This document shows positions 1-60,549 of a stretch of 60,549 nucleotides of DNA, one piece after another. The number at the start of each line of letters is the position of its first letter. Positions within the stretch are counted from its first letter, which is position 1. The notes under the pieces are model-generated. The model had not been told where the DNA came from. It saw only the letters and a list, made by a program, of their open reading frames with translations, and searched no databases. The stretch is from a bacterium (GTDB lineage: Bacteria > SZUA-182 > DTGQ01), in assembly GCA_040755755.1 (NCBI GenBank), contig JBFLZW010000044.1, forward strand, positions 1 to 60,549. Direction: 5' to 3'. Both the position numbers and the translations under genes were made by a program.

Positions 1-76
1 ACCTCATCCCTCACCTCTATCCACATCTACAACTCCTGCTTCATACCCAGCTTATCGATTTACAGTGTGGATGAAC

Positions 77-127
77 GGTCCAATTTATCTGAGCGCACAT
101 GGGTCAATTTTGCTGAGCGCCATAGGG
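77..127. mobile_element. Outer end of an IS21-like element (repeat pair)
   Basis: Two imperfect copies of a motif with the core CAATTT-NN-CTGAGCGC lie in tandem at 77-100 and 101-127. Read on the minus strand the second contains AAAATTGACCCA. Tandem terminal repeats of this kind are known at the ends of IS21-family elements. The body of the element (istA/istB) would lie to the left of the window, so only the end is seen. No target duplication can be tested. Confidence 0.45.
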
Positions 128-328
128 TAGTAACTCCTGACTCCTTGAAAAAGCTCCCCCTCTAGCAAAATGCTCTCCCCCGAAACCGGGGAAGAGCATT
201 TTCATGAGAGACCGGATTGTAATCATTATGGATACTGCATTGGCTCATATCTCATAAATTATAAGGAATTGGCAGTAGTCGTATCGGAAGAAGACAGCTG
301 CTTCAATAAGGAGGTCCAGCCCGGTAAG

Positions 329-713
329 TCAGATTGCCCTTGCAGTATGAAGAGTCTTTCCAATTCGTATAATCCGCCCAAGTCCGTACAGCCCATTCAG
401 TCCGTACAGTCCGCCCAGTCCGTAGAGTCCACTCAACCCGAATAACCCGCTCAATCCGTAGAGTCCGCCATATAAACTGCCCACCCCACACAATCCGGAT
501 AATCCATATAACCCCAGGCCGTATCCTCCGTATAACCCGGAGGTGAATCCATTCAGACCGTACCAGCCAGAGCTATAAAGACCGCTTCCATAATATTCTC
601 CCCCATAAAGGCCGTAGTAGCAATTTCCCCGTGGCAGAAAAAGCAATCACCAGTATTACTGGGATAGCAAGAGTAAGCATGCGCATCACGGTTTTTCTAC
701 TCAGAGTCAACAT
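329..713 (-). pseudogene. Secreted GLYG-repeat protein, frameshifted
   Basis: A start ATG at 713, seven bases after AGGAG, opens a signal-peptide-like segment (MLTLSRKTVMRMLTLAIPV, then a hydrophobic run ending in FSATG). The repeat region lies in the +1 frame, beginning near 625 with NCYYGLYGG and continuing through tandem GLYGL/SGLYG units to the stop at 329. Joining the two frames at the CACGGGGAAATTG tract gives a protein built like its neighbour at 1139-1720. The +1 shift is consistent with one extra base in the G/A run. The gene is therefore a pseudogene, a sequencing error, or less likely a programmed frameshift. The repeat frame alone could start only at TTG (646) and would lack the signal peptide. 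The function of Gly/Leu/Tyr repeats is unknown; a fibrous or surface-layer role is a guess. Confidence 0.6.
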
Positions 714-837
714 CGAAGATCTCCTCAATTTGCGCCTCTGGAGTCATCTGTTCAGCAATGCCTATCCAGAATATCGATCCAGCACATATTCAGCGTCTTC
801 GATCTTGCCTGACCATCTTTCGCGAACCAGTTGAGTA

Positions 838-888
838 GGGGTTGCATCCGGTGATAAAGCTCAGAAGCTAAAACCTGGATGCAACCCC
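838..888. other. Long hairpin, 12-bp perfect stem
   Basis: GGGGTTGCATCC (838-849) is the exact inverse of GGATGCAACCCC (877-888), with a 27-base loop. It sits between the two GLYG-repeat genes, 124 bases upstream of the ATG at 713. No T-tract follows on either strand, so it is not a classical terminator. It may be a structured leader or a small repeat element. The rest of 714-1138 shows no gene; at 1068-1088 there are two adjacent copies of an AATT-C6 motif. Confidence 0.5.
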
Positions 889-1138
889 TCCCGGTATCAG
901 GAACCGGTTGGGGGGGAGTTTCATACCGATCCCTGACCCTGCTGAAATTCTTTAATCTACCCCTAACGCAATCTTCTTACCACAATGTCTTCTTAACGCG
1001 CGATGTTTACTATTGCCTACACGATCCTCATCTTCCTGACATGATCCTTTTTATTCCCTGAACCTGAATTTCCCCCCAAATTCCCCCCAAAGCCTACCCT
1101 TGCGAAAAGACCATCTCCCGATCCTGACAGGAAAATTT

Positions 1139-1720
1139 TCATATTACCGGGACAGTTATAACCGCATCCGCGGTGGCGGTTGCAGCCGTACTGGCTGTCT
1201 GGACAGTCTCCGGGACCGGAGAAGAGAACATGGCTGCCAGCAGTAAAGACTGCCATCCGGGGTTTCCCAGTCCTCCACTGGCCAGCAGTTGAAGTCCATA
1301 GGAGCGTAACTCATTCAATCCGGAAGATCCGAAAAGACCGGACAGGCTCTGCAACCCGTTCTGTTTACCCAGGCCGTATAACCCAAGGGTCCCCAGACCG
1401 TACAGCCCCGATCCGTATAAACCGAGACCGTACAATCCCGTACCAAATAAACCGGGGCCGTAAAATCCCAGGCCGGACAATCCCAGACCACTGAGACCGC
1501 TCAGGCCGTATAGACCATACAGCCCGGAGAGGCCGCCGACTCCCGATCCGAAATACCCAAGACCGAGACTGGCAGCGAAGGAATAAGGATACCCGTAACT
1601 CCGGTATGGCGAGGCATAGCCGGTATAACCACCGTAAAGCCCGAAATAGGCGAGACAGGTTACGGGCCAGACTGCCAGCACAATACCAAGAGCAACAGCC
1701 ACTGCTTTGGCTGGTTGCAT
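1139..1720 (-). CDS. Secreted Gly-Leu-Tyr (GLYG) repeat protein
   Basis: Predicted 193 residues from ATG 1720, preceded by AAAGGGGGG; a TTG 18 bases upstream is less likely. An N-terminal signal peptide (KAVAVALGIVLAVWPVTCLA) is followed by an aromatic segment with YGG and YGYP motifs. About 100 residues of GLYG, GLSGLG and GSGLYG repeats come next, then a non-repetitive alanine-rich tail with a hydrophobic stretch near WQSLLLAAMF. The repeats are also visible in the DNA as variants of CCGTACAGCCC. Together with the frameshifted copy at 329-713 it forms a same-strand pair of paralogues. No enzymatic domain is seen. The composition resembles structural glycine-rich proteins, so a surface or envelope role is possible, but no family was recognised. 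Confidence 0.75.
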   Translation of the reverse strand: MQPAKAVAVALGIVLAVWPVTCLAYFGLYGGYTGYASPYRSYGYPYSFAASLGLGYFGSGVGGLSGLYGLYGLSGLSGLGLSGLGFYGPGLFGTGLYGLGLYGSGLYGLGTLGLYGLGKQNGLQSLSGLFGSSGLNELRSYGLQLLASGGLGNPGWQSLLLAAMFSSPVPETVQTASTAATATADAVITVPVI

Positions 1721-2269
1721 ATCCCCCCTTTGAGTCAATATTTCCTCCCCATACTCGGTTGAGCTCAGTTGATTCGGTTTTCCTTTTTTCCTCTTGTCTG
1801 TTCATTTTGCCTCAAGAGAAGTGCAAAGTGTATGCCATGGACGAAAAAGTCTCTTGAGACCGCATTTCCCGGCAGGGCAGATTTCGTCTGTTACCCATGC
1901 TGTCAGAGGATTTAAAGAGCGAGAGAATTACCTGAAAACCGAGAGAATTACCTGAAAACAAGGGGAAAGGCTTCGAGTACCATAAGCCGGGATTTCACAA
2001 CACGAATGGGGCTCTGGACCGATAACTGCTCTCTCAGCCGGTCGGTAGCCGGTATAAAAACCGGTTTGACGCACAGGGCATATGAAAAATAGCAGGGGGG
2101 AATGCTTTAACATATTGGAAACACGATAACTTTGCTGACATAGACTTCACCCTCTGAAAGCAATAAAATTTATACTACTTGCGATTTTTGTCTCTTGAAT
2201 CAAGATGCCAGAGCCGATGATTTATTGAAAAGGACCGGCTCGAAAAGAAACGATGCTCAGGATGAGAGA
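1721..2269. other. Gene-free stretch with a tandem 20-bp duplication
   Basis: No convincing coding sequence was found in these 549 bases. A 20-base unit beginning GAGAGAATTACCTGAAAAC is repeated head to tail at 1921-1940 and 1941-1960. A short inverted repeat (GCCGGTATAAAAACCGG) lies near 2048-2064. The first part should hold the promoter of the GLYG-repeat gene, but no clear -35/-10 pair was identified. Confidence 0.4.
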
Positions 2270-3025
2270 TCAGTGGATGAAGGGTTTGCGGAAAGCAAGA
2301 TTGATATAATCCGTAATTCGATGGATATCTTCGGTTTTAATATTAAAAAATTTGACTCCTACGTCCTTCCAGGGGAAGCGCAGGTGCCCCCTGGCCCATT
2401 TGATTTCTCCCAGAATATGGATCGGGTCTGCGGAAAAGGGGAGCAGGATATTCAGCGTAACATAGGGGAGTATCCTGGTCGAATCATTTACTACCAGCTT
2501 AATGCCGTCCTTGCTCAAATCCATCCCCTTGGAAATCATCTCCTCCTGAAAGCTGTCGTAGATGTCGCTGAAATGATACTTAACCAGGATTTTCGTCGAT
2601 GCTCTGATCTCTTTCCTTCGATCATTGGGCATAGTATTGGGCGGTGAATCGCTCTCAAATTCTTTCGTAAGCTGAATCTCTTTGATCAGGACAGGAAGAC
2701 ACTCCAGGATAAGCGTTTTTATCGGGCAGGCATTCGGCTTCTCCTGCTGAGAGATTTCTATGGCCTTCTGCGTCAGCAGCCGAAAGAGAAAAAGAAGTTT
2801 AAGTGAGGGGTCAAGTCGTTGCATCTGCCTGGTAATCGCCACCTCTTCCTCTCTTTTGACATTGGAGCTGAGGATGAGGAGATCGTACTTGCGGACCTGG
2901 ACCATAAACTCCGCCGCCTCGACATTCTCGACAATATCAACATAGTGCCCATCCATGAGCAGATAGTTGCAAATGTAATCCGCGAAGGAATCTTTACTAA
3001 CCAGTAAAATTAACAGATCCCCCAT
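2270..3025 (-). CDS. Receiver-like plus PilZ domain protein
   Basis: 251 residues. The N-terminal ~120 residues look like a response-regulator receiver fold (MGDLLILLVSKDSFADYICN, then YDLLILSS with Asp48 near the phosphoacceptor position), but conserved receiver residues are not all present, so phosphorylation is doubtful. Residues ~135-245 form a PilZ domain with the RxxxR signature RRKEIR (136-141) and the D-x-S-x-x-G motif DLSKDG (169-174), the known cyclic-di-GMP ligands. It is probably a cytoplasmic c-di-GMP effector affecting motility, adhesion or exopolysaccharide. A sigma-54 activator gene lies upstream on the same strand, and a candidate sigma-54 promoter lies between them at 3207-3222. 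The output target is unknown. Confidence 0.8.
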   Translation of the reverse strand: MGDLLILLVSKDSFADYICNYLLMDGHYVDIVENVEAAEFMVQVRKYDLLILSSNVKREEEVAITRQMQRLDPSLKLLFLFRLLTQKAIEISQQEKPNACPIKTLILECLPVLIKEIQLTKEFESDSPPNTMPNDRRKEIRASTKILVKYHFSDIYDSFQEEMISKGMDLSKDGIKLVVNDSTRILPYVTLNILLPFSADPIHILGEIKWARGHLRFPWKDVGVKFFNIKTEDIHRITDYINLAFRKPFIH

Positions 3026-3061
3026 AATAAAATCATCCTCCTAAGTTTTTTGTCATAACGG

Positions 3062-3121
3062 GCAATGGGTAGGAGCGGCCGTAAGGCCGCTTCTTCCGGT
3101 AGATTACCGGCCTACCCATTG
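3062..3121. repeat. Three-way-junction palindromic element (REP-like)
   Basis: An outer stem CAATGGGTAGG (3063-3073) / CCTACCCATTG (3111-3121) encloses two perfect hairpins: AGCGGCC-GTAA-GGCCGCT (3074-3091) and CCGGTA-GAT-TACCGG (3096-3110). The three stems fill the segment almost without unpaired bases. It lies in the leader of the PilZ gene. It could be a mobile REP/MITE-type repeat or a structured 5' RNA. Confidence 0.6.
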
Positions 3122-3206
3122 GGGGGGATGTTAAATAGCAAGGTTCTTAATCCAGATGTTTCTTAGGGATACTCATTTTACCTTAGCCATACATTTTCTT
3201 CTCTTG

Positions 3207-3222
3207 TGCAATTGAGATACCA
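3207..3222 (-). promoter_or_regulatory. Candidate sigma-54 promoter for the PilZ gene
   Basis: On the minus strand the sequence TGGTATCTCAATTGCA fits the -24/-12 consensus TGGCAC-N5-TTGCA at the exact GG-to-GC spacing, with an intact TTGCA. It is ~180 bases before the PilZ start. The neighbouring upstream gene encodes a sigma-54 activator. A small palindrome AATTGT-CTT-ACAATT (3382-3396), upstream of the promoter, could be an activator site. This is a motif match only. Confidence 0.45.
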
Positions 3223-3423
3223 ATCCTCTCATCTCGCACGATATTTATATAACATGTTGTAATCAAACATCTTATTAAGAAAGCCCTGCTCTTTTTCACA
3301 GAAATAGAGTAATAAATCGGCCTGCCATTTACCTTTTTTATGGAGCACAAAAACCACCTGCCGGTAATGGAAAAGCCAACTAATTGTCTTACAATTATTT
3401 TTACCTTCCGGTATTTTTATGAA

Positions 3424-4455
3424 TCACTTCATAGAATCTATGGAAGAGTTGCTCAGACTTCCCCTGGCCCGTTTTCTTTCTTCAGGATCGAGAATATGGT
3501 GTTTTTTGATAAAGTAGCTGAGATTGCGTTGATCGATCCCCAATAGTTTGGAAGCCCGGGTCTTTACCCAATTGGCCTTATTCAGGGCCTTGAGAATGAG
3601 CTGCCGTTCGTAGGTCTTCAACTGCATCTTCAAATTAAACTCATGTTCAGGAGGTATCGTTTTCTGCCGATTTTCCGTGAGCAGATAATGAGGCAGGGAT
3701 TGGACCTGAATGGTATCGCTGCTTTCCATAATAACGGCGTTTTCAACCACATTCTTCAATTCACGGATATTTCCCGGCCAATTGTAGGACACAAGGATGT
3801 CCATTGCCTCGGTGGAAACTCTTTTGACCTTCCGATTTGCCCGGCAATGATCCAGTTGAATGAACCGGTTTACCAGTATCGGGATATCCTCTTTGCGTTC
3901 GCGAAGTGGAGGCAGAAAAATAGTGACCACACTCAGCCGGTAATAGAGATCTTCCCGGAACGCGCCGTTTTCCGAAGCTTTTTTCAGCATAACATTTGTC
4001 GTGGCAATGACACGGACATCCACTTTGATCGGAGTTGATACACCAACCGGGACAATTTCATCCTCCTGCAGGACCCTCAGCAACTTGGCCTGTCCGGGGA
4101 ACGACATATTCCCGATTTCGTCCAGAAGAATGGTTCCACCGTCAGCCAGTTCAAATCTGCCCTTTCGACTCTCAAAAGCACCAGTAAAAGACCCTTTCCT
4201 ATGACCAAAGAGTTCACTTTCCAGAAGGGTGTCGCTGAGAGCCGCACAATTCACTTTGATGAATGGCTTGTTAGCCCGCAGGCTGTGAGCGTGGATGGCG
4301 TTGGCTACCAGTTCCTTTCCTGTTCCACTCTCTCCTTGTACCAAAACCGTAGCCTTGGTCTTGGCAACCACTCCAATCAACCGGCAAATTTCTCGGATCT
4401 TCTCGCTTTTCCCCAGGATATTGGAAACCTCATCGCATTGGTACTGAATCGCCAT
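3424..4455 (-). CDS. Sigma-54-dependent transcriptional activator
   Basis: 343 residues from ATG 4455 (GAGGGA lies six bases upstream); an ATG at 4461 is the alternative. The protein has the AAA+ sigma-54 interaction domain nearly from its N-terminus: Walker A GESGTGKE, the sigma-54 contact loop [15 protein letters not shown] (GSFTGA replaces the commoner GAFTGA), Walker B ILLDEIG, then FREDLYYRL and [10 protein letters not shown] Fis-type helix-turn-helix follows ([20 protein letters not shown] and [15 protein letters not shown]). There is no receiver, GAF or PAS sensor, so activity may be set by a partner protein, as in PspF-type activators. It probably drives the adjacent PilZ gene through the candidate promoter at 3207-3222; that link is inferred. 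A charged, serine-rich tail follows the DNA-binding region. Confidence 0.88.
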
Positions 4456-4605
4456 TCCCATTCCCTCGTTTTACTGTTATAACATAAAATTTACACTTTA
4501 TTAAGAAAAGCAATGTTTATGCCATGTGCTCGGAAGGCCAGGGAAAACAGGGGGAAAGGGGAATGGGCAGTGAAGAGAAGTCAGAAGCCAGGAGAGAGCG
4601 ATAAA

Positions 4606-4918
<313 letters not shown>

Positions 4919-5791
4919 TCACTTAACATACCATATCCCCACCCACTCCTTGTGCGGATCATCATGCATTTCCCGGAGGTGAAGGCCCGAATACCGGTCG
5001 AGGATTTCCTGCTGTCTGGCATATCCAATACCTGTCAGGACAAGAGATGCTCCGGGATTGAGGAGCGATTCCAGCGACTCTCTGGCCTGGAGTAAAAGGG
5101 GTGTATGGAGATTGGCGATTACGGCATCAAAACTGCCCTTGAGCGGGAGGGACAGAACATCGGCTGTGATCAGGAAGATTTTGTTCCGGACCTTGTTGAG
5201 CTCAAGGCATATCTTCGCCGCCTGCACGGCCGCAAAATCATGATCCAGGGCTACGACTCGCTTTACTCCCAGTATTGATGCGGCAATGGACAGGATTCCC
5301 GACCCGCAGCCGATATCGATAAGGCTGCCAAGCCGCTCCCTGTGCTCACAAATCCACTGAAGACAGAACCGGGTAGTGAAGTGCTGTCCTGTACCAAAAG
5401 CCATGCCCGGATCGATTATGATTGCCTTTTCTCCTGTCCGGGCATGGCCCTGGTCCCAGACAGGTTCGACAACCAGGGTATCGGCGAAGTGAATCGGCTG
5501 AAAAAATTCTTTCCACTGGTAGAGATATTCATCCTCGTCAATCTCCCGGAGGGTAGACTCATGATCGGGAACATCAAACCCCAGGTCCCGCAAAGAGGAT
5601 AGATAGACCTGCATGGACTGCAGAATCCATGACTGATCGGCATCAAGGGGAAATATTCCATGCACAAGGGACAGTGAACTGTCAGGCAGGGAATCGGTAA
5701 ACACCGCCGTAGCCCCCAGCTCCTGTACCCGGTTAACACAGGCATCTTCAATCTCACCGGAAATCGGTACTGTTAACTGTAACCATTTCAT
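4919..5791 (-). CDS. prmA: Ribosomal protein L11 methyltransferase
   Basis: 290 residues, the usual length for PrmA, which trimethylates ribosomal protein L11 using S-adenosylmethionine. The N-terminal recognition domain (MKWLQLTVPISGEIEDACV) is followed by the linker YLYQWKEFFQPIHFADTLVV. The signature DPGMAFGTGQHFTT comes next, then the SAM-binding loop DIGCGSGILSIAA, the acidic residue in VVALDHD and the motif IIANLHTPLLL. The stop codon directly abuts a block of TGACTCC repeats. The PIN-domain gene lies upstream on the same strand, 30 bases away. The family assignment is firm. Confidence 0.95.
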   Translation of the reverse strand: MKWLQLTVPISGEIEDACVNRVQELGATAVFTDSLPDSSLSLVHGIFPLDADQSWILQSMQVYLSSLRDLGFDVPDHESTLREIDEDEYLYQWKEFFQPIHFADTLVVEPVWDQGHARTGEKAIIIDPGMAFGTGQHFTTRFCLQWICEHRERLGSLIDIGCGSGILSIAASILGVKRVVALDHDFAAVQAAKICLELNKVRNKIFLITADVLSLPLKGSFDAVIANLHTPLLLQARESLESLLNPGASLVLTGIGYARQQEILDRYSGLHLREMHDDPHKEWVGIWYVK

Positions 5792-5821
5792 ATTCTTCCA
5801 AGCTCTCCAAAATACTAGGGG

Positions 5822-6331
5822 TTATAATCCAGATTGGCAATTTGGCTGCGGCTTGTTCTCTCTGGCATACTGGATAATCCATCTACCATACCTGCCAATC
5901 TGACAGATCTTTTCAATGAGCCGGTCGGTTTCATCCGGGCCGCTGAGCAGATGGTTTTGCTGGAGTATCGCCGGTACCAGGATTGCGCACAGGAAAGGAA
6001 TCCGGCGTTTCATGCAGACCTTGATGGCCTTGCGATCGTCAACCATGACCGAATCCGCTTTCAGGAAATAATAAAGCTCGATGGTACTCTTTTCCCCTGC
6101 TCCCAAATGCGGAAGGGCAAGCTGGTCCACTTCGGGGACCGGGCAGATTGCTATCCATTTCTCCTGAACCAGGTCGCGGATCCGCCGGGCATCTTCTGAG
6201 CATGAGTGCCGTGTGCACTCCTCGTAAACCTGGGGAGAAGCGATCAGGCGGACAAGCTGCGCATAGGTGCACAGCAGTGAGGCCTTGCTCAAATAGATTA
6301 AAGATGAGCTGTCTCCGATAACGGTCTGCAA
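5822..6331 (-). CDS. PIN-domain protein (DUF3368-like), orphan toxin candidate
   Basis: 169 residues from TTG 6331, which has AAGAGGAG eight bases upstream; an in-frame GTG at 6370 would begin inside a low-complexity repeat and is less likely. The N-terminal VIGDSSSLIYLSKASLL matches the first acidic motif of PIN ribonucleases. The later GAGEKSTIELYYFLKADSV and VMVDDRKAIKVCMKRRIPF supply the Glu/Asp residues typical of DUF3368-type PIN toxins. Such toxins usually sit just downstream of a small antitoxin gene. Here the upstream 100 bases are occupied by TGACTCC/CAGTGGCC repeats and no antitoxin is visible. The repeat itself supplies the GGAG of the ribosome binding site. Family call fairly good; toxin activity not shown. 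Confidence 0.65.
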   Translation of the reverse strand: MQTVIGDSSSLIYLSKASLLCTYAQLVRLIASPQVYEECTRHSCSEDARRIRDLVQEKWIAICPVPEVDQLALPHLGAGEKSTIELYYFLKADSVMVDDRKAIKVCMKRRIPFLCAILVPAILQQNHLLSGPDETDRLIEKICQIGRYGRWIIQYARENKPQPNCQSGL

Positions 6332-6412
6332 TTGCTGACTCCTCTTCACTGACCACTGACCACTGGCCACTGATCACTGGCCACTGACCACTCCCTACTC
6401 CCTGGCTCCTGC
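6332..6412. repeat. CACTGACCACTGGCC / GACTCC low-complexity repeat block
   Basis: Iterated CACTGACCACTGGCCACTGA units with TGACTCC and CCTGGCTCCTG fill the space between the divergent PIN gene and trmJ. The same vocabulary appears at 4606-4918, 15166-15235 and 16098-16122. On the minus strand it provides the AGGAG in front of the PIN gene start. Confidence 0.65.
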
Positions 6413-6430
6413 TGATAATTTATGATATGA

Positions 6431-6450
6431 TATACCAACATTGGTATAAT
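6431..6450 (+). promoter_or_regulatory. Palindrome overlapping a TATAAT box before trmJ
   Basis: TATACCAA-CA-TTGGTATA (6431-6448) is a perfect 8+8 inverted repeat. Its right arm runs into TATAAT (6445-6450), a good -10 box, though no strong -35 lies 17 bases upstream. The layout suits an operator overlapping the trmJ promoter. No factor can be named. Confidence 0.4.
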
Positions 6451-6467
6451 TGGGAAAGGATATTTTT

Positions 6468-7217
6468 ATGCTTGCGGAAAATATTGCCTTTGTGCTGGTT
6501 TCGCCCAAAAATTCCGGCAATGTCGGAGCCGTGGCCAGGGCACTCAAGAATATGGGGTTCCGGGATTTGCGGCTGGTCAACCCCCGCCCTGTGAACTGGC
6601 TTGATGCTATTCAGATGGCCTGCGGAGCGGAGGACCTGATCGAGCAGGCACGAGTAGAGGCCAGTCTGGAGGGGGCCCTTTCAGACATTACCTGGGTTGT
6701 GGGCACTACTGCCCGCAGAAGGCGGTATGCGAAGACCGTCTCCTCTCCCCAGGATATTGCCCGGACCGTTGTTTCCCTGAGTCAGGAGAACAGGATAGCT
6801 TTTCTCTTCGGATCGGAAAAATACGGATTGACCACGCAGGAGATGAGCTTCTGCCACCAGGCGGTCACGATCCCCACCCAGGAGGATTTTTGCTCGCTGA
6901 ACCTTTCTCAGGCGGTCATGGTTGTAGCCTGGGAGCTTTTCAAGGTTTTTCAGGAAGGCTGTCATCATCGGTCTAACACCCAGCCGCATCAGCCGAGAAT
7001 GGCTTCCCAGGATGATCTTCAGGGCTTTTTCCTTCACCTTGAGCAGGTCCTGACGGAGATTGGATTTATAACCGAGGAAAATTCCCGCCACATGATGCTG
7101 TCACTCAAGGAAATGATCCGCCGGAAAGCCGTCACCGGCAGGGAAGTAAGAATCCTGCGGGGGATACTGCGGCAGGTCCAGCACTCAAGGGGCACGTCAA
7201 CCAGCCGCCATGCCTGA
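6468..7217 (+). CDS. trmJ: tRNA (Cm32/Um32) 2'-O-methyltransferase, TrmJ-type
   Basis: 249 residues from ATG 6468, with GGGAAAGGA upstream. The SPOUT/TrmH fold is seen in AFVLVSPKNSGNVGAVARAL (motif 1), in IAFLFGSEKYGLTTQE (motif 2) and in SLNLSQAVMVVAWELFK (motif 3), which form the knotted SAM site. The C-terminal extension (helical, QGFFLHLEQVLTEIGFI) is typical of TrmJ, which methylates position 32 in the tRNA anticodon loop. The stop codon overlaps the start of rsmE by eight bases, so the two RNA methyltransferase genes are probably translationally coupled. Confidence 0.88.
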   Translation: MLAENIAFVLVSPKNSGNVGAVARALKNMGFRDLRLVNPRPVNWLDAIQMACGAEDLIEQARVEASLEGALSDITWVVGTTARRRRYAKTVSSPQDIARTVVSLSQENRIAFLFGSEKYGLTTQEMSFCHQAVTIPTQEDFCSLNLSQAVMVVAWELFKVFQEGCHHRSNTQPHQPRMASQDDLQGFFLHLEQVLTEIGFITEENSRHMMLSLKEMIRRKAVTGREVRILRGILRQVQHSRGTSTSRHA

Positions 7218-7980
7218 GCCAGCCGACAACATGAATAGAGGGGAATCCCGAATCATTCTGGCTTGTGACATCCAATTGGACCGCGACTACGAGTTGACCG
7301 GCCCTTCCCGAAAGGCGTTGCAACTGTGGGAGCCGCGCAGGGGGGAAATCATCACGGTCATGGATGCGGGTCTGCACAGTTACCGTGCCCGGATTTTCGA
7401 CCTGTCGGCTGAAGGGGCCAGAATTCACGTTTTTGCCAGAGGGGATGGCCCTGTCGGGACCGGGAGGGAAATTATCCTCCACCAGGCCCTGCCCGAAAGG
7501 GAGCGGATGGAATGGATCATTCAGAAAGCCACCGAGCTTGGGGTTTCTGCCATCGCCCCATTCAAATCGGCGCGGTCCACCTCGCTGGAGGAGAGGGAAA
7601 GCAGGCAAAAGAAAGCTCACTGCTGGCCCCGCATAGCCCTGCGGGCTGCCAAGCAGTGCCGCAGGCCCGACATCCCTTATCTCTTCCCTTTGTGCACCTT
7701 TCAGGAATCTTTGCACCAGGCACGGCAAAGCGGCCTCCGGATACTCCTGTGGGAAAAGCAGGAAGCAGGACTGACTCCGGCCGATCTCTTGAGACGGCCA
7801 TGTGGCAGCGGAGGAATATCTGTCATGGTCGGTCCTGAAGGGGGGTTTACCGAGGATGAAGTCACTTTGGCCAGACAGGAAGGGTTTGAAACCCTTCACC
7901 TTGGTCCCCGCATTTTGAGAACGGAAACAGCGTCCCTGGCCCTTCTCAGCATCCTTCAGTTTGTGTTGGGTGATTTTTGA
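7210..7980 (+). CDS. rsmE: 16S rRNA m3U1498 methyltransferase
   Basis: 256 residues. The N-terminal PUA-like domain (residues ~15-85) leads to the SPOUT catalytic domain, with QKATELGVSAIAPFKSARST, VMVGPEGGFTEDE and LGPRILRTETASLALLS, the hallmark RsmE motifs that form the trefoil knot and SAM pocket. RsmE methylates N3 of U1498 in 16S rRNA. The ATG at 7210 overlaps the trmJ stop by eight bases; a second ATG at 7231 (MNRGESRI) is possible. No terminator is evident downstream before the convergent small gene at 8039. Confidence 0.93.
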   Translation: MPEPADNMNRGESRIILACDIQLDRDYELTGPSRKALQLWEPRRGEIITVMDAGLHSYRARIFDLSAEGARIHVFARGDGPVGTGREIILHQALPERERMEWIIQKATELGVSAIAPFKSARSTSLEERESRQKKAHCWPRIALRAAKQCRRPDIPYLFPLCTFQESLHQARQSGLRILLWEKQEAGLTPADLLRRPCGSGGISVMVGPEGGFTEDEVTLARQEGFETLHLGPRILRTETASLALLSILQFVLGDF

Positions 7981-8038
7981 GATAAATACATTACCCGAAC
8001 AGATTCTCATAGCCCCTTCATAGGGCAGATGTAATCCT

Positions 8039-8278
8039 CTACTGTTTTAAGAGAGGGCGAATCACTTTTTTCATTACCCAGTCGTAATTGGGAGGGGTAT
8101 CTGAACGGGCCATTTCCCCCATGACATAGACCGTCTCCCCTTGACAGTATTTGTGCAGTCTCTCAAGAAGATTCAATGATCGTTCCTGAAACTCCTGGTC
8201 AGAAAGACTGTCATTGTAGCGGTTGAGAAAGTATTCCCGGCAGAAGTTCAGGATGGTGTTGATTTCCGGATATCCCAT
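8039..8278 (-). CDS. Small conserved-looking hypothetical protein, 79 aa
   Basis: 79 residues from ATG 8278, with GAGGAGG about ten bases upstream. The sequence MGYPEINTILNFCREYFLNR is followed by a helical segment (QEFQERSLNLLERLHKYC) and a basic tail. No signal peptide or membrane segment is present. It lies alone, convergent to rsmE and divergent from the HIT gene. The good ribosome binding site and plausible codon usage support a real gene; no family was recognised. Confidence 0.6.
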   Translation of the reverse strand: MGYPEINTILNFCREYFLNRYNDSLSDQEFQERSLNLLERLHKYCQGETVYVMGEMARSDTPPNYDWVMKKVIRPLLKQ

Positions 8279-8477
8279 AATATAGAGCCTCCTCGAAGAA
8301 CACTATTCGGGTGATTGATTTGTATCAGACATTTTCCCATTTTAGCAAGCAAGTTTTATGCCAAATATTGGCGAATCTACCAGCAGGATTTATCACCCGG
8401 AATATAAAGGGATATATAGGCGGGGATGGCGAAGGGCAGGAAAACACCTCCTGTTTATTTTCTTGACAGTAATAAAA

Positions 8478-8501
8478 CTTTCGGTAAAAAATTGCCGAAA
8501 G
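8478..8501. other. Hairpin in the region 8279-8570
   Basis: CTTTCGG (8478-8484) pairs with CCGAAAG (8495-8501) around a ten-base AT-rich loop. It is the only clear structure in the gene-free stretch between the divergent 79-residue gene and the HIT gene. It is about 70 bases upstream of the HIT promoter and has no terminator-like T-tract. Confidence 0.35.
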
Positions 8502-8570
8502 ACTTCGGCCTTCTTGTTCAAATGCTGAAAATGTATAAAAATCACAATCTTGATTGCCTTTCGTAATTGT

Positions 8571-8599
8571 TTGACAAGATTGGCAAAATCGATTAGAAT
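8571..8599 (+). promoter_or_regulatory. Sigma-70-type promoter of the HIT gene
   Basis: TTGACA (8571-8576) and TAGAAT (8594-8599) are separated by 17 bases, near consensus. The expected start site near 8606 leaves a leader of about 28 bases before the ATG at 8635. Confidence 0.75.
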
Positions 8600-8634
8600 T
8601 ATACCGCTTGCTCAAGAGAGGAGAAAGAATACCT

Positions 8635-9111
8635 ATGGAAAAAATCTGGGCTCCGTGGAGGATGCAGTATATTCTTTCCGAGAAGAAAAGTGGCTGTATA
8701 TTTTGTGAAAAAGCACAAGAGAGCGAAGACAGGGGAAATTATATTTTATTTCGTGATACGCTCGGATTCGTTATCATGAACATTTTCCCGTATAATAACG
8801 GGCATCTCATGATAGCTCCGTATCGTCATGCAGCCAGTCTGGAAGAGTTATCTTCGGAAGAGCTTTTCCAGATCATGACGTTGACCAAAAAGAGCGTGGC
8901 CTGTTTGCAGGAGGCCATGAAGGCTGATGGATATAATATTGGCATGAATGTCGGGGCCGTGGCCGGGGCCGGAATTGCCGATCACCTTCACCTCCACATC
9001 GTACCCAGATGGTGCGGAGATACCAATTTCATGCCGGTTTTAGCGGATATCAAGGTGCTGCCTCAGCATCTGGATACCACCTATGATATCCTGAAACCTC
9101 TCTTTCGATAA
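8635..9111 (+). CDS. HIT-family nucleotide hydrolase/phosphorylase
   Basis: 158 residues from ATG 8635, preceded by GAGAGGAGAAAG. It opens with MEKIWAPWRMQYI, common to bacterial AP4A phosphorylase-like HIT proteins. CIFCEK could bind metal together with other residues. The core has NIFPYNNGHLMIAPYRH and the catalytic histidine triad HLHLHIVPRW. HIT proteins cleave dinucleoside polyphosphates or nucleotide phosphoramidates. It begins a likely operon with the lapA-like gene (47 bases downstream) and lapB, all under the promoter at 8571-8599. Confidence 0.9.
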   Translation: MEKIWAPWRMQYILSEKKSGCIFCEKAQESEDRGNYILFRDTLGFVIMNIFPYNNGHLMIAPYRHAASLEELSSEELFQIMTLTKKSVACLQEAMKADGYNIGMNVGAVAGAGIADHLHLHIVPRWCGDTNFMPVLADIKVLPQHLDTTYDILKPLFR

Positions 9112-9158
9112 CGAAAAAGCTGGAAATAGAGAAATGGACAGGGTTGGGAGTGGAGATA

Positions 9159-9491
9159 ATGCATATTATTAAAATATTGCTGGTTGTGGTTATAGTTATC
9201 GTCAGTGTCGATTTTGTCAGGCAAAATGACTGGATTGTCAGGCAGGGTTATCAAATCCAGTATTATCGGTATCAAACCATAGAGATCCCGGTGATTCTCC
9301 TGCTTCTGGGCAGTCTCTTTTTTGGTGCCTTGATGGTGAGCATACCTTCATTCGTCAAGAACTTTAACCTGAAGAGGACCTTGAAAGCGGAGCGCCGAAG
9401 ATGTGCCCAGATGGAAAGGGAACTGAATTCCCTCCGGAACTTGCCGCTTACCGATGAAAAGGCCATTGAACGAATTGGAAAGGACACTTGA
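9159..9491 (+). CDS. lapA: LapA-family inner membrane protein
   Basis: 110 residues from ATG 9159, with GGAGTGGAGA upstream; a TTG at 9144 is an alternative. Two membrane helices (IIKILLVVVIVIVSVDFV and IPVILLLLGSLFFGALMVS) are followed by a charged coiled-coil segment (LKAERRRCAQMERELNSLR). This is the DUF1049/LapA layout. In Escherichia coli LapA forms a membrane complex with LapB that controls LpxC turnover and so lipopolysaccharide synthesis. The gene is 12 bases ahead of lapB, as in enterobacteria, which supports the assignment. Confidence 0.82.
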   Translation: MHIIKILLVVVIVIVSVDFVRQNDWIVRQGYQIQYYRYQTIEIPVILLLLGSLFFGALMVSIPSFVKNFNLKRTLKAERRRCAQMERELNSLRNLPLTDEKAIERIGKDT

Positions 9492-9503
9492 GGCAGAGAA
9501 ACA

Positions 9504-10673
9504 ATGCACAATGTATCTATCTACTTCACGGCTGCCATCTCCCTGGCTCTTGGAGCCTGGCTGGGGTGGACCATAGCTAAAAAGCCATCGCCGGAAAAAA
9601 AGACCGGCCAGAACGATCGCGACGCCTATATCCGGGGACTCAAATACATCATTTCCAATCAACCGGATAAGGCCATTGCCGAATTCACCAGGGCGGTTCA
9701 GGTCGATTCAAATACCATTGAAATTTACCAGGATCTGGGCAACCTGTTTCGGGAGCGGGGAGAGGTCGGACGGGCGACTCAGATTCACCAGAGTATTCTC
9801 TTACGGCCTTCACTGGACAGGGAATTCCGGATATCCGCTCTCATGAACCTGGGACTTGACTACCAGAAAGGCGGGTTTATCGACCGCGCAATCAAGGTTT
9901 ATCAGGAAGTCCTGGAGCATGACGAGGATAACCTGCAGGCCTACCGGCTGCTGGAAGAGCTGTACGAGGAAGGAAAAGACTGGGAAAACGCATACCAGAT
10001 GGAAAAACAGATTCAGAAACTTGCAGGAGCTTCCAGTAATTACTCCCGGATAGCACACCTTATGACTGAAATGGGTAAGGTGGCTTATCAGAAAAACGAC
10101 TATACTCAGGCCATCAAAAAACTGAAAGAAGCAATCAGCCTGGACAAAGACTGCACCGAGGCATATCTTATCCTGGGAGACATTTATCTGGCCGAGGATA
10201 AACCAGCCAAGGCGATTGCCATTTTCAATAAAATCATCTCCTCGGATCAGTACCAGCATTCCTTCGGCGTGCACAAGCTGCTGGAAAAGGCTTATCTCCA
10301 GAAGGGAAGATTTGAGAGCATAGAATCAGTTTACCAGGAAATTTTAACCCGTCGTCCCCAGGATACCCGGACCAGGGCTATCCTGGCTGATTATTACTAT
10401 AAAAAAGGGCTCATACCCAGAGCAATCGAAGAACTGCAGGAGGGGCTGAAAGTTTGCCCCGAGTCTCTGACCCTTCGCTCCACGCTGGCCGAAATGTTGA
10501 TCCGCGACAACCGTCAGGATGAGGCTCTTCGGGAATATCAACACCTTATAGAACAGATCATGGATAAAAACGAAGTTTTTTCCTGTCAAAAGTGTGGTTA
10601 TCAATCCTCCCAGATCCAGTGGAAGTGCCCGCAGTGCAAGGAATGGGACAGCTACGTGGCTCACCAGATATAA
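9504..10673 (+). CDS. lapB: LapB (YciM) TPR protein controlling LPS synthesis
   Basis: 389 residues, the usual LapB length. The N-terminal membrane helix (IYFTAAISLALGAWLGWTIA) is followed by about nine tetratricopeptide repeats, for example RDAYIRGLKYIISNQPDKAI and QAYRLLEELYEEGKDWENA. The C-terminus carries a rubredoxin-like zinc ribbon (FSCQKCGYQ ... WKCPQCKEW) with four Cys. In known members LapB anchors at the inner membrane and directs LpxC to FtsH. It follows the lapA-like gene directly. Its presence argues for an LPS-bearing outer membrane. Confidence 0.92.
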   Translation: MHNVSIYFTAAISLALGAWLGWTIAKKPSPEKKTGQNDRDAYIRGLKYIISNQPDKAIAEFTRAVQVDSNTIEIYQDLGNLFRERGEVGRATQIHQSILLRPSLDREFRISALMNLGLDYQKGGFIDRAIKVYQEVLEHDEDNLQAYRLLEELYEEGKDWENAYQMEKQIQKLAGASSNYSRIAHLMTEMGKVAYQKNDYTQAIKKLKEAISLDKDCTEAYLILGDIYLAEDKPAKAIAIFNKIISSDQYQHSFGVHKLLEKAYLQKGRFESIESVYQEILTRRPQDTRTRAILADYYYKKGLIPRAIEELQEGLKVCPESLTLRSTLAEMLIRDNRQDEALREYQHLIEQIMDKNEVFSCQKCGYQSSQIQWKCPQCKEWDSYVAHQI

Positions 10674-10727
10674 AATCCTGCCGTTTTCCGCCGACACTTT
10701 TAAAGACAAAAGAAACCAGACACAACC

Positions 10728-13418
10728 ATGATTGACAACCTGAAATCCAATCAGACCACGCATGATGAGACAAACGGACCATGTCTGCCCGCTGCCGAAG
10801 ATGCGGCTCTGACTCCCATGATGCAGCAGTACACCCGGATCAAGCGGGAGTACCGTGAGGCGATTCTTTTTTTCCGGCTGGGTGATTTTTATGAAATGTT
10901 CGGCGAGGATGCCGAAGTTGCCTCCCGGATACTTCAGCTTACTCTGACCAGCCGCGACCGGAACAAGGAAAATGCCGTGCCTCTGTGCGGAGTGCCCTAT
11001 CATGCAGCGGAAGGCTATATTGCCCGGCTGATCAGGGAAGGCTACACGGTGGCTGTCTGCGATCAGGTGGAGGACCCGAAAAAGGCCAAAGGGATCGTCC
11101 AGCGGGAAGTGACCAGGGTAGTTACCCCCGGCACGATCACCGATTCGAACCTGCTGGAAGGAAAAGAGAATAATTTTCTGGGATCCCTGGCCGTCAAGTC
11201 TTCCGGCCTCGGACTGACCTTTGCCGATGTTTCGACCGGCGAGCTCTGGATAACCGAATACCAGGGGCCGGACTGGTATCAGAAGCTTGAAACCGAGCTT
11301 TTTCGCAAAGCCCCGCGGGAGCTGATCGTCCCCCGCTCCCTGGCCGAAGATCATCTTTTCCGAAAGCTGTGGGCCGGGCTTCCCCGCATCCGCCTCGAAT
11401 ACCGGGATGATGACCGCTACCGGGAGGAGAGCGCCCGCAAATGCCTGCGGGAGCATTTCATGGTCCACTCCCTGGACGGGCTTGGCTGTGAGGGAAACAG
11501 TCTGGCAATTTTATCGGCAGCCGCAGCCATTTCCTATCTGCGCTCAACCCAAAAGCGCGATCTCTCCCACCTGCGCCGGCCCCAATGGTACAGCCTGAGC
11601 GAGTATATGATCATCGATGCCGCCACCCAGCAGCATCTTGAGCTGGTCTCTTCCTGGCAGGATGCCAAAAAAGGCGGCTCCCTGATGGCCGTTCTCGACC
11701 TGACCGAGACCTCGATGGGAGGACGCACGCTCAAGCAGTGGATTCTCCACCCCCTGCTCCAGGTTGAGGCAATCAACCAGCGGCTTGAGGCTGTGGAGTT
11801 TCTGGCCAGCCGACAGAGTCTGCGCCAGCAGCTGCGGGAGCTGCTGAAAAAGGTCTATGACCTTGAGCGGATATCCGGAAAAATTGCCCTCTTTTCCGCT
11901 TCGGCCCAGGACCTGACCGCGCTGAAAAATTCGATCGCTTTCCTTCCCCGGATAAAAGCCCTGCTGCCCAAAGAGCCTGCCTCCTCCCTGTTGGCCTCTC
12001 TGGCCGGATCGTGCGATGAGCTTCAGGATGTCTATCAGTGGATTACCTTAAGCCTGGCTGATCCCCCGCCCCCACCCTCGCAGGATACCGGCCTTATCAG
12101 GGAAGGGTACTCGGCTGAGCTGGATGAGCTTCGCCAGCTTGCCTTCGAGGGCAAAAACTGGATTGCCCGGCTGGAAAACCAGGAGCGCCGGAAGACCGGC
12201 ATCTCGTCGCTGAAAGTAAGATACAACAAGGTGTTTGGCTACTACATCGAAGTGACCAAAGCCAATCTGGGGCTGGTCCCGGACAACTACATCCGCAAGC
12301 AGACCATTGCCAATGGAGAGCGCTACATCACTGCCGAGCTCAAGGATTACGAGACCAGGGTCCTGACCGCCCACGAGAAAATGGTGCAGATGGAAAAATC
12401 CCTGTTCCAGGAACTTCTGGCCCGGCTCTCCCCGCAGGTGAACCGGATGCAGGAAACCTCCCGGAGCCTGGCCAGGCTTGACGTTCTGGCTGCTCTGGCT
12501 GAAGCTGCCTGCCGGTATCACTATGTCAGGCCGACGGTCAATGCCGGATCAGCCATTCAGATCGTCGAAGGCCGTCATCCGGTCGTGGAGCATCTGTCAA
12601 AGGATGAACGCTTTGTGCCCAACGATACCAGCCTCGATGACGAGAAAAACCAGCTCCTGATTATCACCGGCCCGAATATGGCTGGAAAATCAACCTATAT
12701 CCGGCAGGTGGCCCTGATCACCCTGATGGCCCACCTGGGCAGCTTCGTTCCGGCCAAAGAGGCGGTCATCGGCCTGGTGGACCGGATCTTTACCCGGGTA
12801 GGCGCGTCCGACAATCTGGTCAAGGGGCAGAGTACCTTCATGGTCGAAATGAATGAAACCGCCAACATCCTGAACAATGCCACCAGCCGCAGCCTGATTA
12901 TCCTGGATGAAATCGGCCGGGGGACCAGCACCTTTGACGGAATCAGCATTGCCTGGGCAGTGGCTGAGTACCTGCACAGCGAAAAGGTAGGAGCAAAAAC
13001 CCTGTTTGCCACCCACTACCATGAGCTGACCCGGCTGGCTGATTCCCTGGACAGGGTCCGGAATTACAGCGTGGCTGTCCGGGAATGGAACGATGAGGTG
13101 ATTTTCCTGCGGCGGATCATGGCCGGCAGCGCGGATAAAAGCTACGGCATTCACGTAGCCCGGCTGGCCGGGCTTCCTCCGCAGGTAATCGAGCGGTCCA
13201 AAGAGATCCTCACGTCCCTGGAAAAGCATAACGTCGAGGCTGCCGCCGAGACATCCGCCTTTCAAAAAGGCCAGCTCCGAAAGGGACGGCAGTTGTCTCT
13301 CTTTACCGCTCCGGAAGAATATGTGGCCGCAGAGCTTCGAGCCCTGGACCTTGGGAAACTTCCCGCTCAGGAGGCACTCAGGCTTCTCAAGAAATGGCAG
13401 AAGCTTATTGGGGGGTGA
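10728..13418 (+). CDS. mutS: DNA mismatch repair protein MutS
   Basis: 896 residues, full MutS length. The mismatch-binding domain has the Phe-X-Glu-type motif in FFRLGDFYEMFGEDA. The connector, lever and clamp domains follow, with the clamp sequence YNKVFGYYIEVTKANL. The C-terminal ABC-type ATPase has Walker A GPNMAGKST (about residue 648), STFMVEMNE, Walker B LIILDEIGRGTSTFDG and the switch ATHYHEL. It recognises base mismatches and short loops in DNA. The start ATG 10728 has only a weak ribosome binding site. The gene ends seven bases before the convergent coiled-coil gene, with no terminator between them. Confidence 0.97.
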   Translation: MIDNLKSNQTTHDETNGPCLPAAEDAALTPMMQQYTRIKREYREAILFFRLGDFYEMFGEDAEVASRILQLTLTSRDRNKENAVPLCGVPYHAAEGYIARLIREGYTVAVCDQVEDPKKAKGIVQREVTRVVTPGTITDSNLLEGKENNFLGSLAVKSSGLGLTFADVSTGELWITEYQGPDWYQKLETELFRKAPRELIVPRSLAEDHLFRKLWAGLPRIRLEYRDDDRYREESARKCLREHFMVHSLDGLGCEGNSLAILSAAAAISYLRSTQKRDLSHLRRPQWYSLSEYMIIDAATQQHLELVSSWQDAKKGGSLMAVLDLTETSMGGRTLKQWILHPLLQVEAINQRLEAVEFLASRQSLRQQLRELLKKVYDLERISGKIALFSASAQDLTALKNSIAFLPRIKALLPKEPASSLLASLAGSCDELQDVYQWITLSLADPPPPPSQDTGLIREGYSAELDELRQLAFEGKNWIARLENQERRKTGISSLKVRYNKVFGYYIEVTKANLGLVPDNYIRKQTIANGERYITAELKDYETRVLTAHEKMVQMEKSLFQELLARLSPQVNRMQETSRSLARLDVLAALAEAACRYHYVRPTVNAGSAIQIVEGRHPVVEHLSKDERFVPNDTSLDDEKNQLLIITGPNMAGKSTYIRQVALITLMAHLGSFVPAKEAVIGLVDRIFTRVGASDNLVKGQSTFMVEMNETANILNNATSRSLIILDEIGRGTSTFDGISIAWAVAEYLHSEKVGAKTLFATHYHELTRLADSLDRVRNYSVAVREWNDEVIFLRRIMAGSADKSYGIHVARLAGLPPQVIERSKEILTSLEKHNVEAAAETSAFQKGQLRKGRQLSLFTAPEEYVAAELRALDLGKLPAQEALRLLKKWQKLIGG

Positions 13419-13425
13419 AATATGA

Positions 13426-13866
13426 CTACTGGCTTTTTTTGGCTAATTCAACTACCTGCTTATTTATTTCAACCAACATTTGCATAACGGTGTCGAATCG
13501 TTGATTTATTTGATCTACGCGCTGGTTAATCAGATCTACCCGTTGACTTAATTGGCCGAATTCCTGCCTTACCTGAGCAATTTCCTGTCTGACTTGGCCG
13601 ATCTGGATATCGTTCTTCTGGCTTACCTGGGCAATTTCCTGTCTGACTTGACCAATTTCCTGTCTAACCTGGCCGATCTGGGTATCTGTTTTCCTGTCAA
13701 GTATATCAAAGCGATGGTCAAACTTCTCACCCAGTGCGTCGATCCTGGCATTGAGCTGATTACCTATGGAATCAATTCTTGTGTAAATATCAGCCAGCGT
13801 TATTCTTTTGAGTGCTTCGGAAGTCGTCTTAAATGCATCTGTGGCTTTAGGGAGAATATTTTTCAT
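13426..13866 (-). CDS. Coiled-coil protein with heptad repeats
   Basis: 146 residues, cytoplasmic, almost wholly coiled coil. The centre consists of exact seven-residue units (IGQVRQE, IAQVRQE and close variants), visible also as 21-base DNA repeats of the CAGGTCAGACAGGAAATTG type. These are followed by RVDLINQRVDQINQRF units. An amphipathic N-terminus precedes the coil. No membrane segment or catalytic motif is seen. Similar small coiled-coil proteins are often found as expanded families in bacterial genomes; their roles are mostly unknown. The gene has its own promoter (13934-13963, minus strand) and possible operator, and is convergent with mutS. Confidence 0.75.
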   Translation of the reverse strand: MKNILPKATDAFKTTSEALKRITLADIYTRIDSIGNQLNARIDALGEKFDHRFDILDRKTDTQIGQVRQEIGQVRQEIAQVSQKNDIQIGQVRQEIAQVRQEFGQLSQRVDLINQRVDQINQRFDTVMQMLVEINKQVVELAKKSQ

Positions 13867-13905
13867 CTATTCTGAACCTTTCTCTCCTTTGTTGAATCTT
13901 CTGCT

Positions 13906-13963
13906 GATATTTCCATCTCTTGAAATATCTCATATTATACGCAATAAAATTTACATGGGTCAA
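13906..13963 (-). promoter_or_regulatory. Promoter with downstream operator-like inverted repeat
   Basis: On the minus strand TTGACC (13963-13958) and TATAAT (13939-13934) are 18 bases apart, a strong sigma-70 promoter. Just downstream, covering the likely start site, lies the perfect inverted repeat GATATTTC (13906-13913) / GAAATATC (13922-13929), arranged as a repressor site or 5' hairpin. It serves the coiled-coil gene starting at 13866. Confidence 0.6.
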
Positions 13964-13983
13964 GGTCATTTTTACTCTTTTTC

Positions 13984-14910
13984 TTACCGGAATATCTTCT
14001 TGGCCAGAATGGTCATCATCACCCAGAACATCAACTGACCGAAGAATACCTCGACAATGACTAATGCCATACCAAAGCTGGTCTTAGGATAAATATCGCC
14101 ATATCCCAGCGTAGTTACGGTAACTACGCTGAAGTAGAAGCACTGGACTACTTTATCGAACCCGGTCAGGGGAACATTGATGGCCATATCGGTGAAGTAG
14201 TAAAATCCGCCGAAGAGACTGATGACGAACAGCATCCAGAGTATCCACCTGGTCACGCTGGTTCCGTACTTGCTTGTCATGCCCCAGAACCAGTACCAGA
14301 TCTTCAGCCCCTTGTTCTTGGTCTGAATGGCTTTCCAATGGCAATATTCAATGGTCAACTGGTCGCTGTCCCTGGAGAAGGTCATTTCGTCCAGCATGGC
14401 TATGAATTTTTTGTAGGTCATGTCAATCAGGTGCCTGCTGATCCGCTCGGCCTCTTCGATCTGGCTGTAGAGCAGACCCTGTCCCCGGGGAATCATTTTA
14501 AATTCCCGAATCGCCAGGTTAAATGCTTCCCGGTGAAAGTAGACATCTTCCGGGTTTTTCAAGTAGCATTCAACCGAGCGGGCATATTCCATGCTGGCTA
14601 ATTCGTGCCAGTTTTTATTTTGGGAGGCAATGTTGTCCTGAGCACAGCGGACCAGGCATTCTCCGGCCATAAAATGGTAGTGTCCGGCCCGTTCCCATTT
14701 TTTCCGCAGGGTACACTCGTTCTGGCTCTCGTACCAACTGGCCAGATTCATGAACATATTACCGGCTTTTTCAAAATTCCGCAGCCGTTTTTCCTGTCGG
14801 GCGACCTCTTCGAAATATTTGACTTCATCAGGAATGACTGGCTCAAGGCTGGCCTGCAAGATATCGGACGGTTGAATCTCCGGTGATGACAGGTCGGCGC
14901 CCAAATTCAC
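13984..14910 (-). CDS. Two-helix potassium channel with helical-repeat N-terminal domain
   Basis: 308 residues from GTG 14910, with AAGGATGT upstream. The C-terminal ~95 residues form a two-TM ion channel: TM1 RWILWMLFVISLFGGFYYF, pore helix and selectivity filter TVTTLGYGD, and TM2 MALVIVEVFFGQLMFWVMM. The TxGYGD filter marks a K+ channel. The first ~215 residues are cytoplasmic and helical, with repeated aromatic/Ala segments (NFEKAGNMFMNLASWYESQ, WERAGHYHFMAGECLVRC, ASMEYARSVECYL) resembling TPR or alpha-SNAP-type repeats. No RCK or cyclic-nucleotide domain is present. The helical domain may be a gating or docking module; that is inference. Confidence 0.85.
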   Translation of the reverse strand: MNLGADLSSPEIQPSDILQASLEPVIPDEVKYFEEVARQEKRLRNFEKAGNMFMNLASWYESQNECTLRKKWERAGHYHFMAGECLVRCAQDNIASQNKNWHELASMEYARSVECYLKNPEDVYFHREAFNLAIREFKMIPRGQGLLYSQIEEAERISRHLIDMTYKKFIAMLDEMTFSRDSDQLTIEYCHWKAIQTKNKGLKIWYWFWGMTSKYGTSVTRWILWMLFVISLFGGFYYFTDMAINVPLTGFDKVVQCFYFSVVTVTTLGYGDIYPKTSFGMALVIVEVFFGQLMFWVMMTILAKKIFR

Positions 14911-15165
14911 ATCACATCCTTCACCTGGTTAGTTATTCTTCCCGTTATGAGGCTGCACCATCATCCATAACCAACACCGCGCAAAAAATAAATTCCAGGA
15001 ATTCCCCTTCACTTTGTTATCGGCTCATTGCCATAAATACTTTTTCCACTCTCGCCCCTCGCTCCTGAGCGCCCGATAAAGGCCGCAGGCACAAGATGCC
15101 GGAAAATGCACATGCTGCGGAAGTATGTAGGTATACTGCGAACGGGTGAATATTGAACCTTTTGC
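14911..15165. other. Intergenic, no gene recognised
   Basis: This stretch lies between the K+ channel gene and the repeat block that ends the sulfotransferase gene, both read leftward. No good ribosome binding site with a continued reading frame was found, and no clear promoter for the channel gene. Confidence 0.35.
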
Positions 15166-15235
15166 TCAGGAGTCAGAATCCAGGAGTCAGAAGAAAAGAC
15201 AGCCTTTATTCTGACTCCTGACCTGCGACTCCTGC
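15166..15235. repeat. GGAGTCA repeats forming a 14-bp inverted repeat
   Basis: TCAGGAGTCAGAAT (15166-15179) is inverted perfectly at 15208-15221. Additional GGAGTCAGAA and GACTCCTG units lie inside and beside it. The right part is coding: it gives the last residues (GVAGQESE) and the stop codon of the sulfotransferase gene. The rest could fold as a hairpin behind that gene. Confidence 0.65.
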
Positions 15236-16054
15236 ATTCTCGACAAGCAGTTTTGCCCACTCGCATCCTGTGTAGGGTGCATTCCGGAATATTCTCAGGC
15301 AGGAGTCAGGCAGGCTGCCGATCACCTGCCTGAATTGCCGAAGGTCCTCCTCACTTACCACGGTCGGTATCTTATTCCCGTTCTTCTTTCCCCGGAAATT
15401 TATCCTCCCGTCTTTCCGCTCCAGTCCGAAGAAGCGGAACAGGTTCCCGATAACCTCGCCGTTATTAAGATCACCGGGAGCCATCAGCGTGTAGCACTCG
15501 GAGTGTTTGTTATAGGTATCCAAAAATCTGATTGCTCTATTTTCGATCTCGATCCATTGAAGCACAAGGTATTGGTACGGCGTAAGCGCATCGAGGGTGA
15601 CTGACTGAAAAATATCCTCTTTTCCCGTGAGTGTCCACCGGAAGTATTTCTTTCCGTCATCACCCCGGTAATATCTTCTGAGAGGAAGACGTATTTTATT
15701 CAGCCAGATATGCCTGTTGAGCTGACTTCTGGCCACCTCCAGCGGATTTCGGATGATATGGATGAGCTTCAGGTCAGGAAAAAATTCCATGGCAATGTCG
15801 GAAAAGGATTTCAGGAAGGCATTATTCGTTTCGAGGTAAACATCCGCCCGGCAGCGGCTGATTCTTCTCTGCTTTATTGCAAAAAGCCTTCGTATATCAT
15901 CAAATTTCTTTTCCTGATACCAGTAAATCGGCTTCCCAAACATGCTGGGGTATGGTTCGTGCCTGCTGACGCAATTTTTCACATTATCCTGAAAGAGGCT
16001 GGACAGATACTGCGTTCCTGATCTTCCGCTGGCCAAGACGAATATTTTGATCAC
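15206..16054 (-). CDS. PAPS-dependent sulfotransferase family protein
   Basis: 282 residues from GTG 16054, preceded by AAAGGTAAA; a TTG at 16072 is an alternative. The N-terminal P-loop-like 5'-phosphosulfate motif is ASGRSGTQYLSSLF and the 3'-phosphate motif is IHIIRNPLEVARSQ, which together bind 3'-phosphoadenylyl sulfate. The middle (LQWIEIENRAIRFLD) is usual for bacterial carbohydrate or lipid sulfotransferases. The acceptor is unknown; an envelope glycan is plausible. The last eight residues are encoded by the dispersed GGAGTCA repeat, so the original C-terminus may have been replaced by repeat invasion. It is a single gene on the minus strand. Confidence 0.82.
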   Translation of the reverse strand: MIKIFVLASGRSGTQYLSSLFQDNVKNCVSRHEPYPSMFGKPIYWYQEKKFDDIRRLFAIKQRRISRCRADVYLETNNAFLKSFSDIAMEFFPDLKLIHIIRNPLEVARSQLNRHIWLNKIRLPLRRYYRGDDGKKYFRWTLTGKEDIFQSVTLDALTPYQYLVLQWIEIENRAIRFLDTYNKHSECYTLMAPGDLNNGEVIGNLFRFFGLERKDGRINFRGKKNGNKIPTVVSEEDLRQFRQVIGSLPDSCLRIFRNAPYTGCEWAKLLVENAGVAGQESE

Positions 16055-16097
16055 GGCTTTACCTTTGATCAAAAGCTATCAGTTTTCAGTTCTTTTC

Positions 16098-16122
16098 TGA
16101 CCACTGGCCACTGACCACTCCC
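16098..16122. repeat. CTGACCACTGGCCACTGACCACT repeat
   Basis: A short block of the CACTGGCCACTGACCAC type lies directly downstream of the nitroreductase stop codon (16123). It matches the repeats at 4606-4628 and 6350-6402. Confidence 0.6.
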
Positions 16123-16752
16123 TCAATAAGAGCCAAGTCTCACAAATTCCTCGATCTTCCTCCTGAATGCCCTTGGCAGAAGATTAGTCCCTGACTTCAG
16201 ATTGCCGACTGCAATAATCATCGGGATGACCTTGTCAGGGGGAATATCGAATTCTTTTTTTATACTATCCTCGTCAAATCCATCCATCGGGTGAGTATCA
16301 AGACCGAGTCCTTTGGCTGTAATCATGAGGTTCATGGCAAACAGGGAGGCGTTCTTGATGGCAAAAAATTTCCTCTTGAGACTATTCTCCGGACCGTAGA
16401 GATTCTGGATCATATCGACATAGCCTTTTCTGGCATCAGGTTTCATATATCCCAGCTCTTCCCAGCTATCCAAAACTCTCTCCACGTTCTCTTCAACGCC
16501 GCTTGGATCAGCCACAATGATAAGCACTGCCGCCGCATCCTCAACCTTTCGCTGATTGAAAGCACATCGCCGCAGGATGCGCTTCCTTTCGGGGTTTCGC
16601 ACCACGATCAGTTTCCACGGCTGAAGGTTGAATGAGGAAGGTGCAAGGTTTGATATCTCAAGCAGTTCCCTGAGCTTTTCATCAGGAAGCTCCTGCCCGG
16701 TTTCAAAAAAGTTGATTGAGCGTCTTTCCTTGACAGCCTGAATCACATCCAT
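16123..16752 (-). CDS. Nitroreductase-family flavoprotein
   Basis: 209 residues from ATG 16752, with TTAGGAGG upstream. The family's N-terminus AVKERRSINFF carries the FMN-phosphate-binding Arg-Arg-Ser. SSFNLQPWKLIVVRNPE and the later GLGLDTHPMDGFDEDSIKKE and MIIAVGN follow the nitroreductase pattern. These FMN enzymes reduce nitro groups, quinones or related substrates with NAD(P)H; the natural substrate is not predictable. It is divergent from the EFR1-type gene. Confidence 0.88.
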   Translation of the reverse strand: MDVIQAVKERRSINFFETGQELPDEKLRELLEISNLAPSSFNLQPWKLIVVRNPERKRILRRCAFNQRKVEDAAAVLIIVADPSGVEENVERVLDSWEELGYMKPDARKGYVDMIQNLYGPENSLKRKFFAIKNASLFAMNLMITAKGLGLDTHPMDGFDEDSIKKEFDIPPDKVIPMIIAVGNLKSGTNLLPRAFRRKIEEFVRLGSY

Positions 16753-16911
16753 AATTAAACCTCCTAAAACATCGGGCCCTTACCCGCTGTGGAAAAATTT
16801 CTGAGAATATTCTCTTTTCCTGTCTGCTCTGATTGGTAATATCGGAAAGGAAAATCTTTGGGCGCGACAGATCAGCCAAAGGCTTCACGTTTTTCCGAAG
16901 AACTGATATAC

Positions 16912-16925
16912 TTTGGCTAACCAAA
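16912..16925. promoter_or_regulatory. Short palindrome in the nitroreductase/EFR1 divergent region
   Basis: TTTGG-CTAA-CCAAA lies in the 205-base divergent region. GCCAAAG (16875-16881) and CTTTGGC (16911-16917) also mirror each other. The position suits a site for a shared regulator of two redox genes, but the repeat is short. Confidence 0.25.
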
Positions 16926-16957
16926 CAATACCTTGATTAAAAAAGGGAGGATACAGG

Positions 16958-17749
16958 GTGAAAACGATCCTTTTTTATTTTACCGGCACGGGAAACTCAC
17001 TCAAGCTGGCCAGGGATGTGGCAAGGGAACTGGGTTCAACGGAGCTTTGGCCAATCGCAAGATTTGTGCAAAGAGGCGGCCCCATACCTGTTTCAGCCGA
17101 CCGGATAGGCATTGTCTGTCCCGTGTATGCCTGGGGATTGCCGTTGATTGTTCCCCGGTTTATCCACGAGCTGGTAGTGGAAAGATGTGCGTATATCTTC
17201 GGTCTGGTTACCTGTGGCGGATTTCCCGCAGCGACCCTGAAACAGATGGATCATCTGCTCAAAGAAAAAGGACTGAAGCTATCGGCAGGATTCAGTGTGC
17301 AATTGCCGGGTAACTATACCCCGTTGTATGGGGCGATTCCCGAAAACAGGCAAACCAAATTGTTCTCAAAGGCAGAAGCCAGACTGAAGAAGATCGCGGA
17401 AACAATCAGAGAAGGCAGGACGGCAAGGATTGAGTCGAACTCCTTCCTGGTGAATCTGCTGTTTTCCGGTCTCATTTACCGGAAAGGCATACCCCGGTTC
17501 CCTGGAGGGGACAGCGAATTCTGGTTGAATGAAAAATGCAATGGATGCGGGATCTGCGCCAGAGTCTGTCCGGTAAATAACATTGTCATGAAGGGAGGGA
17601 GGCCGCAGTGGCAGCATCACTGCGAGCGATGTCTGGCCTGCCTGCAATGGTGTCCGGAGGAAGCTGTCGAGTGTGGAAAGAATACCCCCGGACGGAAAAG
17701 GTACCGGCATCCGGCAATAACCGTCGAGGATATTGTTCAGCAAAAATGA
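16958..17749 (+). CDS. EFR1-family flavodoxin-ferredoxin fusion
   Basis: 263 residues from GTG 16958, with GGAGGAT upstream. Residues 1-~160 are flavodoxin-like, with the FMN phosphate loop FTGTGNS (8-14) and VCPVYAWGLPLIVPRF. Residues ~190-250 carry two [4Fe-4S] motifs, CNGCGICARVCP and CERCLACLQWCP. EFR1 (ferredoxin-flavodoxin) proteins are common in anaerobes and carry low-potential electrons; the redox partners are unknown. It is divergent from the nitroreductase, and the two may share regulation. Its last residues (TVEDIVQQK) complete the usual EFR1 length. Confidence 0.9.
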   Translation: MKTILFYFTGTGNSLKLARDVARELGSTELWPIARFVQRGGPIPVSADRIGIVCPVYAWGLPLIVPRFIHELVVERCAYIFGLVTCGGFPAATLKQMDHLLKEKGLKLSAGFSVQLPGNYTPLYGAIPENRQTKLFSKAEARLKKIAETIREGRTARIESNSFLVNLLFSGLIYRKGIPRFPGGDSEFWLNEKCNGCGICARVCPVNNIVMKGGRPQWQHHCERCLACLQWCPEEAVECGKNTPGRKRYRHPAITVEDIVQQK

Positions 17750-17898
17750 ACCTTTTCCCATCCGCTAGAATGAGGAGGATGGAGCTGGAAAGCTCCACCC
17801 TCCCCTGTTACCTAACCGTTCACTCCCCCCTTACCCTGCCCCTCTCTCCCTCACCAGGGGGGAAGAGGGCAAAGCAGGGGGACTCTGCTGATTATTGC

Positions 17899-19125
17899 TC
17901 ACGGACGATATCCCTGATACGTGCTTTGATAGCAGGGGTCATTGCCGGTATCACCATTATCACCATCATCTCCGTCATCACCATCATCCCCGTTATTTTC
18001 GTCATCATCATCGGTATTCCTGGTATCGTTGTTATTATTGGTCCGGTTGCTCAGGTAAGTCTCCCAAAGTTGCCGCAAGTTACCATTTCCCGGTCGATAC
18101 GATGACCAGGGCTGATCGCTGAAAACGGACCAGGAACCGAGTCTGTTGACGATTCTGGCCCGAAACTCCTGAAGCCGGGCTGCCCAGTTACCGGCCAGGG
18201 GGTTGGCATTTTCTGGAGAGCTGCCTTCAAATGAACCTGCCCTGAGCGGGCGGACATCATCGGCCAGGGACCGGAAACCGTTGATGGTATCGCTCCAGAG
18301 ATCCAGCCGGGCACTCCAATAATCATTCAAGATGCCGACGTTTTCCATGAACTGGCCGCCCTGCCAATAGGGAACGATCGATAACTCACCAAGCCGGGGT
18401 AAATCGGCAAAACCATCAACAAAAATCCGCCAGTTATCCATCCATTCCTGACCATTTTCAAGGATGATTCTTATCTGGTCCAGATAGGTGCCATCGCCGC
18501 CCGTCCAGGGGAGGTTGTTCAGCCATGCCAGGCCGGGAATTTCATCCAGGGCGCTGATGTTCTCTATCATATTGTTCAGGATGTTCAGCCACTGCAAGTT
18601 GGCAAGCTCAGCCAGGGGAGCTATATCGCTGACAAAGTTATTCTCAAGGTTCAGCCATTCCAGATTTGCAAGCTCAGCCAGGGCATCGATGTTCTCTATA
18701 AAGTTAGCTCCAAGATCCAGCCAGGTCAGGTTGGTATTACTGCTCAGCGAGCCGATCTCGTTGATATAGTTGTCCCAGAGACTCAGCCGTGCAAGGTTTC
18801 GCAGGGCGGATACGGGAACAACAACCTGAACCTTGTTATTCGAAAGATTCAAATCAGTCAGATTCGTAAAGTATTCCAGACCATCAAGCCTCTCGATCCC
18901 CCGCGAAGAGGCATCCAGAAAAGTGAGGGTCAGGGCCATTTCCCTGGTAATCGGCTCTGTTTCGGCTATTCCGAGGGCCTCACGGACCGCTCTCTCCAGC
19001 CGGGAATCAGCGAAGGTGATCTGACTGCCTGCCCTCGCCACCCCCGACGTACAGAATACTATCAGTCCACATACTGCTATCAGCGCAAAAACCACACTGA
19101 GAGTCATTAAACGAGTCTTTCTCAT
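17899..19125 (-). CDS. Secreted leucine-rich-repeat protein with acidic tail
   Basis: 408 residues from ATG 19125, with GGAGAAGG upstream. A signal peptide (MTLSVVFALIAVCGLIVFC, cleavage near ARA) is followed by an internalin-like cap (FADSRLERAVREALGIAETE). About five 21-22-residue leucine-rich repeats of SDS22/internalin type follow, for example LTDLNLSNNKVQVV, LTWLDLGANFIENI and LEWLNLENNFVSDI. A non-repeat, Trp-rich region with two NDYWSARLD/NWAARLQEF-type segments follows. The C-terminus is highly acidic, with DDGDDGDD runs, then two Cys/Tyr residues. It is probably exported and may bind protein or calcium; no ligand is known. No sortase, PEP-CTERM or T9SS anchor is seen. Confidence 0.8.
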   Translation of the reverse strand: MRKTRLMTLSVVFALIAVCGLIVFCTSGVARAGSQITFADSRLERAVREALGIAETEPITREMALTLTFLDASSRGIERLDGLEYFTNLTDLNLSNNKVQVVVPVSALRNLARLSLWDNYINEIGSLSSNTNLTWLDLGANFIENIDALAELANLEWLNLENNFVSDIAPLAELANLQWLNILNNMIENISALDEIPGLAWLNNLPWTGGDGTYLDQIRIILENGQEWMDNWRIFVDGFADLPRLGELSIVPYWQGGQFMENVGILNDYWSARLDLWSDTINGFRSLADDVRPLRAGSFEGSSPENANPLAGNWAARLQEFRARIVNRLGSWSVFSDQPWSSYRPGNGNLRQLWETYLSNRTNNNNDTRNTDDDDENNGDDGDDGDDGDNGDTGNDPCYQSTYQGYRP

Positions 19126-19144
19126 GACCTTCTCCTTTCCTTCA

Positions 19145-19158
19145 ATAACCTAGGTTAT
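19145..19158. promoter_or_regulatory. Perfect palindrome just upstream of the LRR gene RBS
   Basis: ATAACCTAGGTTAT is a perfect 14-base palindrome. It ends 20 bases before the LRR gene start and just upstream of its ribosome binding site. Either an operator or a small leader hairpin is possible. Confidence 0.35.
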
Positions 19159-19289
19159 ATTTTTCTCCCCTATTTTAAATAAAACAGTGTCAAGTGACAA
19201 TAAATCCACGACTTACCTTCCTTCCAGAATATCGGCACAAATTAAATTTTTTGCAGAGTCCCGGAGTGAATAATTTTACAGGTTCAAAG

Positions 19290-19311
19290 AAGATGGCCAT
19301 CTTGGTATAAT
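19290..19311 (+). promoter_or_regulatory. Palindrome next to a TATAAT box before thyX
   Basis: AAGATGGCCATCTT (19290-19303) is a perfect 14-base palindrome. It sits immediately before TATAAT (19306-19311), in the space where the -35/-10 spacer of the thyX promoter would lie; TTCAAA (19283-19288) is a weak -35. The layout suggests repressor control of thyX. Confidence 0.4.
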
Positions 19312-19382
19312 AGAGCAGGGCCGTGAGAGCAGGATTTTATTCCAGGCATATCTTATAGCGAATATATTCAAGGAGGTTCTTT

Positions 19383-20018
19383 ATGAATATCATACCGCCT
19401 TGTGTAATGATTGAAGATACCATTAATGGCGAGGAAATATTGAAAAAACTTGAAAAATATGGACGGACTTGCTATAAAAGTGAAGGAAAGATTACCACTG
19501 ATTCTGCTCAGGGGTTTGTGAAATTTCTCATCGAGCACGGCCACGAAACCGTGCTGGAGCATGAGAAAGTTACGGTCAGAGTCATCTGCGACCGGGGTGT
19601 GAGTCATGAAATAGTCAGGCACAGGATAGCCAGTTACAGCCAGGAAAGCACACGTTACTGTAATTACAGCAAGAACAAGTTCGGCCATGAAATAACCTGC
19701 ATCGATCCCTGCTTCTGGAAGGCCGAAAGCACTGAGAACAGGCAAAAACACGAAGTATGGAAAAAGGCTATGGAAGAGGCCGAGAAAGCCTACCTGAGAC
19801 TCCTTGAACTGGGAGCTACTCCCCAGGAGGCCAGGAGCGTGCTGCCCAATTCTCTCAAGACCGAGATAGTTATTACCATGAACCTGCGTGAATGGAGGCA
19901 TTTTTTTAAACTGAGAACCCCGGTTGCCGGACACCCCCAGATGGTCGAGGTGGCCAGGCAGCTCCTCGATGAATTCAAAGGAAAAATCCCGGTCATTTTT
20001 GACGATATTACCTATTAA
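19383..20018 (+). CDS. thyX: Flavin-dependent thymidylate synthase
   Basis: 211 residues from ATG 19383, with an ideal AAGGAGG. The ThyX signature RHRxxSxxxxSxR is present as RHRIASYSQESTR. EHGHETVLEHEKVTVRVICD and LKTEIVITMNLREWRHFFKLR supply FAD- and dUMP-binding residues. It makes dTMP from dUMP using methylene-tetrahydrofolate and reduced flavin, and replaces ThyA in many anaerobes. No thyA is in the window. Confidence 0.95.
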   Translation: MNIIPPCVMIEDTINGEEILKKLEKYGRTCYKSEGKITTDSAQGFVKFLIEHGHETVLEHEKVTVRVICDRGVSHEIVRHRIASYSQESTRYCNYSKNKFGHEITCIDPCFWKAESTENRQKHEVWKKAMEEAEKAYLRLLELGATPQEARSVLPNSLKTEIVITMNLREWRHFFKLRTPVAGHPQMVEVARQLLDEFKGKIPVIFDDITY

Positions 20019-20145
20019 ATCAGCACCGGCACGGGGAGTAATCAGAGAGGGGAAATATGTGGTATACGGGAGATATAGTGCTTGACAATAACCCAAGAAA
20101 TAAGGTGAAAAAAAACAGATCGTGCTATTATCGATTACGTCAGAT

Positions 20146-23100
20146 ATGACCAAAACATTCGAAAAGCTGTCAGCATCGTATGCGCAACTATCATCTTTGG
20201 AACAGACGGTCATCCAGATGCTGTCGATCATCTATGAACCGACCCATCAGACAGCGCTCTTGAACTGCCTGCGCAGCAGCGGTATCAGAGCACCTGAAGG
20301 AAGGGCTCTGGACAACCAGGATGTAAGGAGTGCATTGGTCGTACTCAGAAAAAAGGGGTTTATCGGCGATCAGGTCGTGTGCCATCCGGCCTTTGTGGAG
20401 GAAGCCACTACTCTGGCGGTGGAAAGCGGACGGTTCCCGGCCATGATCAAAGCGGTCCAGGCCCAGTTTCCAGCTCCATACTGGGGGCAATCTCCTGACC
20501 GATGCATCCGTGAAATACGCATCGGGGTATACAGCCACGACCCGGATCATGTCAGAAAGTTTTATAACATCGGCTACACGCATTTTCCCCAGACTTTTGC
20601 CCGAAAAAAGATCCTGGCCATGATCTGCAACAGCCCATTTCGCCCTGCCTGGTTTCGTCAGCTCCCGTTAGGCATTCGAGTTACAGCCCTTGAAGAAATC
20701 GCCGTTCTGGCCCTGCGGGATTTGACCCATCCTGAAAAAATCACCGGGCTGTTGAATGAATACCGCGATCTTTCCCGGGAGCAATTCGGATCATATTTCC
20801 GGGATGCCCTGGCTGCTGTCTTACTTTTTCGGGGCAGGCTGGATGATGCCCTGGAGGTCGTTAAAAAAGATCAGGGACTCATGTATGTGCGTCTTATTGA
20901 AGGATGGTGTGATTTTCTCCGGGGGAATAATGACCAGGCCATTGCCCGATATCAGAATTTCCTGAAGGAGCATCGAAAAGGGGCAGGCCGCAAAAAGCTC
21001 TTCTTTAACCATGTAAGTGGAATATTCTACCTTCTGGCCCTGCTGAAGACCGGACAGGCTGCTTACTCACGGGAGATACTCGACTGCATCCGCAATGTGG
21101 AAGAAAAGCAGCAGTATGATAACGAGTACCCTGATGCGTATCAGGCACTGAAAGCCACCCTGCTTTCGCAGCAGGGCCAGGCTGAAGAAGCCAGAATCAT
21201 ATTTTCCCTGCTGAAGAACGCACCGCCGGATGATAGCATATCCAGGCTTTTTTCTATTCTGGCTGTCTACTGGATAACCAGAGAGCTGAATGCCGATCAG
21301 GTATCCATGCTCGAAGCGATTTTTTCCAAAGCGGAGGAAGGCGGCTATCTCTGGTTTTCCCTGGAATCCGCCAATCTCCTGGCCGCTCTTTTCCCCAGGG
21401 AGCAGAAGTACCGGAAGCGGGTCGAGGAAATTCAGGCCCAGACAGGCATGCACTCTATCCTGGGTATTATTCGCTATGAAGCCGAGTGGGAGCGCTCACT
21501 CACGGCCCTGACCAATCTGGTGGCCGGTGCTCCTGCGGATAAGGGTAAAGCAGTCGGGGAATCGCGCCTTATCTGGCGGCTTGGCATTGACCAAAACTAT
21601 TGCCGCTTTCAGCCCGTGGAACAAAAGCTCACCAAGAGCGGACAGTGGTCCAAGGGCCGTCCGGTCGCTCTCAGCAGGCTTTACTCACGAAAGGACCTGC
21701 CCTTTCTGACACCCCAGGATCAGAAGATCTGCGCCACCCTTTCGATGGAGCGTGATTATTGGGAGACAAGCTATCACTTCAACTGGCCAAAGACCCTGAC
21801 AGCCATGATCGGCCATCCGCTCCTGTTCCATGCAGATAAACCGGACCTTCGGATGGAGCTTATGCCCGGCAGTCTGGAGCTTCTGGTTGAACGGCAGGGA
21901 AACCAGTTCCAGATCAGGTTCTCCGAAGATTCGAAACGTATTGCCGATCACGATATCATCCTGGTTCAGGAAGGGAAGACCAGGTATCGGGTCATTGAAG
22001 TCACTCCCCAGCACCGGGCCATAGCCAAGATTCTCGGTCCGGATGGCCTGAAGGTGCCTGCCGAAGCCAAAGACAGGGTTCTCAGCACCACATCTGCCCT
22101 TGCTTCTGTGGTTACGGTGCAGTCGATGGTTGAGGGCAGGATGGAAAATGTCGAGGAGGTAGCGCCGGACACCAGGATCCATGTTCATCTTCTTCCTGCC
22201 GGATACGGGTTCCATCTGGAGATGCTGGTCAAGCCACTGTCTCTGGGAGGGCCTTACCTTAAGCCGGGTCTGGGAGGAAAGAATATCATGGCCGAGATCG
22301 AGGGGAAGCGGGTTCAGACCACCCGGAACCTTCAGCAGGAGCGGGCAAAGGCCAAAGAGGTGGTTGATGCCTGCCCGGTCCTGGCCAGTCTGGATGAAGG
22401 CGACTTCGAGTGGCTCATCGAGGAAACGGAGGATTGCCTTCAGACACTGCTCGATCTCCAGCAGATCGAAGGTATTCAGGTTGAATGGCCGGAGGGAGAG
22501 AAATTGAAGCTGGTCAGCCGTCAGCTCTCTTTTGACCAGATGAGGCTGCGGATACACCGGGAGAGAGACTGGTTCGGCGTCAGCGGTGAGCTGCAGCTCG
22601 ATGAATCGAAGGTGCTTGACATGCGAAGGCTCCTTGAGCTTATGGAAGCTGCACCCGGACGGTTCATTCCCCTGGGGGAAGGCCAGTTTCTGGCCCTGAC
22701 CAATGAATTCCGCAGGCGGCTGGATGAGTTGAAAGCCTTCTCCGATCCGACTGCCAAGGGAGTGAGGTTTCATCCTCTGACCTCGCTTGCCTTACGGGAA
22801 TTTACCGACAGCGTCGGCTCTCTGGAAGCGGATGAAGCCTGGCGGGAGCACCTGGGGCGGATCGACCGTTCGCAGAACCTGCGGGCCAAGGTTCCTTCGA
22901 CCTTGCAGGCGCAACTGCGCGATTACCAGGTTGACGGCTTTATGTGGCTGGCCCAGTTGGCCAAATGGGGGGTCGGTGCCTGCCTTGCTGACGATATGGG
23001 CCTGGGAAAGACCGTTCAGGCCCTGGCTATGATTCTGGAGCGGGCTGGGGGCGGGCCGACCCTGGTTGTCGCTCCCACCTCGGTCTGCATGAACTGGGTG

Positions 23101-24285
23101 GAGGAAGCGCATCGCTTTGCCCCGACCCTGCAAATTGTCCAGTTTTCGGGAAAAGACCGAAAGAAGCAGCTTGAGGGGCTGGGAGCCTTCGATGTTCTGG
23201 TCACCAGTTACTCTCTGCTGCAGATAGAGTCGGACATCCTTTCCGAAATCCACTGGCAGACTGTTGTTCTCGATGAGGCCCAGGCTATTAAAAATATGGC
23301 CACCAAAAGATCGCAGGCCGCCATGTCCCTCGAAGCAGGTTTTAAAATGATCACCACCGGAACCCCGATCGAAAATCACCTGGGTGAGCTGTGGAACCTC
23401 TTTCATTTCCTCAATCCGGGTTTGCTGGGGTCTTTGGAAAAGTTCAATCAGCGGTTCGGTATCCCGATCGAAAAATATCAGGACAAGGAGGCCAGGAAAC
23501 GGCTCAAGAAACTGATCCAGCCCTTTATCCTGCGAAGAATCAAGAGCCAGGTGCTGGAAGAGCTTCCGCCGCGCACGGAAATCACCCTGCATGTTGAAAT
23601 GAACAGCGAGGAAATCGCCTTCTACGAGGCCCTGCGACAGGATGCCCTCACCCGGATTGAGAGGCTTGCGGGTCCGCCGGGGCAGAAGCACCTGCATATC
23701 CTGGCAGAAATCATGAAGCTGCGCCGGGCCTGCTGCAATGTGCGGCTGGTCGACCCCGGCCTCAGCATGGAAAGCTCCAAAATGGCGCTTCTGGCCGAAG
23801 TCGTGGAGGAGCTTCTCGAAAACCGGCACAAGGCACTGATATTCAGCCAGTTTGTCGATCACTTATCCCTCATCAGGGAATTTCTGGATGAGAAGGGGAT
23901 ATCCTACCAGTACCTTGATGGCAGCACTCCGGTCAGAGAGCGAAGGCGGCGGATCGACGCCTTTCAGACCGGCGAGGGGGACCTCTTTCTGATCAGCCTG
24001 AGGGCCGGAGGGTTTGGGCTGAACCTGACAGCGGCGGATTTCGTGATTCACATGGACCCCTGGTGGAATCCGGCTGTCGAGGATCAGGCCTCGGACCGGG
24101 CGCATAGAATCGGGCAGCAGCGCCCGGTGACTGTCTACCGGCTGGTCACCCGGCATACGATAGAAGAAAAAATCGTCAACCTGCACGAAGAAAAACGGGA
24201 CCTGGCTTCCAACCTCCTGGATGGCAGCGATATGACCGGCAAAATGTCCGCCGACGAACTGCTCCAGTTGATCCGGGAGCAGTAG
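20146..24285 (+). CDS. Large SNF2-family helicase (Swi2/Snf2 ATPase)
   Basis: About 1379 residues from ATG 20146; a GTG at 20122 is possible. Residues ~1-450 are helical and TPR-like, without a recognised motif. The middle (~500-880) holds beta-rich SNF2-associated sequence. The ATPase core starts near residue 920 (LRDYQVDGFMWLAQLAKWGV), with motif I ADDMGLGKTVQ, TSYSLLQIE, motif II DEAQAIKN and TGTPIENHLGELW. The second lobe has ALIFSQFVDHLSLIREFL, YLDGSTPVRER, LISLRAGGFGLNLTAADFV and DRAHRIGQQRPVTVYRLV. Bacterial SNF2 proteins translocate on duplex DNA; some belong to defence systems, but no partner methylase or nuclease adjoins this one. It is probably transcribed alone or with thyX upstream. 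Confidence 0.88.
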   Translation: MTKTFEKLSASYAQLSSLEQTVIQMLSIIYEPTHQTALLNCLRSSGIRAPEGRALDNQDVRSALVVLRKKGFIGDQVVCHPAFVEEATTLAVESGRFPAMIKAVQAQFPAPYWGQSPDRCIREIRIGVYSHDPDHVRKFYNIGYTHFPQTFARKKILAMICNSPFRPAWFRQLPLGIRVTALEEIAVLALRDLTHPEKITGLLNEYRDLSREQFGSYFRDALAAVLLFRGRLDDALEVVKKDQGLMYVRLIEGWCDFLRGNNDQAIARYQNFLKEHRKGAGRKKLFFNHVSGIFYLLALLKTGQAAYSREILDCIRNVEEKQQYDNEYPDAYQALKATLLSQQGQAEEARIIFSLLKNAPPDDSISRLFSILAVYWITRELNADQVSMLEAIFSKAEEGGYLWFSLESANLLAALFPREQKYRKRVEEIQAQTGMHSILGIIRYEAEWERSLTALTNLVAGAPADKGKAVGESRLIWRLGIDQNYCRFQPVEQKLTKSGQWSKGRPVALSRLYSRKDLPFLTPQDQKICATLSMERDYWETSYHFNWPKTLTAMIGHPLLFHADKPDLRMELMPGSLELLVERQGNQFQIRFSEDSKRIADHDIILVQEGKTRYRVIEVTPQHRAIAKILGPDGLKVPAEAKDRVLSTTSALASVVTVQSMVEGRMENVEEVAPDTRIHVHLLPAGYGFHLEMLVKPLSLGGPYLKPGLGGKNIMAEIEGKRVQTTRNLQQERAKAKEVVDACPVLASLDEGDFEWLIEETEDCLQTLLDLQQIEGIQVEWPEGEKLKLVSRQLSFDQMRLRIHRERDWFGVSGELQLDESKVLDMRRLLELMEAAPGRFIPLGEGQFLALTNEFRRRLDELKAFSDPTAKGVRFHPLTSLALREFTDSVGSLEADEAWREHLGRIDRSQNLRAKVPSTLQAQLRDYQVDGFMWLAQLAKWGVGACLADDMGLGKTVQALAMILERAGGGPTLVVAPTSVCMNWVEEAHRFAPTLQIVQFSGKDRKKQLEGLGAFDVLVTSYSLLQIESDILSEIHWQTVVLDEAQAIKNMATKRSQAAMSLEAGFKMITTGTPIENHLGELWNLFHFLNPGLLGSLEKFNQRFGIPIEKYQDKEARKRLKKLIQPFILRRIKSQVLEELPPRTEITLHVEMNSEEIAFYEALRQDALTRIERLAGPPGQKHLHILAEIMKLRRACCNVRLVDPGLSMESSKMALLAEVVEELLENRHKALIFSQFVDHLSLIREFLDEKGISYQYLDGSTPVRERRRRIDAFQTGEGDLFLISLRAGGFGLNLTAADFVIHMDPWWNPAVEDQASDRAHRIGQQRPVTVYRLVTRHTIEEKIVNLHEEKRDLASNLLDGSDMTGKMSADELLQLIREQ

Positions 24286-24316
24286 AAATTGAAAGCGCGC
24301 CTCCTTATTTTTCCCA

Positions 24317-24345
24317 TTGACAAGGGTGGGGATAACCAGTATATT
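24317..24345 (+). promoter_or_regulatory. Strong sigma-70 promoter for the small-protein unit
   Basis: TTGACA (24317-24322) and TATATT (24340-24345) are exactly 17 bases apart. The predicted start near 24352 would give a 25-base leader to the small gene at 24378. Confidence 0.75.
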
Positions 24346-24377
24346 ATTGCACTGATTTTTCCAGAAAGGAGGTGAGT

Positions 24378-24521
24378 ATGTTGAGATATATTTATTTTGA
24401 ATGGAAGAACGGTCTTTCAGCGCGGAGCATCTTCCCCAGGGCAGTCAAACACCTGTGGGAAAAATATGGAGCTCCTGTCAAATGTGAAGTACAGTTTGCT
24501 GCAGCAGAGGGAAAAAACTAG
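24378..24521 (+). CDS. Small protein, 47 aa, unrecognised
   Basis: A 47-residue frame (MLRYIYFEWKNGLSA..., ending AAAEGKN) begins eight bases after a perfect AAAGGAGG. A strong promoter lies 33 bases upstream, and a terminator follows at 24564-24594, so the unit is self-contained. The product is basic and aromatic at the N-terminus (YIYFEWK), has one Cys, and lacks a signal peptide or membrane helix. It matches no family I know. It is unlikely to be a chance frame because all three expression signals are near consensus. Confidence 0.6.
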   Translation: MLRYIYFEWKNGLSARSIFPRAVKHLWEKYGAPVKCEVQFAAAEGKN

Positions 24522-24541
24522 TTCAATAGGAAGGATAACCC

Positions 24542-24577
24542 ATGCGACTCAAATGTATTTCAGGGGTTTTAGCGTAA
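24542..24577 (+). CDS. 11-residue mini-ORF ending in the terminator loop
   Basis: ATG 24542, six bases after GGAAGGA, encodes MRLKCISGVLA. Its TAA (24575-24577) falls in the four-base loop of the terminator hairpin at 24564-24587. A ribosome finishing this frame would cover the left arm and prevent the stem from forming. This is the geometry of a leader-peptide attenuator or of translation-coupled antitermination. It could also be chance; no regulatory codon run is present. Confidence 0.35.
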   Translation: MRLKCISGVLA

Positions 24578-24594
24578 GCTAAGACCCTTTTTTT
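24564..24594 (+). terminator. Rho-independent terminator
   Basis: GGGTTTTAGC (24564-24573), a GTAA loop and GCTAAGACCC (24578-24587), with one G-U pair, form a ten-base-pair stem followed by seven T residues. Confidence 0.85.
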
Positions 24595-24824
24595 GTGCTT
24601 CCGCGAAGAGCCTCTCCCGCCTGAAAAAATTCTCTGCCGCTGATTTCAGATAACCTCCCAAATGCCGGGATGCCGGACTATCCACCCCGGATTTCAGGAA
24701 AAAACCCGGCAATGATGAGCACCAAGATAAGACGTGTCGGTATCCGACTGTCTGACAGAATCATTTCTGCTTGATATTACTTGCTGAAAGCTTTACACTT
24801 CCTGAGAATTGCGTGTAACTTTCC
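24595..24824. other. Intergenic between terminator and sppA promoter
   Basis: No gene is seen. The segment has a CGGGATGCCGG-type inverted repeat near 24667 and otherwise unstructured sequence. Confidence 0.3.
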
Positions 24825-24854
24825 TTGACTATCATTTTCACCTTATGGTATGTT
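24825..24854 (+). promoter_or_regulatory. Probable sigma-70 promoter of sppA
   Basis: TTGACT (24825-24830) and TATGTT (24849-24854) are separated by 18 bases. The leader to the sppA ATG (24962) is about 100 bases and contains an AGGCACAAAGGCACAAAGGG simple repeat near 24870. Confidence 0.5.
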
Positions 24855-24961
24855 TTGCGTAATTACTCAGGCACAAAGGCACAAAGGGGCAAAGAAGATA
24901 ATGAGTAGCTGCAAGATAGGAGCAATAAAATAACAACAATATAATAAGGAACTCACAGGCG

Positions 24962-26767
24962 ATGAAGAATATCCTCAAATATTACCTGATGATCGTTGGA
25001 TTCCTGACTACCCTGTTCATGCTGCTTTTGGCAGTTTTCATTTTCAGTTTAATCAGTAACATCGGCAAGGTCTCCCTGCGCATGGAAGAGAAAGAAGAGC
25101 TTGCGGCTGATCAGCCTTTTTATCTGGAGTTGAATCTGGTGGGGGATGTTCAGGACCAGGAGGTTTCGGAGTTTGGCTGGTTTATCCAGCTCATTGAAGA
25201 GCAGCCAAGATTCCAGCTCTACGACCTGATCACTACCATAGATCAGGCATCCCGCGATGGACGGATCAAGGGGCTGGTCATCAGGAATCTGGACATGCAG
25301 GCATCCATGAATTCCTTTTTCGAGTTGAGCGATGCCTTGAACCGTTTCCGGAAGCAGGGTAAAAAGGTCTATGTTTTTTTAAACGAAGCTGACAATCAGA
25401 ACTACCTGCTGGCCTCGGCGGCGGACAGGATATTTCTCCAGAAAGAGGGAAGTCTGTATATACCAGGCATTTCCGGCTCATTTATGTACGTAAAAGATAC
25501 CCTGGCCAAGGTGGGAGTCGAAGCTGACTTTCTCCGGGCAGGAAGGTATAAGAGCGCTCCGGAAATGTTTACATCCAATGCCATGTCTGAGGATACCCGG
25601 AAAGTATACACGGAGCTTTTGAGTGATATCCAGGAGACTTTTATCACCACCCTGGTTAAAAACAGAAAATTATCCAGAGAGGAAGTAACCGGGTGCCTCA
25701 ACAAAGCCCTGATCACGGCCAGGGAAGCCCTCCAGCGAAAGCTGGTAGATAACCTCTCCTATCATGACGAATTCCTTGAAATTGTAGAGAAGAAACTCTT
25801 TCCGGAGATTGAGCCCTTGAGCTTCAGCACCTACGCCAGGGTTTCGCCTTCATCCGTCAAAGGGCTCAAGGTTGATACGGATAAAAAGATTGCCATGATT
25901 ATCGCCAACGGCCTGATTCAGATGTCACCCCAGGAGCATCAGATCAAAGAGCCTTCCATCCTGCCTTCCCAGATACTCAAGGAACTGGAGGAGGTCGAGG
26001 AAGATCCCGACATTAAAGCCCTGATTATCCGGGTAAACAGCCAGGGAGGCTCAGCCCTGGCTTCAGACATCATCTGGGAGAGAGTCAGAAAGCTGAATGC
26101 CAAAAAGCCCGTTTTCGTATCTATGGGCTCCGTAGCAGCATCAGGCGGCTACTACATTTCCATGAGTGCAGGTCAGATTTATGCTGGCCCGACCACCCTC
26201 ACCGGCTCTATCGGTGTTTTTGGCGGCAAGTTTGTGGTCAGCGATCTTTTGGACAAGATCGGTGCTCATACGGAAATTATTGCCTTTAGTGATGGGGCGT
26301 CATTGTTCTCCCCCATTCAGACCTTCACTCCAAACCAGCGCAGGGAGTTTGATGAGTTTCTTCAGAATACCTACCGGAGCTTTGTTACCAAGGCATCTTT
26401 GAGCCGGAATAAAAAGTATGAGGAGCTGGACGAAGTCGCCCAGGGCCGGGTCTGGACCGGCCGGCAGGCCCGGCAGGTTGGCCTGGTGGACGGTATTGGC
26501 GGCTATCATGAAGTCATTCAGGCTGTCAAGAAAAAGATCGGTTTGGGCAAGGATGTAGTCCCGACCATTGTCCCCATCACAATCGAGCCGGAAAGCCTGC
26601 TGGATATTCTGCGCACTCTCCGCCCCTTCCTGAGAGAGAGATTCGGTCTTTGCTCATCCTCTGATGTGAAACTGACGAAAAAGGTTGAATATCTGAAGAC
26701 GCTCAATAATCTTCTCTGCCGGGAGAGGTCTTTGTATTTAATGCCATTCCTGGCAGAGATTCAATAG
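24962..26767 (+). CDS. sppA: Signal peptide peptidase SppA, long (67K) type
   Basis: 601 residues. The N-terminal membrane anchor (YYLMIVGFLTTLFMLLLAVF) is followed by two tandem S49 peptidase halves. The first half carries the general-base lysine context FLRAGRYKSAPEMFT. The second half carries the nucleophile serine in GSVAASGGYYISM, as in Escherichia coli SppA, where Lys and Ser come from different halves. VDGIGGYHEVI closes the catalytic domain. The protein acts at the inner membrane and degrades cleaved signal peptides. It has its own upstream promoter and is convergent with the TPR gene at 26799. Confidence 0.93.
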   Translation: MKNILKYYLMIVGFLTTLFMLLLAVFIFSLISNIGKVSLRMEEKEELAADQPFYLELNLVGDVQDQEVSEFGWFIQLIEEQPRFQLYDLITTIDQASRDGRIKGLVIRNLDMQASMNSFFELSDALNRFRKQGKKVYVFLNEADNQNYLLASAADRIFLQKEGSLYIPGISGSFMYVKDTLAKVGVEADFLRAGRYKSAPEMFTSNAMSEDTRKVYTELLSDIQETFITTLVKNRKLSREEVTGCLNKALITAREALQRKLVDNLSYHDEFLEIVEKKLFPEIEPLSFSTYARVSPSSVKGLKVDTDKKIAMIIANGLIQMSPQEHQIKEPSILPSQILKELEEVEEDPDIKALIIRVNSQGGSALASDIIWERVRKLNAKKPVFVSMGSVAASGGYYISMSAGQIYAGPTTLTGSIGVFGGKFVVSDLLDKIGAHTEIIAFSDGASLFSPIQTFTPNQRREFDEFLQNTYRSFVTKASLSRNKKYEELDEVAQGRVWTGRQARQVGLVDGIGGYHEVIQAVKKKIGLGKDVVPTIVPITIEPESLLDILRTLRPFLRERFGLCSSSDVKLTKKVEYLKTLNNLLCRERSLYLMPFLAEIQ

Positions 26768-26798
26768 GAAGGCATTGGAAAAACTCCACTCGGTTAAC

Positions 26799-27536
26799 CT
26801 ATCTCCGATATATTTTTCGAACGCTGCCGCTGCCGCCGCCGCGGACAAATTTGGGAGGCTGCTGACGGACAATGGTCTTTTCCAGCATGAAGATTGACCA
26901 CATATCTTTATAAGCCCGCATCTTCATCTTCTGGTTATTCTGAAGGGCCGTGAGATTAGCCTTGATATTCTCGTCACCTGGCAGCCGCTTCAGCCCCTTG
27001 TTGAGGACCTCGATGGCTTCGTCCTTCTTCCCGAGGCTGCTCAGGCAGTAGGCATACAGGGACCAGACGATACTCTCCCTGCCGGAGGCGCGGGTAGCAG
27101 CCCTGAAGGCTTTGTTCATATTTTCCTCGTCCTTTTTCTTCATGTACAAAATACCCAGCATGCACTGCCCGATGTAATGGCTGGCAATCCCCCTGCTAAG
27201 ATACTCTTCAGCCTTTTTGAAATCCTTTTTATAATATTGTATCACTCCGATTTGAGAATTGAGCTGAGAGGCAATAAAGGGATGCCGGTACTGGTATTTG
27301 AACCCGCCTTCCAGGACATTGATAGCCCGGTCAAATTGCCCTTTGGTCAACTCTTCATTGGCCTGTTCAATAACGGCAGTAACCTTTTTCATCACGAGTC
27401 TGGCCAGCAGGAAAAAAACGGCGATAGCCGCAATCTGCCCCAAAATGATCCCGATAACCCAATGACCGGGAAGGGCAAAATGGAGGAGAAAGAAGGTTCC
27501 AACACCGAAGAGCAGGGAAATGGCAATATTGATCAT
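26799..27536 (-). CDS. Membrane-anchored TPR protein
   Basis: 245 residues. Two N-terminal membrane helices (INIAISLLFGVGTFFLLHFA and WVIGIILGQIAAIAVFFLLA) are followed by about four tetratricopeptide repeats, such as ANEELTKGQFDRAINVLEGG, YYKKDFKKAEEYLSRGI and SSLGKKDEAIEVLNKGL. A basic Gly-rich tail (KFVRGGGSGSVRKIYRR) ends it. The start ATG 27536 has AAAGGAGC upstream. It probably serves as an inner-membrane scaffold; the partner is unknown. It is convergent with sppA. Confidence 0.8.
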   Translation of the reverse strand: MINIAISLLFGVGTFFLLHFALPGHWVIGIILGQIAAIAVFFLLARLVMKKVTAVIEQANEELTKGQFDRAINVLEGGFKYQYRHPFIASQLNSQIGVIQYYKKDFKKAEEYLSRGIASHYIGQCMLGILYMKKKDEENMNKAFRAATRASGRESIVWSLYAYCLSSLGKKDEAIEVLNKGLKRLPGDENIKANLTALQNNQKMKMRAYKDMWSIFMLEKTIVRQQPPKFVRGGGSGSVRKIYRR

Positions 27537-27798
27537 AAATGAAAGCTCCTTTTATCCTTTCTTTATCAGCCAGTTCTGTATCCTAAATCCAATAATTATG
27601 TAATTATGGAAGTGCTTATTTTAGCAGAATTTCCATCTTTTTCAAGCTTAAAAGAGGGGAGCCCGGATGTTCCCCAATGCTATGGAAAAGCTTTCACTTA
27701 CTCTCCTCCTCCCTGGGGGTCAGTGCTATTAAATCAAGAGACGGATTAATAAGGTGGTGTTTTTTCCCTTGTAAAACCAAATCTTTTTGTTTAAAATA

Positions 27799-27826
27799 AA
27801 AAAGATGATATATTTATCATCTTTTT
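27799..27826. terminator. Bidirectional hairpin terminator
   Basis: AAAAAGATGATA (27799-27810), loop TATT and TATCATCTTTTT (27815-27826) form a perfect 12-base stem with A and T flanks on both strands. It stands upstream of the decayed MNT/HEPN genes and could end transcripts from either side. Confidence 0.65.
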
Positions 27827-27845
27827 GAATACACGGACAATTTCT

Positions 27846-28238
27846 ATGGTTACCTTTCAGGATGCACAGGAAGTGGTTCAGGTTATTGCCAGGGTGGTTC
27901 ATCCGGCTCTGGTTGTGCTCTTTGGCTCGCCAGGCAGATGATGTGCCAGGAGGGGGGCAGTATGTCAGGATGTGTGGTGTGGCGGTATGCCAGGAAGTCG
28001 TACCTGTGCGGTGAGCACTGCAAAGCAGCTTCCGCTGCGCTCCCGATGTCCACTCCAAAAGGCAATGGATATTATAAGGCAAGCCCGGCTATTTTCAAAA
28101 GTGACAGTATTGAGTCATCCACAAGGAAAGTGGCCGCCAGATTATCTTCAGTCCAGGAGAAGGAAAGCGGTATCGTGCTGCCGCAGTCCAAAGCGGCTGC
28201 CGCCGCAGAAGGCAGGAGCATTATCTTTTAGGGTGTAA
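27846..28238 (+). pseudogene. Possible decayed MNT nucleotidyltransferase
   Basis: ATG 27846 opens a frame reading EVVQVIARVVHPALVVLFGS, which resembles the start of minimal nucleotidyltransferase (MNT) antitoxins, whose hallmark is LFGSxARG. A TGA at 27939 follows LFGSPGR. The same frame stays open after it to a TAA at 28236, but without a clear D-x-D motif. It sits upstream of a HEPN-like gene, the usual partner. The match is short, and the assignment rests largely on the neighbour. Confidence 0.35.
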
Positions 28239-28282
28239 GAGCATCATTGCCCTCAAGAGGGAGATGAGATCGGATTAGCCGT

Positions 28283-28648
28283 ATGATTCGTTCTGTAAGT
28301 GCCATTCACTTTAAAGGCGCTTGCTATCATTCTCAGCAGAGTATCGAGAAAGCTATCAAAGCAATGCTGTTTACCAGGGGCTGGGAGTTGGAAAGGGTGC
28401 CCAGCATCGAACGGCTGGCAGCTATCGGAGAGGATTACAAGATATCCCTCAACATCTCTGATGAGGAAGTAATCTTTATCGATACGATTTACCGGGGAGG
28501 GTATCCTGTTGAAGCCGGTCTCCTCCCTTTGGGAGAGCCATCAGGAAATGATGCAGGGAAAGCCGTCAGCATTGCCAGACGAGTATTCAACGACATAAAG
28601 GCGGCAATGACCGGCCAGGGATTAGCTGCCGAAGAGCAAGCTGAATAG
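28283..28648 (+). CDS. HEPN-domain-like protein, N-terminally short
   Basis: 121 residues. CYHSQQSIEKAIKAMLFTRG matches the HEPN helix pattern CFHxQQAxEKALKA. The C-terminus (GGYPVEA ... GKAVSIARRVFNDIKAAM) matches the RYP-and-final-helix pattern of MNT-HEPN toxins, though RYP is changed to GGYP. The first HEPN helix (W-x-x-A-x-x-D-L) is missing, and a stop codon lies seven codons upstream of the start. The canonical R-x4-6-H RNase motif was not found. It is probably a decayed toxin of a nucleotidyltransferase/HEPN pair. It ends 25 bases before the secreted multidomain gene. Confidence 0.5.
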   Translation: MIRSVSAIHFKGACYHSQQSIEKAIKAMLFTRGWELERVPSIERLAAIGEDYKISLNISDEEVIFIDTIYRGGYPVEAGLLPLGEPSGNDAGKAVSIARRVFNDIKAAMTGQGLAAEEQAE

Positions 28649-28673
28649 TAAGGAGTCAATAAGGAGGCCGACT

Positions 28674-31217
28674 ATGAGAAAAAGGAGTGAGTGTGAGCAT
28701 ATGAGACGGGTTTTGGGAAGAATGACCGGGGGGGTAGGCAAGGGAATTACCTTATGGCTTGCAGGGCTCATGATAGCAGCCCTGGCAGGACACATGGCAG
28801 GTACCCTCACCCTGCTGCCCGGTCAGCATGAGGCATGGGCTGCTGATCCTCCGCCGGTGGTTTGCACCAGCAATGATCAGTGCCTGGCGGAAGAGTATTG
28901 TGAGAAGAAGCCCGGAGATTGTCAGGGAGAAGGGGTGTGTGTCAGAAGGCCAGCAGGCTGCCTGGCTTACGTTGATCCGGTCTGTGGCTGTGATGGCCGA
29001 ACGCACAGTAATCCCGGTTGTGCTGCGGCCTTCAGCGGTGTAAACGTGGAGCACGATGGCGAGTGCATCAAAGGCGATCTCAATGGTGATAGCCAGGTCA
29101 CGCCCGAAGATGCCCTGATTGCCTTCCGGTGCTATCTGGCTCTTGGCTCCTGCCCGCACTGGGCTGATGTCAATCAGGACAGTCAGATTACTCCGGCAGA
29201 TGCTCTTTGCCTGTTCCGAAAATATCTGGGGCTGACATCCTGCCTGGATTGGATCAAGCTCTGCTACATTGATTTTTTACGTATGTCTCCCTTGAAGACG
29301 GCTGAATATCTTACAAGTATACTGCACCTTCCGGTTGGAAAGATAGGTCCTGACTACAAAGTGGTCTCTACCGACAGCCAGCCGGTTGGGCTTGACTGGG
29401 AAAGGGAAATGAAATGGATAAAGGAAGGGTATGAGTACACCCTCACTAATGGTGGCCGGATCACCATGTGGGGCGATCCCAATAATCGGCCTTATCCCAA
29501 TTGTCAGCACTATGCCTTAACTTATCTCCTGAAGAGGCGGGGGACCTCAATCGGCTGGTCATACGATCAGGAAAAGGTAATGGCCAGGATGAAAGAGATA
29601 CTATTCTCGCTGGGCATAGTCTTGAGCGGTTCGGAAGAGTTATCCCTCGTCAAATCTTCTGCCGGTCCCTACTCTCATTGGTATGAGTTTACCGCAAAGC
29701 AGAAGTTCGGGTCCGAAACCCTGAGCTATCCGGGTATTTATGCGGAAATCGAAGGAGATACGGGTGAAATCAACTTCCTGAAAATCCTGAGATGGTATCC
29801 TAACCTAAACGACATCACGGTTGTACTCTCCGATGCGGACCTGGAGGAGAAAGCACAGTATTACTATACCCATACTGCAAGCCATGAGGTTATTTCCGTG
29901 CCTGCTGACCTGACAGTCGGGGAACTTTACATCATCAGGGACAGGCTGTGCAAAAGAGTCGGCGGAGCAGTCATCGATGCCTGGGGGTCCACCCTGCATC
30001 TGTTCATTGATGTGCAAACCGGCGACATTCTGGATGAAGAGCGGATGCTGGTTGACAATGCGGTCATAGACGAGCCAGCCAATACCCAAACCAATACCCA
30101 GAAGCCGCCGGAAGCCCTGATGCTGCTCATCGAGTATGAAGGCATGCCCGGCCTGACTAACTTTATCTTCGAGCTTCAGAAAAGAAATATCCCCTCACTG
30201 CTTCTGGCTTCGGCAGACTTTGTCGAGCAGCATACCGGGGAACTCAAGAAGCTGCAAGAGTATGGCATGGAGGTCGCGGCCTTATGCTCTCCCTCTCCCC
30301 CGCTCTGGGATGTGCCCTACGAGGAGCAGTATCAGATTATCAAAGACCGGAAGGAGAGGATCGAAGCCTGCCTCGGCAAGCCGATCAGGGCAATAGCCTC
30401 AGCCTATTTTGCTTACGATCATAATACCCTCAAAGTGGCTGAAGAGCTCGGCATCCCCTTTGTCATGGCCAGAGGGACCACCGGGGCCAAAGCAACCATC
30501 TATCAGCCGCAAGGGTACGATGTCAGGATATTTTCGGTTTCCAACGTGTCCTCGGAAAAGTGGGGCACCGGCAGCCTGTGCGATTACAGCTACTGGGCGA
30601 GGGAGGGGACGCCGGAGCAGTTCCGGGAGGAGCTGTTCGATGCCGCCCGGCAGCACGACAAAATCTCTCCGGTCTCCCATACCCGGATCGGCGGCCTGAA
30701 GGCAGCGTGGAATGCGGTCTATCTGGACTTTTTCGATCAGGCATCCATCCATTGGGTCGATCTGGACACCTTCGGGACAGTGGACGAGATACTCCCGCTG
30801 TCTGAAATCCCCCAAAACCGGGAGGTCCAATACACCGTCCCCAAACCGGCCCGGCCCCTCGATGAAGAGCCGAATGTTGATAATCCCTGTCAAATCAGCG
30901 ACTTTCCGGCATCTCCCGGCCAGGGAGTCGGCCAAGAAGCCGGGAGCAGGATCATCATCTTCCATAACGGCTATGGCTCCATGTGCCTGGCCGCGCTCGA
31001 TTTCCTCCAGGGTCTTGACTACCCGCTCGTGCAGCATCTGAATACCGATGCCGATTACCGGGACCGGCTGAACGAGCTCATGACCCAGTATGGCTCAAGC
31101 GAGGGGATATCGGACACATTCGGCTATCTGCCGGTCATATTCGTGAAGGACAAAGCCTACTCCGGCTTTGACGACCAGGTGAAAGAGGGAATATTGCAGG
31201 CGATCGGGGGGAAGTAG
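28674..31217 (+). CDS. Secreted Kazal-dockerin-deacetylase-like-thioredoxin-like protein
   Basis: 847 residues from ATG 28674, with AAGGAGG upstream. A signal peptide ends near HEAWA. Residues ~63-130 are Cys-rich, with the Kazal-type core PVCGCDGRTHSNPGCAAAF preceded by CTSNDQCLAEEYC. Residues ~133-195 are a type I dockerin: two Ca-binding repeats DLNGDSQVTPEDAL and DVNQDSQITPADAL. Residues ~200-480 are unassigned and rich in Trp/Tyr. Residues ~490-730 resemble a NodB polysaccharide deacetylase barrel (LQKRNIPSLLLASADFVEQH, IRAIASAYFAYDHNTLKVAE), but the catalytic Asp-Asp/His motifs are not evident, so it may be inactive. Residues ~757-847 are thioredoxin-like, with one Cys (NGYGSMCLAAL) and a cis-Pro-like segment (GYLPVIFV). 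The dockerin suggests docking to a cohesin partner, which was not seen in the window. Confidence 0.78.
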   Translation: MRKRSECEHMRRVLGRMTGGVGKGITLWLAGLMIAALAGHMAGTLTLLPGQHEAWAADPPPVVCTSNDQCLAEEYCEKKPGDCQGEGVCVRRPAGCLAYVDPVCGCDGRTHSNPGCAAAFSGVNVEHDGECIKGDLNGDSQVTPEDALIAFRCYLALGSCPHWADVNQDSQITPADALCLFRKYLGLTSCLDWIKLCYIDFLRMSPLKTAEYLTSILHLPVGKIGPDYKVVSTDSQPVGLDWEREMKWIKEGYEYTLTNGGRITMWGDPNNRPYPNCQHYALTYLLKRRGTSIGWSYDQEKVMARMKEILFSLGIVLSGSEELSLVKSSAGPYSHWYEFTAKQKFGSETLSYPGIYAEIEGDTGEINFLKILRWYPNLNDITVVLSDADLEEKAQYYYTHTASHEVISVPADLTVGELYIIRDRLCKRVGGAVIDAWGSTLHLFIDVQTGDILDEERMLVDNAVIDEPANTQTNTQKPPEALMLLIEYEGMPGLTNFIFELQKRNIPSLLLASADFVEQHTGELKKLQEYGMEVAALCSPSPPLWDVPYEEQYQIIKDRKERIEACLGKPIRAIASAYFAYDHNTLKVAEELGIPFVMARGTTGAKATIYQPQGYDVRIFSVSNVSSEKWGTGSLCDYSYWAREGTPEQFREELFDAARQHDKISPVSHTRIGGLKAAWNAVYLDFFDQASIHWVDLDTFGTVDEILPLSEIPQNREVQYTVPKPARPLDEEPNVDNPCQISDFPASPGQGVGQEAGSRIIIFHNGYGSMCLAALDFLQGLDYPLVQHLNTDADYRDRLNELMTQYGSSEGISDTFGYLPVIFVKDKAYSGFDDQVKEGILQAIGGK

Positions 31218-31247
31218 AAGGAATGTTTGTTTGGGGTCAGATGACAT

Positions 31248-34200
31248 ATGAGCTTATGTCAAATTCCAAATATTAATGAGAAAGCCGTTCGACTCGTTGA
31301 GTATCTGCGGCGGCTCGCTTCTCTGCGCTCTCCATTGGTGCGGGAGATCACCGGTTATGAAATGGTTCTCTGGGTCGGTGGGATCCCGCAACAAAAGGGA
31401 TGCTTCACTCAGGCTTGGGGACGAGATGAAAAATACGATCCAGATATCTGGATCGAGGTCCAGAGTCGGCGGGAACCAGAATTGCCGAGCGTCCCGGAGC
31501 AGTGCCAGAATTGGGTTAACGAGAATACTCTGCGGAACAAGAATGAACTGCCGGAACTTCTATCGTCCATAACCATCCAAGATCGCAATCCCAACTGGAA
31601 GGAAGGCTCCAATCTACCAGAGCTTATAACCTGCACCGCAAGGCTTGAGGATCATCCAGAAATTCAAAGTGCATGGGACCGCTGGGTTGAAGAACGCTGG
31701 CTGCCATGGACGGAAGAGCATAATGCCTGGGAGAGCATCCATAAGATATATTCCGAACTCTTTGCCATCCACCAGGAACAAATGCGACTCGGTGAGGAGT
31801 ATGAGCTCGTTCTCGGTCTTGGCCTTCTTATCTGGCAGACTCCAAGCGGGCACCGTGTTTGCCGCCACTTGATTGTCGCCAACGCCCTGCTTGAGTTTGA
31901 GGCGCGTTTGGCAAAATTCACTGTCCGGCCAAACCCGGATGGCGCAAAACTTCGACCTGAGCTCGATATGCTGGATATTAAGGGTCAACCAGCGCACGCT
32001 GAGGAAGAGGCGAAGCGGGCATTGACTGCTGCTGGGGATGATCCGTGGGAAAAGGATTGTATTGAAGGGGTACTTCAAGCTCTTGTGCGTTCAATCAATT
32101 CGCAGGGCGAATATGACAGCGCATTGGAAGGGAAGAGTGTCCGAGCATCCGGTAAACCCGTTGTTAAATATGCGCCCGCCCTTATTCTGAGAAAACGATG
32201 CGCAAGAGGTCTTACTGAAATATTGAACCGGATTAAGGGACGGATTGAGAAGGGCGAGGATATTCCCCGCGAGTTTTTGGATCTTGCTGAAATACAATCG
32301 GCAAGTGATGTCGATTCGGAAAATGATTCGGGTGAAGTGAATAGCTGCTTTGATGGTGAAGTGTTTTTCCCAAAGCCATCAAATGAGGAACAGCGTCGCA
32401 TCGTGGAGATGCTCAGAAGAGCAAGTCTCGTACTTGTGCAGGGGCCTCCTGGTACGGGAAAATCCCATACGATCGCTAATCTAATCTGCCACCTGCTTGC
32501 CACCGGCCAGAGAACGCTGATCACAGCAAAAACTCCTCGTGCACTTCAGGTTCTCGAAGGACTTATCCCGGATGAACTTCGGCCGCTCTGCATCAACGTG
32601 CTCGGCAGCGGACGTGAAGAGAAGAGGTCGATGGAATCCAGTGTCGGCGGAATACTCCGGAAGAAAGATGAATGGAGCGAAAAACAGGCAGCCAGAGTTC
32701 GTGAGGAACTTGAGCAAAAGCTCCGCGAATTGCGGGAGGAGAAAGCTAAAATCAACAGAAGGCTTCGCGATATCCGGGAATCCGAAGTTTATTCACATTC
32801 CATTGCTGAAGGAACCTATCGAGGTACCGCTGCACGAATAGCAGAAGCTATGAATCGGAATAGGAGTACCTACGAATGGTTCACGGACACGGTCCCTCTG
32901 GATGGGACTTGTCCAATCTCCGAAAGCGACTTGCGAAATGTGCTTGGGGGTCTGCGCCGCTTCACAGCCGAAAAGCGGCAGGAGTTAATCCGTCCGCGGC
33001 CAAAAGACCTGCTATCACCCGAAAGAGTCTCCACCCTCTTTGAGCATGAGAAAAAGGCGATTGAAGAAGAGTCCCGTTCGGCAAAAGGAGCGGATGAGCA
33101 ACTGATAGCCGATCATCTATCAAGGATGGAGGCCGAAACTATCAAGGCGATCCATGATTCCCTTTCTGCTTTCCTGAACGAGTACCAAAGGCTTTCCACA
33201 TCGCCTCATGCATGGATATGCGAAGCTTTGCGTGATGTTGCAGGCGGCAATTCATCCATGTGGCGTGACCTTCACTGCGTTACTCGGGATACAATCACCT
33301 CTATCGAACCGCTGGCCTCTGTGGCGGATGATACCACCATTGACTTTCCAGATACAACCAATATCAGAGCACTCCGTGAAGATGCCTGCAAACTGAAAGA
33401 GCACATGGAAAATGGCGGTAAACTTGGGTGGTGGGGGCCATTCCGCCCAAAGCTGGTTAAAGAGCGTGCTTATGTACTCAAGACCGTTCGAATAAACGGG
33501 CGTTCCTGCTCCACCCTTGAGCATATCTCAGTTCTGGCCGATGCGCTGTATGTACGGATTGCATGCGAAAAGGCATGGAGATTCTGGGCAGGCCGGTGTA
33601 AAAATATCCAGGGGCCTTATACCCTGCAACTACACAGGCTGAAAGCTTTGTATGACGCCTTGACCAGTGTGCTGTCCATCGAGACTCTCATTGAGCAATG
33701 CCGCAAGGCCCTGCAGCACTGTCCACATCTGGGCGAATCCATTTGGACCAATGAATTGCAGGTAAGAAAAATCATTGCCTCTTGCAGGCTTGCACTGGAC
33801 CGTCAAGCAAAGCGCCTTGCTATTGAAGAAATCCGGAGGATTGAAGCTCCACTGATGGTACTTGTTGCTAAGAGCGGTGTACATCCCATAACAGGAGAGT
33901 TACTTCAGTCACTTCGCCAACGTGACCCTGAGGGATTCGCACGTGCCTGGAATAAATTGCATGATCTGGATAGAGATTGTCAACATCTTCATAAGGTGAA
34001 CGAAGACATTAACAAACTGCGGCATCTTGTGCCAAGGCTGGTTGGGGAATTGGAACGCACCTGCAATGATGCCTGCTGGAATTCACGTGTTCAGGAGATA
34101 GAAAGTGCCTGGCATTGGGCCCAGGCAAGGTTCTGGGTTGAGGAATACATACGAAAGGAAGACGCTCCAAATCTCGCCAGGCGCGCAAGGCAGATTGAGG

Positions 34201-36005
34201 ACGAAATCAGCATAACCATTACGAAACTCGCTGCACTCCATGCATGGTCGTTCTGCTTCTCCCGTCTTCAGGATAAGCACCAGCGTCACATGGTAGCTTG
34301 GCAACAGGAGATGAAGAAATATGGCAAAGGAACGGGAAAACATGCGCACTTACACCTTCGTGAAGCCCAGAAACACTTGAACGAGTGCCGGGAGGCGGTT
34401 CCGGCCTGGGTAATGCCTCTTCATCGGGTCTGGGATACAATAGACCCCTCGCCCGGAATGTTTGACGTCATCATCGTTGATGAGGCATCACAATGCGGCT
34501 TTGAAGCTCTTCCACTCTTTTACCTGGGGAAGAAGATTTTGATTGTGGGAGATGACAAGCAGATCAGCCCGGATGCTGTTGGTTTGTCACGTGATGACGT
34601 GCACGGCTTAATGGAAGAATTTCTTCACGATTTCCGCTTCAGGTCTTCTTTCGACGTCGAGAGCAGCTTATTCGCTCACGGCAAACTGAGATGTGGAAAT
34701 CGGCAGATTATTCTGCGTGAGCACTTCCGATGCATGCCGGAAATTATCCGATTCAGCAACGATCTTTGGTATTTCGATACTCCGTTGATTCCTCTGAGAC
34801 AATACGGACCTGACCGACTGACCCCACTTGAGCATGTTTTTGTCAGGAAAGGCTATCGCCAGGGAAGCGATAGTCGTGCGATCAATCATCCGGAAGCTGA
34901 TGCGATAGCAGAGAAAATTGTTGAATTGTGCAAAGATCCAAGGTACACAGGAAAGACTATGGGTGTTGTGGTGCTGCAGGGGGATGCCCAGTCTGGCCTG
35001 ATAGAGGAAAAGCTATTGAAACTCCTGGGAGCTGAAGAGATGGAGATGCGGCGTCTAATCTGCGGGAATCCATACAGCTTCCAGGGCGATGAACGTGACA
35101 TTATCTTCCTGTCCATGGTTGCCGCAACCAATGATAGAATCGGCCCACTCGCAAAGGCGGCGGATGAAAGAAGATTCAATGTGGCAGCAAGTCGCGCACG
35201 GGACCAGATGTGGCTCTTCCACTCAGTACAGTGCAACGATCTGAGTACACATTGTCTGCGCCGCACGTTACTTAAATTTTTTGAAGATACTCGGCCACGA
35301 AAGATCGCCGGTATTGATAGGGATGAGTTGGAACGTCGAGCGGCGCAGGATAACCGATCAGTCGTTAAAGCGCCACCACCGTTTGAGAGTTGGTTTGAAG
35401 TGAACGTAGCGCTCGAGCTGATCCGCAGGGGATATCTCGTAATACCGCAGTATGAGGTTGCCGGAAAAAGGATTGATCTTGTGGTCGAAGGCGGCCGGAC
35501 GCGATTGGCGGTCGAGTGTGATGGTGATGAGTGGCATGGAGTTGATCGATATGAAGAGGATATGCAGCGTAAACGACAATTAGAACGATGCGGCTGGGTC
35601 TTCTTTAATGTCAGAGAATCGGAATTCTATGCGGATAAGCAAAGGGTAATGGAGCATCTTTATCGCCTTCTCGATGAGAGAGGAATTGTCCCGCAAATCC
35701 GCTTACAAGAAAAGGAATCGGATGTAAAAGATGTAAAAGCTGCACACGATGTAAAAGTCCAAATCGGTGACACGGTGATTTATGTTGATATTCAAGATCC
35801 GCAGATCGAGAAACATATCGTGATATCCAACACAAAATCGAATCCTGATTGGGGAATAGTAAACGTCAATACACCTATTGCACAAGCCCTCTTAGGTTCT
35901 TGTATAAACGATAAGGTGGAAGCCAAGCTCCCAAGAGGTTCTGTGCACCTTCTCGTAAAAGCAATCAAAAAGCCAGCAAGTGAGCACTGGCATCGACAAA
36001 AATAG
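31248..36005 (+). CDS. SF1 helicase with Vsr-like nuclease and GreA/GreB-like C-terminus
   Basis: 1585 residues. Residues ~1-370 are unassigned. The SF1 (Dna2/NAM7-like) core begins with Walker A [20 protein letters not shown] (~396). It is split by a ~600-residue helical, partly coiled-coil insertion. It resumes with motif II [20 protein letters not shown], motif [15 protein letters not shown], then [18 protein letters not shown] and [15 protein letters not shown]. Residues ~1380-1480 are a Vsr/DUF559-type nuclease of the PD-(D/E)xK kind: [41 protein letters not shown]. Residues ~1500-1580 resemble the GreA/GreB C-terminal domain ([11 protein letters not shown] ... [26 protein letters not shown]). 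Helicase-Vsr proteins are known in anti-phage defence (Hhe-like); the Gre-like end is unusual. It probably acts as a single-gene defence or DNA-processing enzyme. Confidence 0.85.
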   Translation: [1585 protein letters not shown]

Positions 36006-36051
36006 CCCTATTTCTCTTCATTATAAAGATATTGGTCATGATCTCTGCCAT

Positions 36052-36207
36052 TTACTTGATGAACGAGGTTGCTGAAGCCAACCAAGAGCAAAATCCTCTA
36101 TCCGCCAACAGAATATCGCCACCACCAACGACAATACGGCGTGCATTCAAGATGCGGGTAATAGGTCCCTTAAGGTGCTCGATGGACGGCGTAACCTGAT
36201 CATTCAT
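36052..36207 (-). pseudogene. IS4-type transposase fragment
   Basis: A 51-residue minus-strand frame includes VVGGGDILLADRGFCSW, close to the conserved DxxLADRGFCS segment around the second catalytic Asp of IS4-family DDE transposases. Neither the rest of the transposase nor terminal repeats are present. It is a scrap left between the helicase gene and the glycan cluster and marks old insertion activity at this boundary. Confidence 0.4.
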
Positions 36208-36740
36208 TGGTAATTCTCATTGTCTTTGCCTCTCTTCCCGAATCAGGGCATCAAGGAAGTGACCGAAACCAGAAATATTATACTATAAAATAGCCTTTGC
36301 AGCCATTATTTCAAAAATTCCTCCCCGGATTAAAAACCCTCAGCATCTATTAATAAAAATTTTATATAAATTGTGTAGGTATAATTAATAAAATTTTCCG
36401 ATAAGTATTTGGTTCGATCATATATGAGCTAAAAAATTTACTTTCATTTATTTGCCACACTAAAAAATTTTTCATCTAATTTTAATCTACTCGCTCATAA
36501 TAATAGTCAACACAAAATGACATTGTAATTTCGAGAGCTCAGGAACGAAAAATCTTACTTGCGACATGTTCAGGATAGTAAGAGATTTCTCACCTTGCTC
36601 GAAATCACAATTTAAGTACTTGCCAGGAGAGGTATTGTTTAACACCTGAGTAAAAAAGTTTCCGGGAATTGAGAGGGCGAAGCTATGCCTGGAATTTACA
36701 AAGGAGTAACATAACGAACGGGAAAAAATATATTCACCTT
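36208..36740. other. AT-rich leader region of the glycan cluster
   Basis: No gene is seen. The stretch 36340-36410 is very AT-rich, with AAAATTTTAT/ATAAAATTTT inverted elements and a TATAAT-type box (GGTATAATT, ~36378-36386) that may drive the cluster. No JUMPstart or ops element was found. Confidence 0.4.
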
Positions 36741-37373
36741 ATGTCATACAAGAATGGGTCTTGTGATCTCCAAAAACGTCTTTTCGACATTATCTTAGTC
36801 ATTCCGGCACTTATTATTCTTTCACCAATAATGATTCTCATTGCTCTTCTTGTTCGCCTTAAACTTGGGGATCCGGTGTTATTTTGCCAGCAGCGGCCTG
36901 GACTGGATAGTAAGCCCTTTCCTCTCTATAAGTTTCGAACGATGACTGATGTACGGGATACCCAGGGGAGATTGCTTTCGGATGGGGAGCGGCTTAGCCC
37001 TTTTGGCCGTTTTTTGCGCAGTACAAGTCTTGATGAACTGCCAGAGCTTTTTAATGTGCTCAGGGGAGACATGAGTCTGGTTGGACCGAGACCGCTTCTT
37101 ATGGAATATCTTGACCGCTATACTCCGGAACAGGAGAGAAGACACAGGGTCAAGCCCGGTATTACCGGCTGGGCTCAAGTCAATGGCCGAAATGCCATTA
37201 CCTGGGAGGAGAAGTTTGCCCTGGATGTCTGGTATGTAGACCATCGTTCGTTATGGCTGGATATGAAAATTATCTTTCTTACTATCTGGAAGACTCTTTG
37301 CAGGCAAAATATCAACCAGGCAGGACAGGCAACGGTAAAAAAATTCGAGGGTCAAAAGGCTGAGATACTATAG
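36741..37373 (+). CDS. Initiating sugar-phosphate transferase (PglC/WcaJ type)
   Basis: 210 residues from ATG 36741; an upstream in-frame start at 36669 would add a hydrophilic extension. A single N-terminal membrane segment (IILVIPALIILSPIMILIAL) precedes the conserved polyprenyl-phosphate phosphoglycosyltransferase domain: LYKFRTM, LDELPELFNVLRGDMSLVGP, RPLLMEYL, KPGITGWAQVNGRN and DVWYVDHRSLWLD. The small monotopic size is like PglC, which transfers a diacetylbacillosamine-phosphate to undecaprenyl phosphate. It stands first in the cluster and should load the first sugar of the repeat unit. The two genes that follow (PglD- and PglE-like) support a bacillosamine-type substrate. Confidence 0.88.
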   Translation: MSYKNGSCDLQKRLFDIILVIPALIILSPIMILIALLVRLKLGDPVLFCQQRPGLDSKPFPLYKFRTMTDVRDTQGRLLSDGERLSPFGRFLRSTSLDELPELFNVLRGDMSLVGPRPLLMEYLDRYTPEQERRHRVKPGITGWAQVNGRNAITWEEKFALDVWYVDHRSLWLDMKIIFLTIWKTLCRQNINQAGQATVKKFEGQKAEIL

Positions 37374-37458
37374 ACCCGGCCTGAGCATAATTCACCTTCT
37401 TCAAATCTTTCTTTTTCAGATTCCCGGCTTCTTTTTCCAATACAACAAGTCTCAAAGC

Positions 37459-38202
37459 ATGCGAGAGATCGTCATTTTCGGCGTAGGCGGTTTTGGCCGC
37501 GAAACAGCGTTCCTGATCGAGGATATTAATCTCCTCAAGCCCCAGTGGAAGTTATTGGGTTTTCTGGATGAAGATTCAGGTAAGCAGGGGAGCCGGGTAA
37601 ATGGTTATCCGGTATTGGGCGGCATCGATAGATTTCTCCATAATCCGGAGGTATTTGTGGTCTGCGCTATCGGCAGCCCTTTGGCCCGGAAAAAGATCGT
37701 CGGGATTTTGGAGCAGGCAAACGCTCGATTTCCCAATATCATCCACCCTCATGTCATCTGTTATCACGGTAATTCGTTTGGCGTCGGGAACATTGTCAGC
37801 TCAGGCAATATCTTGAATGTCGATGTGACCGTTGGCAATCATGTTTGTTTTGAAATGGCTTCTACTATTGGCCACGACGTAGTAATCGAAGACTTCGTAA
37901 GCCTTATGCCGGGGGTGAACGTATCCGGCAATGTCGTCCTGGAGGAAGGCTGCTATCTGGGAACAGGATGCAAGATTATCCAGGGAAAGCGCATAGGGAA
38001 GTGGGCGATTGTTGGAGCCGGGGCCGTGGTCATCCATGATGTACCCCCTTACTCGACGGTGGCTGGAGTTCCGGCTACGGTAATCAAAACCCGGCAGGCA
38101 GCCGCGATAGAGGTAAATATAGAGGAAAATAGTGAAAGCAGGTCAATGGTTGTTGGAGAACTGTTGTTGGAGAAAGCCAAGGAGAAGCATCGATCATGGT
38201 AA
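37459..38202 (+). CDS. PglD/NeuD-type sugar O/N-acetyltransferase
   Basis: 247 residues. The N-terminal Rossmann-like PglD domain (VIFGVGGFGRETAFLIEDIN) is followed by a left-handed beta-helix of hexapeptide repeats (IVSSGNILNVDVTVGNHVCF, GHDVVIEDFVSLMPGVNVSG). The catalytic His is likely in TIGHDV. This family uses acetyl-CoA to acetylate UDP-4-amino sugars (PglD) or sialic acid precursors (NeuD). Its stop overlaps the start of the next aminotransferase gene by seven bases. The C-terminal 30 residues are a polar extension beyond the usual fold. Confidence 0.85.
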   Translation: MREIVIFGVGGFGRETAFLIEDINLLKPQWKLLGFLDEDSGKQGSRVNGYPVLGGIDRFLHNPEVFVVCAIGSPLARKKIVGILEQANARFPNIIHPHVICYHGNSFGVGNIVSSGNILNVDVTVGNHVCFEMASTIGHDVVIEDFVSLMPGVNVSGNVVLEEGCYLGTGCKIIQGKRIGKWAIVGAGAVVIHDVPPYSTVAGVPATVIKTRQAAAIEVNIEENSESRSMVVGELLLEKAKEKHRSW

Positions 38203-39410
38203 AAGTCAAGCCGGTTGCAGGGACAAGATCAGCATCAGGCCGCATCTATCTTTCTCCTCCGCACATAGGGGAAGCGGAAAAGGAGTTTGTTCTCGAAGCC
38301 TTTGAAACGAATTGGATCGCACCGATAGGGCCGCATGTGGATGCCTTCGAGCGCGAGTTCTGTGAGGTAACAGGATGCAGGCATGCGGCAGCCGTAATCT
38401 CGGGTACAGCCGCTCTGCACCTTGCCCTCCAGTTAATCGGCGTCCGTCCGGGTGATGAGGTTCTCTGCTCTACCCTGACTTTTATTGCCAGTGCCTCGCC
38501 TGTTACCTACCTTGGGGCCAGGCCATTTTTTATCGACAGCGACCGGACATCCTGGAACATGGATCCGGAGCTTTTGACTGATGAGCTGAAAGAGCGGGCC
38601 CGCAGAAACCGGCTGCCCAAAGCTGTGGTTCTGGTCCACCTGTTCGGCCAGAGTGCGGACATTGACCCTATTCTTGCGGCCTGTAACCGTTATGGCGTAC
38701 CGCTGATCGAAGATGCCGCCGAAGCCCTGGGAGCCACATATCAGGGACGATCTCCCGGCACCTTCGGCCTGGCCGGGGTGTATTCCTTTAACGGCAATAA
38801 GATTATTACGACTTCAGGCGGGGGCATGCTCGTTTCGGATGATGAGGAACTGGTGTCAAGAGCCCGGTTTCTGGCTACCCAGGCAAGGGATCCGGCCCCG
38901 CATTACGAGCATTCGGTTATCGGCTATAATTACCGGCTCAGCAATGTGCTGGCTGGAATCGGCCGGGGGCAGCTTCGTGCCCTGCACGAGCGGATCGAGA
39001 CCAGACGCCGCAATTACCAGTTTTATCAGGCCGGCCTGGCTGATGCTGACGGGATTGAATTCATGCCGGAAGCTCCCTTCGGCAAGTGTACGCGCTGGCT
39101 CACCTGCCTGACCATAGACCCCGAAAGATTCGGTGCGGACAGGGATGGAATTCTTGCCGCACTTGGCAGGGAGAATATCGAAGCCAGGCCGATCTGGAAG
39201 CCCCTCCACCTTCAGCCAGCCTTCAGGGGTTGCACGTGCCGGGGCGGAGCTGTAGCTGAAGACCTCTTTAACCGTGGCCTCTGCCTCCCCTCAGGATCAA
39301 ACCTGACCAGTGATGACCTTGAGCGGATCGTCGGCGTTATCCTGAGCTGTCGGCAGGGAAAGAGAGAGCCCTGGAATAGAATACGGTATCATGAAAAAAA
39401 ACCTAATTGA
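38196..39410 (+). CDS. DegT/DnrJ/EryC1 sugar aminotransferase (PglE-like)
   Basis: 404 residues, PLP-dependent. The conserved segments are GTAALHLALQLIGVRPGDEV, LIEDAAEALGATYQGRSPGT and SFNGNKIITTSGGGML, with the PLP lysine in GNK. NYRLSNVLAGIGRGQL follows. It transfers an amino group to a UDP-4-keto-6-deoxy sugar in PglE/LegC-type pathways. Neighbours PglD-like and PglC-like fit UDP-diacetylbacillosamine synthesis, but the UDP-GlcNAc 4,6-dehydratase (PglF) is not in the window. The gene overlaps both neighbours. Confidence 0.88.
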   Translation: MVKVKPVAGTRSASGRIYLSPPHIGEAEKEFVLEAFETNWIAPIGPHVDAFEREFCEVTGCRHAAAVISGTAALHLALQLIGVRPGDEVLCSTLTFIASASPVTYLGARPFFIDSDRTSWNMDPELLTDELKERARRNRLPKAVVLVHLFGQSADIDPILAACNRYGVPLIEDAAEALGATYQGRSPGTFGLAGVYSFNGNKIITTSGGGMLVSDDEELVSRARFLATQARDPAPHYEHSVIGYNYRLSNVLAGIGRGQLRALHERIETRRRNYQFYQAGLADADGIEFMPEAPFGKCTRWLTCLTIDPERFGADRDGILAALGRENIEARPIWKPLHLQPAFRGCTCRGGAVAEDLFNRGLCLPSGSNLTSDDLERIVGVILSCRQGKREPWNRIRYHEKKPN

Positions 39411-39430
39411 GGGAAGACAGGGGGGCATGT

Positions 39431-40207
39431 ATGGATGTTGTAATCCTGTGCGGTGGTTTTGGCACACGCCTTCGCGAAGAAACTGAGTTTCGTCCCAAAC
39501 CAATGGTCAATATCGGCACTCGCCCGATCCTCTGGCACATCATGAAACATTATGCTTATTATGGCCATAAAAGCTTCATACTTGCCTTAGGCTATAAGGG
39601 TACAATGATCAAAGATTACTTCTTCCATTATGAGATCATGAATAATGATGTAACTCTTGCCCTGGGAAATCCTGAAAAGACCCGCATTCATCAATCTCAC
39701 GAGGAAAATGGATGGACGGTTACTCTTGCAGATACGGGTAATGATGCACTCAAGGGCGCTCGTTTAAAAAGAGTAGAAAAATATATAACAGATAACGAGT
39801 TCATGATGACGTACGGTGATGGTCTGGCTGACATAAATATTGACGATCTTGTGGCTTTTCACCACCGTCATGGAAAACTGGCTACCGTAACGGGTATCAA
39901 AGCTACTTCGCGCTTTGGAGAGCTCAAGGTTAAAGGAAACCAGGCAATAGCTTTCCATGAAAAACCGGAAAATGGCAGCGGCCTTATCAGCGGTGGATTC
40001 TTCGTTTTTAACAGACGTATTTTTGATTATCTTCTGCCTGATGATAATTCTGATTTAGAGTGTGGCCCCCTGGAACAAATAGCACGGGAGGGAGAGCTTA
40101 TGGTCTACGAGCATAAAGGATTTTGGGCCTGCATGGATACTCTCAGGGACATGGATTACCTGAATAATCTTTGGAAGGAAAACAGGGCCGCATGGAAGGT
40201 ATGGTAA
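39431..40207 (+). CDS. rfbF: Glucose-1-phosphate cytidylyltransferase
   Basis: 258 residues from ATG 39431, with ACAGGGGGG upstream; a TTG at 39407 overlaps the previous gene. The nucleotidyl-transfer motif VVILCGGFGTRLREETEFRP and KPMVNIGTRPILWHIMKHYA are typical of RfbF. MTYGDGLADINID and FWACMDTLRDM follow. It forms CDP-glucose from CTP and glucose-1-phosphate, the first step to CDP-linked deoxysugars. The next gene, rfbG, overlaps its end, which confirms the pathway. Confidence 0.95.
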   Translation: MDVVILCGGFGTRLREETEFRPKPMVNIGTRPILWHIMKHYAYYGHKSFILALGYKGTMIKDYFFHYEIMNNDVTLALGNPEKTRIHQSHEENGWTVTLADTGNDALKGARLKRVEKYITDNEFMMTYGDGLADINIDDLVAFHHRHGKLATVTGIKATSRFGELKVKGNQAIAFHEKPENGSGLISGGFFVFNRRIFDYLLPDDNSDLECGPLEQIAREGELMVYEHKGFWACMDTLRDMDYLNNLWKENRAAWKVW

Positions 40208-41322
40208 CCGAAGCCTTTTGGAAAGGGAAACGGGTTCTCATCACCGGGCATACCGGTTTTAAGGGATCCTGGTTATCGCTCTGGCTCAAGATGCTGGGTG
40301 CCGAGGTCATAGGGTATTCCCTTTCTGCCCCGACAATCCCCAACCTGTATGAACTGGCCGGGGTAGAAAAGGGGATGATTTCCATCAAAGGTGATATCCG
40401 GGATCTCAATCATTTGAGAAAAGTGATCGAAACCCATCGGCCGGAAGTTGTTTTTCACCTGGCAGCCCAGTCCCTGGTGCGGCGCTCGTACCAGGACCCG
40501 ATTGAAACTTATTTTACTAACGTTATGGGCACCGTTTACCTTTTAGAGGCTGTTCGCCGGGCAGGTAATCCGGGTGCTGTTATCAACGTGACAAGCGACA
40601 AATGCTATGAAAATAAAGAATGGCTCTGGGGATACCGGGAAGACGACCCTATGGGAGGATTTGACCCATATTCGAGCAGCAAAGGCTGTTCGGAAATAAT
40701 AACCGCAGCCTTCAGGAACTCTTTCTTTCATCCGCAAAGGTTTGATCACCATGGTATCGCCCTGGCATCGGTGCGGGCAGGTAATGTCATCGGTGGAGGG
40801 GACTGGGCCCAGGATCGTTTACTCCCCGATATTATGAAAGCCCTTCTTGAAAAGCGCTCGTTTCGCATTCGCAGCCCTCAGGCCGTTCGTCCCTGGCAGC
40901 ATGTATTAGAACCACTCAGCGGCTATCTCATACTGGCTGAAAAGCTTTATACCAATGGCCCGGAATATGCGGAAAGCTGGAACTTCGGGCCATCAGATGG
41001 TGATATCAAAACTGTATCCTGGATCGTGGAATATATCGGCCAAAGGTGGGGCCAGGGCATACGCTATGAATTGGATAATGCCCGTCACCCGCACGAGGCC
41101 AATTATTTAAAGCTTGATTATTCAAAAGCTAAAATGAGATTAGGATGGACACCGCGGTTGAGTATCGAGCAGGCCCTGGAGCTTACTCTGGACTGGTATC
41201 GAGCTTATCAAAGTGATCCGTCATCTGTTTGCAAACTTACGGAATCACAAATCAATCATTATCATTCTTTGGTGGTGAGGACATGGGAAACAAACAATGC
41301 CGTTTTTGTGCTCAGCCATTAA
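40192..41322 (+). CDS. rfbG: CDP-glucose 4,6-dehydratase
   Basis: 376 residues from ATG 40192; a nearby ATG at 40201 is possible. The extended SDR fold shows the NAD-binding motif VLITGHTGFKGSWLSLWL, then VVFHLAAQSLVRRSYQDP, NVTSDKCYENKEW and the active-site Tyr-X3-Lys in DPYSSSKGCSEI. PWQHVLEPLSGYLILAE is typical of RfbG. It converts CDP-glucose to CDP-4-keto-6-deoxyglucose. The gene overlaps rfbF by 16 bases and the C-methyltransferase by 40 bases. Confidence 0.95.
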   Translation: MEGMVTEAFWKGKRVLITGHTGFKGSWLSLWLKMLGAEVIGYSLSAPTIPNLYELAGVEKGMISIKGDIRDLNHLRKVIETHRPEVVFHLAAQSLVRRSYQDPIETYFTNVMGTVYLLEAVRRAGNPGAVINVTSDKCYENKEWLWGYREDDPMGGFDPYSSSKGCSEIITAAFRNSFFHPQRFDHHGIALASVRAGNVIGGGDWAQDRLLPDIMKALLEKRSFRIRSPQAVRPWQHVLEPLSGYLILAEKLYTNGPEYAESWNFGPSDGDIKTVSWIVEYIGQRWGQGIRYELDNARHPHEANYLKLDYSKAKMRLGWTPRLSIEQALELTLDWYRAYQSDPSSVCKLTESQINHYHSLVVRTWETNNAVFVLSH

Positions 41323-42518
41323 GGTATTCTTTTGTTGATTTGGGAATGTCTCCCCTTTCGAATGCTTATTTGAAGGAGGAAAATTTACAGGACATGGAGC
41401 GATTCTATCCGCTCCATGCCTACGTGTGTGAAAGCTGTTTTCTGGTTCAGTTGGAAGAATTTGAAAGCCCGGAAAATATTTTCCGTGAATACGCCTATCT
41501 TTCTTCTTATTCCGATACCTGGTTGAAGCACGCTCAAAACTACACGGAACTGATGATTCAGCGCTTTGGATTGAATCCCCCGCAGCTCGTAGTCGAGTTG
41601 GCCAGTAACGATGGTTATCTTCTTCAATATTTCAGGGAAAAGGGGTTCACTGTTTTGGGGGTGGAACCCGCAGTGAATGCAGCCAGGGTGGCGGAAGAAA
41701 AGGGGATCCCTACCGTGACCGGATTTTTCGGCGCAAAAGCGGCCAGGGAACTGACTGAGGAAGGCAAACAGGCTGATTTACTCGTGGGCAACAATGTGCT
41801 GGCCCATGTACCTGATCTCAATGATTTTGTAGAAGGAATGAATATTATCCTCAAACCTGCGGGCGTGATTACCCTGGAATTTCCTCACCTTGTGCAATTG
41901 ATGGCAGGGAGGCAATTCGACACTATTTACCATGAACACTTCTCCTATTTTTCATTCACCACCGTGGAAAAGGTATTCGATGCTCATGGGCTTACCCTGT
42001 TTGATGTGGAAGAGCTGCCTACTCATGGCGGATCCCTGAGGATTTACGCCCGGCATAAGGAAGATACATCCAGGTCCTTAACCGAGCGGGTCGCCGGGTT
42101 AAAGCGCCGGGAGGAGGCTTTTGGCATAGCAGATCTAAACACTTATCAGAATTTTGCTGAAAGAGTAAAAGAAACAAAGCGGAAAATTCTCGATTTCTTC
42201 ATTTCTGTCAAGGGAGAGGGCAAGCGGATCGCCGGTTATGGTGCTCCGGCCAAAGGCAATACCCTTCTCAACTATTGCGGAATAGGCACCGATTTTTTAG
42301 ATTATACCGTGGACCGCAGCCCTCATAAGCAGGGTCACTTCCTGCCGGGTACTCATATTCCCGTTGAACACCCGGACAAGGTAAGAGAAACAAAACCGGA
42401 TTATCTGGTCATTCTTCCCTGGAATCTCAAGGATGAGATCATGACCCAGATGAATTCCATTCGAGACTGGGGCGGTAAGTTCGTGGTACTGATACCGGAA
42501 GTGGAAGTAATTTCATGA
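41283..42518 (+). CDS. Sugar C-methyltransferase (zinc-binding + SAM domains)
   Basis: 411 residues from ATG 41283, with GGTGAGGAC upstream. The N-terminal zinc-finger motif (CRFCAQPL ... CESCFLVQ) is the usual start of NDP-hexose C-methyltransferases of the TylCIII type. The SAM domain follows (LVVELASNDGYLLQYFREKG, GNNVLAHVPD, HLVQLMAGRQFDTIYHEHFS). A C-terminal substrate-binding domain has IAGYGAPAKGNTLLNYCG. These enzymes methylate a ring carbon, commonly C3, of 4-keto sugars. In this context the substrate is probably CDP-4-keto-6-deoxyglucose. The next gene overlaps by four bases (ATGA). Confidence 0.88.
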   Translation: MGNKQCRFCAQPLRYSFVDLGMSPLSNAYLKEENLQDMERFYPLHAYVCESCFLVQLEEFESPENIFREYAYLSSYSDTWLKHAQNYTELMIQRFGLNPPQLVVELASNDGYLLQYFREKGFTVLGVEPAVNAARVAEEKGIPTVTGFFGAKAARELTEEGKQADLLVGNNVLAHVPDLNDFVEGMNIILKPAGVITLEFPHLVQLMAGRQFDTIYHEHFSYFSFTTVEKVFDAHGLTLFDVEELPTHGGSLRIYARHKEDTSRSLTERVAGLKRREEAFGIADLNTYQNFAERVKETKRKILDFFISVKGEGKRIAGYGAPAKGNTLLNYCGIGTDFLDYTVDRSPHKQGHFLPGTHIPVEHPDKVRETKPDYLVILPWNLKDEIMTQMNSIRDWGGKFVVLIPEVEVIS

Positions 42519-43054
42519 AGTTCACGGAAACGAAGTTAAAGAACGCCTATGTTATTGAGATTGAACCCATACGAGACGAACGGGGTTTCTTCGCCCGGAG
42601 CTGGTGTAAAGAAGAGTTTGAAAAACAGGGGATCGATTTTACGATCGTTCAGTGCAACATTTCATATAACGAAAAGAAAGGCACACTTCGGGGGATGCAT
42701 TATCAGATACCTCCTCATGAAGAAGGCAAGCTGGTATGCTGCACGAGGGGTGCCATCTACGATGTGATTATTGATCTGCGGCCGCTTTCCCCCACATATG
42801 GGCAATGGGATGCTGTTAAGCTCCATGCTGAACATCATACCATGGTATATATTCCGAAAGGTTGTGCCCATGGTTTTCAAACCCTGGAGGACAAAACCGA
42901 GGTTTTTTATCAGATGTCTGAGTTTTATTATCCGGAATGTGCAAGAGGAATAAGGTGGGATGATCCATCGTTTATGATTAACTGGCCATGGACAAAAAAA
43001 CGAACTATTTCTAAAAAAGATATAAATTATCCTTTGTTTGAGGATCCCTTATGA
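42515..43054 (+). CDS. rfbC: dTDP-4-dehydrorhamnose 3,5-epimerase family (RfbC-like)
   Basis: 179 residues in a cupin fold. The motifs RDERGFFARSWCKEEF, QCNISYNEKKGTLRGMHYQI and MVYIPKGCAHGFQTLED contain the catalytic His of RmlC enzymes. Although named for dTDP-rhamnose, it lies among CDP-sugar genes, and no rmlABD is present. It probably epimerises C3 and/or C5 of the CDP-4-keto sugar after C-methylation. It overlaps the genes on both sides by four bases. Confidence 0.88.
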   Translation: MKFTETKLKNAYVIEIEPIRDERGFFARSWCKEEFEKQGIDFTIVQCNISYNEKKGTLRGMHYQIPPHEEGKLVCCTRGAIYDVIIDLRPLSPTYGQWDAVKLHAEHHTMVYIPKGCAHGFQTLEDKTEVFYQMSEFYYPECARGIRWDDPSFMINWPWTKKRTISKKDINYPLFEDPL

Positions 43055-44082
43055 AACCCAAAAATAAAGTACTAATCGCTGGAATTGGAGGTGCCTCTTT
43101 AGGTACAGAGATATTGAAATGTCTCCTATTGACCGGACGTTATCAAGTTTTTGGGTGCGACATTTCTGAATTCGCTTATGGACATTATCAAGAGGGATTC
43201 AATAAGACTTTTTTAGCTACCCCCCACGACTATATTGAATCGGTGCTAGAGATATGTTCCAAAGCAGATGTGGATTTTATAGTTCCTGGCGGGGAAGAGC
43301 CTATGGCCTTACTCAGTACATCTGCTAATATATTTACAGATAAAGGAATCCATTTGGCAATCAATTCGCCGGCAATTATAGAGAATTTTTCTAATAAGAA
43401 AACCACTTTTGAAATTTTATCCCAACTCGGTTTCCAATTGCCCTTAACTAAGGTTGTCACAGAAATCAGTGACCTGGATGAAATGCCTTTCCCTTCTATA
43501 GTGAAACCGGCTACTGGTTCAGGAGGAAGTAGTTTTGTTTTTCTGGCTGCCAACAAAACTGAAGCGGCAATTTATACCCAATATCTTCTTAAAAATGGGA
43601 AAACCCCCTTGATACAAGAATACATTCCTGAAGATGAAGGGGAATTTACTGTAGGAGTTCTTTCACTTCCAAATAAAGAATTGGTCTGTTCAATCGCTTT
43701 AAAGCGTGTATTTAACGTTAAATTGTCAATATCTTCTAAGACAAAGAGCGGATTAATTTCTAGTGGATATAGTCAAGGTCTTATCGATGATTTTCCAGAG
43801 GTACGGATGATAGCTGAGAAGATTGCTGCTGCAATACAAAGTAGCGGCCCGCTAAATATCCAAGGCCGACTAAAGAATGGTGTTTTGATCCCATTTGAGC
43901 TCAACCCCCGGTTTTCGGCTTCCACTTATTTACGGGCCATGGCGGGAATCAATGAAGTAGATATTTATTTACAATATGTTGCTACTGGTCATATTGAGAA
44001 GCCTTTAGAAATTCGTAAAGGGTACTATTTTAGGAGCCTGACTGAGGTTTGTGTTGATAAGGGAAAGATCAAAAATGATTAA
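43051..44082 (+). CDS. ATP-grasp ligase-like protein
   Basis: 343 residues. The N-terminal pre-ATP-grasp domain (VLIAGIGGASLGTEILKCLL) leads to ATP-binding segments FPSIVKPATGSGGSSFVFL and LIQEYIPEDEGEFTVGVL, with metal-binding residues in PFELNPRFSASTYLRAMAG. It resembles CarB-type and glycan-cluster ATP-grasp proteins, which join a carboxylate to an amine through an acyl phosphate; the substrate is unknown. The end overlaps the next gene by eight bases. Codon usage is clearly more AT-rich than in the rfbFG genes before it. Confidence 0.82.
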   Translation: MKPKNKVLIAGIGGASLGTEILKCLLLTGRYQVFGCDISEFAYGHYQEGFNKTFLATPHDYIESVLEICSKADVDFIVPGGEEPMALLSTSANIFTDKGIHLAINSPAIIENFSNKKTTFEILSQLGFQLPLTKVVTEISDLDEMPFPSIVKPATGSGGSSFVFLAANKTEAAIYTQYLLKNGKTPLIQEYIPEDEGEFTVGVLSLPNKELVCSIALKRVFNVKLSISSKTKSGLISSGYSQGLIDDFPEVRMIAEKIAAAIQSSGPLNIQGRLKNGVLIPFELNPRFSASTYLRAMAGINEVDIYLQYVATGHIEKPLEIRKGYYFRSLTEVCVDKGKIKND

Positions 44083-45343
44083 ATGGATAACAGATAGATT
44101 AGGTACATCTGCTAAAATAGATGCGGTTGAACACCCAAACATTCATATTGTCGATGTTCGAGACATGGTTGATAAGCTAGGTAATTCTATCGATGAGGTT
44201 AAGAAAAAGATTGAGGAGGTTATCAATCCTTTAAACCAGGGGAAAAGAGTTGTTATTTGTTGTGATTATGGTATGTCGCGAAGCAATGCAATTGCTGCTG
44301 GCGCATTGGCAAAAATTTCACATATATCCTTTAATGAAGCAGTAGGCAAAGTTATGTCAGCTACATCTGAAAAGGCAATCAAGATTGAAGTTCTCTCTGT
44401 TATACGTAAAGCCCTTGAAAATGCTGTACCTGATAATACAAATAATAACCCGTTCTTAAAAAAGAGTATTTTCATGACCGGACGTTCTGGGTTTATTGGT
44501 ACTTCTTTGCTTCCTTATCTTCAAACCTGCCACAAAATATTTGCTCCTGAACGGGAGAAACTAGACCTTATAAAGGGGCCGGTTGAGTTAGACCTTATGG
44601 TTAAGGAAGAAGGCATCGATACAATAGTGCACTTAGCAAATCCGCGTATTTACACCTCTCATGAAGCAATGGGAGAAACCCTGCTATTGCTGAAAAATGT
44701 CCTTGACGTTTGTCGTGAAAATAAAGTCAAATTGATTTACCCCTCTAGTTGGGAAGTATATTCAGGATATCGATCGAAGTATTTGTTGGCAGCAGAGTCT
44801 TTGCCATCTTTTCCCAAGGGAACTTATGGAGAAACCAAGTATCTTTGCGAAACATTGATCAAACAGTATCAACAACTGTATGGTATTGATTATGTTATAT
44901 TACGCTTTAGCCCAATCTATGGTTTAGGCAGTGATAGACCAAAATTTATATATAATTTTTTGGAAAAGGCCATTCACAATGCTGAAATCACAACACATAA
45001 ATATATGAATGGCTTTCCTACATTAGACCTTCTTTATATTGATGATGCTATTTCTGCTTTAGTTAAGGTTATTGAGACAAACTATATCGGTTTTTTAAAT
45101 TTTGGTACTAGTACAGGAACATCGACGACCGAAGTTGCCCAACTTATCATCAAGGAATTAGGCTCAAAAAGTATAGTCAAGCACAGGGAAATCGAAGATT
45201 TTGCTCCAAACATTGTGATGGATACTACGCGAGCAAGAACAGAGATTGGATGGCAACCTAAGATCAGAATTGAAGAGGGCCTTCAACAGATTATAAGTGG
45301 TTTCTGCAGAAAATATAAAAGGGGATATCTGAATGGAAAATGA
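44075..45343 (+). CDS. Dual-specificity-phosphatase-like / SDR epimerase fusion
   Basis: 422 residues from ATG 44075, with GGGAAAGATC upstream. Residues ~1-115 look like a dual-specificity phosphatase, with the signature C-x5-R in VVICCDYGMSRSNAIAAGAL. The rest is an extended SDR with the NAD-binding motif FMTGRSGFIGTSLLPYLQ, the active-site Tyr-X3-Lys in GTYGETKYLCETLI and LLYIDDAISALVKV. Fusing a Cys-phosphatase domain to a nucleotide-sugar epimerase/dehydratase is unusual. It could remove a phosphate from the sugar before or after epimerisation, or regulate a partner. The eight-base overlap with the ATP-grasp gene suggests joint function. Substrate not predictable. Confidence 0.8.
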   Translation: MIKWITDRLGTSAKIDAVEHPNIHIVDVRDMVDKLGNSIDEVKKKIEEVINPLNQGKRVVICCDYGMSRSNAIAAGALAKISHISFNEAVGKVMSATSEKAIKIEVLSVIRKALENAVPDNTNNNPFLKKSIFMTGRSGFIGTSLLPYLQTCHKIFAPEREKLDLIKGPVELDLMVKEEGIDTIVHLANPRIYTSHEAMGETLLLLKNVLDVCRENKVKLIYPSSWEVYSGYRSKYLLAAESLPSFPKGTYGETKYLCETLIKQYQQLYGIDYVILRFSPIYGLGSDRPKFIYNFLEKAIHNAEITTHKYMNGFPTLDLLYIDDAISALVKVIETNYIGFLNFGTSTGTSTTEVAQLIIKELGSKSIVKHREIEDFAPNIVMDTTRARTEIGWQPKIRIEEGLQQIISGFCRKYKRGYLNGK

Positions 45344-46154
45344 AATAAGCAAGGGAGGCTCTAACGGAAGAATAAAGATGACAAATAAATCCAGTGAGCA
45401 ATACTCGATGCTAAATCCAACACAACAGACTGAGAAAGATTTTGAATACGCCAAAGGCATGGATCATTATTATGCGAGTAGTCTTGGCACCAATATGGAC
45501 AAGCTGCGACACTTCAATAAGTATGTACCGAGGCAGACGCTCAGTATGTTTCTCGCCAAACATGCCCTATTTCAGCGAGTAATCGGTATTCACGGCCATA
45601 TTATCGAATGTGGCGTATATCTCGGCGGTGGCTTAATGACTTGGGCGCAACTCAGCGCAATCTATGAGCCTGTTAACCATGTCAGGCGTGTGGTTGGTTT
45701 TGATACATTCACAGGTTTTGTCAATATACATGATAAGGACAAAAGTGAAAATAACCTTAAGTACTCGGTTGAAGGCGGACTGGCTACCAATGCATATGAC
45801 GACCTTCAGGAATGCATCCGGCTGTACGATTTGAACCGCCATATCGGGCATATTCCACGGGTCGAGTTGGCAGTAGGCGATGCTATACAAACGATCCCTG
45901 AGTACGTACAGAGAAACCCGCATTTGGTCATTGCCTTGCTCTATCTTGATTTTGACCTGTATGAACCAACCAAAGTCGCTATCGAAACTTTTTTGCCTCG
46001 GATGCCCAAGGGGGCAGTATTGGCCTTTGATGAGTTGAACCAGGCATCCTGGCCAGGCGAAACTTTGGCCGTTTTAGAAACAGTCGGCCTGCGTAATCTC
46101 CGGATTGAAAGATTTCCATTCACATCGGCACTTTCATTCGCTATTCTTGAATGA
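45333..46154 (+). CDS. TylF-type sugar O-methyltransferase
   Basis: 273 residues. The SAM site is IECGVYLGGGLMTWAQLSAI. The family motif continues with VVGFDTFTGFVNIHDKDKSE and metal-binding residues in LLYLDFDLYEPTKVAIETF and VLAFDELNQASWPGE. TylF/macrocin O-methyltransferases methylate hydroxyls of deoxysugars using SAM and Mg2+. The start overlaps the SDR fusion gene by 11 bases; an internal ATG at 45378 is another possible start. It probably decorates a sugar of the repeat unit. Confidence 0.85.
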   Translation: MENEISKGGSNGRIKMTNKSSEQYSMLNPTQQTEKDFEYAKGMDHYYASSLGTNMDKLRHFNKYVPRQTLSMFLAKHALFQRVIGIHGHIIECGVYLGGGLMTWAQLSAIYEPVNHVRRVVGFDTFTGFVNIHDKDKSENNLKYSVEGGLATNAYDDLQECIRLYDLNRHIGHIPRVELAVGDAIQTIPEYVQRNPHLVIALLYLDFDLYEPTKVAIETFLPRMPKGAVLAFDELNQASWPGETLAVLETVGLRNLRIERFPFTSALSFAILE

Positions 46155-46255
46155 TGAATGGAAAGTAACTCGACTTAGGAAATGTTACAATGGAAATATG
46201 CTTCCCATCACTGTGGCACTAAAGATGAATACCCAAGATGCATAAGAGACTAATT

Positions 46256-47377
46256 ATGGAACGAATTTCCGTATCTGGACCTTGGATTACGCAAAAGGAA
46301 ATCGACTATGTCACCGAGGCAGTGACTAATGCATGGTACGGCAATGCCAATGTCTATCACGAGCGGTTTGAAAAAGCCTTTCGGGATTATTTAGGAGTTC
46401 GCTTTGCCATTGCCCTGCCTTCTTGCACTTCAGCGATACATCTCTCATTATTGGCACTTGGGATAGGATCGGGAGATGAGGTGATTGTCCCGGATGTGAC
46501 ATGGATCGCTTCATCGGCCCCCATTACCTATGTCGGGGCAAGGCCGGTTTTTGCTGACGTCGATCCCAAGACCTGGTGTTTATCTGCTGATTCATTCGAG
46601 AAATGCATAACGCCAAAGACCAGGGCAGTAATTCCAGTTGATTTGTACGGCAACATGCCGGATATGGACGCTATTCAAGGCATAGCAAGGCGATATGGCA
46701 TAGCGATTATCGAAGATGCGGCAGAGGCGATAGGCTCCGAATACAAAGGGAAAAAGGCAGGTAGTTTTGGAGACTCAGGCGTTTTCAGTTTCCATGGTTC
46801 CAAAACTCTTACTACCTGCGAAGGTGGAATGCTGGTCACTGATCGGGAGGATATTTACCATCGTGCACTCGTACTGCGGGACCACGGTCGCAATCCGGGC
46901 GACAAGATGTTCAGGAATACGGAAGTGGCTTATAAATACAAAATGAGCAGTATGCAGGCAGCACTCGGTCTCGCTCAATTGGAGCGCATCGAAGAACTGG
47001 TTTTCCTAAAACGCCAAATTTTTGCCTGGTATAAAAAAGAATTAGATGGCCTTGGAGGGATAACCCTTAACTACGAAGCATCCAACACAAAAAATACCTA
47101 TTGGATGATCACCGTAATCCTCGACAAAAAGTTCAGAAAAGATAAAAATCAGCTAATGGAGTTAATGAGTGAAAAAAATATCGATTGTCGCCCTTTCTTC
47201 CATCCTCTAAGTTCCCTTCCTGCCTATGAAAATTTTGAGCAGGCTCAACAGGCCCGTATCCGTAATAAAGTCAGCTATCAAATCAGTCCGTATGGGATAA
47301 ATCTCCCATCTGGCATGGATATGACCGAAGTGAAGGTCAGATACGTTTGTGATGTCCTGAAGAGCATTTTACAGTAA
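46256..47377 (+). CDS. DegT/DnrJ/EryC1 aminotransferase (perosamine-synthase-like)
   Basis: 373 residues from ATG 46256; an ATG at 46238 is possible. SCTSAIHLSLLALGIGSGDE, IIEDAAEAIGSEYKGKKAG and SFHGSKTLTTCEGGML (PLP lysine) are clear. YKMSSMQAALGLAQLERIEE and the C-terminal CRPFFHPLSSLPAYENF match GDP-perosamine synthase-type enzymes. It makes a 4-amino-4,6-dideoxy sugar from a 4-keto sugar. It is the second aminotransferase in the cluster, so the glycan probably contains two amino sugars. Confidence 0.88.
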   Translation: MERISVSGPWITQKEIDYVTEAVTNAWYGNANVYHERFEKAFRDYLGVRFAIALPSCTSAIHLSLLALGIGSGDEVIVPDVTWIASSAPITYVGARPVFADVDPKTWCLSADSFEKCITPKTRAVIPVDLYGNMPDMDAIQGIARRYGIAIIEDAAEAIGSEYKGKKAGSFGDSGVFSFHGSKTLTTCEGGMLVTDREDIYHRALVLRDHGRNPGDKMFRNTEVAYKYKMSSMQAALGLAQLERIEELVFLKRQIFAWYKKELDGLGGITLNYEASNTKNTYWMITVILDKKFRKDKNQLMELMSEKNIDCRPFFHPLSSLPAYENFEQAQQARIRNKVSYQISPYGINLPSGMDMTEVKVRYVCDVLKSILQ

Positions 47378-47398
47378 CTCAAGCAGTGCTTAAGAAAT

Positions 47399-48931
47399 AT
47401 GTCTCCAATAAAACAAAATATCATAGCAAATTTTGGAGGTAAAGCTATTTCTGCTTTGCTGTCTCTGGTTCTTGTACCTCTGTACATAAAGTTTATGGGC
47501 ATTGAGGCTTATGGACTGGTGAGTATTTGTTCATCTTTGGAAGCTTTTTCTAATCTGTTTGATATGGGCATGAGCGCAACCATGAATAGGGAATTGGCAA
47601 GGCTTTCGGTAATGCCGGATAAAGCCCATGAGATGCGTTGCACGGTTCGAACACTGGAAATTATATATTGGAGCATTGCCATTTTTGTTGGTTTGGCAGT
47701 GGTTAGCCTTGCAAGACTTATTGCCTATTACTGGATTAAGGGAGTGGATTTGTCACCCGTGGCAGTCCAACAAGCAATAATGATCATGGGCGGAGTAATA
47801 GCTTTCCGATGGCCTCTCACTTTTTATTCAGGCGGTCTTCATGGTCTTCAAAAGCAGGTGTTATTAAATGGCATAGATGTTGGCATCGCTATTTTGCGTG
47901 GACTTGGTGCCGTTCTTATCCTCTGGAAGATTTCCCCTACTATACAGGCATTTTTTACCTGGCAGATTTTCACAGAAATGATTCACTCTTTTATGATGGC
48001 TGTCTTTTTATGGCGCAACTTGCCTAAAAGTGGTCATCGTCCTCATTTTCAGAAAAAATCATTGCATCGTGTCTGGCGTTTTGCGGCAGGAATGTCCGGC
48101 ATTTCTATCACATCCATTATTCTTATTCAAATGGACAAGGTTATTTTGAGCAAGGTATTGCCTTTGAAAATGTTTGGGTACTATACTCTCGCTTCAGTTA
48201 TGGCAAGCACCCTATATAAATTTATCACCCCTATTTCCAATGCTGTGTTCCCTCGATTTTCTCAATTGGTAAGCCTGCATGATCAAGACAGATTGAAAGA
48301 ATTATACCACAAAGGCTGCCAATTTATGTCGGTAATGATCCTGCCGGCTGCGATAGTGGTATCACTTTTTTCTTCAGAGCTCTTGCTTCTCTGGACGGGT
48401 AATCCAGGAATCGCAGCAAACGCGCATAGCATTCTCAGCCTTCTGATCATAGGCACTGCCCTTAACGGATTAATGAATCTTCCCTATGACCTCCAAATAG
48501 CCAATGCATGGACAAAACTTGCATTGTATACAAATATCATTGCATCCGTTGTATTTGTTCCCATGATTTACTTTCTTGCCACTCATTATGGCGCAGCCGG
48601 AGCAGCAAGTACCTGGGTTATCCTTAATACCGCTTATGCGTTTATTTGTATTCCGATTATGCATTCACGCTTGCTTAAAGGGGAACAATGGCGATGGTAT
48701 CTTAGTGATGTGGGAATGCCCCTCTTGGCTGCTCTATGTATAGCATCACTATGGCGACTATTTGCTCCAAATGGATTGTCGAGATATATGATGTTTATTC
48801 ATCTAGTTGGCGTTTCAATCACTACTTTGTTTACATCAGCTATATTCGCCTCTTTCACCCGTTCCTGGATTATTCAAAGAGTGATTAAGCTTAATAAGAT
48901 GTATTATGGAGGAGCATCAATTGCAGGATAG
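47399..48931 (+). CDS. wzx: Oligosaccharide flippase (Wzx)
   Basis: 510 residues with about 12-14 membrane helices. The N-terminus (IIANFGGKAISALLSLVLVP, then LYIKFMGIEAYGLVSICSSL) is typical of the MATE-like polysaccharide transporter family, and VFPRFSQLVSLHDQDRLKEL follows in the middle. It moves undecaprenyl-linked repeat units across the inner membrane for Wzy-dependent polymerisation. The glycosyltransferase gene downstream overlaps its end by 26 bases. Confidence 0.9.
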   Translation: MSPIKQNIIANFGGKAISALLSLVLVPLYIKFMGIEAYGLVSICSSLEAFSNLFDMGMSATMNRELARLSVMPDKAHEMRCTVRTLEIIYWSIAIFVGLAVVSLARLIAYYWIKGVDLSPVAVQQAIMIMGGVIAFRWPLTFYSGGLHGLQKQVLLNGIDVGIAILRGLGAVLILWKISPTIQAFFTWQIFTEMIHSFMMAVFLWRNLPKSGHRPHFQKKSLHRVWRFAAGMSGISITSIILIQMDKVILSKVLPLKMFGYYTLASVMASTLYKFITPISNAVFPRFSQLVSLHDQDRLKELYHKGCQFMSVMILPAAIVVSLFSSELLLLWTGNPGIAANAHSILSLLIIGTALNGLMNLPYDLQIANAWTKLALYTNIIASVVFVPMIYFLATHYGAAGAASTWVILNTAYAFICIPIMHSRLLKGEQWRWYLSDVGMPLLAALCIASLWRLFAPNGLSRYMMFIHLVGVSITTLFTSAIFASFTRSWIIQRVIKLNKMYYGGASIAG

Positions 48932-49796
48932 TGATCATACACCCCAGGTCAGCATTGGCATGCCAGTGTATAATGGAGAAAAATTTATAGGAAAGGCTCT
49001 TGACTCTCTTCTTCGCCAAACATTTACTGATTTTGAGTTGATTATTTCAGATAATGCTTCGACTGATGGGACAGAGGGGATATGCAGGCATTATGTTGCA
49101 AAGGATTCAAGGATTCGATATTGCCGACAATCACAGAACAAAGGGGGGAGTTGGAATTTTAACTTCGTTTTACACGAAGCCCAATGCGATTACTTTATGT
49201 GGGCAGCATGTGATGATTCCTGGGACAAAAATTTCATAAAAGATTGCGTTAATTTTATGGATAATCATACTGATATAGGGATTGTGTTTAGTAAGTTTTG
49301 GGTAACATCCAGGATGTATCCAATTATTAAAATGAAACGATTTCCTAATATGTCTTTTCTGTGTAATGAAGATCCATTCATCCGCGTTGCTAAGTATATA
49401 GAGCTTGAAGAAGCTACGTATAAGTCCAATGTGATATACGGCCTTTGGAGGAGAAGTATTGCAAAACAAACAATCGATGCCTTTGATGGTATGAAAGTAG
49501 ATAACGAGACGCCCTATATAGTTTTCTTTCTAACCAGGCATAAATGTTTTCAAATACCTCGTATCCTTTTCTATAAAACATATAAAATGTTTCCTCCCGG
49601 ACATTGGTTGGGTACCTTTTTATACAAGTCTGTTAGTCAGTGGAGGTATGGCCACTTAAGAAGAGATAACTGCATTAAACGTTTGGAAAGGCATTTTGAG
49701 GTACTACAGATGGCCATTAAAAGGGCTGGGGTATGGGATAATAACTACGAGAACATGCTCAATGAGAACTATGCACGAGCAATGAAATGGCTTTGA
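48906..49796 (+). CDS. Family 2 glycosyltransferase
   Basis: 296 residues. The GT-A fold has VSIGMPVYNGEKFIGKALDS, the nucleotide-binding ELIISDNASTDGTEGICRHY and the DxD-like WAACDDSW. The start may be ATG 48906 or TTG 48921; GGAGGAG lies between them and would suit the TTG. Either start overlaps the flippase gene. It transfers one sugar onto the lipid-linked unit at the cytoplasmic membrane face; donor unknown. Confidence 0.85.
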   Translation: MEEHQLQDSDHTPQVSIGMPVYNGEKFIGKALDSLLRQTFTDFELIISDNASTDGTEGICRHYVAKDSRIRYCRQSQNKGGSWNFNFVLHEAQCDYFMWAACDDSWDKNFIKDCVNFMDNHTDIGIVFSKFWVTSRMYPIIKMKRFPNMSFLCNEDPFIRVAKYIELEEATYKSNVIYGLWRRSIAKQTIDAFDGMKVDNETPYIVFFLTRHKCFQIPRILFYKTYKMFPPGHWLGTFLYKSVSQWRYGHLRRDNCIKRLERHFEVLQMAIKRAGVWDNNYENMLNENYARAMKWL

Positions 49797-49843
49797 AAAG
49801 TATAACGCCACAAGTTATAGTAAAATATATGGAAAGACAATAA

Positions 49844-50650
49844 ATGAAAGAAAAGATTAAGCATCAATTAAGAATCCCATACAGCATAATGGTACTATTG
49901 GGTTTTGATCCTCGTAAAACAATCCATGCTATAAGAAACTTGCCATTCTATTTGTATGATCTTAAGATCTTAAAAAACCAGCAAGCTTTTACCAAGAATT
50001 CTTTTCCATTTGGAAAGTTTTACCCCATTTTTGAAGAAAGGACTATGGAAAGCGGTTCAGCCAAGGGACATTACTTTCATCAGGATTTGTTAGTTGCCAG
50101 AAGAATTTCCTTAAACAACCCGAAAATCCACGTAGATGTTGGTTCTCGAGTTGATGGGTTTACTGCTCACGTAGCTTCATTTCGATCAATTGAAGTAATT
50201 GATATTCGTCCGCTATCAAGCCACATACCAAACGTCCATTTTATGCAGGCCGATTTAACAAAAAACCTTGAAAAGGATTTAATTGACTATTGCGATTCAT
50301 TATCATGCCTGCACGCAATAGAACATTTCGGGTTAGGAAGGTATGGAGATCCGGTTAATTACGATGGACATCTTATCGGATTAAAAAACCTATACAGAAT
50401 TCTCAAGCGATACGGGAAATTATACATCTCTGTCCCGATTGGTCCACAGCGGATTGAATTTAATGCACACAGGGTTTTTTCAATCGTTTATTTGCTCGAA
50501 TTATTCGTCGGTAAATACCAAATCGACCGCTTTTCATTTGTTGATGATAGAGGGGACTTGCATGAAAACGTTACACTGACCGACGATGGAATTGAGAATA
50601 ATTTTGGGTGCAACTATGGATGCGGCATCTTTGAGATGACAAAGCTATGA
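49844..50650 (+). CDS. DUF268 / methyltransferase-like protein
   Basis: 268 residues. KIHVDVGSRVDGFTAHVASF and VIDIRPL match a SAM-type Rossmann fold. LSCLHAIEHFGLGRYGDPVN and GKLYISVPIGPQRIEFNAHR match the DUF268 pattern often seen in surface-polysaccharide clusters. SAM methylation is likely but unproved. The N-terminal 80 residues are a separate helical segment. No strong ribosome binding site is seen before ATG 49844. Confidence 0.7.
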   Translation: MKEKIKHQLRIPYSIMVLLGFDPRKTIHAIRNLPFYLYDLKILKNQQAFTKNSFPFGKFYPIFEERTMESGSAKGHYFHQDLLVARRISLNNPKIHVDVGSRVDGFTAHVASFRSIEVIDIRPLSSHIPNVHFMQADLTKNLEKDLIDYCDSLSCLHAIEHFGLGRYGDPVNYDGHLIGLKNLYRILKRYGKLYISVPIGPQRIEFNAHRVFSIVYLLELFVGKYQIDRFSFVDDRGDLHENVTLTDDGIENNFGCNYGCGIFEMTKL

Positions 50651-50689
50651 ACTGAGATATTTCCATGGTTAATAGAAAGGAATATCCTC

Positions 50690-51577
50690 ATGGTGTGCAA
50701 GTACACCAAATTAGATGATTGGGTAAAAGAGCTGATTGTTGATCCTCTCAGCAAAGAGCCTCTCTCTATTAAAAACACTGGAGACTACTTAATAGCACCT
50801 TATGGTCGGCAATACCCGATTGTAAACGGTATTTATGACTTGCGCCTCTTAAATAACAAAACAACAAAAGATCAAAAAACATGGAAGAAGGGGCAGGTTT
50901 GGTTTGAACGCTGTACCCATAGCCTTGCAGCACATGATCTTGAACAAGATTATGTAGCTCAAATCAATGGGGTGAGGGAGGTCTATGAAAATATCCCTAT
51001 AACCGGTCGATGTCTCGATGTCGGAGGAAATGATGGCCGTCTTCGTGCATTTCTCGACCGCAATCAGCAATATGTTTCTTGCGATCCTTTTTTGGGTGTA
51101 TTTGATAACATTGAAAGCAGGAAAAGTTTACTTAAGGCATATCCGTTTCTGAAAGATCCTGTAAACTTTATTTGTTGTGATGCCGAGCATTTGCCTTTTC
51201 GATCATCCTCATTTGAAACTGTTCATATGCGCTCTGTGATAGATCACTTTCTCAATCCAGAATTATCTCTGAATGAAGCCTACAGGGTATTAACAGATAA
51301 TGGTATTTTGATTGTAGGCTTATATGTTCGTGGAGGGAAAACAGGTAAGGTTGATTTAATAACACAGTTCAAGGAGATTGTCAGAGCAGTTCTTCCTCTT
51401 ATTGGAATAAATAACCATTCCGATCATCATATATGGCATCCAACATATACCGAGTTGACAAATTTAATAAATGAATGTGGTTTCTCTATATCCAAGGTAC
51501 ACTGGCAAAAGGCTCATGACGCAGTGTGTTATATAGAAGCGAAAAAACGGCTGGGCACATATGCAATGGTAACCTGA
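50690..51577 (+). CDS. SAM-dependent methyltransferase with Trm112-like start
   Basis: 295 residues. Residues ~15-55 (LIVDPLSKEPLSIKN ... YGRQYPIVNGIYDLR) look like a Trm112-type module lacking the zinc cysteines. The class I methyltransferase follows: CLDVGGNDGRLRAFL, then FICCDAEHLPFRSSSFETVH, VIDHFLNPELSLNEAYRVL and GILIVGLYV. It probably methylates a sugar or glycan intermediate. It ends 77 bases before the polymerase gene. Confidence 0.8.
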   Translation: MVCKYTKLDDWVKELIVDPLSKEPLSIKNTGDYLIAPYGRQYPIVNGIYDLRLLNNKTTKDQKTWKKGQVWFERCTHSLAAHDLEQDYVAQINGVREVYENIPITGRCLDVGGNDGRLRAFLDRNQQYVSCDPFLGVFDNIESRKSLLKAYPFLKDPVNFICCDAEHLPFRSSSFETVHMRSVIDHFLNPELSLNEAYRVLTDNGILIVGLYVRGGKTGKVDLITQFKEIVRAVLPLIGINNHSDHHIWHPTYTELTNLINECGFSISKVHWQKAHDAVCYIEAKKRLGTYAMVT

Positions 51578-51654
51578 CATTGTCGAGTTAATAGCTATAA
51601 GAAATAAGTCTGGTTGCCAGAGTTTCCTAAAAATTAACCTGCTTATTAATTCTC

Positions 51655-53049
51655 ATGAAAAATAGAATGAAAAATAGAAAATTATTTTTTTATATATTTA
51701 TAATATATTTAATATTAACATTATTATTTTGGGTTCAAGATAAACAAGCTGGCATTTTATTTGCCATATTATCTCCAGTATCAGGCTTATTTCTGTTCAT
51801 AGCGATCCGTGAAAAAGGTATAACAATTTCAATATTCACGCTATTTTTCTTTTTAGCTCATGGCATAGAGCCTGCCTTTTTTTTCTTAGATAAAGAGAAC
51901 TATACTTACTATGGCTGGGGCGCAGTAAAAAATTTTAATTTTGAGGTGCTTGAGTTTTTAAATATATACATTTTAGTATATATTTTGATGGCTTCCATAT
52001 TAATTTTTTTTATAGGATTAAGGAAAATTTTATTTCCTTTGGATAAATCGTTATCTTCTTGCAATATAACAAAAATAGATGATATACTTAACATAAACAA
52101 TAATATACAAAAAAAAATTTTATTCCAAATTTTATTGATAATATTTATATCGTTAGTAATACCGATAAGTATTGCCATGTTTAATAATCAAATAGGAATT
52201 CTTGGCTTACCTCAACATAGGCTTCCATTTAAATTGACAGGGGCACTTTATTTTTTCAGAAGCTTGCTCGTCCCAGTTATAATTTTTTATTTGTACGGGA
52301 AATCAAATAGATCAACATTATTAAATCTGATTGTATTAATCTGTGCTCTAATTGCCGGTCTTTCTGGAGTAAGTCGTTCCACTCTAATATTTATCACCTT
52401 GCCGACATTATTTTATGCTTTTAAAGATAGACAGTACATTAGATTAGTTATCATATTTATTTTTATTTCAATCGGATATGAGGTTATAACTTCTTCAAGA
52501 CTCATTGTATATTATTCTTATAGCGGAATAAATTTTTTTGACTTAATTTTTAGCCCAGAACTCCTCCGTAACATTACCTGGGATATTCCTTTGAAAATAT
52601 TTAATAATATTTGCGGCAGGTTATGCGGTGCGCAGAATGTTGTATTGGCCTATCAGTATGTTATTGATGGTCGAATTTCTGCTATAATTAAGTACTTTTC
52701 TCTTCAAAGAGTAATAAAAGACGAAGCATTAGAATTTTATGGCTTCATTTTGCCCCCCAATATGGCTATAGGCGTCGGTATAGGATTCATTCCTATGTTA
52801 ATATTGCTAGCAAATAAAAATATCTTTGTATTGATCTTATTAGGGTTAATTACCGCTTTTTTATTATTTTTAGCTGAATGGATGGTAAGAAAGCTTTTAT
52901 CATTCAAAAATAACCTCTCTTTCTTAGCTTACCCATTAAGCTTTTTGATTGTTTATACACTTATTTCTTCGTTATCGAGCATATTTTATTCTTTTTTACT
53001 CATCTCTATCATGATCAATATCTTCCAGCACGTAAGACGTCCTTCATAA
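51655..53049 (+). CDS. wzy: O-antigen/oligosaccharide repeat-unit polymerase (Wzy-like)
   Basis: 464 residues, very hydrophobic, with about 11-12 membrane helices and a long periplasmic-type loop between GVSRSTLIFITLPTLFYAF and VGIGFIPMLILLANKNI. The HRLPFKLTGALYFFRSLL segment and overall layout fit the O-antigen polymerase type. Sequence conservation in this family is low. The gene is far more AT-rich than the housekeeping genes, as is common for wzy and suggestive of transfer. Location beside Wzx and glycosyltransferases supports the role. Confidence 0.75.
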   Translation: MKNRMKNRKLFFYIFIIYLILTLLFWVQDKQAGILFAILSPVSGLFLFIAIREKGITISIFTLFFFLAHGIEPAFFFLDKENYTYYGWGAVKNFNFEVLEFLNIYILVYILMASILIFFIGLRKILFPLDKSLSSCNITKIDDILNINNNIQKKILFQILLIIFISLVIPISIAMFNNQIGILGLPQHRLPFKLTGALYFFRSLLVPVIIFYLYGKSNRSTLLNLIVLICALIAGLSGVSRSTLIFITLPTLFYAFKDRQYIRLVIIFIFISIGYEVITSSRLIVYYSYSGINFFDLIFSPELLRNITWDIPLKIFNNICGRLCGAQNVVLAYQYVIDGRISAIIKYFSLQRVIKDEALEFYGFILPPNMAIGVGIGFIPMLILLANKNIFVLILLGLITAFLLFLAEWMVRKLLSFKNNLSFLAYPLSFLIVYTLISSLSSIFYSFLLISIMINIFQHVRRPS

Positions 53050-53083
53050 GAGTACAAAATAGTATTAGAGACGGGAGGTTAAC

Positions 53084-53776
53084 ATGCTCAATAAAATCTT
53101 CAATTTTAATCAACATAACCGTGACCAGTGGGTAGCGCGAAAGGCTAAGGAGATTCCTGTTGGAGCTAGGGTACTGGATGCTGGAGCAGGGGGGGGACGA
53201 TATAGGTATTTATTCTCTCATTGCGATTATAAAACACAGGATTTTTGTCAGTTGCCAGGTTATAAATATGGAGAAATGGATTATATTTGTGACATAATCG
53301 ATATTCCCGTCTCAGATGAATCCTTTGATATTATCTTGTGCACTGAAGTTCTTGAGCACGTACCAGAACCAATCAAGGTGATCGAAGAATTCTCTCGAAT
53401 TTTACGGCAAGGGGGCAGACTTTTATTGAGTGCACCCCTGGGATGCGGAATCCATCAGCAGCCTTACATTTTCTACGGAGGGTATACACCCTTCTGGTTT
53501 GATCGTTTTTTCCCTAAATATAGCTTAAAGCTTATGGAAATTACCCCAAATGGAGGTTTTTTTAAACACTACGGGCAGGAGTCGACGCGATTTTTAACGA
53601 TCTTGTTTCCAGATAATACATCATCATCTGCCAGGATATTAACCCTGCCATTAAAAGTTATGCTGGCCTGTTATTTCCGCGTGTTGATGCCGTTTGTTTG
53701 CCATTATTTAGACAGAATGGACCTAAATCATCATTTTACTGTTGAATATTTTGTCGAAGCGATTAAGAGAGGATGA
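53084..53776 (+). CDS. Class I SAM-dependent methyltransferase
   Basis: 230 residues from ATG 53084, with GGGAGG upstream. The SAM motif is RVLDAGAGGGRYRYLFSHCD, followed by FDIILCTEVLEHVPEPIKVI and GGRLLLSAPLGCGIHQQPYI, the Methyltransf_11 pattern. A longer C-terminus follows, with a hydrophobic patch (LPLKVMLACYFRVLMPFVCH). It is likely to modify the glycan; the substrate is unknown. Confidence 0.83.
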   Translation: MLNKIFNFNQHNRDQWVARKAKEIPVGARVLDAGAGGGRYRYLFSHCDYKTQDFCQLPGYKYGEMDYICDIIDIPVSDESFDIILCTEVLEHVPEPIKVIEEFSRILRQGGRLLLSAPLGCGIHQQPYIFYGGYTPFWFDRFFPKYSLKLMEITPNGGFFKHYGQESTRFLTILFPDNTSSSARILTLPLKVMLACYFRVLMPFVCHYLDRMDLNHHFTVEYFVEAIKRG

Positions 53777-53863
53777 AAAGTATAGGAGTAATAGAGATAG
53801 TGTCTTGTCTGTTTATCCTGAAGAACAAAAAAACTTGATCAGCAAGGTATAAGGGATTGGAAA

Positions 53864-55204
53864 ATGAAAGATCGTAAAAACATTCTGTTAATGACATCCC
53901 CTGCTCCGAAATTTTCTCCTTTTTCAACCAAAGAAAAAAAGCCTCCTCTCGGATTAGGTTTTTTAATGGCTGTATTGAAAAAGGATGGTCATGTTATACA
54001 CTTTAGCGATGAATACTTACGGCGTTCAAATAGTATAGAATCGGATTACTTACAGAAAAATAATATCGATTATGTTGGAATATATTCAAATACAGTATGT
54101 TTTAGTGAGACAGTTAAACTTCTTGATAAAATTCAAAAACTAAGAATAGAAAAGAAATGGAAAGGAAAACTTATTGTCGGTGGACCGCATCCTTCGCTCA
54201 TGCCACATGATTTCCCAGATTATGTAGATCATATCGTTATAGGAGAGGGTGAAAAAAAGATAATAAATATTGTTGAAGAACAGGAAAAAGATAGAATCCT
54301 TTATGGAGAAAGAATAGAAGATCTTGATTCATTGCCGAGGCCTGCTTGGGAAGAATTTATAAAATTACCTTATAATTGGACAGATAACTTTGTAAATTCT
54401 CACTCTGTCTTTACGCTAAATACAAGCAGAGGCTGCCCTTTTGGCTGCAAATTCTGTTCTGTTAAAGGCATATGGGGAAAGACATACAGAACAATGTCCC
54501 CTGCAAGGGTGTTTGAAGATATGATTTTTCTCAAAAAAAATTATAACGCAAAATGCATCTATTTCAGGGAAGATAATTTCACTTTGAATAAAAAGAGAAT
54601 TATAGAACTATGTAATCTTCTTATCAAGAACAATCAAAAAATTGATTGGCTATGTGAGACAAGGGCGGATAGTCTGCAGGATTTTGAATATGTTGACTTG
54701 ATGGCGAGATCCGGGTGTAAGGTATTCTATATTGGAGTTGAAAGTGGCAGTCAAAGGATGCTTGATTTCGTAAAAAAAGGGGAAACAATTCAACAATTCA
54801 TAAATGCCTTTGACAATGCACGTAGAGCAGGTATCAAAACATATGCTAGTTTCATATTTGGGCTGCCTACAGAGACCAATGAGGATATTAAATTAACCAA
54901 GCAGTTGATAAAAAGAATAAAACCAGACTTTGTCGGGAAAAATGTATTTGTTGGCTTACCTGGGTCCGAACTTTATCAGTATGCAAAGGACCATAAAATG
55001 TACGAATATGAAGATGAGAAAGGATTATTATTTTTAAAAGGACATAACTCAAGAGTAAATAAATATTATCGATGCAATCCTTATTTTAAAATGCCGCCAA
55101 CAGTTTCAAAATATGAATGCATTCTTTATGACTTGTGCATAGAACCTATCAGAAAGATCCTGAGATGCTGCATTAATATTGGTGTCTTACCCACTTTTCG
55201 GTAG
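53864..55204 (+). CDS. B12-binding-domain radical SAM protein
   Basis: 446 residues. The N-terminal ~150 residues are a cobalamin-binding-like Rossmann domain (LGLGFLMAVLKKDGHVIHFS ... IVGGPHPSLMPHDFPD), but the D-x-H-x-x-G cobalamin motif is not evident. The radical SAM core has the [4Fe-4S] motif C-x3-C-x2-C in SRGCPFGCKFCSV, FREDNFTLNKKRIIELC and GVESGSQRMLDFVKKGE. Members of this large class perform C-methylations and other radical chemistry on inert carbons. In a glycan cluster a sugar or lipid modification is plausible. Gene is AT-rich. Confidence 0.85.
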   Translation: MKDRKNILLMTSPAPKFSPFSTKEKKPPLGLGFLMAVLKKDGHVIHFSDEYLRRSNSIESDYLQKNNIDYVGIYSNTVCFSETVKLLDKIQKLRIEKKWKGKLIVGGPHPSLMPHDFPDYVDHIVIGEGEKKIINIVEEQEKDRILYGERIEDLDSLPRPAWEEFIKLPYNWTDNFVNSHSVFTLNTSRGCPFGCKFCSVKGIWGKTYRTMSPARVFEDMIFLKKNYNAKCIYFREDNFTLNKKRIIELCNLLIKNNQKIDWLCETRADSLQDFEYVDLMARSGCKVFYIGVESGSQRMLDFVKKGETIQQFINAFDNARRAGIKTYASFIFGLPTETNEDIKLTKQLIKRIKPDFVGKNVFVGLPGSELYQYAKDHKMYEYEDEKGLLFLKGHNSRVNKYYRCNPYFKMPPTVSKYECILYDLCIEPIRKILRCCINIGVLPTFR

Positions 55205-55297
55205 ATAGACTCTTAATTAAACAAATACCTGCGAGAACAGGTGGATTTCATAAACGGCTGAAAGGCGGCCATTTCAGATGCAGAAAGAATAGTATCA

Positions 55298-56491
55298 ATG
55301 CCATCAATAAAGAATAGCCTCAAAAAAATTTCATTACTGTACGCCATTAATAAATATTGGAAGGCAACCCTTTGTAATCGTCGCTATGTCTCTTTACAGG
55401 CATATTATAAAAAATTAGCTGCCCGAAAAAAAATTTATTACCGAGAGGCTGATATCCCGTGTTTGGTAGCAGATATATTTGCTAGACGAAACTTCCATCC
55501 CATGCCAGTGCCCAAAGGGGAATTAAGGATACTTTATGTGGGCACTGTTGCTGGTCAGGATTTTGGAGGAATTATCCAGGGCCTGAGAAAGTTTGGAAAG
55601 GTTACCCCCTTTACACACAAATCGGGTAAATATGGCCAGTATTATGGAAGCATAGGAAAGGATAAGAGAAGGGAAAACGGCACCCGGCTGTTAGAAATGG
55701 TTCAAGAAGCTCAAAAGACAGACCCTTTTCACCTTGTAATTGGACAGATGTGGGCTTATTCCATGTCTCCAGATGCACTTCAAAGAGTCCGCCATCTTGG
55801 TATCCCCGTTGTTAATATCTCAATGGATGATCGGCATGCCTTTTATGGCAAACGGATCAATGGATGTTGGTCAGGCACTGCTGGCCTTATCGGCGCTATT
55901 GATCTTGTCTGCACTGCTGCGAAAGAATGTTGTCTGTGGTATCTGGCAGAAGGATGTCCCGCCATTTACTTGCCCGAAGCAAGTGACCCAGAGTTATTCA
56001 GACCCCTCTCTGAACCAAAACAATACGATGTTTGCTTTGTAGGGGCGAATTATGGAATACGGAGTAAGATTGTAAAGGCAATAGAAAAAAAAGGGGTACA
56101 TGTTACCCGCTATGGAAATGGCTGGCCAAACGGAAGAATAGATATAGAAAAAATACCCGGACTTTTTGCCCGATCCCGAATTATTCTGGGAGTTGGAACT
56201 ATTGGTTATTGCTCAGATTTTTATGCCTTAAAGCTGCGGGACTTTGATGGACCTATGTCAGGAAGTCTCTATCTCACCCATGACAATCCTGATCTGTATG
56301 AACTGTTTGATGTTGGCCGTGAGATTGTAACCTACCGTACCCCTGATGAATGCGTTGATAAGGTACTCTATTATCTTCACCACTTAGATGAAGCCCTGGC
56401 AATAGGAGAGGCTGGCAGGAAAAAGGCGGTCAGGGAACACACGTGGGAGAAGAGATTTGAAAAGATGTTAAAAGTTATCGGTCTAAGATAG
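55298..56491 (+). CDS. CgeB-like glycosyltransferase
   Basis: 397 residues. A two-lobed GT-B layout is seen: the first lobe has LRILYVGTVAGQDFGGIIQG and GIPVVNISMDDRHAF. The second (DVCFVGANYGIRSKIVKAIE, KLRDFDGPMSGSLYLTHDNP, DLYELFDVGREIVTYRTPDE) matches the CgeB/Glyco_trans_1_2 family of spore-coat and O-chain clusters. It probably adds one sugar; donor unknown. A gap of 93 bases separates it from the radical SAM gene. Confidence 0.8.
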   Translation: MPSIKNSLKKISLLYAINKYWKATLCNRRYVSLQAYYKKLAARKKIYYREADIPCLVADIFARRNFHPMPVPKGELRILYVGTVAGQDFGGIIQGLRKFGKVTPFTHKSGKYGQYYGSIGKDKRRENGTRLLEMVQEAQKTDPFHLVIGQMWAYSMSPDALQRVRHLGIPVVNISMDDRHAFYGKRINGCWSGTAGLIGAIDLVCTAAKECCLWYLAEGCPAIYLPEASDPELFRPLSEPKQYDVCFVGANYGIRSKIVKAIEKKGVHVTRYGNGWPNGRIDIEKIPGLFARSRIILGVGTIGYCSDFYALKLRDFDGPMSGSLYLTHDNPDLYELFDVGREIVTYRTPDECVDKVLYYLHHLDEALAIGEAGRKKAVREHTWEKRFEKMLKVIGLR

Positions 56492-56544
56492 GTGTAGATC
56501 TCGTTTCCTTAACCGGTCCATAACCGAGTGACAGGAGTATGCTA

Positions 56545-57318
56545 ATGACGACTATCTCTGTTATTATGTCCGCGCATAATGAATGTGATTATATAGGTGC
56601 AGCTATCCGAAGTATTCAGCAACAGGACATGAGTGACTGGGAACTCATAATAATAGATGACGGTTCTACAGATAATACCTATAATACCATAAAGCACCTG
56701 CCTGAAAAGGATCCACGCATCAAACTGATGAGAAATATCCATAATCTTGGTTTGGCTGCTAGCCTCAATAAGGCTCTTGCCAATGCCAGAGGCCAGTTCA
56801 TTGCACGTATGGACGGAGATGATGTGAGCCTACCCACGAGGTTTAGCCATCAGTTGTCATTTCTCCAAGAACATCCGGACATAGATGTTCTTGGAGCAGG
56901 AATGATAGAAATTGATTCGAGGGGGCACCCCATACGCGAAACCTATTGTCCAGAAAAGCACGAAGAAATCATATCCCATATTTATAAGGAGTGTCCTTTC
57001 ATCCACCCAACAGTCATAGCCCGCCGTGAATTCTTCGACACATTGGGCGGATACAATAAGACCCTCCGTCGAGCACAGGACTATGATTTATGGCTTCGTG
57101 GGTATAAGCAATTCAGGTATCACAACCTACAGATGCCCTTAATTTATTATCGCCGATCGGCTTCAGATTATCGGAGTTCGGCGTATTCATCATATGTTTT
57201 ATGGCGCGCAGTCAAGCGTGATAAACGGCTTCTTAGCCACGGCTGGTATGCTTTGCGCCCTCTGCTGGCAGCATTACTTATGACTGTCCAAAGGAAAACA
57301 TTCCAGACCAGGGAGTAA
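56545..57318 (+). CDS. Family 2 glycosyltransferase
   Basis: 257 residues from ATG 56545, eight bases after AGGAG; an ATG at 56539 is too close to the ribosome binding site. ISVIMSAHNECDYIGAAIRS, ELIIIDDGSTDNTYNT and FIARMDGDDVSLPTRF with the DxD Asp residues are the GT-A signature. It adds a sugar to the glycan repeat unit on the inner membrane. Confidence 0.88.
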   Translation: MTTISVIMSAHNECDYIGAAIRSIQQQDMSDWELIIIDDGSTDNTYNTIKHLPEKDPRIKLMRNIHNLGLAASLNKALANARGQFIARMDGDDVSLPTRFSHQLSFLQEHPDIDVLGAGMIEIDSRGHPIRETYCPEKHEEIISHIYKECPFIHPTVIARREFFDTLGGYNKTLRRAQDYDLWLRGYKQFRYHNLQMPLIYYRRSASDYRSSAYSSYVLWRAVKRDKRLLSHGWYALRPLLAALLMTVQRKTFQTRE

Positions 57319-57373
57319 AAGCTTGAATTTTGGAAAAGATCGATCAGATTGAGCCATCGAGGGGATAGATTGA

Positions 57374-58576
57374 ATGAACTGTATTGTAGCTATTGAAGAG
57401 CGATTTACGCTTCGCGATGGGAAGCCTGCTTCCCCTGGTTATTCATACGAACGGTTCTGGAGGCGCTATTTAGAGGTTTTTGAGTCTGTAATTGTTGTAG
57501 GGCGGTTGTCTCATAGAGAAGATCTATCTGCTGTTCCCATAGAGGGGAAAGGGGTCAGATTTTTCCCTCTGCCAACCTATATTGGCCCTTGGCAATATTT
57601 GCAAAACCTTGCTGAACTTAAACGCAAAATTAAGCTATTGCTTAAACAAGAGCAGAAGGCAATATTGATTTTACGCTTGCCAGGGATTATCGGCGGATTG
57701 ATATGGGGAGAGATCCATGGCACAGGACGACCATACGCCGTTGAAGTGGTTGGCGATCCTTTTGATGTGTTTGCGCCAGGTGTAGTGTCTCATCCTTTGC
57801 GGCCGTTTTTTCGGTGGTTATTTACCTGCCGTCTTAAGCAGCAGTGTATTGAGGCTTCTGCTGTCAGTTATGTGACTGAAGCGAGCCTGCAACGACGGTA
57901 TCCTCCCTCGCCGGGTGCCTTTTCAACGTATTATTCGGATATTTACCTAAATAGTGCTTTTTTTGCCTCAACACCCAAAACTGTCTTAAAACGAAAAAAG
58001 GATTCTTATATCCTTATTACAGTTGGATCAATGGCTCAACTTTATAAAGGCCAGGATGTGTTGATCAAGGCGGTTGCAATGTGTGTGGCAAAGGAATTGG
58101 ATCTGCACTTAGTTCTCATTGGAGATGGTCGCTATCGAAAGATCTTGGAAAAGCAATCCAAGGCTTCCGGACTAAGTGAACGGGTAAGTTTCCTTGGTCA
58201 GCTTCAGGCAGGTGAGAGTGTGCAGCGAGAGCTGGATCGTGCTGACCTTTTTATTCTACCATCCCGCACAGAAGGACTTCCCCGGGCCATGATCGAGGCA
58301 ATGGCACGAGGGCTGCCATGTATTGGATCTGCTATAGGTGGCATTCCAGAGTTATTGCCACCAGAAGACCTTGTTTCGCCTGACGATGCAGCAGGTTTGG
58401 CTGGTAAGATTCAGGATGTGGTGACAAATCCCGAACGTATGGCTCACATGGCGGCCCGTAATCTCGAGAAGGCGCATGAGTATCGAGAAGAGATGCTGCG
58501 TAATCGGCGAGTTATGTTTTATCAAAAAACCAGGGAGATAGCTGAAAGATGGCTGGATGATGCTGTAAAGAAGTAA
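57374..58576 (+). CDS. Family 4 glycosyltransferase
   Basis: 400 residues, GT-B fold. The C-terminal lobe has YILITVGSMAQLYKGQDVLI, LVLIGDGRYRKILEKQSKAS and LPSRTEGLPRAMIEAMARGL, with the conserved E-x7-E motif, followed by PCIGSAIGGIPELLP. It is a retaining GT4 enzyme adding a sugar to the lipid-linked unit. It is the last intact biosynthetic gene before the insertion sequences. Confidence 0.88.
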   Translation: MNCIVAIEERFTLRDGKPASPGYSYERFWRRYLEVFESVIVVGRLSHREDLSAVPIEGKGVRFFPLPTYIGPWQYLQNLAELKRKIKLLLKQEQKAILILRLPGIIGGLIWGEIHGTGRPYAVEVVGDPFDVFAPGVVSHPLRPFFRWLFTCRLKQQCIEASAVSYVTEASLQRRYPPSPGAFSTYYSDIYLNSAFFASTPKTVLKRKKDSYILITVGSMAQLYKGQDVLIKAVAMCVAKELDLHLVLIGDGRYRKILEKQSKASGLSERVSFLGQLQAGESVQRELDRADLFILPSRTEGLPRAMIEAMARGLPCIGSAIGGIPELLPPEDLVSPDDAAGLAGKIQDVVTNPERMAHMAARNLEKAHEYREEMLRNRRVMFYQKTREIAERWLDDAVKK

Positions 58577-58747
58577 CTCCCGCTACCCGGATAAAAAGCT
58601 GAAGAATGGTTGGCGGAAAAAAAGAAAAATGGCTCAACCATATTCATTGTGCTCAATAGCTTGATAACTAATTGATTGTATGGTAAAAATCTATTATTTC
58701 CTATTTCTATGAATTTTAGTTCCATATTTGGGGGGAAATGATAGATC

Positions 58748-59941
58748 ATGATTCAACTTATAAATAAGATACTTGGGCTTAAAGAGTTTCGTGTTAACCG
58801 CGTTGAAGTTCTCAAAGATGAAATTGACATTTATATGGAGATAAAGGCAAAAAAGGGGCGCTGTCCACGATGCGGCAGTTGTAGTAAGAGTGTGCATCAG
58901 TATCATAAGAGAAAAGTAAGGGATTTGGATATATTGGGGAAGAAGTGTTACTTGATATTTGAAATCAGGCGGTTTGACTGTGATTTGTGTGGAAAGCCTT
59001 TCACTGAGCGGCTTCATTGCATTGATTTTGATAGTGAATATACTAAGCGGTTCGAAGAGTGGGTAGTAAAATTGTCCCGCAATAGTGCCTTGGAGCATGC
59101 AGGAGAGCTTCTGGATTTGACCTATGAGAGAGTAGAGGGGATATTCTTCAGGGCCATAAGCCGTGAGGTAGAAGCCAATAAGAGAAGGATCTTCAAGAAG
59201 ATAGGCATTGATGAGATAAGTATGAAGAAGGGAAGAGGGCAGTATATTGTAATTATCAGTGATTTGAGTCGAGGCTGTGTCATGGGGGTCCTGGAAGATC
59301 GCAGTAAAGTCAAGGTCAAAGAATGGTTTCAAGGTTTGAGCACCAAGCAGCGAAGAAAGATCAGGTGGGTAGCCATTGATATGTGGGATGGCTACTTTTA
59401 TGCGGTCAGAGAGGAAATCTGCCATGCAAAGATCGTCATTGATCGGTTCCATGTTCAGAAGGCCTTTGGCGAGCAGATTGACAAGGCTCGCCGGAGCATT
59501 CAAAGTAAGCTGAGTGAGGAGGACCGTAAGGAGTTGAAGGGGAGTAGGTGGATCATCCTGAAACCCAAGGAGAGCCTGACAGAGGAAGAGAAGGCTACTC
59601 TTGAGAGCATATGCCAGAAGTATCCGGAACTGAAACAGCTTTGTGATTTGAAAGAAGAGTTTCGGGATATTTATGAGAATAAGACTCTGAGTCCTATGAG
59701 CGCGCGGCAAGCGTTTGATAAGTGGCAAGAGAAGGTAAGGGCTTTGGGGATCGCAGTCCTGGATAACTTTCTGAATACTCTGAATAATTGGTATCGTTGG
59801 ATCTTGAACTATTTTGGTATTCGCCTTACCAGTGGTGGCGTAGAAGGGATAAATACTAAGATTAAGTTGCTCAAGCGCACTGGATTTGGATTTAGGCGCT
59901 TTGACAAATTCCGGCTGAGAATCTTTGGAGCCTGTGGATAA
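58748..59941 (+). mobile_element. ISL3-family transposase gene
   Basis: 397 residues, full length. The N-terminal zinc-ribbon CPRCGSCSKSVHQYHKRKVRD and CDLCGKPFTERLHC are typical of ISL3 transposases. The DDE catalytic core follows, with IGIDEISMKKGRGQYIVIIS, WVAIDMWDGYFYAV, IVIDRFHVQKAFGEQID and GIRLTSGGVEGINTKIKLLK. Flanks were searched for terminal inverted repeats, but no convincing pair was found. A CTGAAGAATG direct repeat occurs at 58599-58608 and 59985-59994 and may reflect the insertion. The element splits the end of the glycan cluster. Confidence 0.9.
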
Positions 59942-60137
59942 ATTTCCACATTCCATTATAAGGGATTTATCAGAAAATGAATAACTGAAGAATGCCAATT
60001 TAAAGTTATATCTCATATCATATACTGAAAAGTTAAATTTGTTGCCTTAAAATCAGATAATTTGTTCAAAAGGGGCCTCTGGAACCTTGAGAATTTTTAT
60101 TACATTAGACTGTTTATCAAGTTGATGCACACTCAAA

Positions 60138-60440
60138 ATGGTAGAGCCAGAAAAATTAAAGGTTCTCCATCTCGTTAAAACATCTACCGGCGCACAATGG
60201 GCCTTACGCCAAATGCGTGAGTTAGTAAGCTTAGGGATTGAGGTACACGCTGCACTTCCACCTGAAGGACCATTGGTAGATAAATATAGGGCAGTCGGGG
60301 TATTGGTTCATCCTCTCGAAACGGATTTTTCTTTTAAGGCCCCTGGCCGCAGTCTGAAAATATTATCTGATTTTCGCAAATTAGTAGCTCATATCACTCC
60401 AGATATTATCCATAGCCATTTCGTGATTGTGATAATCTAA
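60138..60440 (+). pseudogene. Family 4 glycosyltransferase cut by an IS21-like element
   Basis: The frame starts at ATG 60138 and encodes LKVLHLVKTSTGAQWALRQM, then LPPEGPLVDKYRAVGVLVHP and DIIHSHFV, the N-terminal GT4 domain. It ends after 100 residues at TAA 60438, while intact members have about 350-400. The final codons fall at the junction to the IS21-like end, and the C-terminal lobe, which holds the sugar-donor site, is missing, so the product is inactive. Confidence 0.8.
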
Positions 60441-60549
60441 AATTCCCCCATTTTAGGGGTTTGTGACAACGCAAAATTCCCCCACCCCTGACTGAAGTTT
60501 CCGGTATTATATGGGCAGAAAAAAACTAAAGACCATGATACCGGAGGCA
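60424..60549 (+). mobile_element. Left end of an IS21-like element (partial)
   Basis: The left boundary lies at about 60424-60431 (GATTGTGATAATC). Two copies of AAAATTCCCCCA (60439-60450 and 60473-60484) are spaced 34 bases apart, as at the multiple-repeat ends of IS21 elements. A start codon follows at 60534. The element continues beyond the window. It differs from the end at 77-127, so two different IS21-like elements border the window. Confidence 0.65.
60534..60549 (+). CDS. Possible start of an IS21-type transposase (partial)
   Basis: Five codons (MIPEA) run off the window, in the place where an IstA transposase gene would start. Too little is visible to confirm the family. Confidence 0.35.

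Follow-up and report, generated by a model that had tools for sequence, protein, structure and literature searches.

Domain architecture of the encoded protein

The analysed stretch of DNA, here called the window, comprises 60,549 bp and carries a large open reading frame with an ATG start, whose extent agrees with the first-pass annotation (Table 1). The protein matches four Pfam families above their curated cut-offs: AAA_11 (5.6e-18), AAA_12 (3.5e-14), the MTES_1575 restriction endonuclease family (7.6e-27; 93.7 bits, cut-off 38.2), and GreA_GreB (3e-10; 40.4 bits, cut-off 26.9).

Table 1. Position of the features in the window and in homologous loci (L numbers).
Locus	Feature	Position	Strand	Residues
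Window	Whole gene: SF1 helicase, Vsr/MTES_1575 nuclease, Gre C-terminal domain	31248–36005	+	1585 aa
Window	N-terminal region without Pfam family, common to homologues	31248–32378	+	1–377
Window	AAA_11, start of RecA-like domain 1; Walker A GPPGTGKS 32442–32465	32379–32876	+	378–543
Window	Large insertion, helicase motif I to motif II	32877–34463	+	
Window	Walker B DVIIVDEASQ (34464–34493), motif III, RecA-like domain 2 (AAA_12)	34464–35219	+	AAA_12: 1138–1324
Window	MTES_1575 Vsr-type PD-(D/E)xK nuclease; RID from 35469, ECD from 35514	35394–35666	+	1383–1473
Window	Linker, no room for a Gre coiled-coil finger	35667–35750	+	~28 residues
Window	GreA/GreB C-terminal (RNAP-docking) domain; TPIA...L motif 35871–35894	35751–35969	+	1502–1574
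Window	SNF2 helicase	20122–24285	+	1387 aa
L126	DksA/TraR-type domain tail	742–1521	-	
L125	DksA/TraR-type domain tail	623–1282	+	
L150	PcrA/UvrD-type Tudor domain tail	1873–2430	+	
L033	Homologue with zinc-ribbon-like stretch (ORF)	7935–12941		
L102	Short ORF with weak Gre match	2627–2905	+	
L023	Recurring tail	12354–12869	+	
L149	Recurring tail	1036–1599	-	
L004	Recurring tail	1126–1590	-	
L111	ORF of Rnk-like gene (numbered on its own strand)	287–748	-	
L008	Decayed remnant	1150–1821	+	

Judged by its sequence, the motor is a UPF1-type SF1 helicase with a complete set of motifs. GPPGTGKS (residues 399–406), DVIIVDEASQ (1073–1082), GDDKQISP (1101–1108), SFQGDERD (1277–1284), and RFNVAASRA (1309–1317) are all intact, and the presence of motifs I, II, III, V, and VI together with AAA_11 and AAA_12 places the protein among the UPF1-like SF1 enzymes. 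The split SF1 helicase with Walker A and B motifs and the large insertion described in the first-pass annotation were thus both recovered, with motifs I and II lying 673 residues apart, a spacing found likewise in most of the relatives measured and fitting a large insertion. The PDB sequences nearest to the motor are those of Sen1, SMUBP-2, and UPF1. A homologue from a Zixibacteria metagenome-assembled genome (MAG), L033, has an extra CPxC...CxxC zinc-ribbon-like stretch within the insertion and a motif gap of 729 residues, compared to approximately 673 elsewhere.

The nuclease is of the MTES_1575/Vsr type. In an alignment of 33 homologues the residues E1384, D1410, E1423, and D1425 are invariant, and these include the catalytic D1410...E1423-x-D1425 arrangement of Vsr-type PD-(D/E)xK enzymes, the absence of which had been named at the outset as evidence against such an assignment. 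The predicted structure of the nuclease matches the catalytic domain of I-Bth0305I with a TMt of 0.82 (Foldseek search with a model of nuclease plus C-terminal domain). Together with the Pfam match this upholds the earlier claim of a Vsr-like nuclease.

The tail of the protein is a GreA/GreB C-terminal domain, that is, the RNA polymerase (RNAP)-docking half of a Gre factor alone. This identification, already proposed for the last approximately 80 residues as an FKBP-like Gre domain, is supported by Pfam, NCBIfam, a PDB profile search, and Foldseek, which together rule out a chance likeness. A profile built from three fused tails retrieved Escherichia coli GreA (1GRJ) with an E-value of 1.3e-7. 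In the model of nuclease plus C-terminal domain (mean pLDDT 83), the 14 best Foldseek matches in the PDB were GreA, GreB, Gfh1, or Rnk structures (E-values 1.7e-7 to 6.9e-4, probability 1.00), so that residues 1500–1580, for which dissimilarity to the Gre fold would have contradicted the claim, do resemble it. A model of the C-terminal domain alone was of low confidence (pLDDT 64) and gave top matches that were all of Gre type but weak (best E-value 0.03); the structural analyses are therefore based on the two-domain model.

The N-terminal coiled coil with acidic tip that is characteristic of Gre factors was not found, since the short linker between nuclease and C-terminal domain cannot accommodate it, and the fusion protein is therefore no transcript-cleavage factor. 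The helix motif S124-P125-I126-A127...L130 of GreA corresponds to TPIA...L in the window protein and, apart from conservative substitutions, is retained in most fused relatives across phyla. For E. coli GreA, antipause activity was lowest with the substitutions S124L and L130P, and both Gre factors and DksA bind the beta' rim helices of RNAP through their globular domains (PMC7527559; PMC7749165 for the rim-helix binding). Because GreA S124L retains RNAP binding and both Gre domains seem to be needed for specific binding (PMC7527559), attachment of the lone C-terminal domain to RNAP is a property that we infer.

One C-terminal slot with exchangeable modules

Homologues were collected by a pattern scan (35 loci), by whole-genome searches in seven phyla including that of the window organism, and from plasmids, and 118 tails extending beyond the nuclease were scanned singly. 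The majority were of the winged-helix (DUF3320-like) type: Pfam DUF3320 matched 56 tails and the NCBIfam ProA model 70, DUF3320 being described as overlapping a winged-helix region (PMC3710099). GreA_GreB matched eight tails and zf-dskA_traR two, and no further Pfam family came close (next best E-value 0.001) in this set. The 8/118 is a biased estimate of the Gre frequency because homologues were retrieved in part by a profile that contained the Gre part, a bias that does not affect the DksA and Tudor cases described below.

Besides the window protein, the Gre holders are L014 and L033 from Planctomycetota and Zixibacteria MAGs, respectively, L144 from the phylum of a Chloroflexi MAG, L127 from the phylum of an Acidobacteria MAG, L154 from the phylum of a Deltaproteobacteria MAG, and two plasmid-borne proteins, L045 of Microvirga ossetica and L082 of Rhizobium leguminosarum pRLN2 (WP_105009419.1). 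Their presence in other genomes and on complete plasmids rules out that the fusion is unique to the window genome or an assembly artefact. Two further plasmid matches, from Novosphingobium (H6) and Mesorhizobium (H7), looked full-length, but were rejected as their tails are winged-helix.

The slot that holds the Gre domain is occupied in L126 and L125, which stem from two genomes of the phylum of the Acidobacteria MAG, by an in-frame DksA/TraR-type zinc-finger domain (Pfam 5.6e-12 and 3.2e-11, respectively; also supported by the NCBIfam yteA and DksA models and by PDB matches to DksA). Inspection of L126 by eye did not reveal the DxxDxA tip motif known from TraR/DksA (PMC9239242), a result that would fit a domain that docks but does not act at the active site. 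In L150, the best PDB match of the tail is the C-terminal domain of PcrA (5DMA, 3.8e-5), whose Tudor domain is an RNAP-interaction domain (PMC5397179); the Pfam tudor match (0.0015) lies below the cut-off, making this a weaker match than the Gre and DksA cases. Three unrelated RNAP-binding modules, Gre, DksA, and, with the weaker match, a PcrA-type Tudor domain, thus appear to share one C-terminal slot.

Several additional tails and neighbours were observed. At L102, a DUF3320-type helicase gene overlaps at its 3' end with a small reading frame that weakly matches the Gre C-terminal domain (Pfam 0.003, below the cut-off), which resembles a split fusion. L023, L149, and L004 share a recurring tail (pattern ...DKR..GG.LW..GG.EL...PAW) that matched nothing in Pfam or the PDB and was read as a further aiming domain. 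L111 has a DUF3320-type helicase gene that is closely followed downstream, on the other strand, by a Rnk-like gene, an arrangement that may be coincidental.

For phylogenetic analysis, quick trees were calculated from a core consisting of the second half of the motor and the nuclease. The Gre-bearing proteins were scattered over the core tree, and its starred branches required no fewer than five switches between Gre and other tails, whichever way each switch went. A topology with a single Gre clade was rejected by 760 log-likelihood units (p-AU 3.6e-46, AU test), which rules out one ancient fusion that was passed on vertically. Within the clade of the window protein, the core of L144 is 90% identical to that of the winged-helix protein L011 and 92% identical to that of L016, which ends shortly after the nuclease with hardly any tail. 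Since the tail of L144 is nevertheless a Gre domain (59% identical to that of the window protein), the tail is swapped faster than the core diverges. The C-terminal slot of this helicase-nuclease family is a swap site.

These data also bear on the possibility that the Gre fold now serves some other contact and has lost RNAP binding. Consistent with this, only the C-terminal domain is present, its sequence outside the TPIA...L region is far from that of GreA, and some tails, such as those of L082 and L154, have diverged further. Such a loss is nonetheless improbable given that the same slot holds two other RNAP-binding modules of unrelated folds and that the helix motif persists across phyla.

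Genomic context and distribution

The helicase-nuclease-Gre gene is present as a single copy in its genome, and no intact copy was found in eight other genomes of the same phylum. Decayed remnants occur in two of these relatives (G007 and G004; L008 and L005), pointing to repeated loss. In L008, whose genome belongs to the class of the window organism, the end of the nuclease, the linker, and the Gre domain can still be made out in succession. The third-position G + C content is 0.50 in the gene and 0.40 in its Gre part, whereas most nearby genes tested have approximately 0.60–0.70, in line with recent acquisition. The pattern fits a solitary gene that is acquired sporadically. An ordinary, canonical GreA is encoded elsewhere in the host genome, so that the fused domain is unlikely to stand in for cellular GreA; in genome G060, the fusion is the only GreA-type protein found, which may reflect incompleteness of this MAG.

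Among the neighbouring genes examined, which code for a dockerin-bearing deacetylase, an S49 peptidase, a SNF2 helicase, MutS, and a polysaccharide/sugar transferase operon, no dense defence island was recognised. The SNF2 helicase gave strong PADLOC matches to DpdE and ZorD and no system partners were recognised for it; it is probably a stand-alone SNF2 protein. No PADLOC match was obtained among the neighbours tested around L033, L014, L011, L013, and L017, no common operon partner was recognised around L033, L014, or L011, and the Pfam-scanned neighbours of relatives were metabolic or without assigned family. No helicase fusion was detected in the phage and viral collections searched.

One explanation of the gene that draws on this context is transcription maintenance, in which an RNAP-bound helicase-nuclease would clear stalled polymerases or R-loops in a manner akin to Sen1, HelD, and PcrA. 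The kinship of the motor to Sen1, SMUBP-2, and UPF1, the adjoining housekeeping genes, the PcrA-type Tudor tail in the same slot, and the precedent of HelD, an SF1 NTPase whose arm is Gre-like (PMC7749165), all agree with such a role. Sporadic presence, remnants in relatives, and plasmid copies are, however, unlike a housekeeping gene, as are the low third-position G + C content and a nuclease site that appears to be active, and we regard this explanation as unlikely.

Proposed role and relation to known systems

The best explanation, to which we assign a probability of about one half, is that the gene codes for a sporadically acquired, single-gene helicase-nuclease of defence type that would be tethered to RNAP by a borrowed Gre C-terminal domain. 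Both RNAP binding and anti-phage activity are predicted properties of the window protein. In this model, the beta' rim helices would serve as the docking site of the Gre domain, which would keep the enzyme on the outside of the secondary channel and, lacking the coiled-coil finger, would itself provoke no transcript cleavage. Nucleic acid accessible at the transcription complex, whether nascent RNA, an R-loop, or DNA close by, would be the substrate of the motor, and cutting by the nuclease would take place at this complex, so that foreign DNA would be attacked where it is transcribed. The tail would set the place of work, which would be RNAP in a minority of the family; the winged-helix relatives, which make up most of it, presumably reach their targets via nucleic acid binding.

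Defence is favoured over other roles because of the kinship to PDC-S37, ProA, and Hhe, the sporadic occurrence, and the plasmid copies. Counting against the best explanation are the apparent need for both Gre domains in specific RNAP binding and the retained binding of GreA S124L (PMC7527559), the lack of a dense defence island around the gene, scores below the ProA and Hhe cut-offs, and the small minority of Gre tails. Of the first-pass proposal of a defence nuclease that is recruited to, or senses, transcription complexes, the domain reading held and recruitment gained in plausibility through the scattered Gre tails in several phyla and the DksA and PcrA-type Tudor domains in the same slot, whereas defence is still a matter of family resemblance.

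The tails would also suit a guard of RNAP, in which the tail senses phage take-over or modification of the enzyme and unleashes the nuclease, and the cell dies by abortive infection. Gre, DksA, and Tudor tails address host RNAP and not foreign DNA, and helicase-gated activation of a nuclease is known from Hachiman (PMC10925250). As the sequence gives no sign of regulation by the state of RNAP, and a tether accounts for the same facts in fewer steps, a guard function seems even less likely than transcription maintenance.

Tethering of a defence nuclease might extend beyond the Gre fusions. It is conceivable, albeit somewhat less probable than the reading for the window gene itself, that a branch of immunity finds its targets by riding on RNAP with an exchangeable aiming domain (Gre, DksA, or PcrA-type Tudor) and cuts foreign DNA at the transcription complex. 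To our knowledge, the target choice of large helicase-nuclease defence proteins is mostly unexplained, and a swappable C-terminus, either winged-helix or RNAP-docking, offers part of the family a concrete explanation that can be tested. If correct, it would tie immunity to transcription and give bacteria a counterpart of Sen1 and other UPF1-type motors acting on transcription complexes.

Among known systems, the window protein resembles the MTES_1575-type SF1 helicase-Vsr-winged-helix proteins (PMC3710099) in its motor, the position of the nuclease, and the single large polypeptide, but differs in that Gre replaces the winged-helix/DUF3320 tail. PADLOC PDC-S37, itself only a candidate system, matches residues 382–1491 (1.5e-56; profile positions 298–1354 of 1550) and leaves the Gre tail outside. 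The scores for ProA (NCBIfam NF058533, 187.2 bits) and Hhe (NF042953, 128.7 bits) are far below the respective equivalog cut-offs of 1500 and 2000, and the protein is therefore not a member of either. CnuH of type III-B CoCoNuT (PMC11090510) likewise combines a UPF1-like helicase, interrupted by a large insertion downstream of Walker A, with a directly fused Vsr-like nuclease. The window gene differs by its Gre tail and by its neighbourhood, in which no McrB/McrC homologues were found beside the gene, the neighbours being the dockerin-bearing deacetylase and the sugar transferase operon. Assignment to ProA, Hhe, or CoCoNuT was rejected, as the defining features of these systems were not found.

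With GreA, GreB, Gfh1, and Rnk the window protein shares the C-terminal domain fold and the SPIA...L helix motif, but not the N-terminal coiled-coil finger. HelD (PMC7749165) and PcrA/UvrD (PMC5397179) likewise combine an SF1 motor with an RNAP-docking element, which is Gre-like in HelD. Their motors are of the UvrD type and have no fused Vsr nuclease, whereas that of the window protein is of the UPF1 type. The Gre-like element of HelD, moreover, is N-terminal with a coiled coil entering the secondary channel, whereas the Gre domain studied here is C-terminal; the combination of UvrD-like motor and N-terminal Gre-like arm that marks HelD was thus not found. Helicase-nuclease-Gre fusions were not described in the open-licence papers searched. 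Within an established type of helicase-nuclease the fusion forms a novel variation, and the exchange of tails at one slot among relatives is a new finding.
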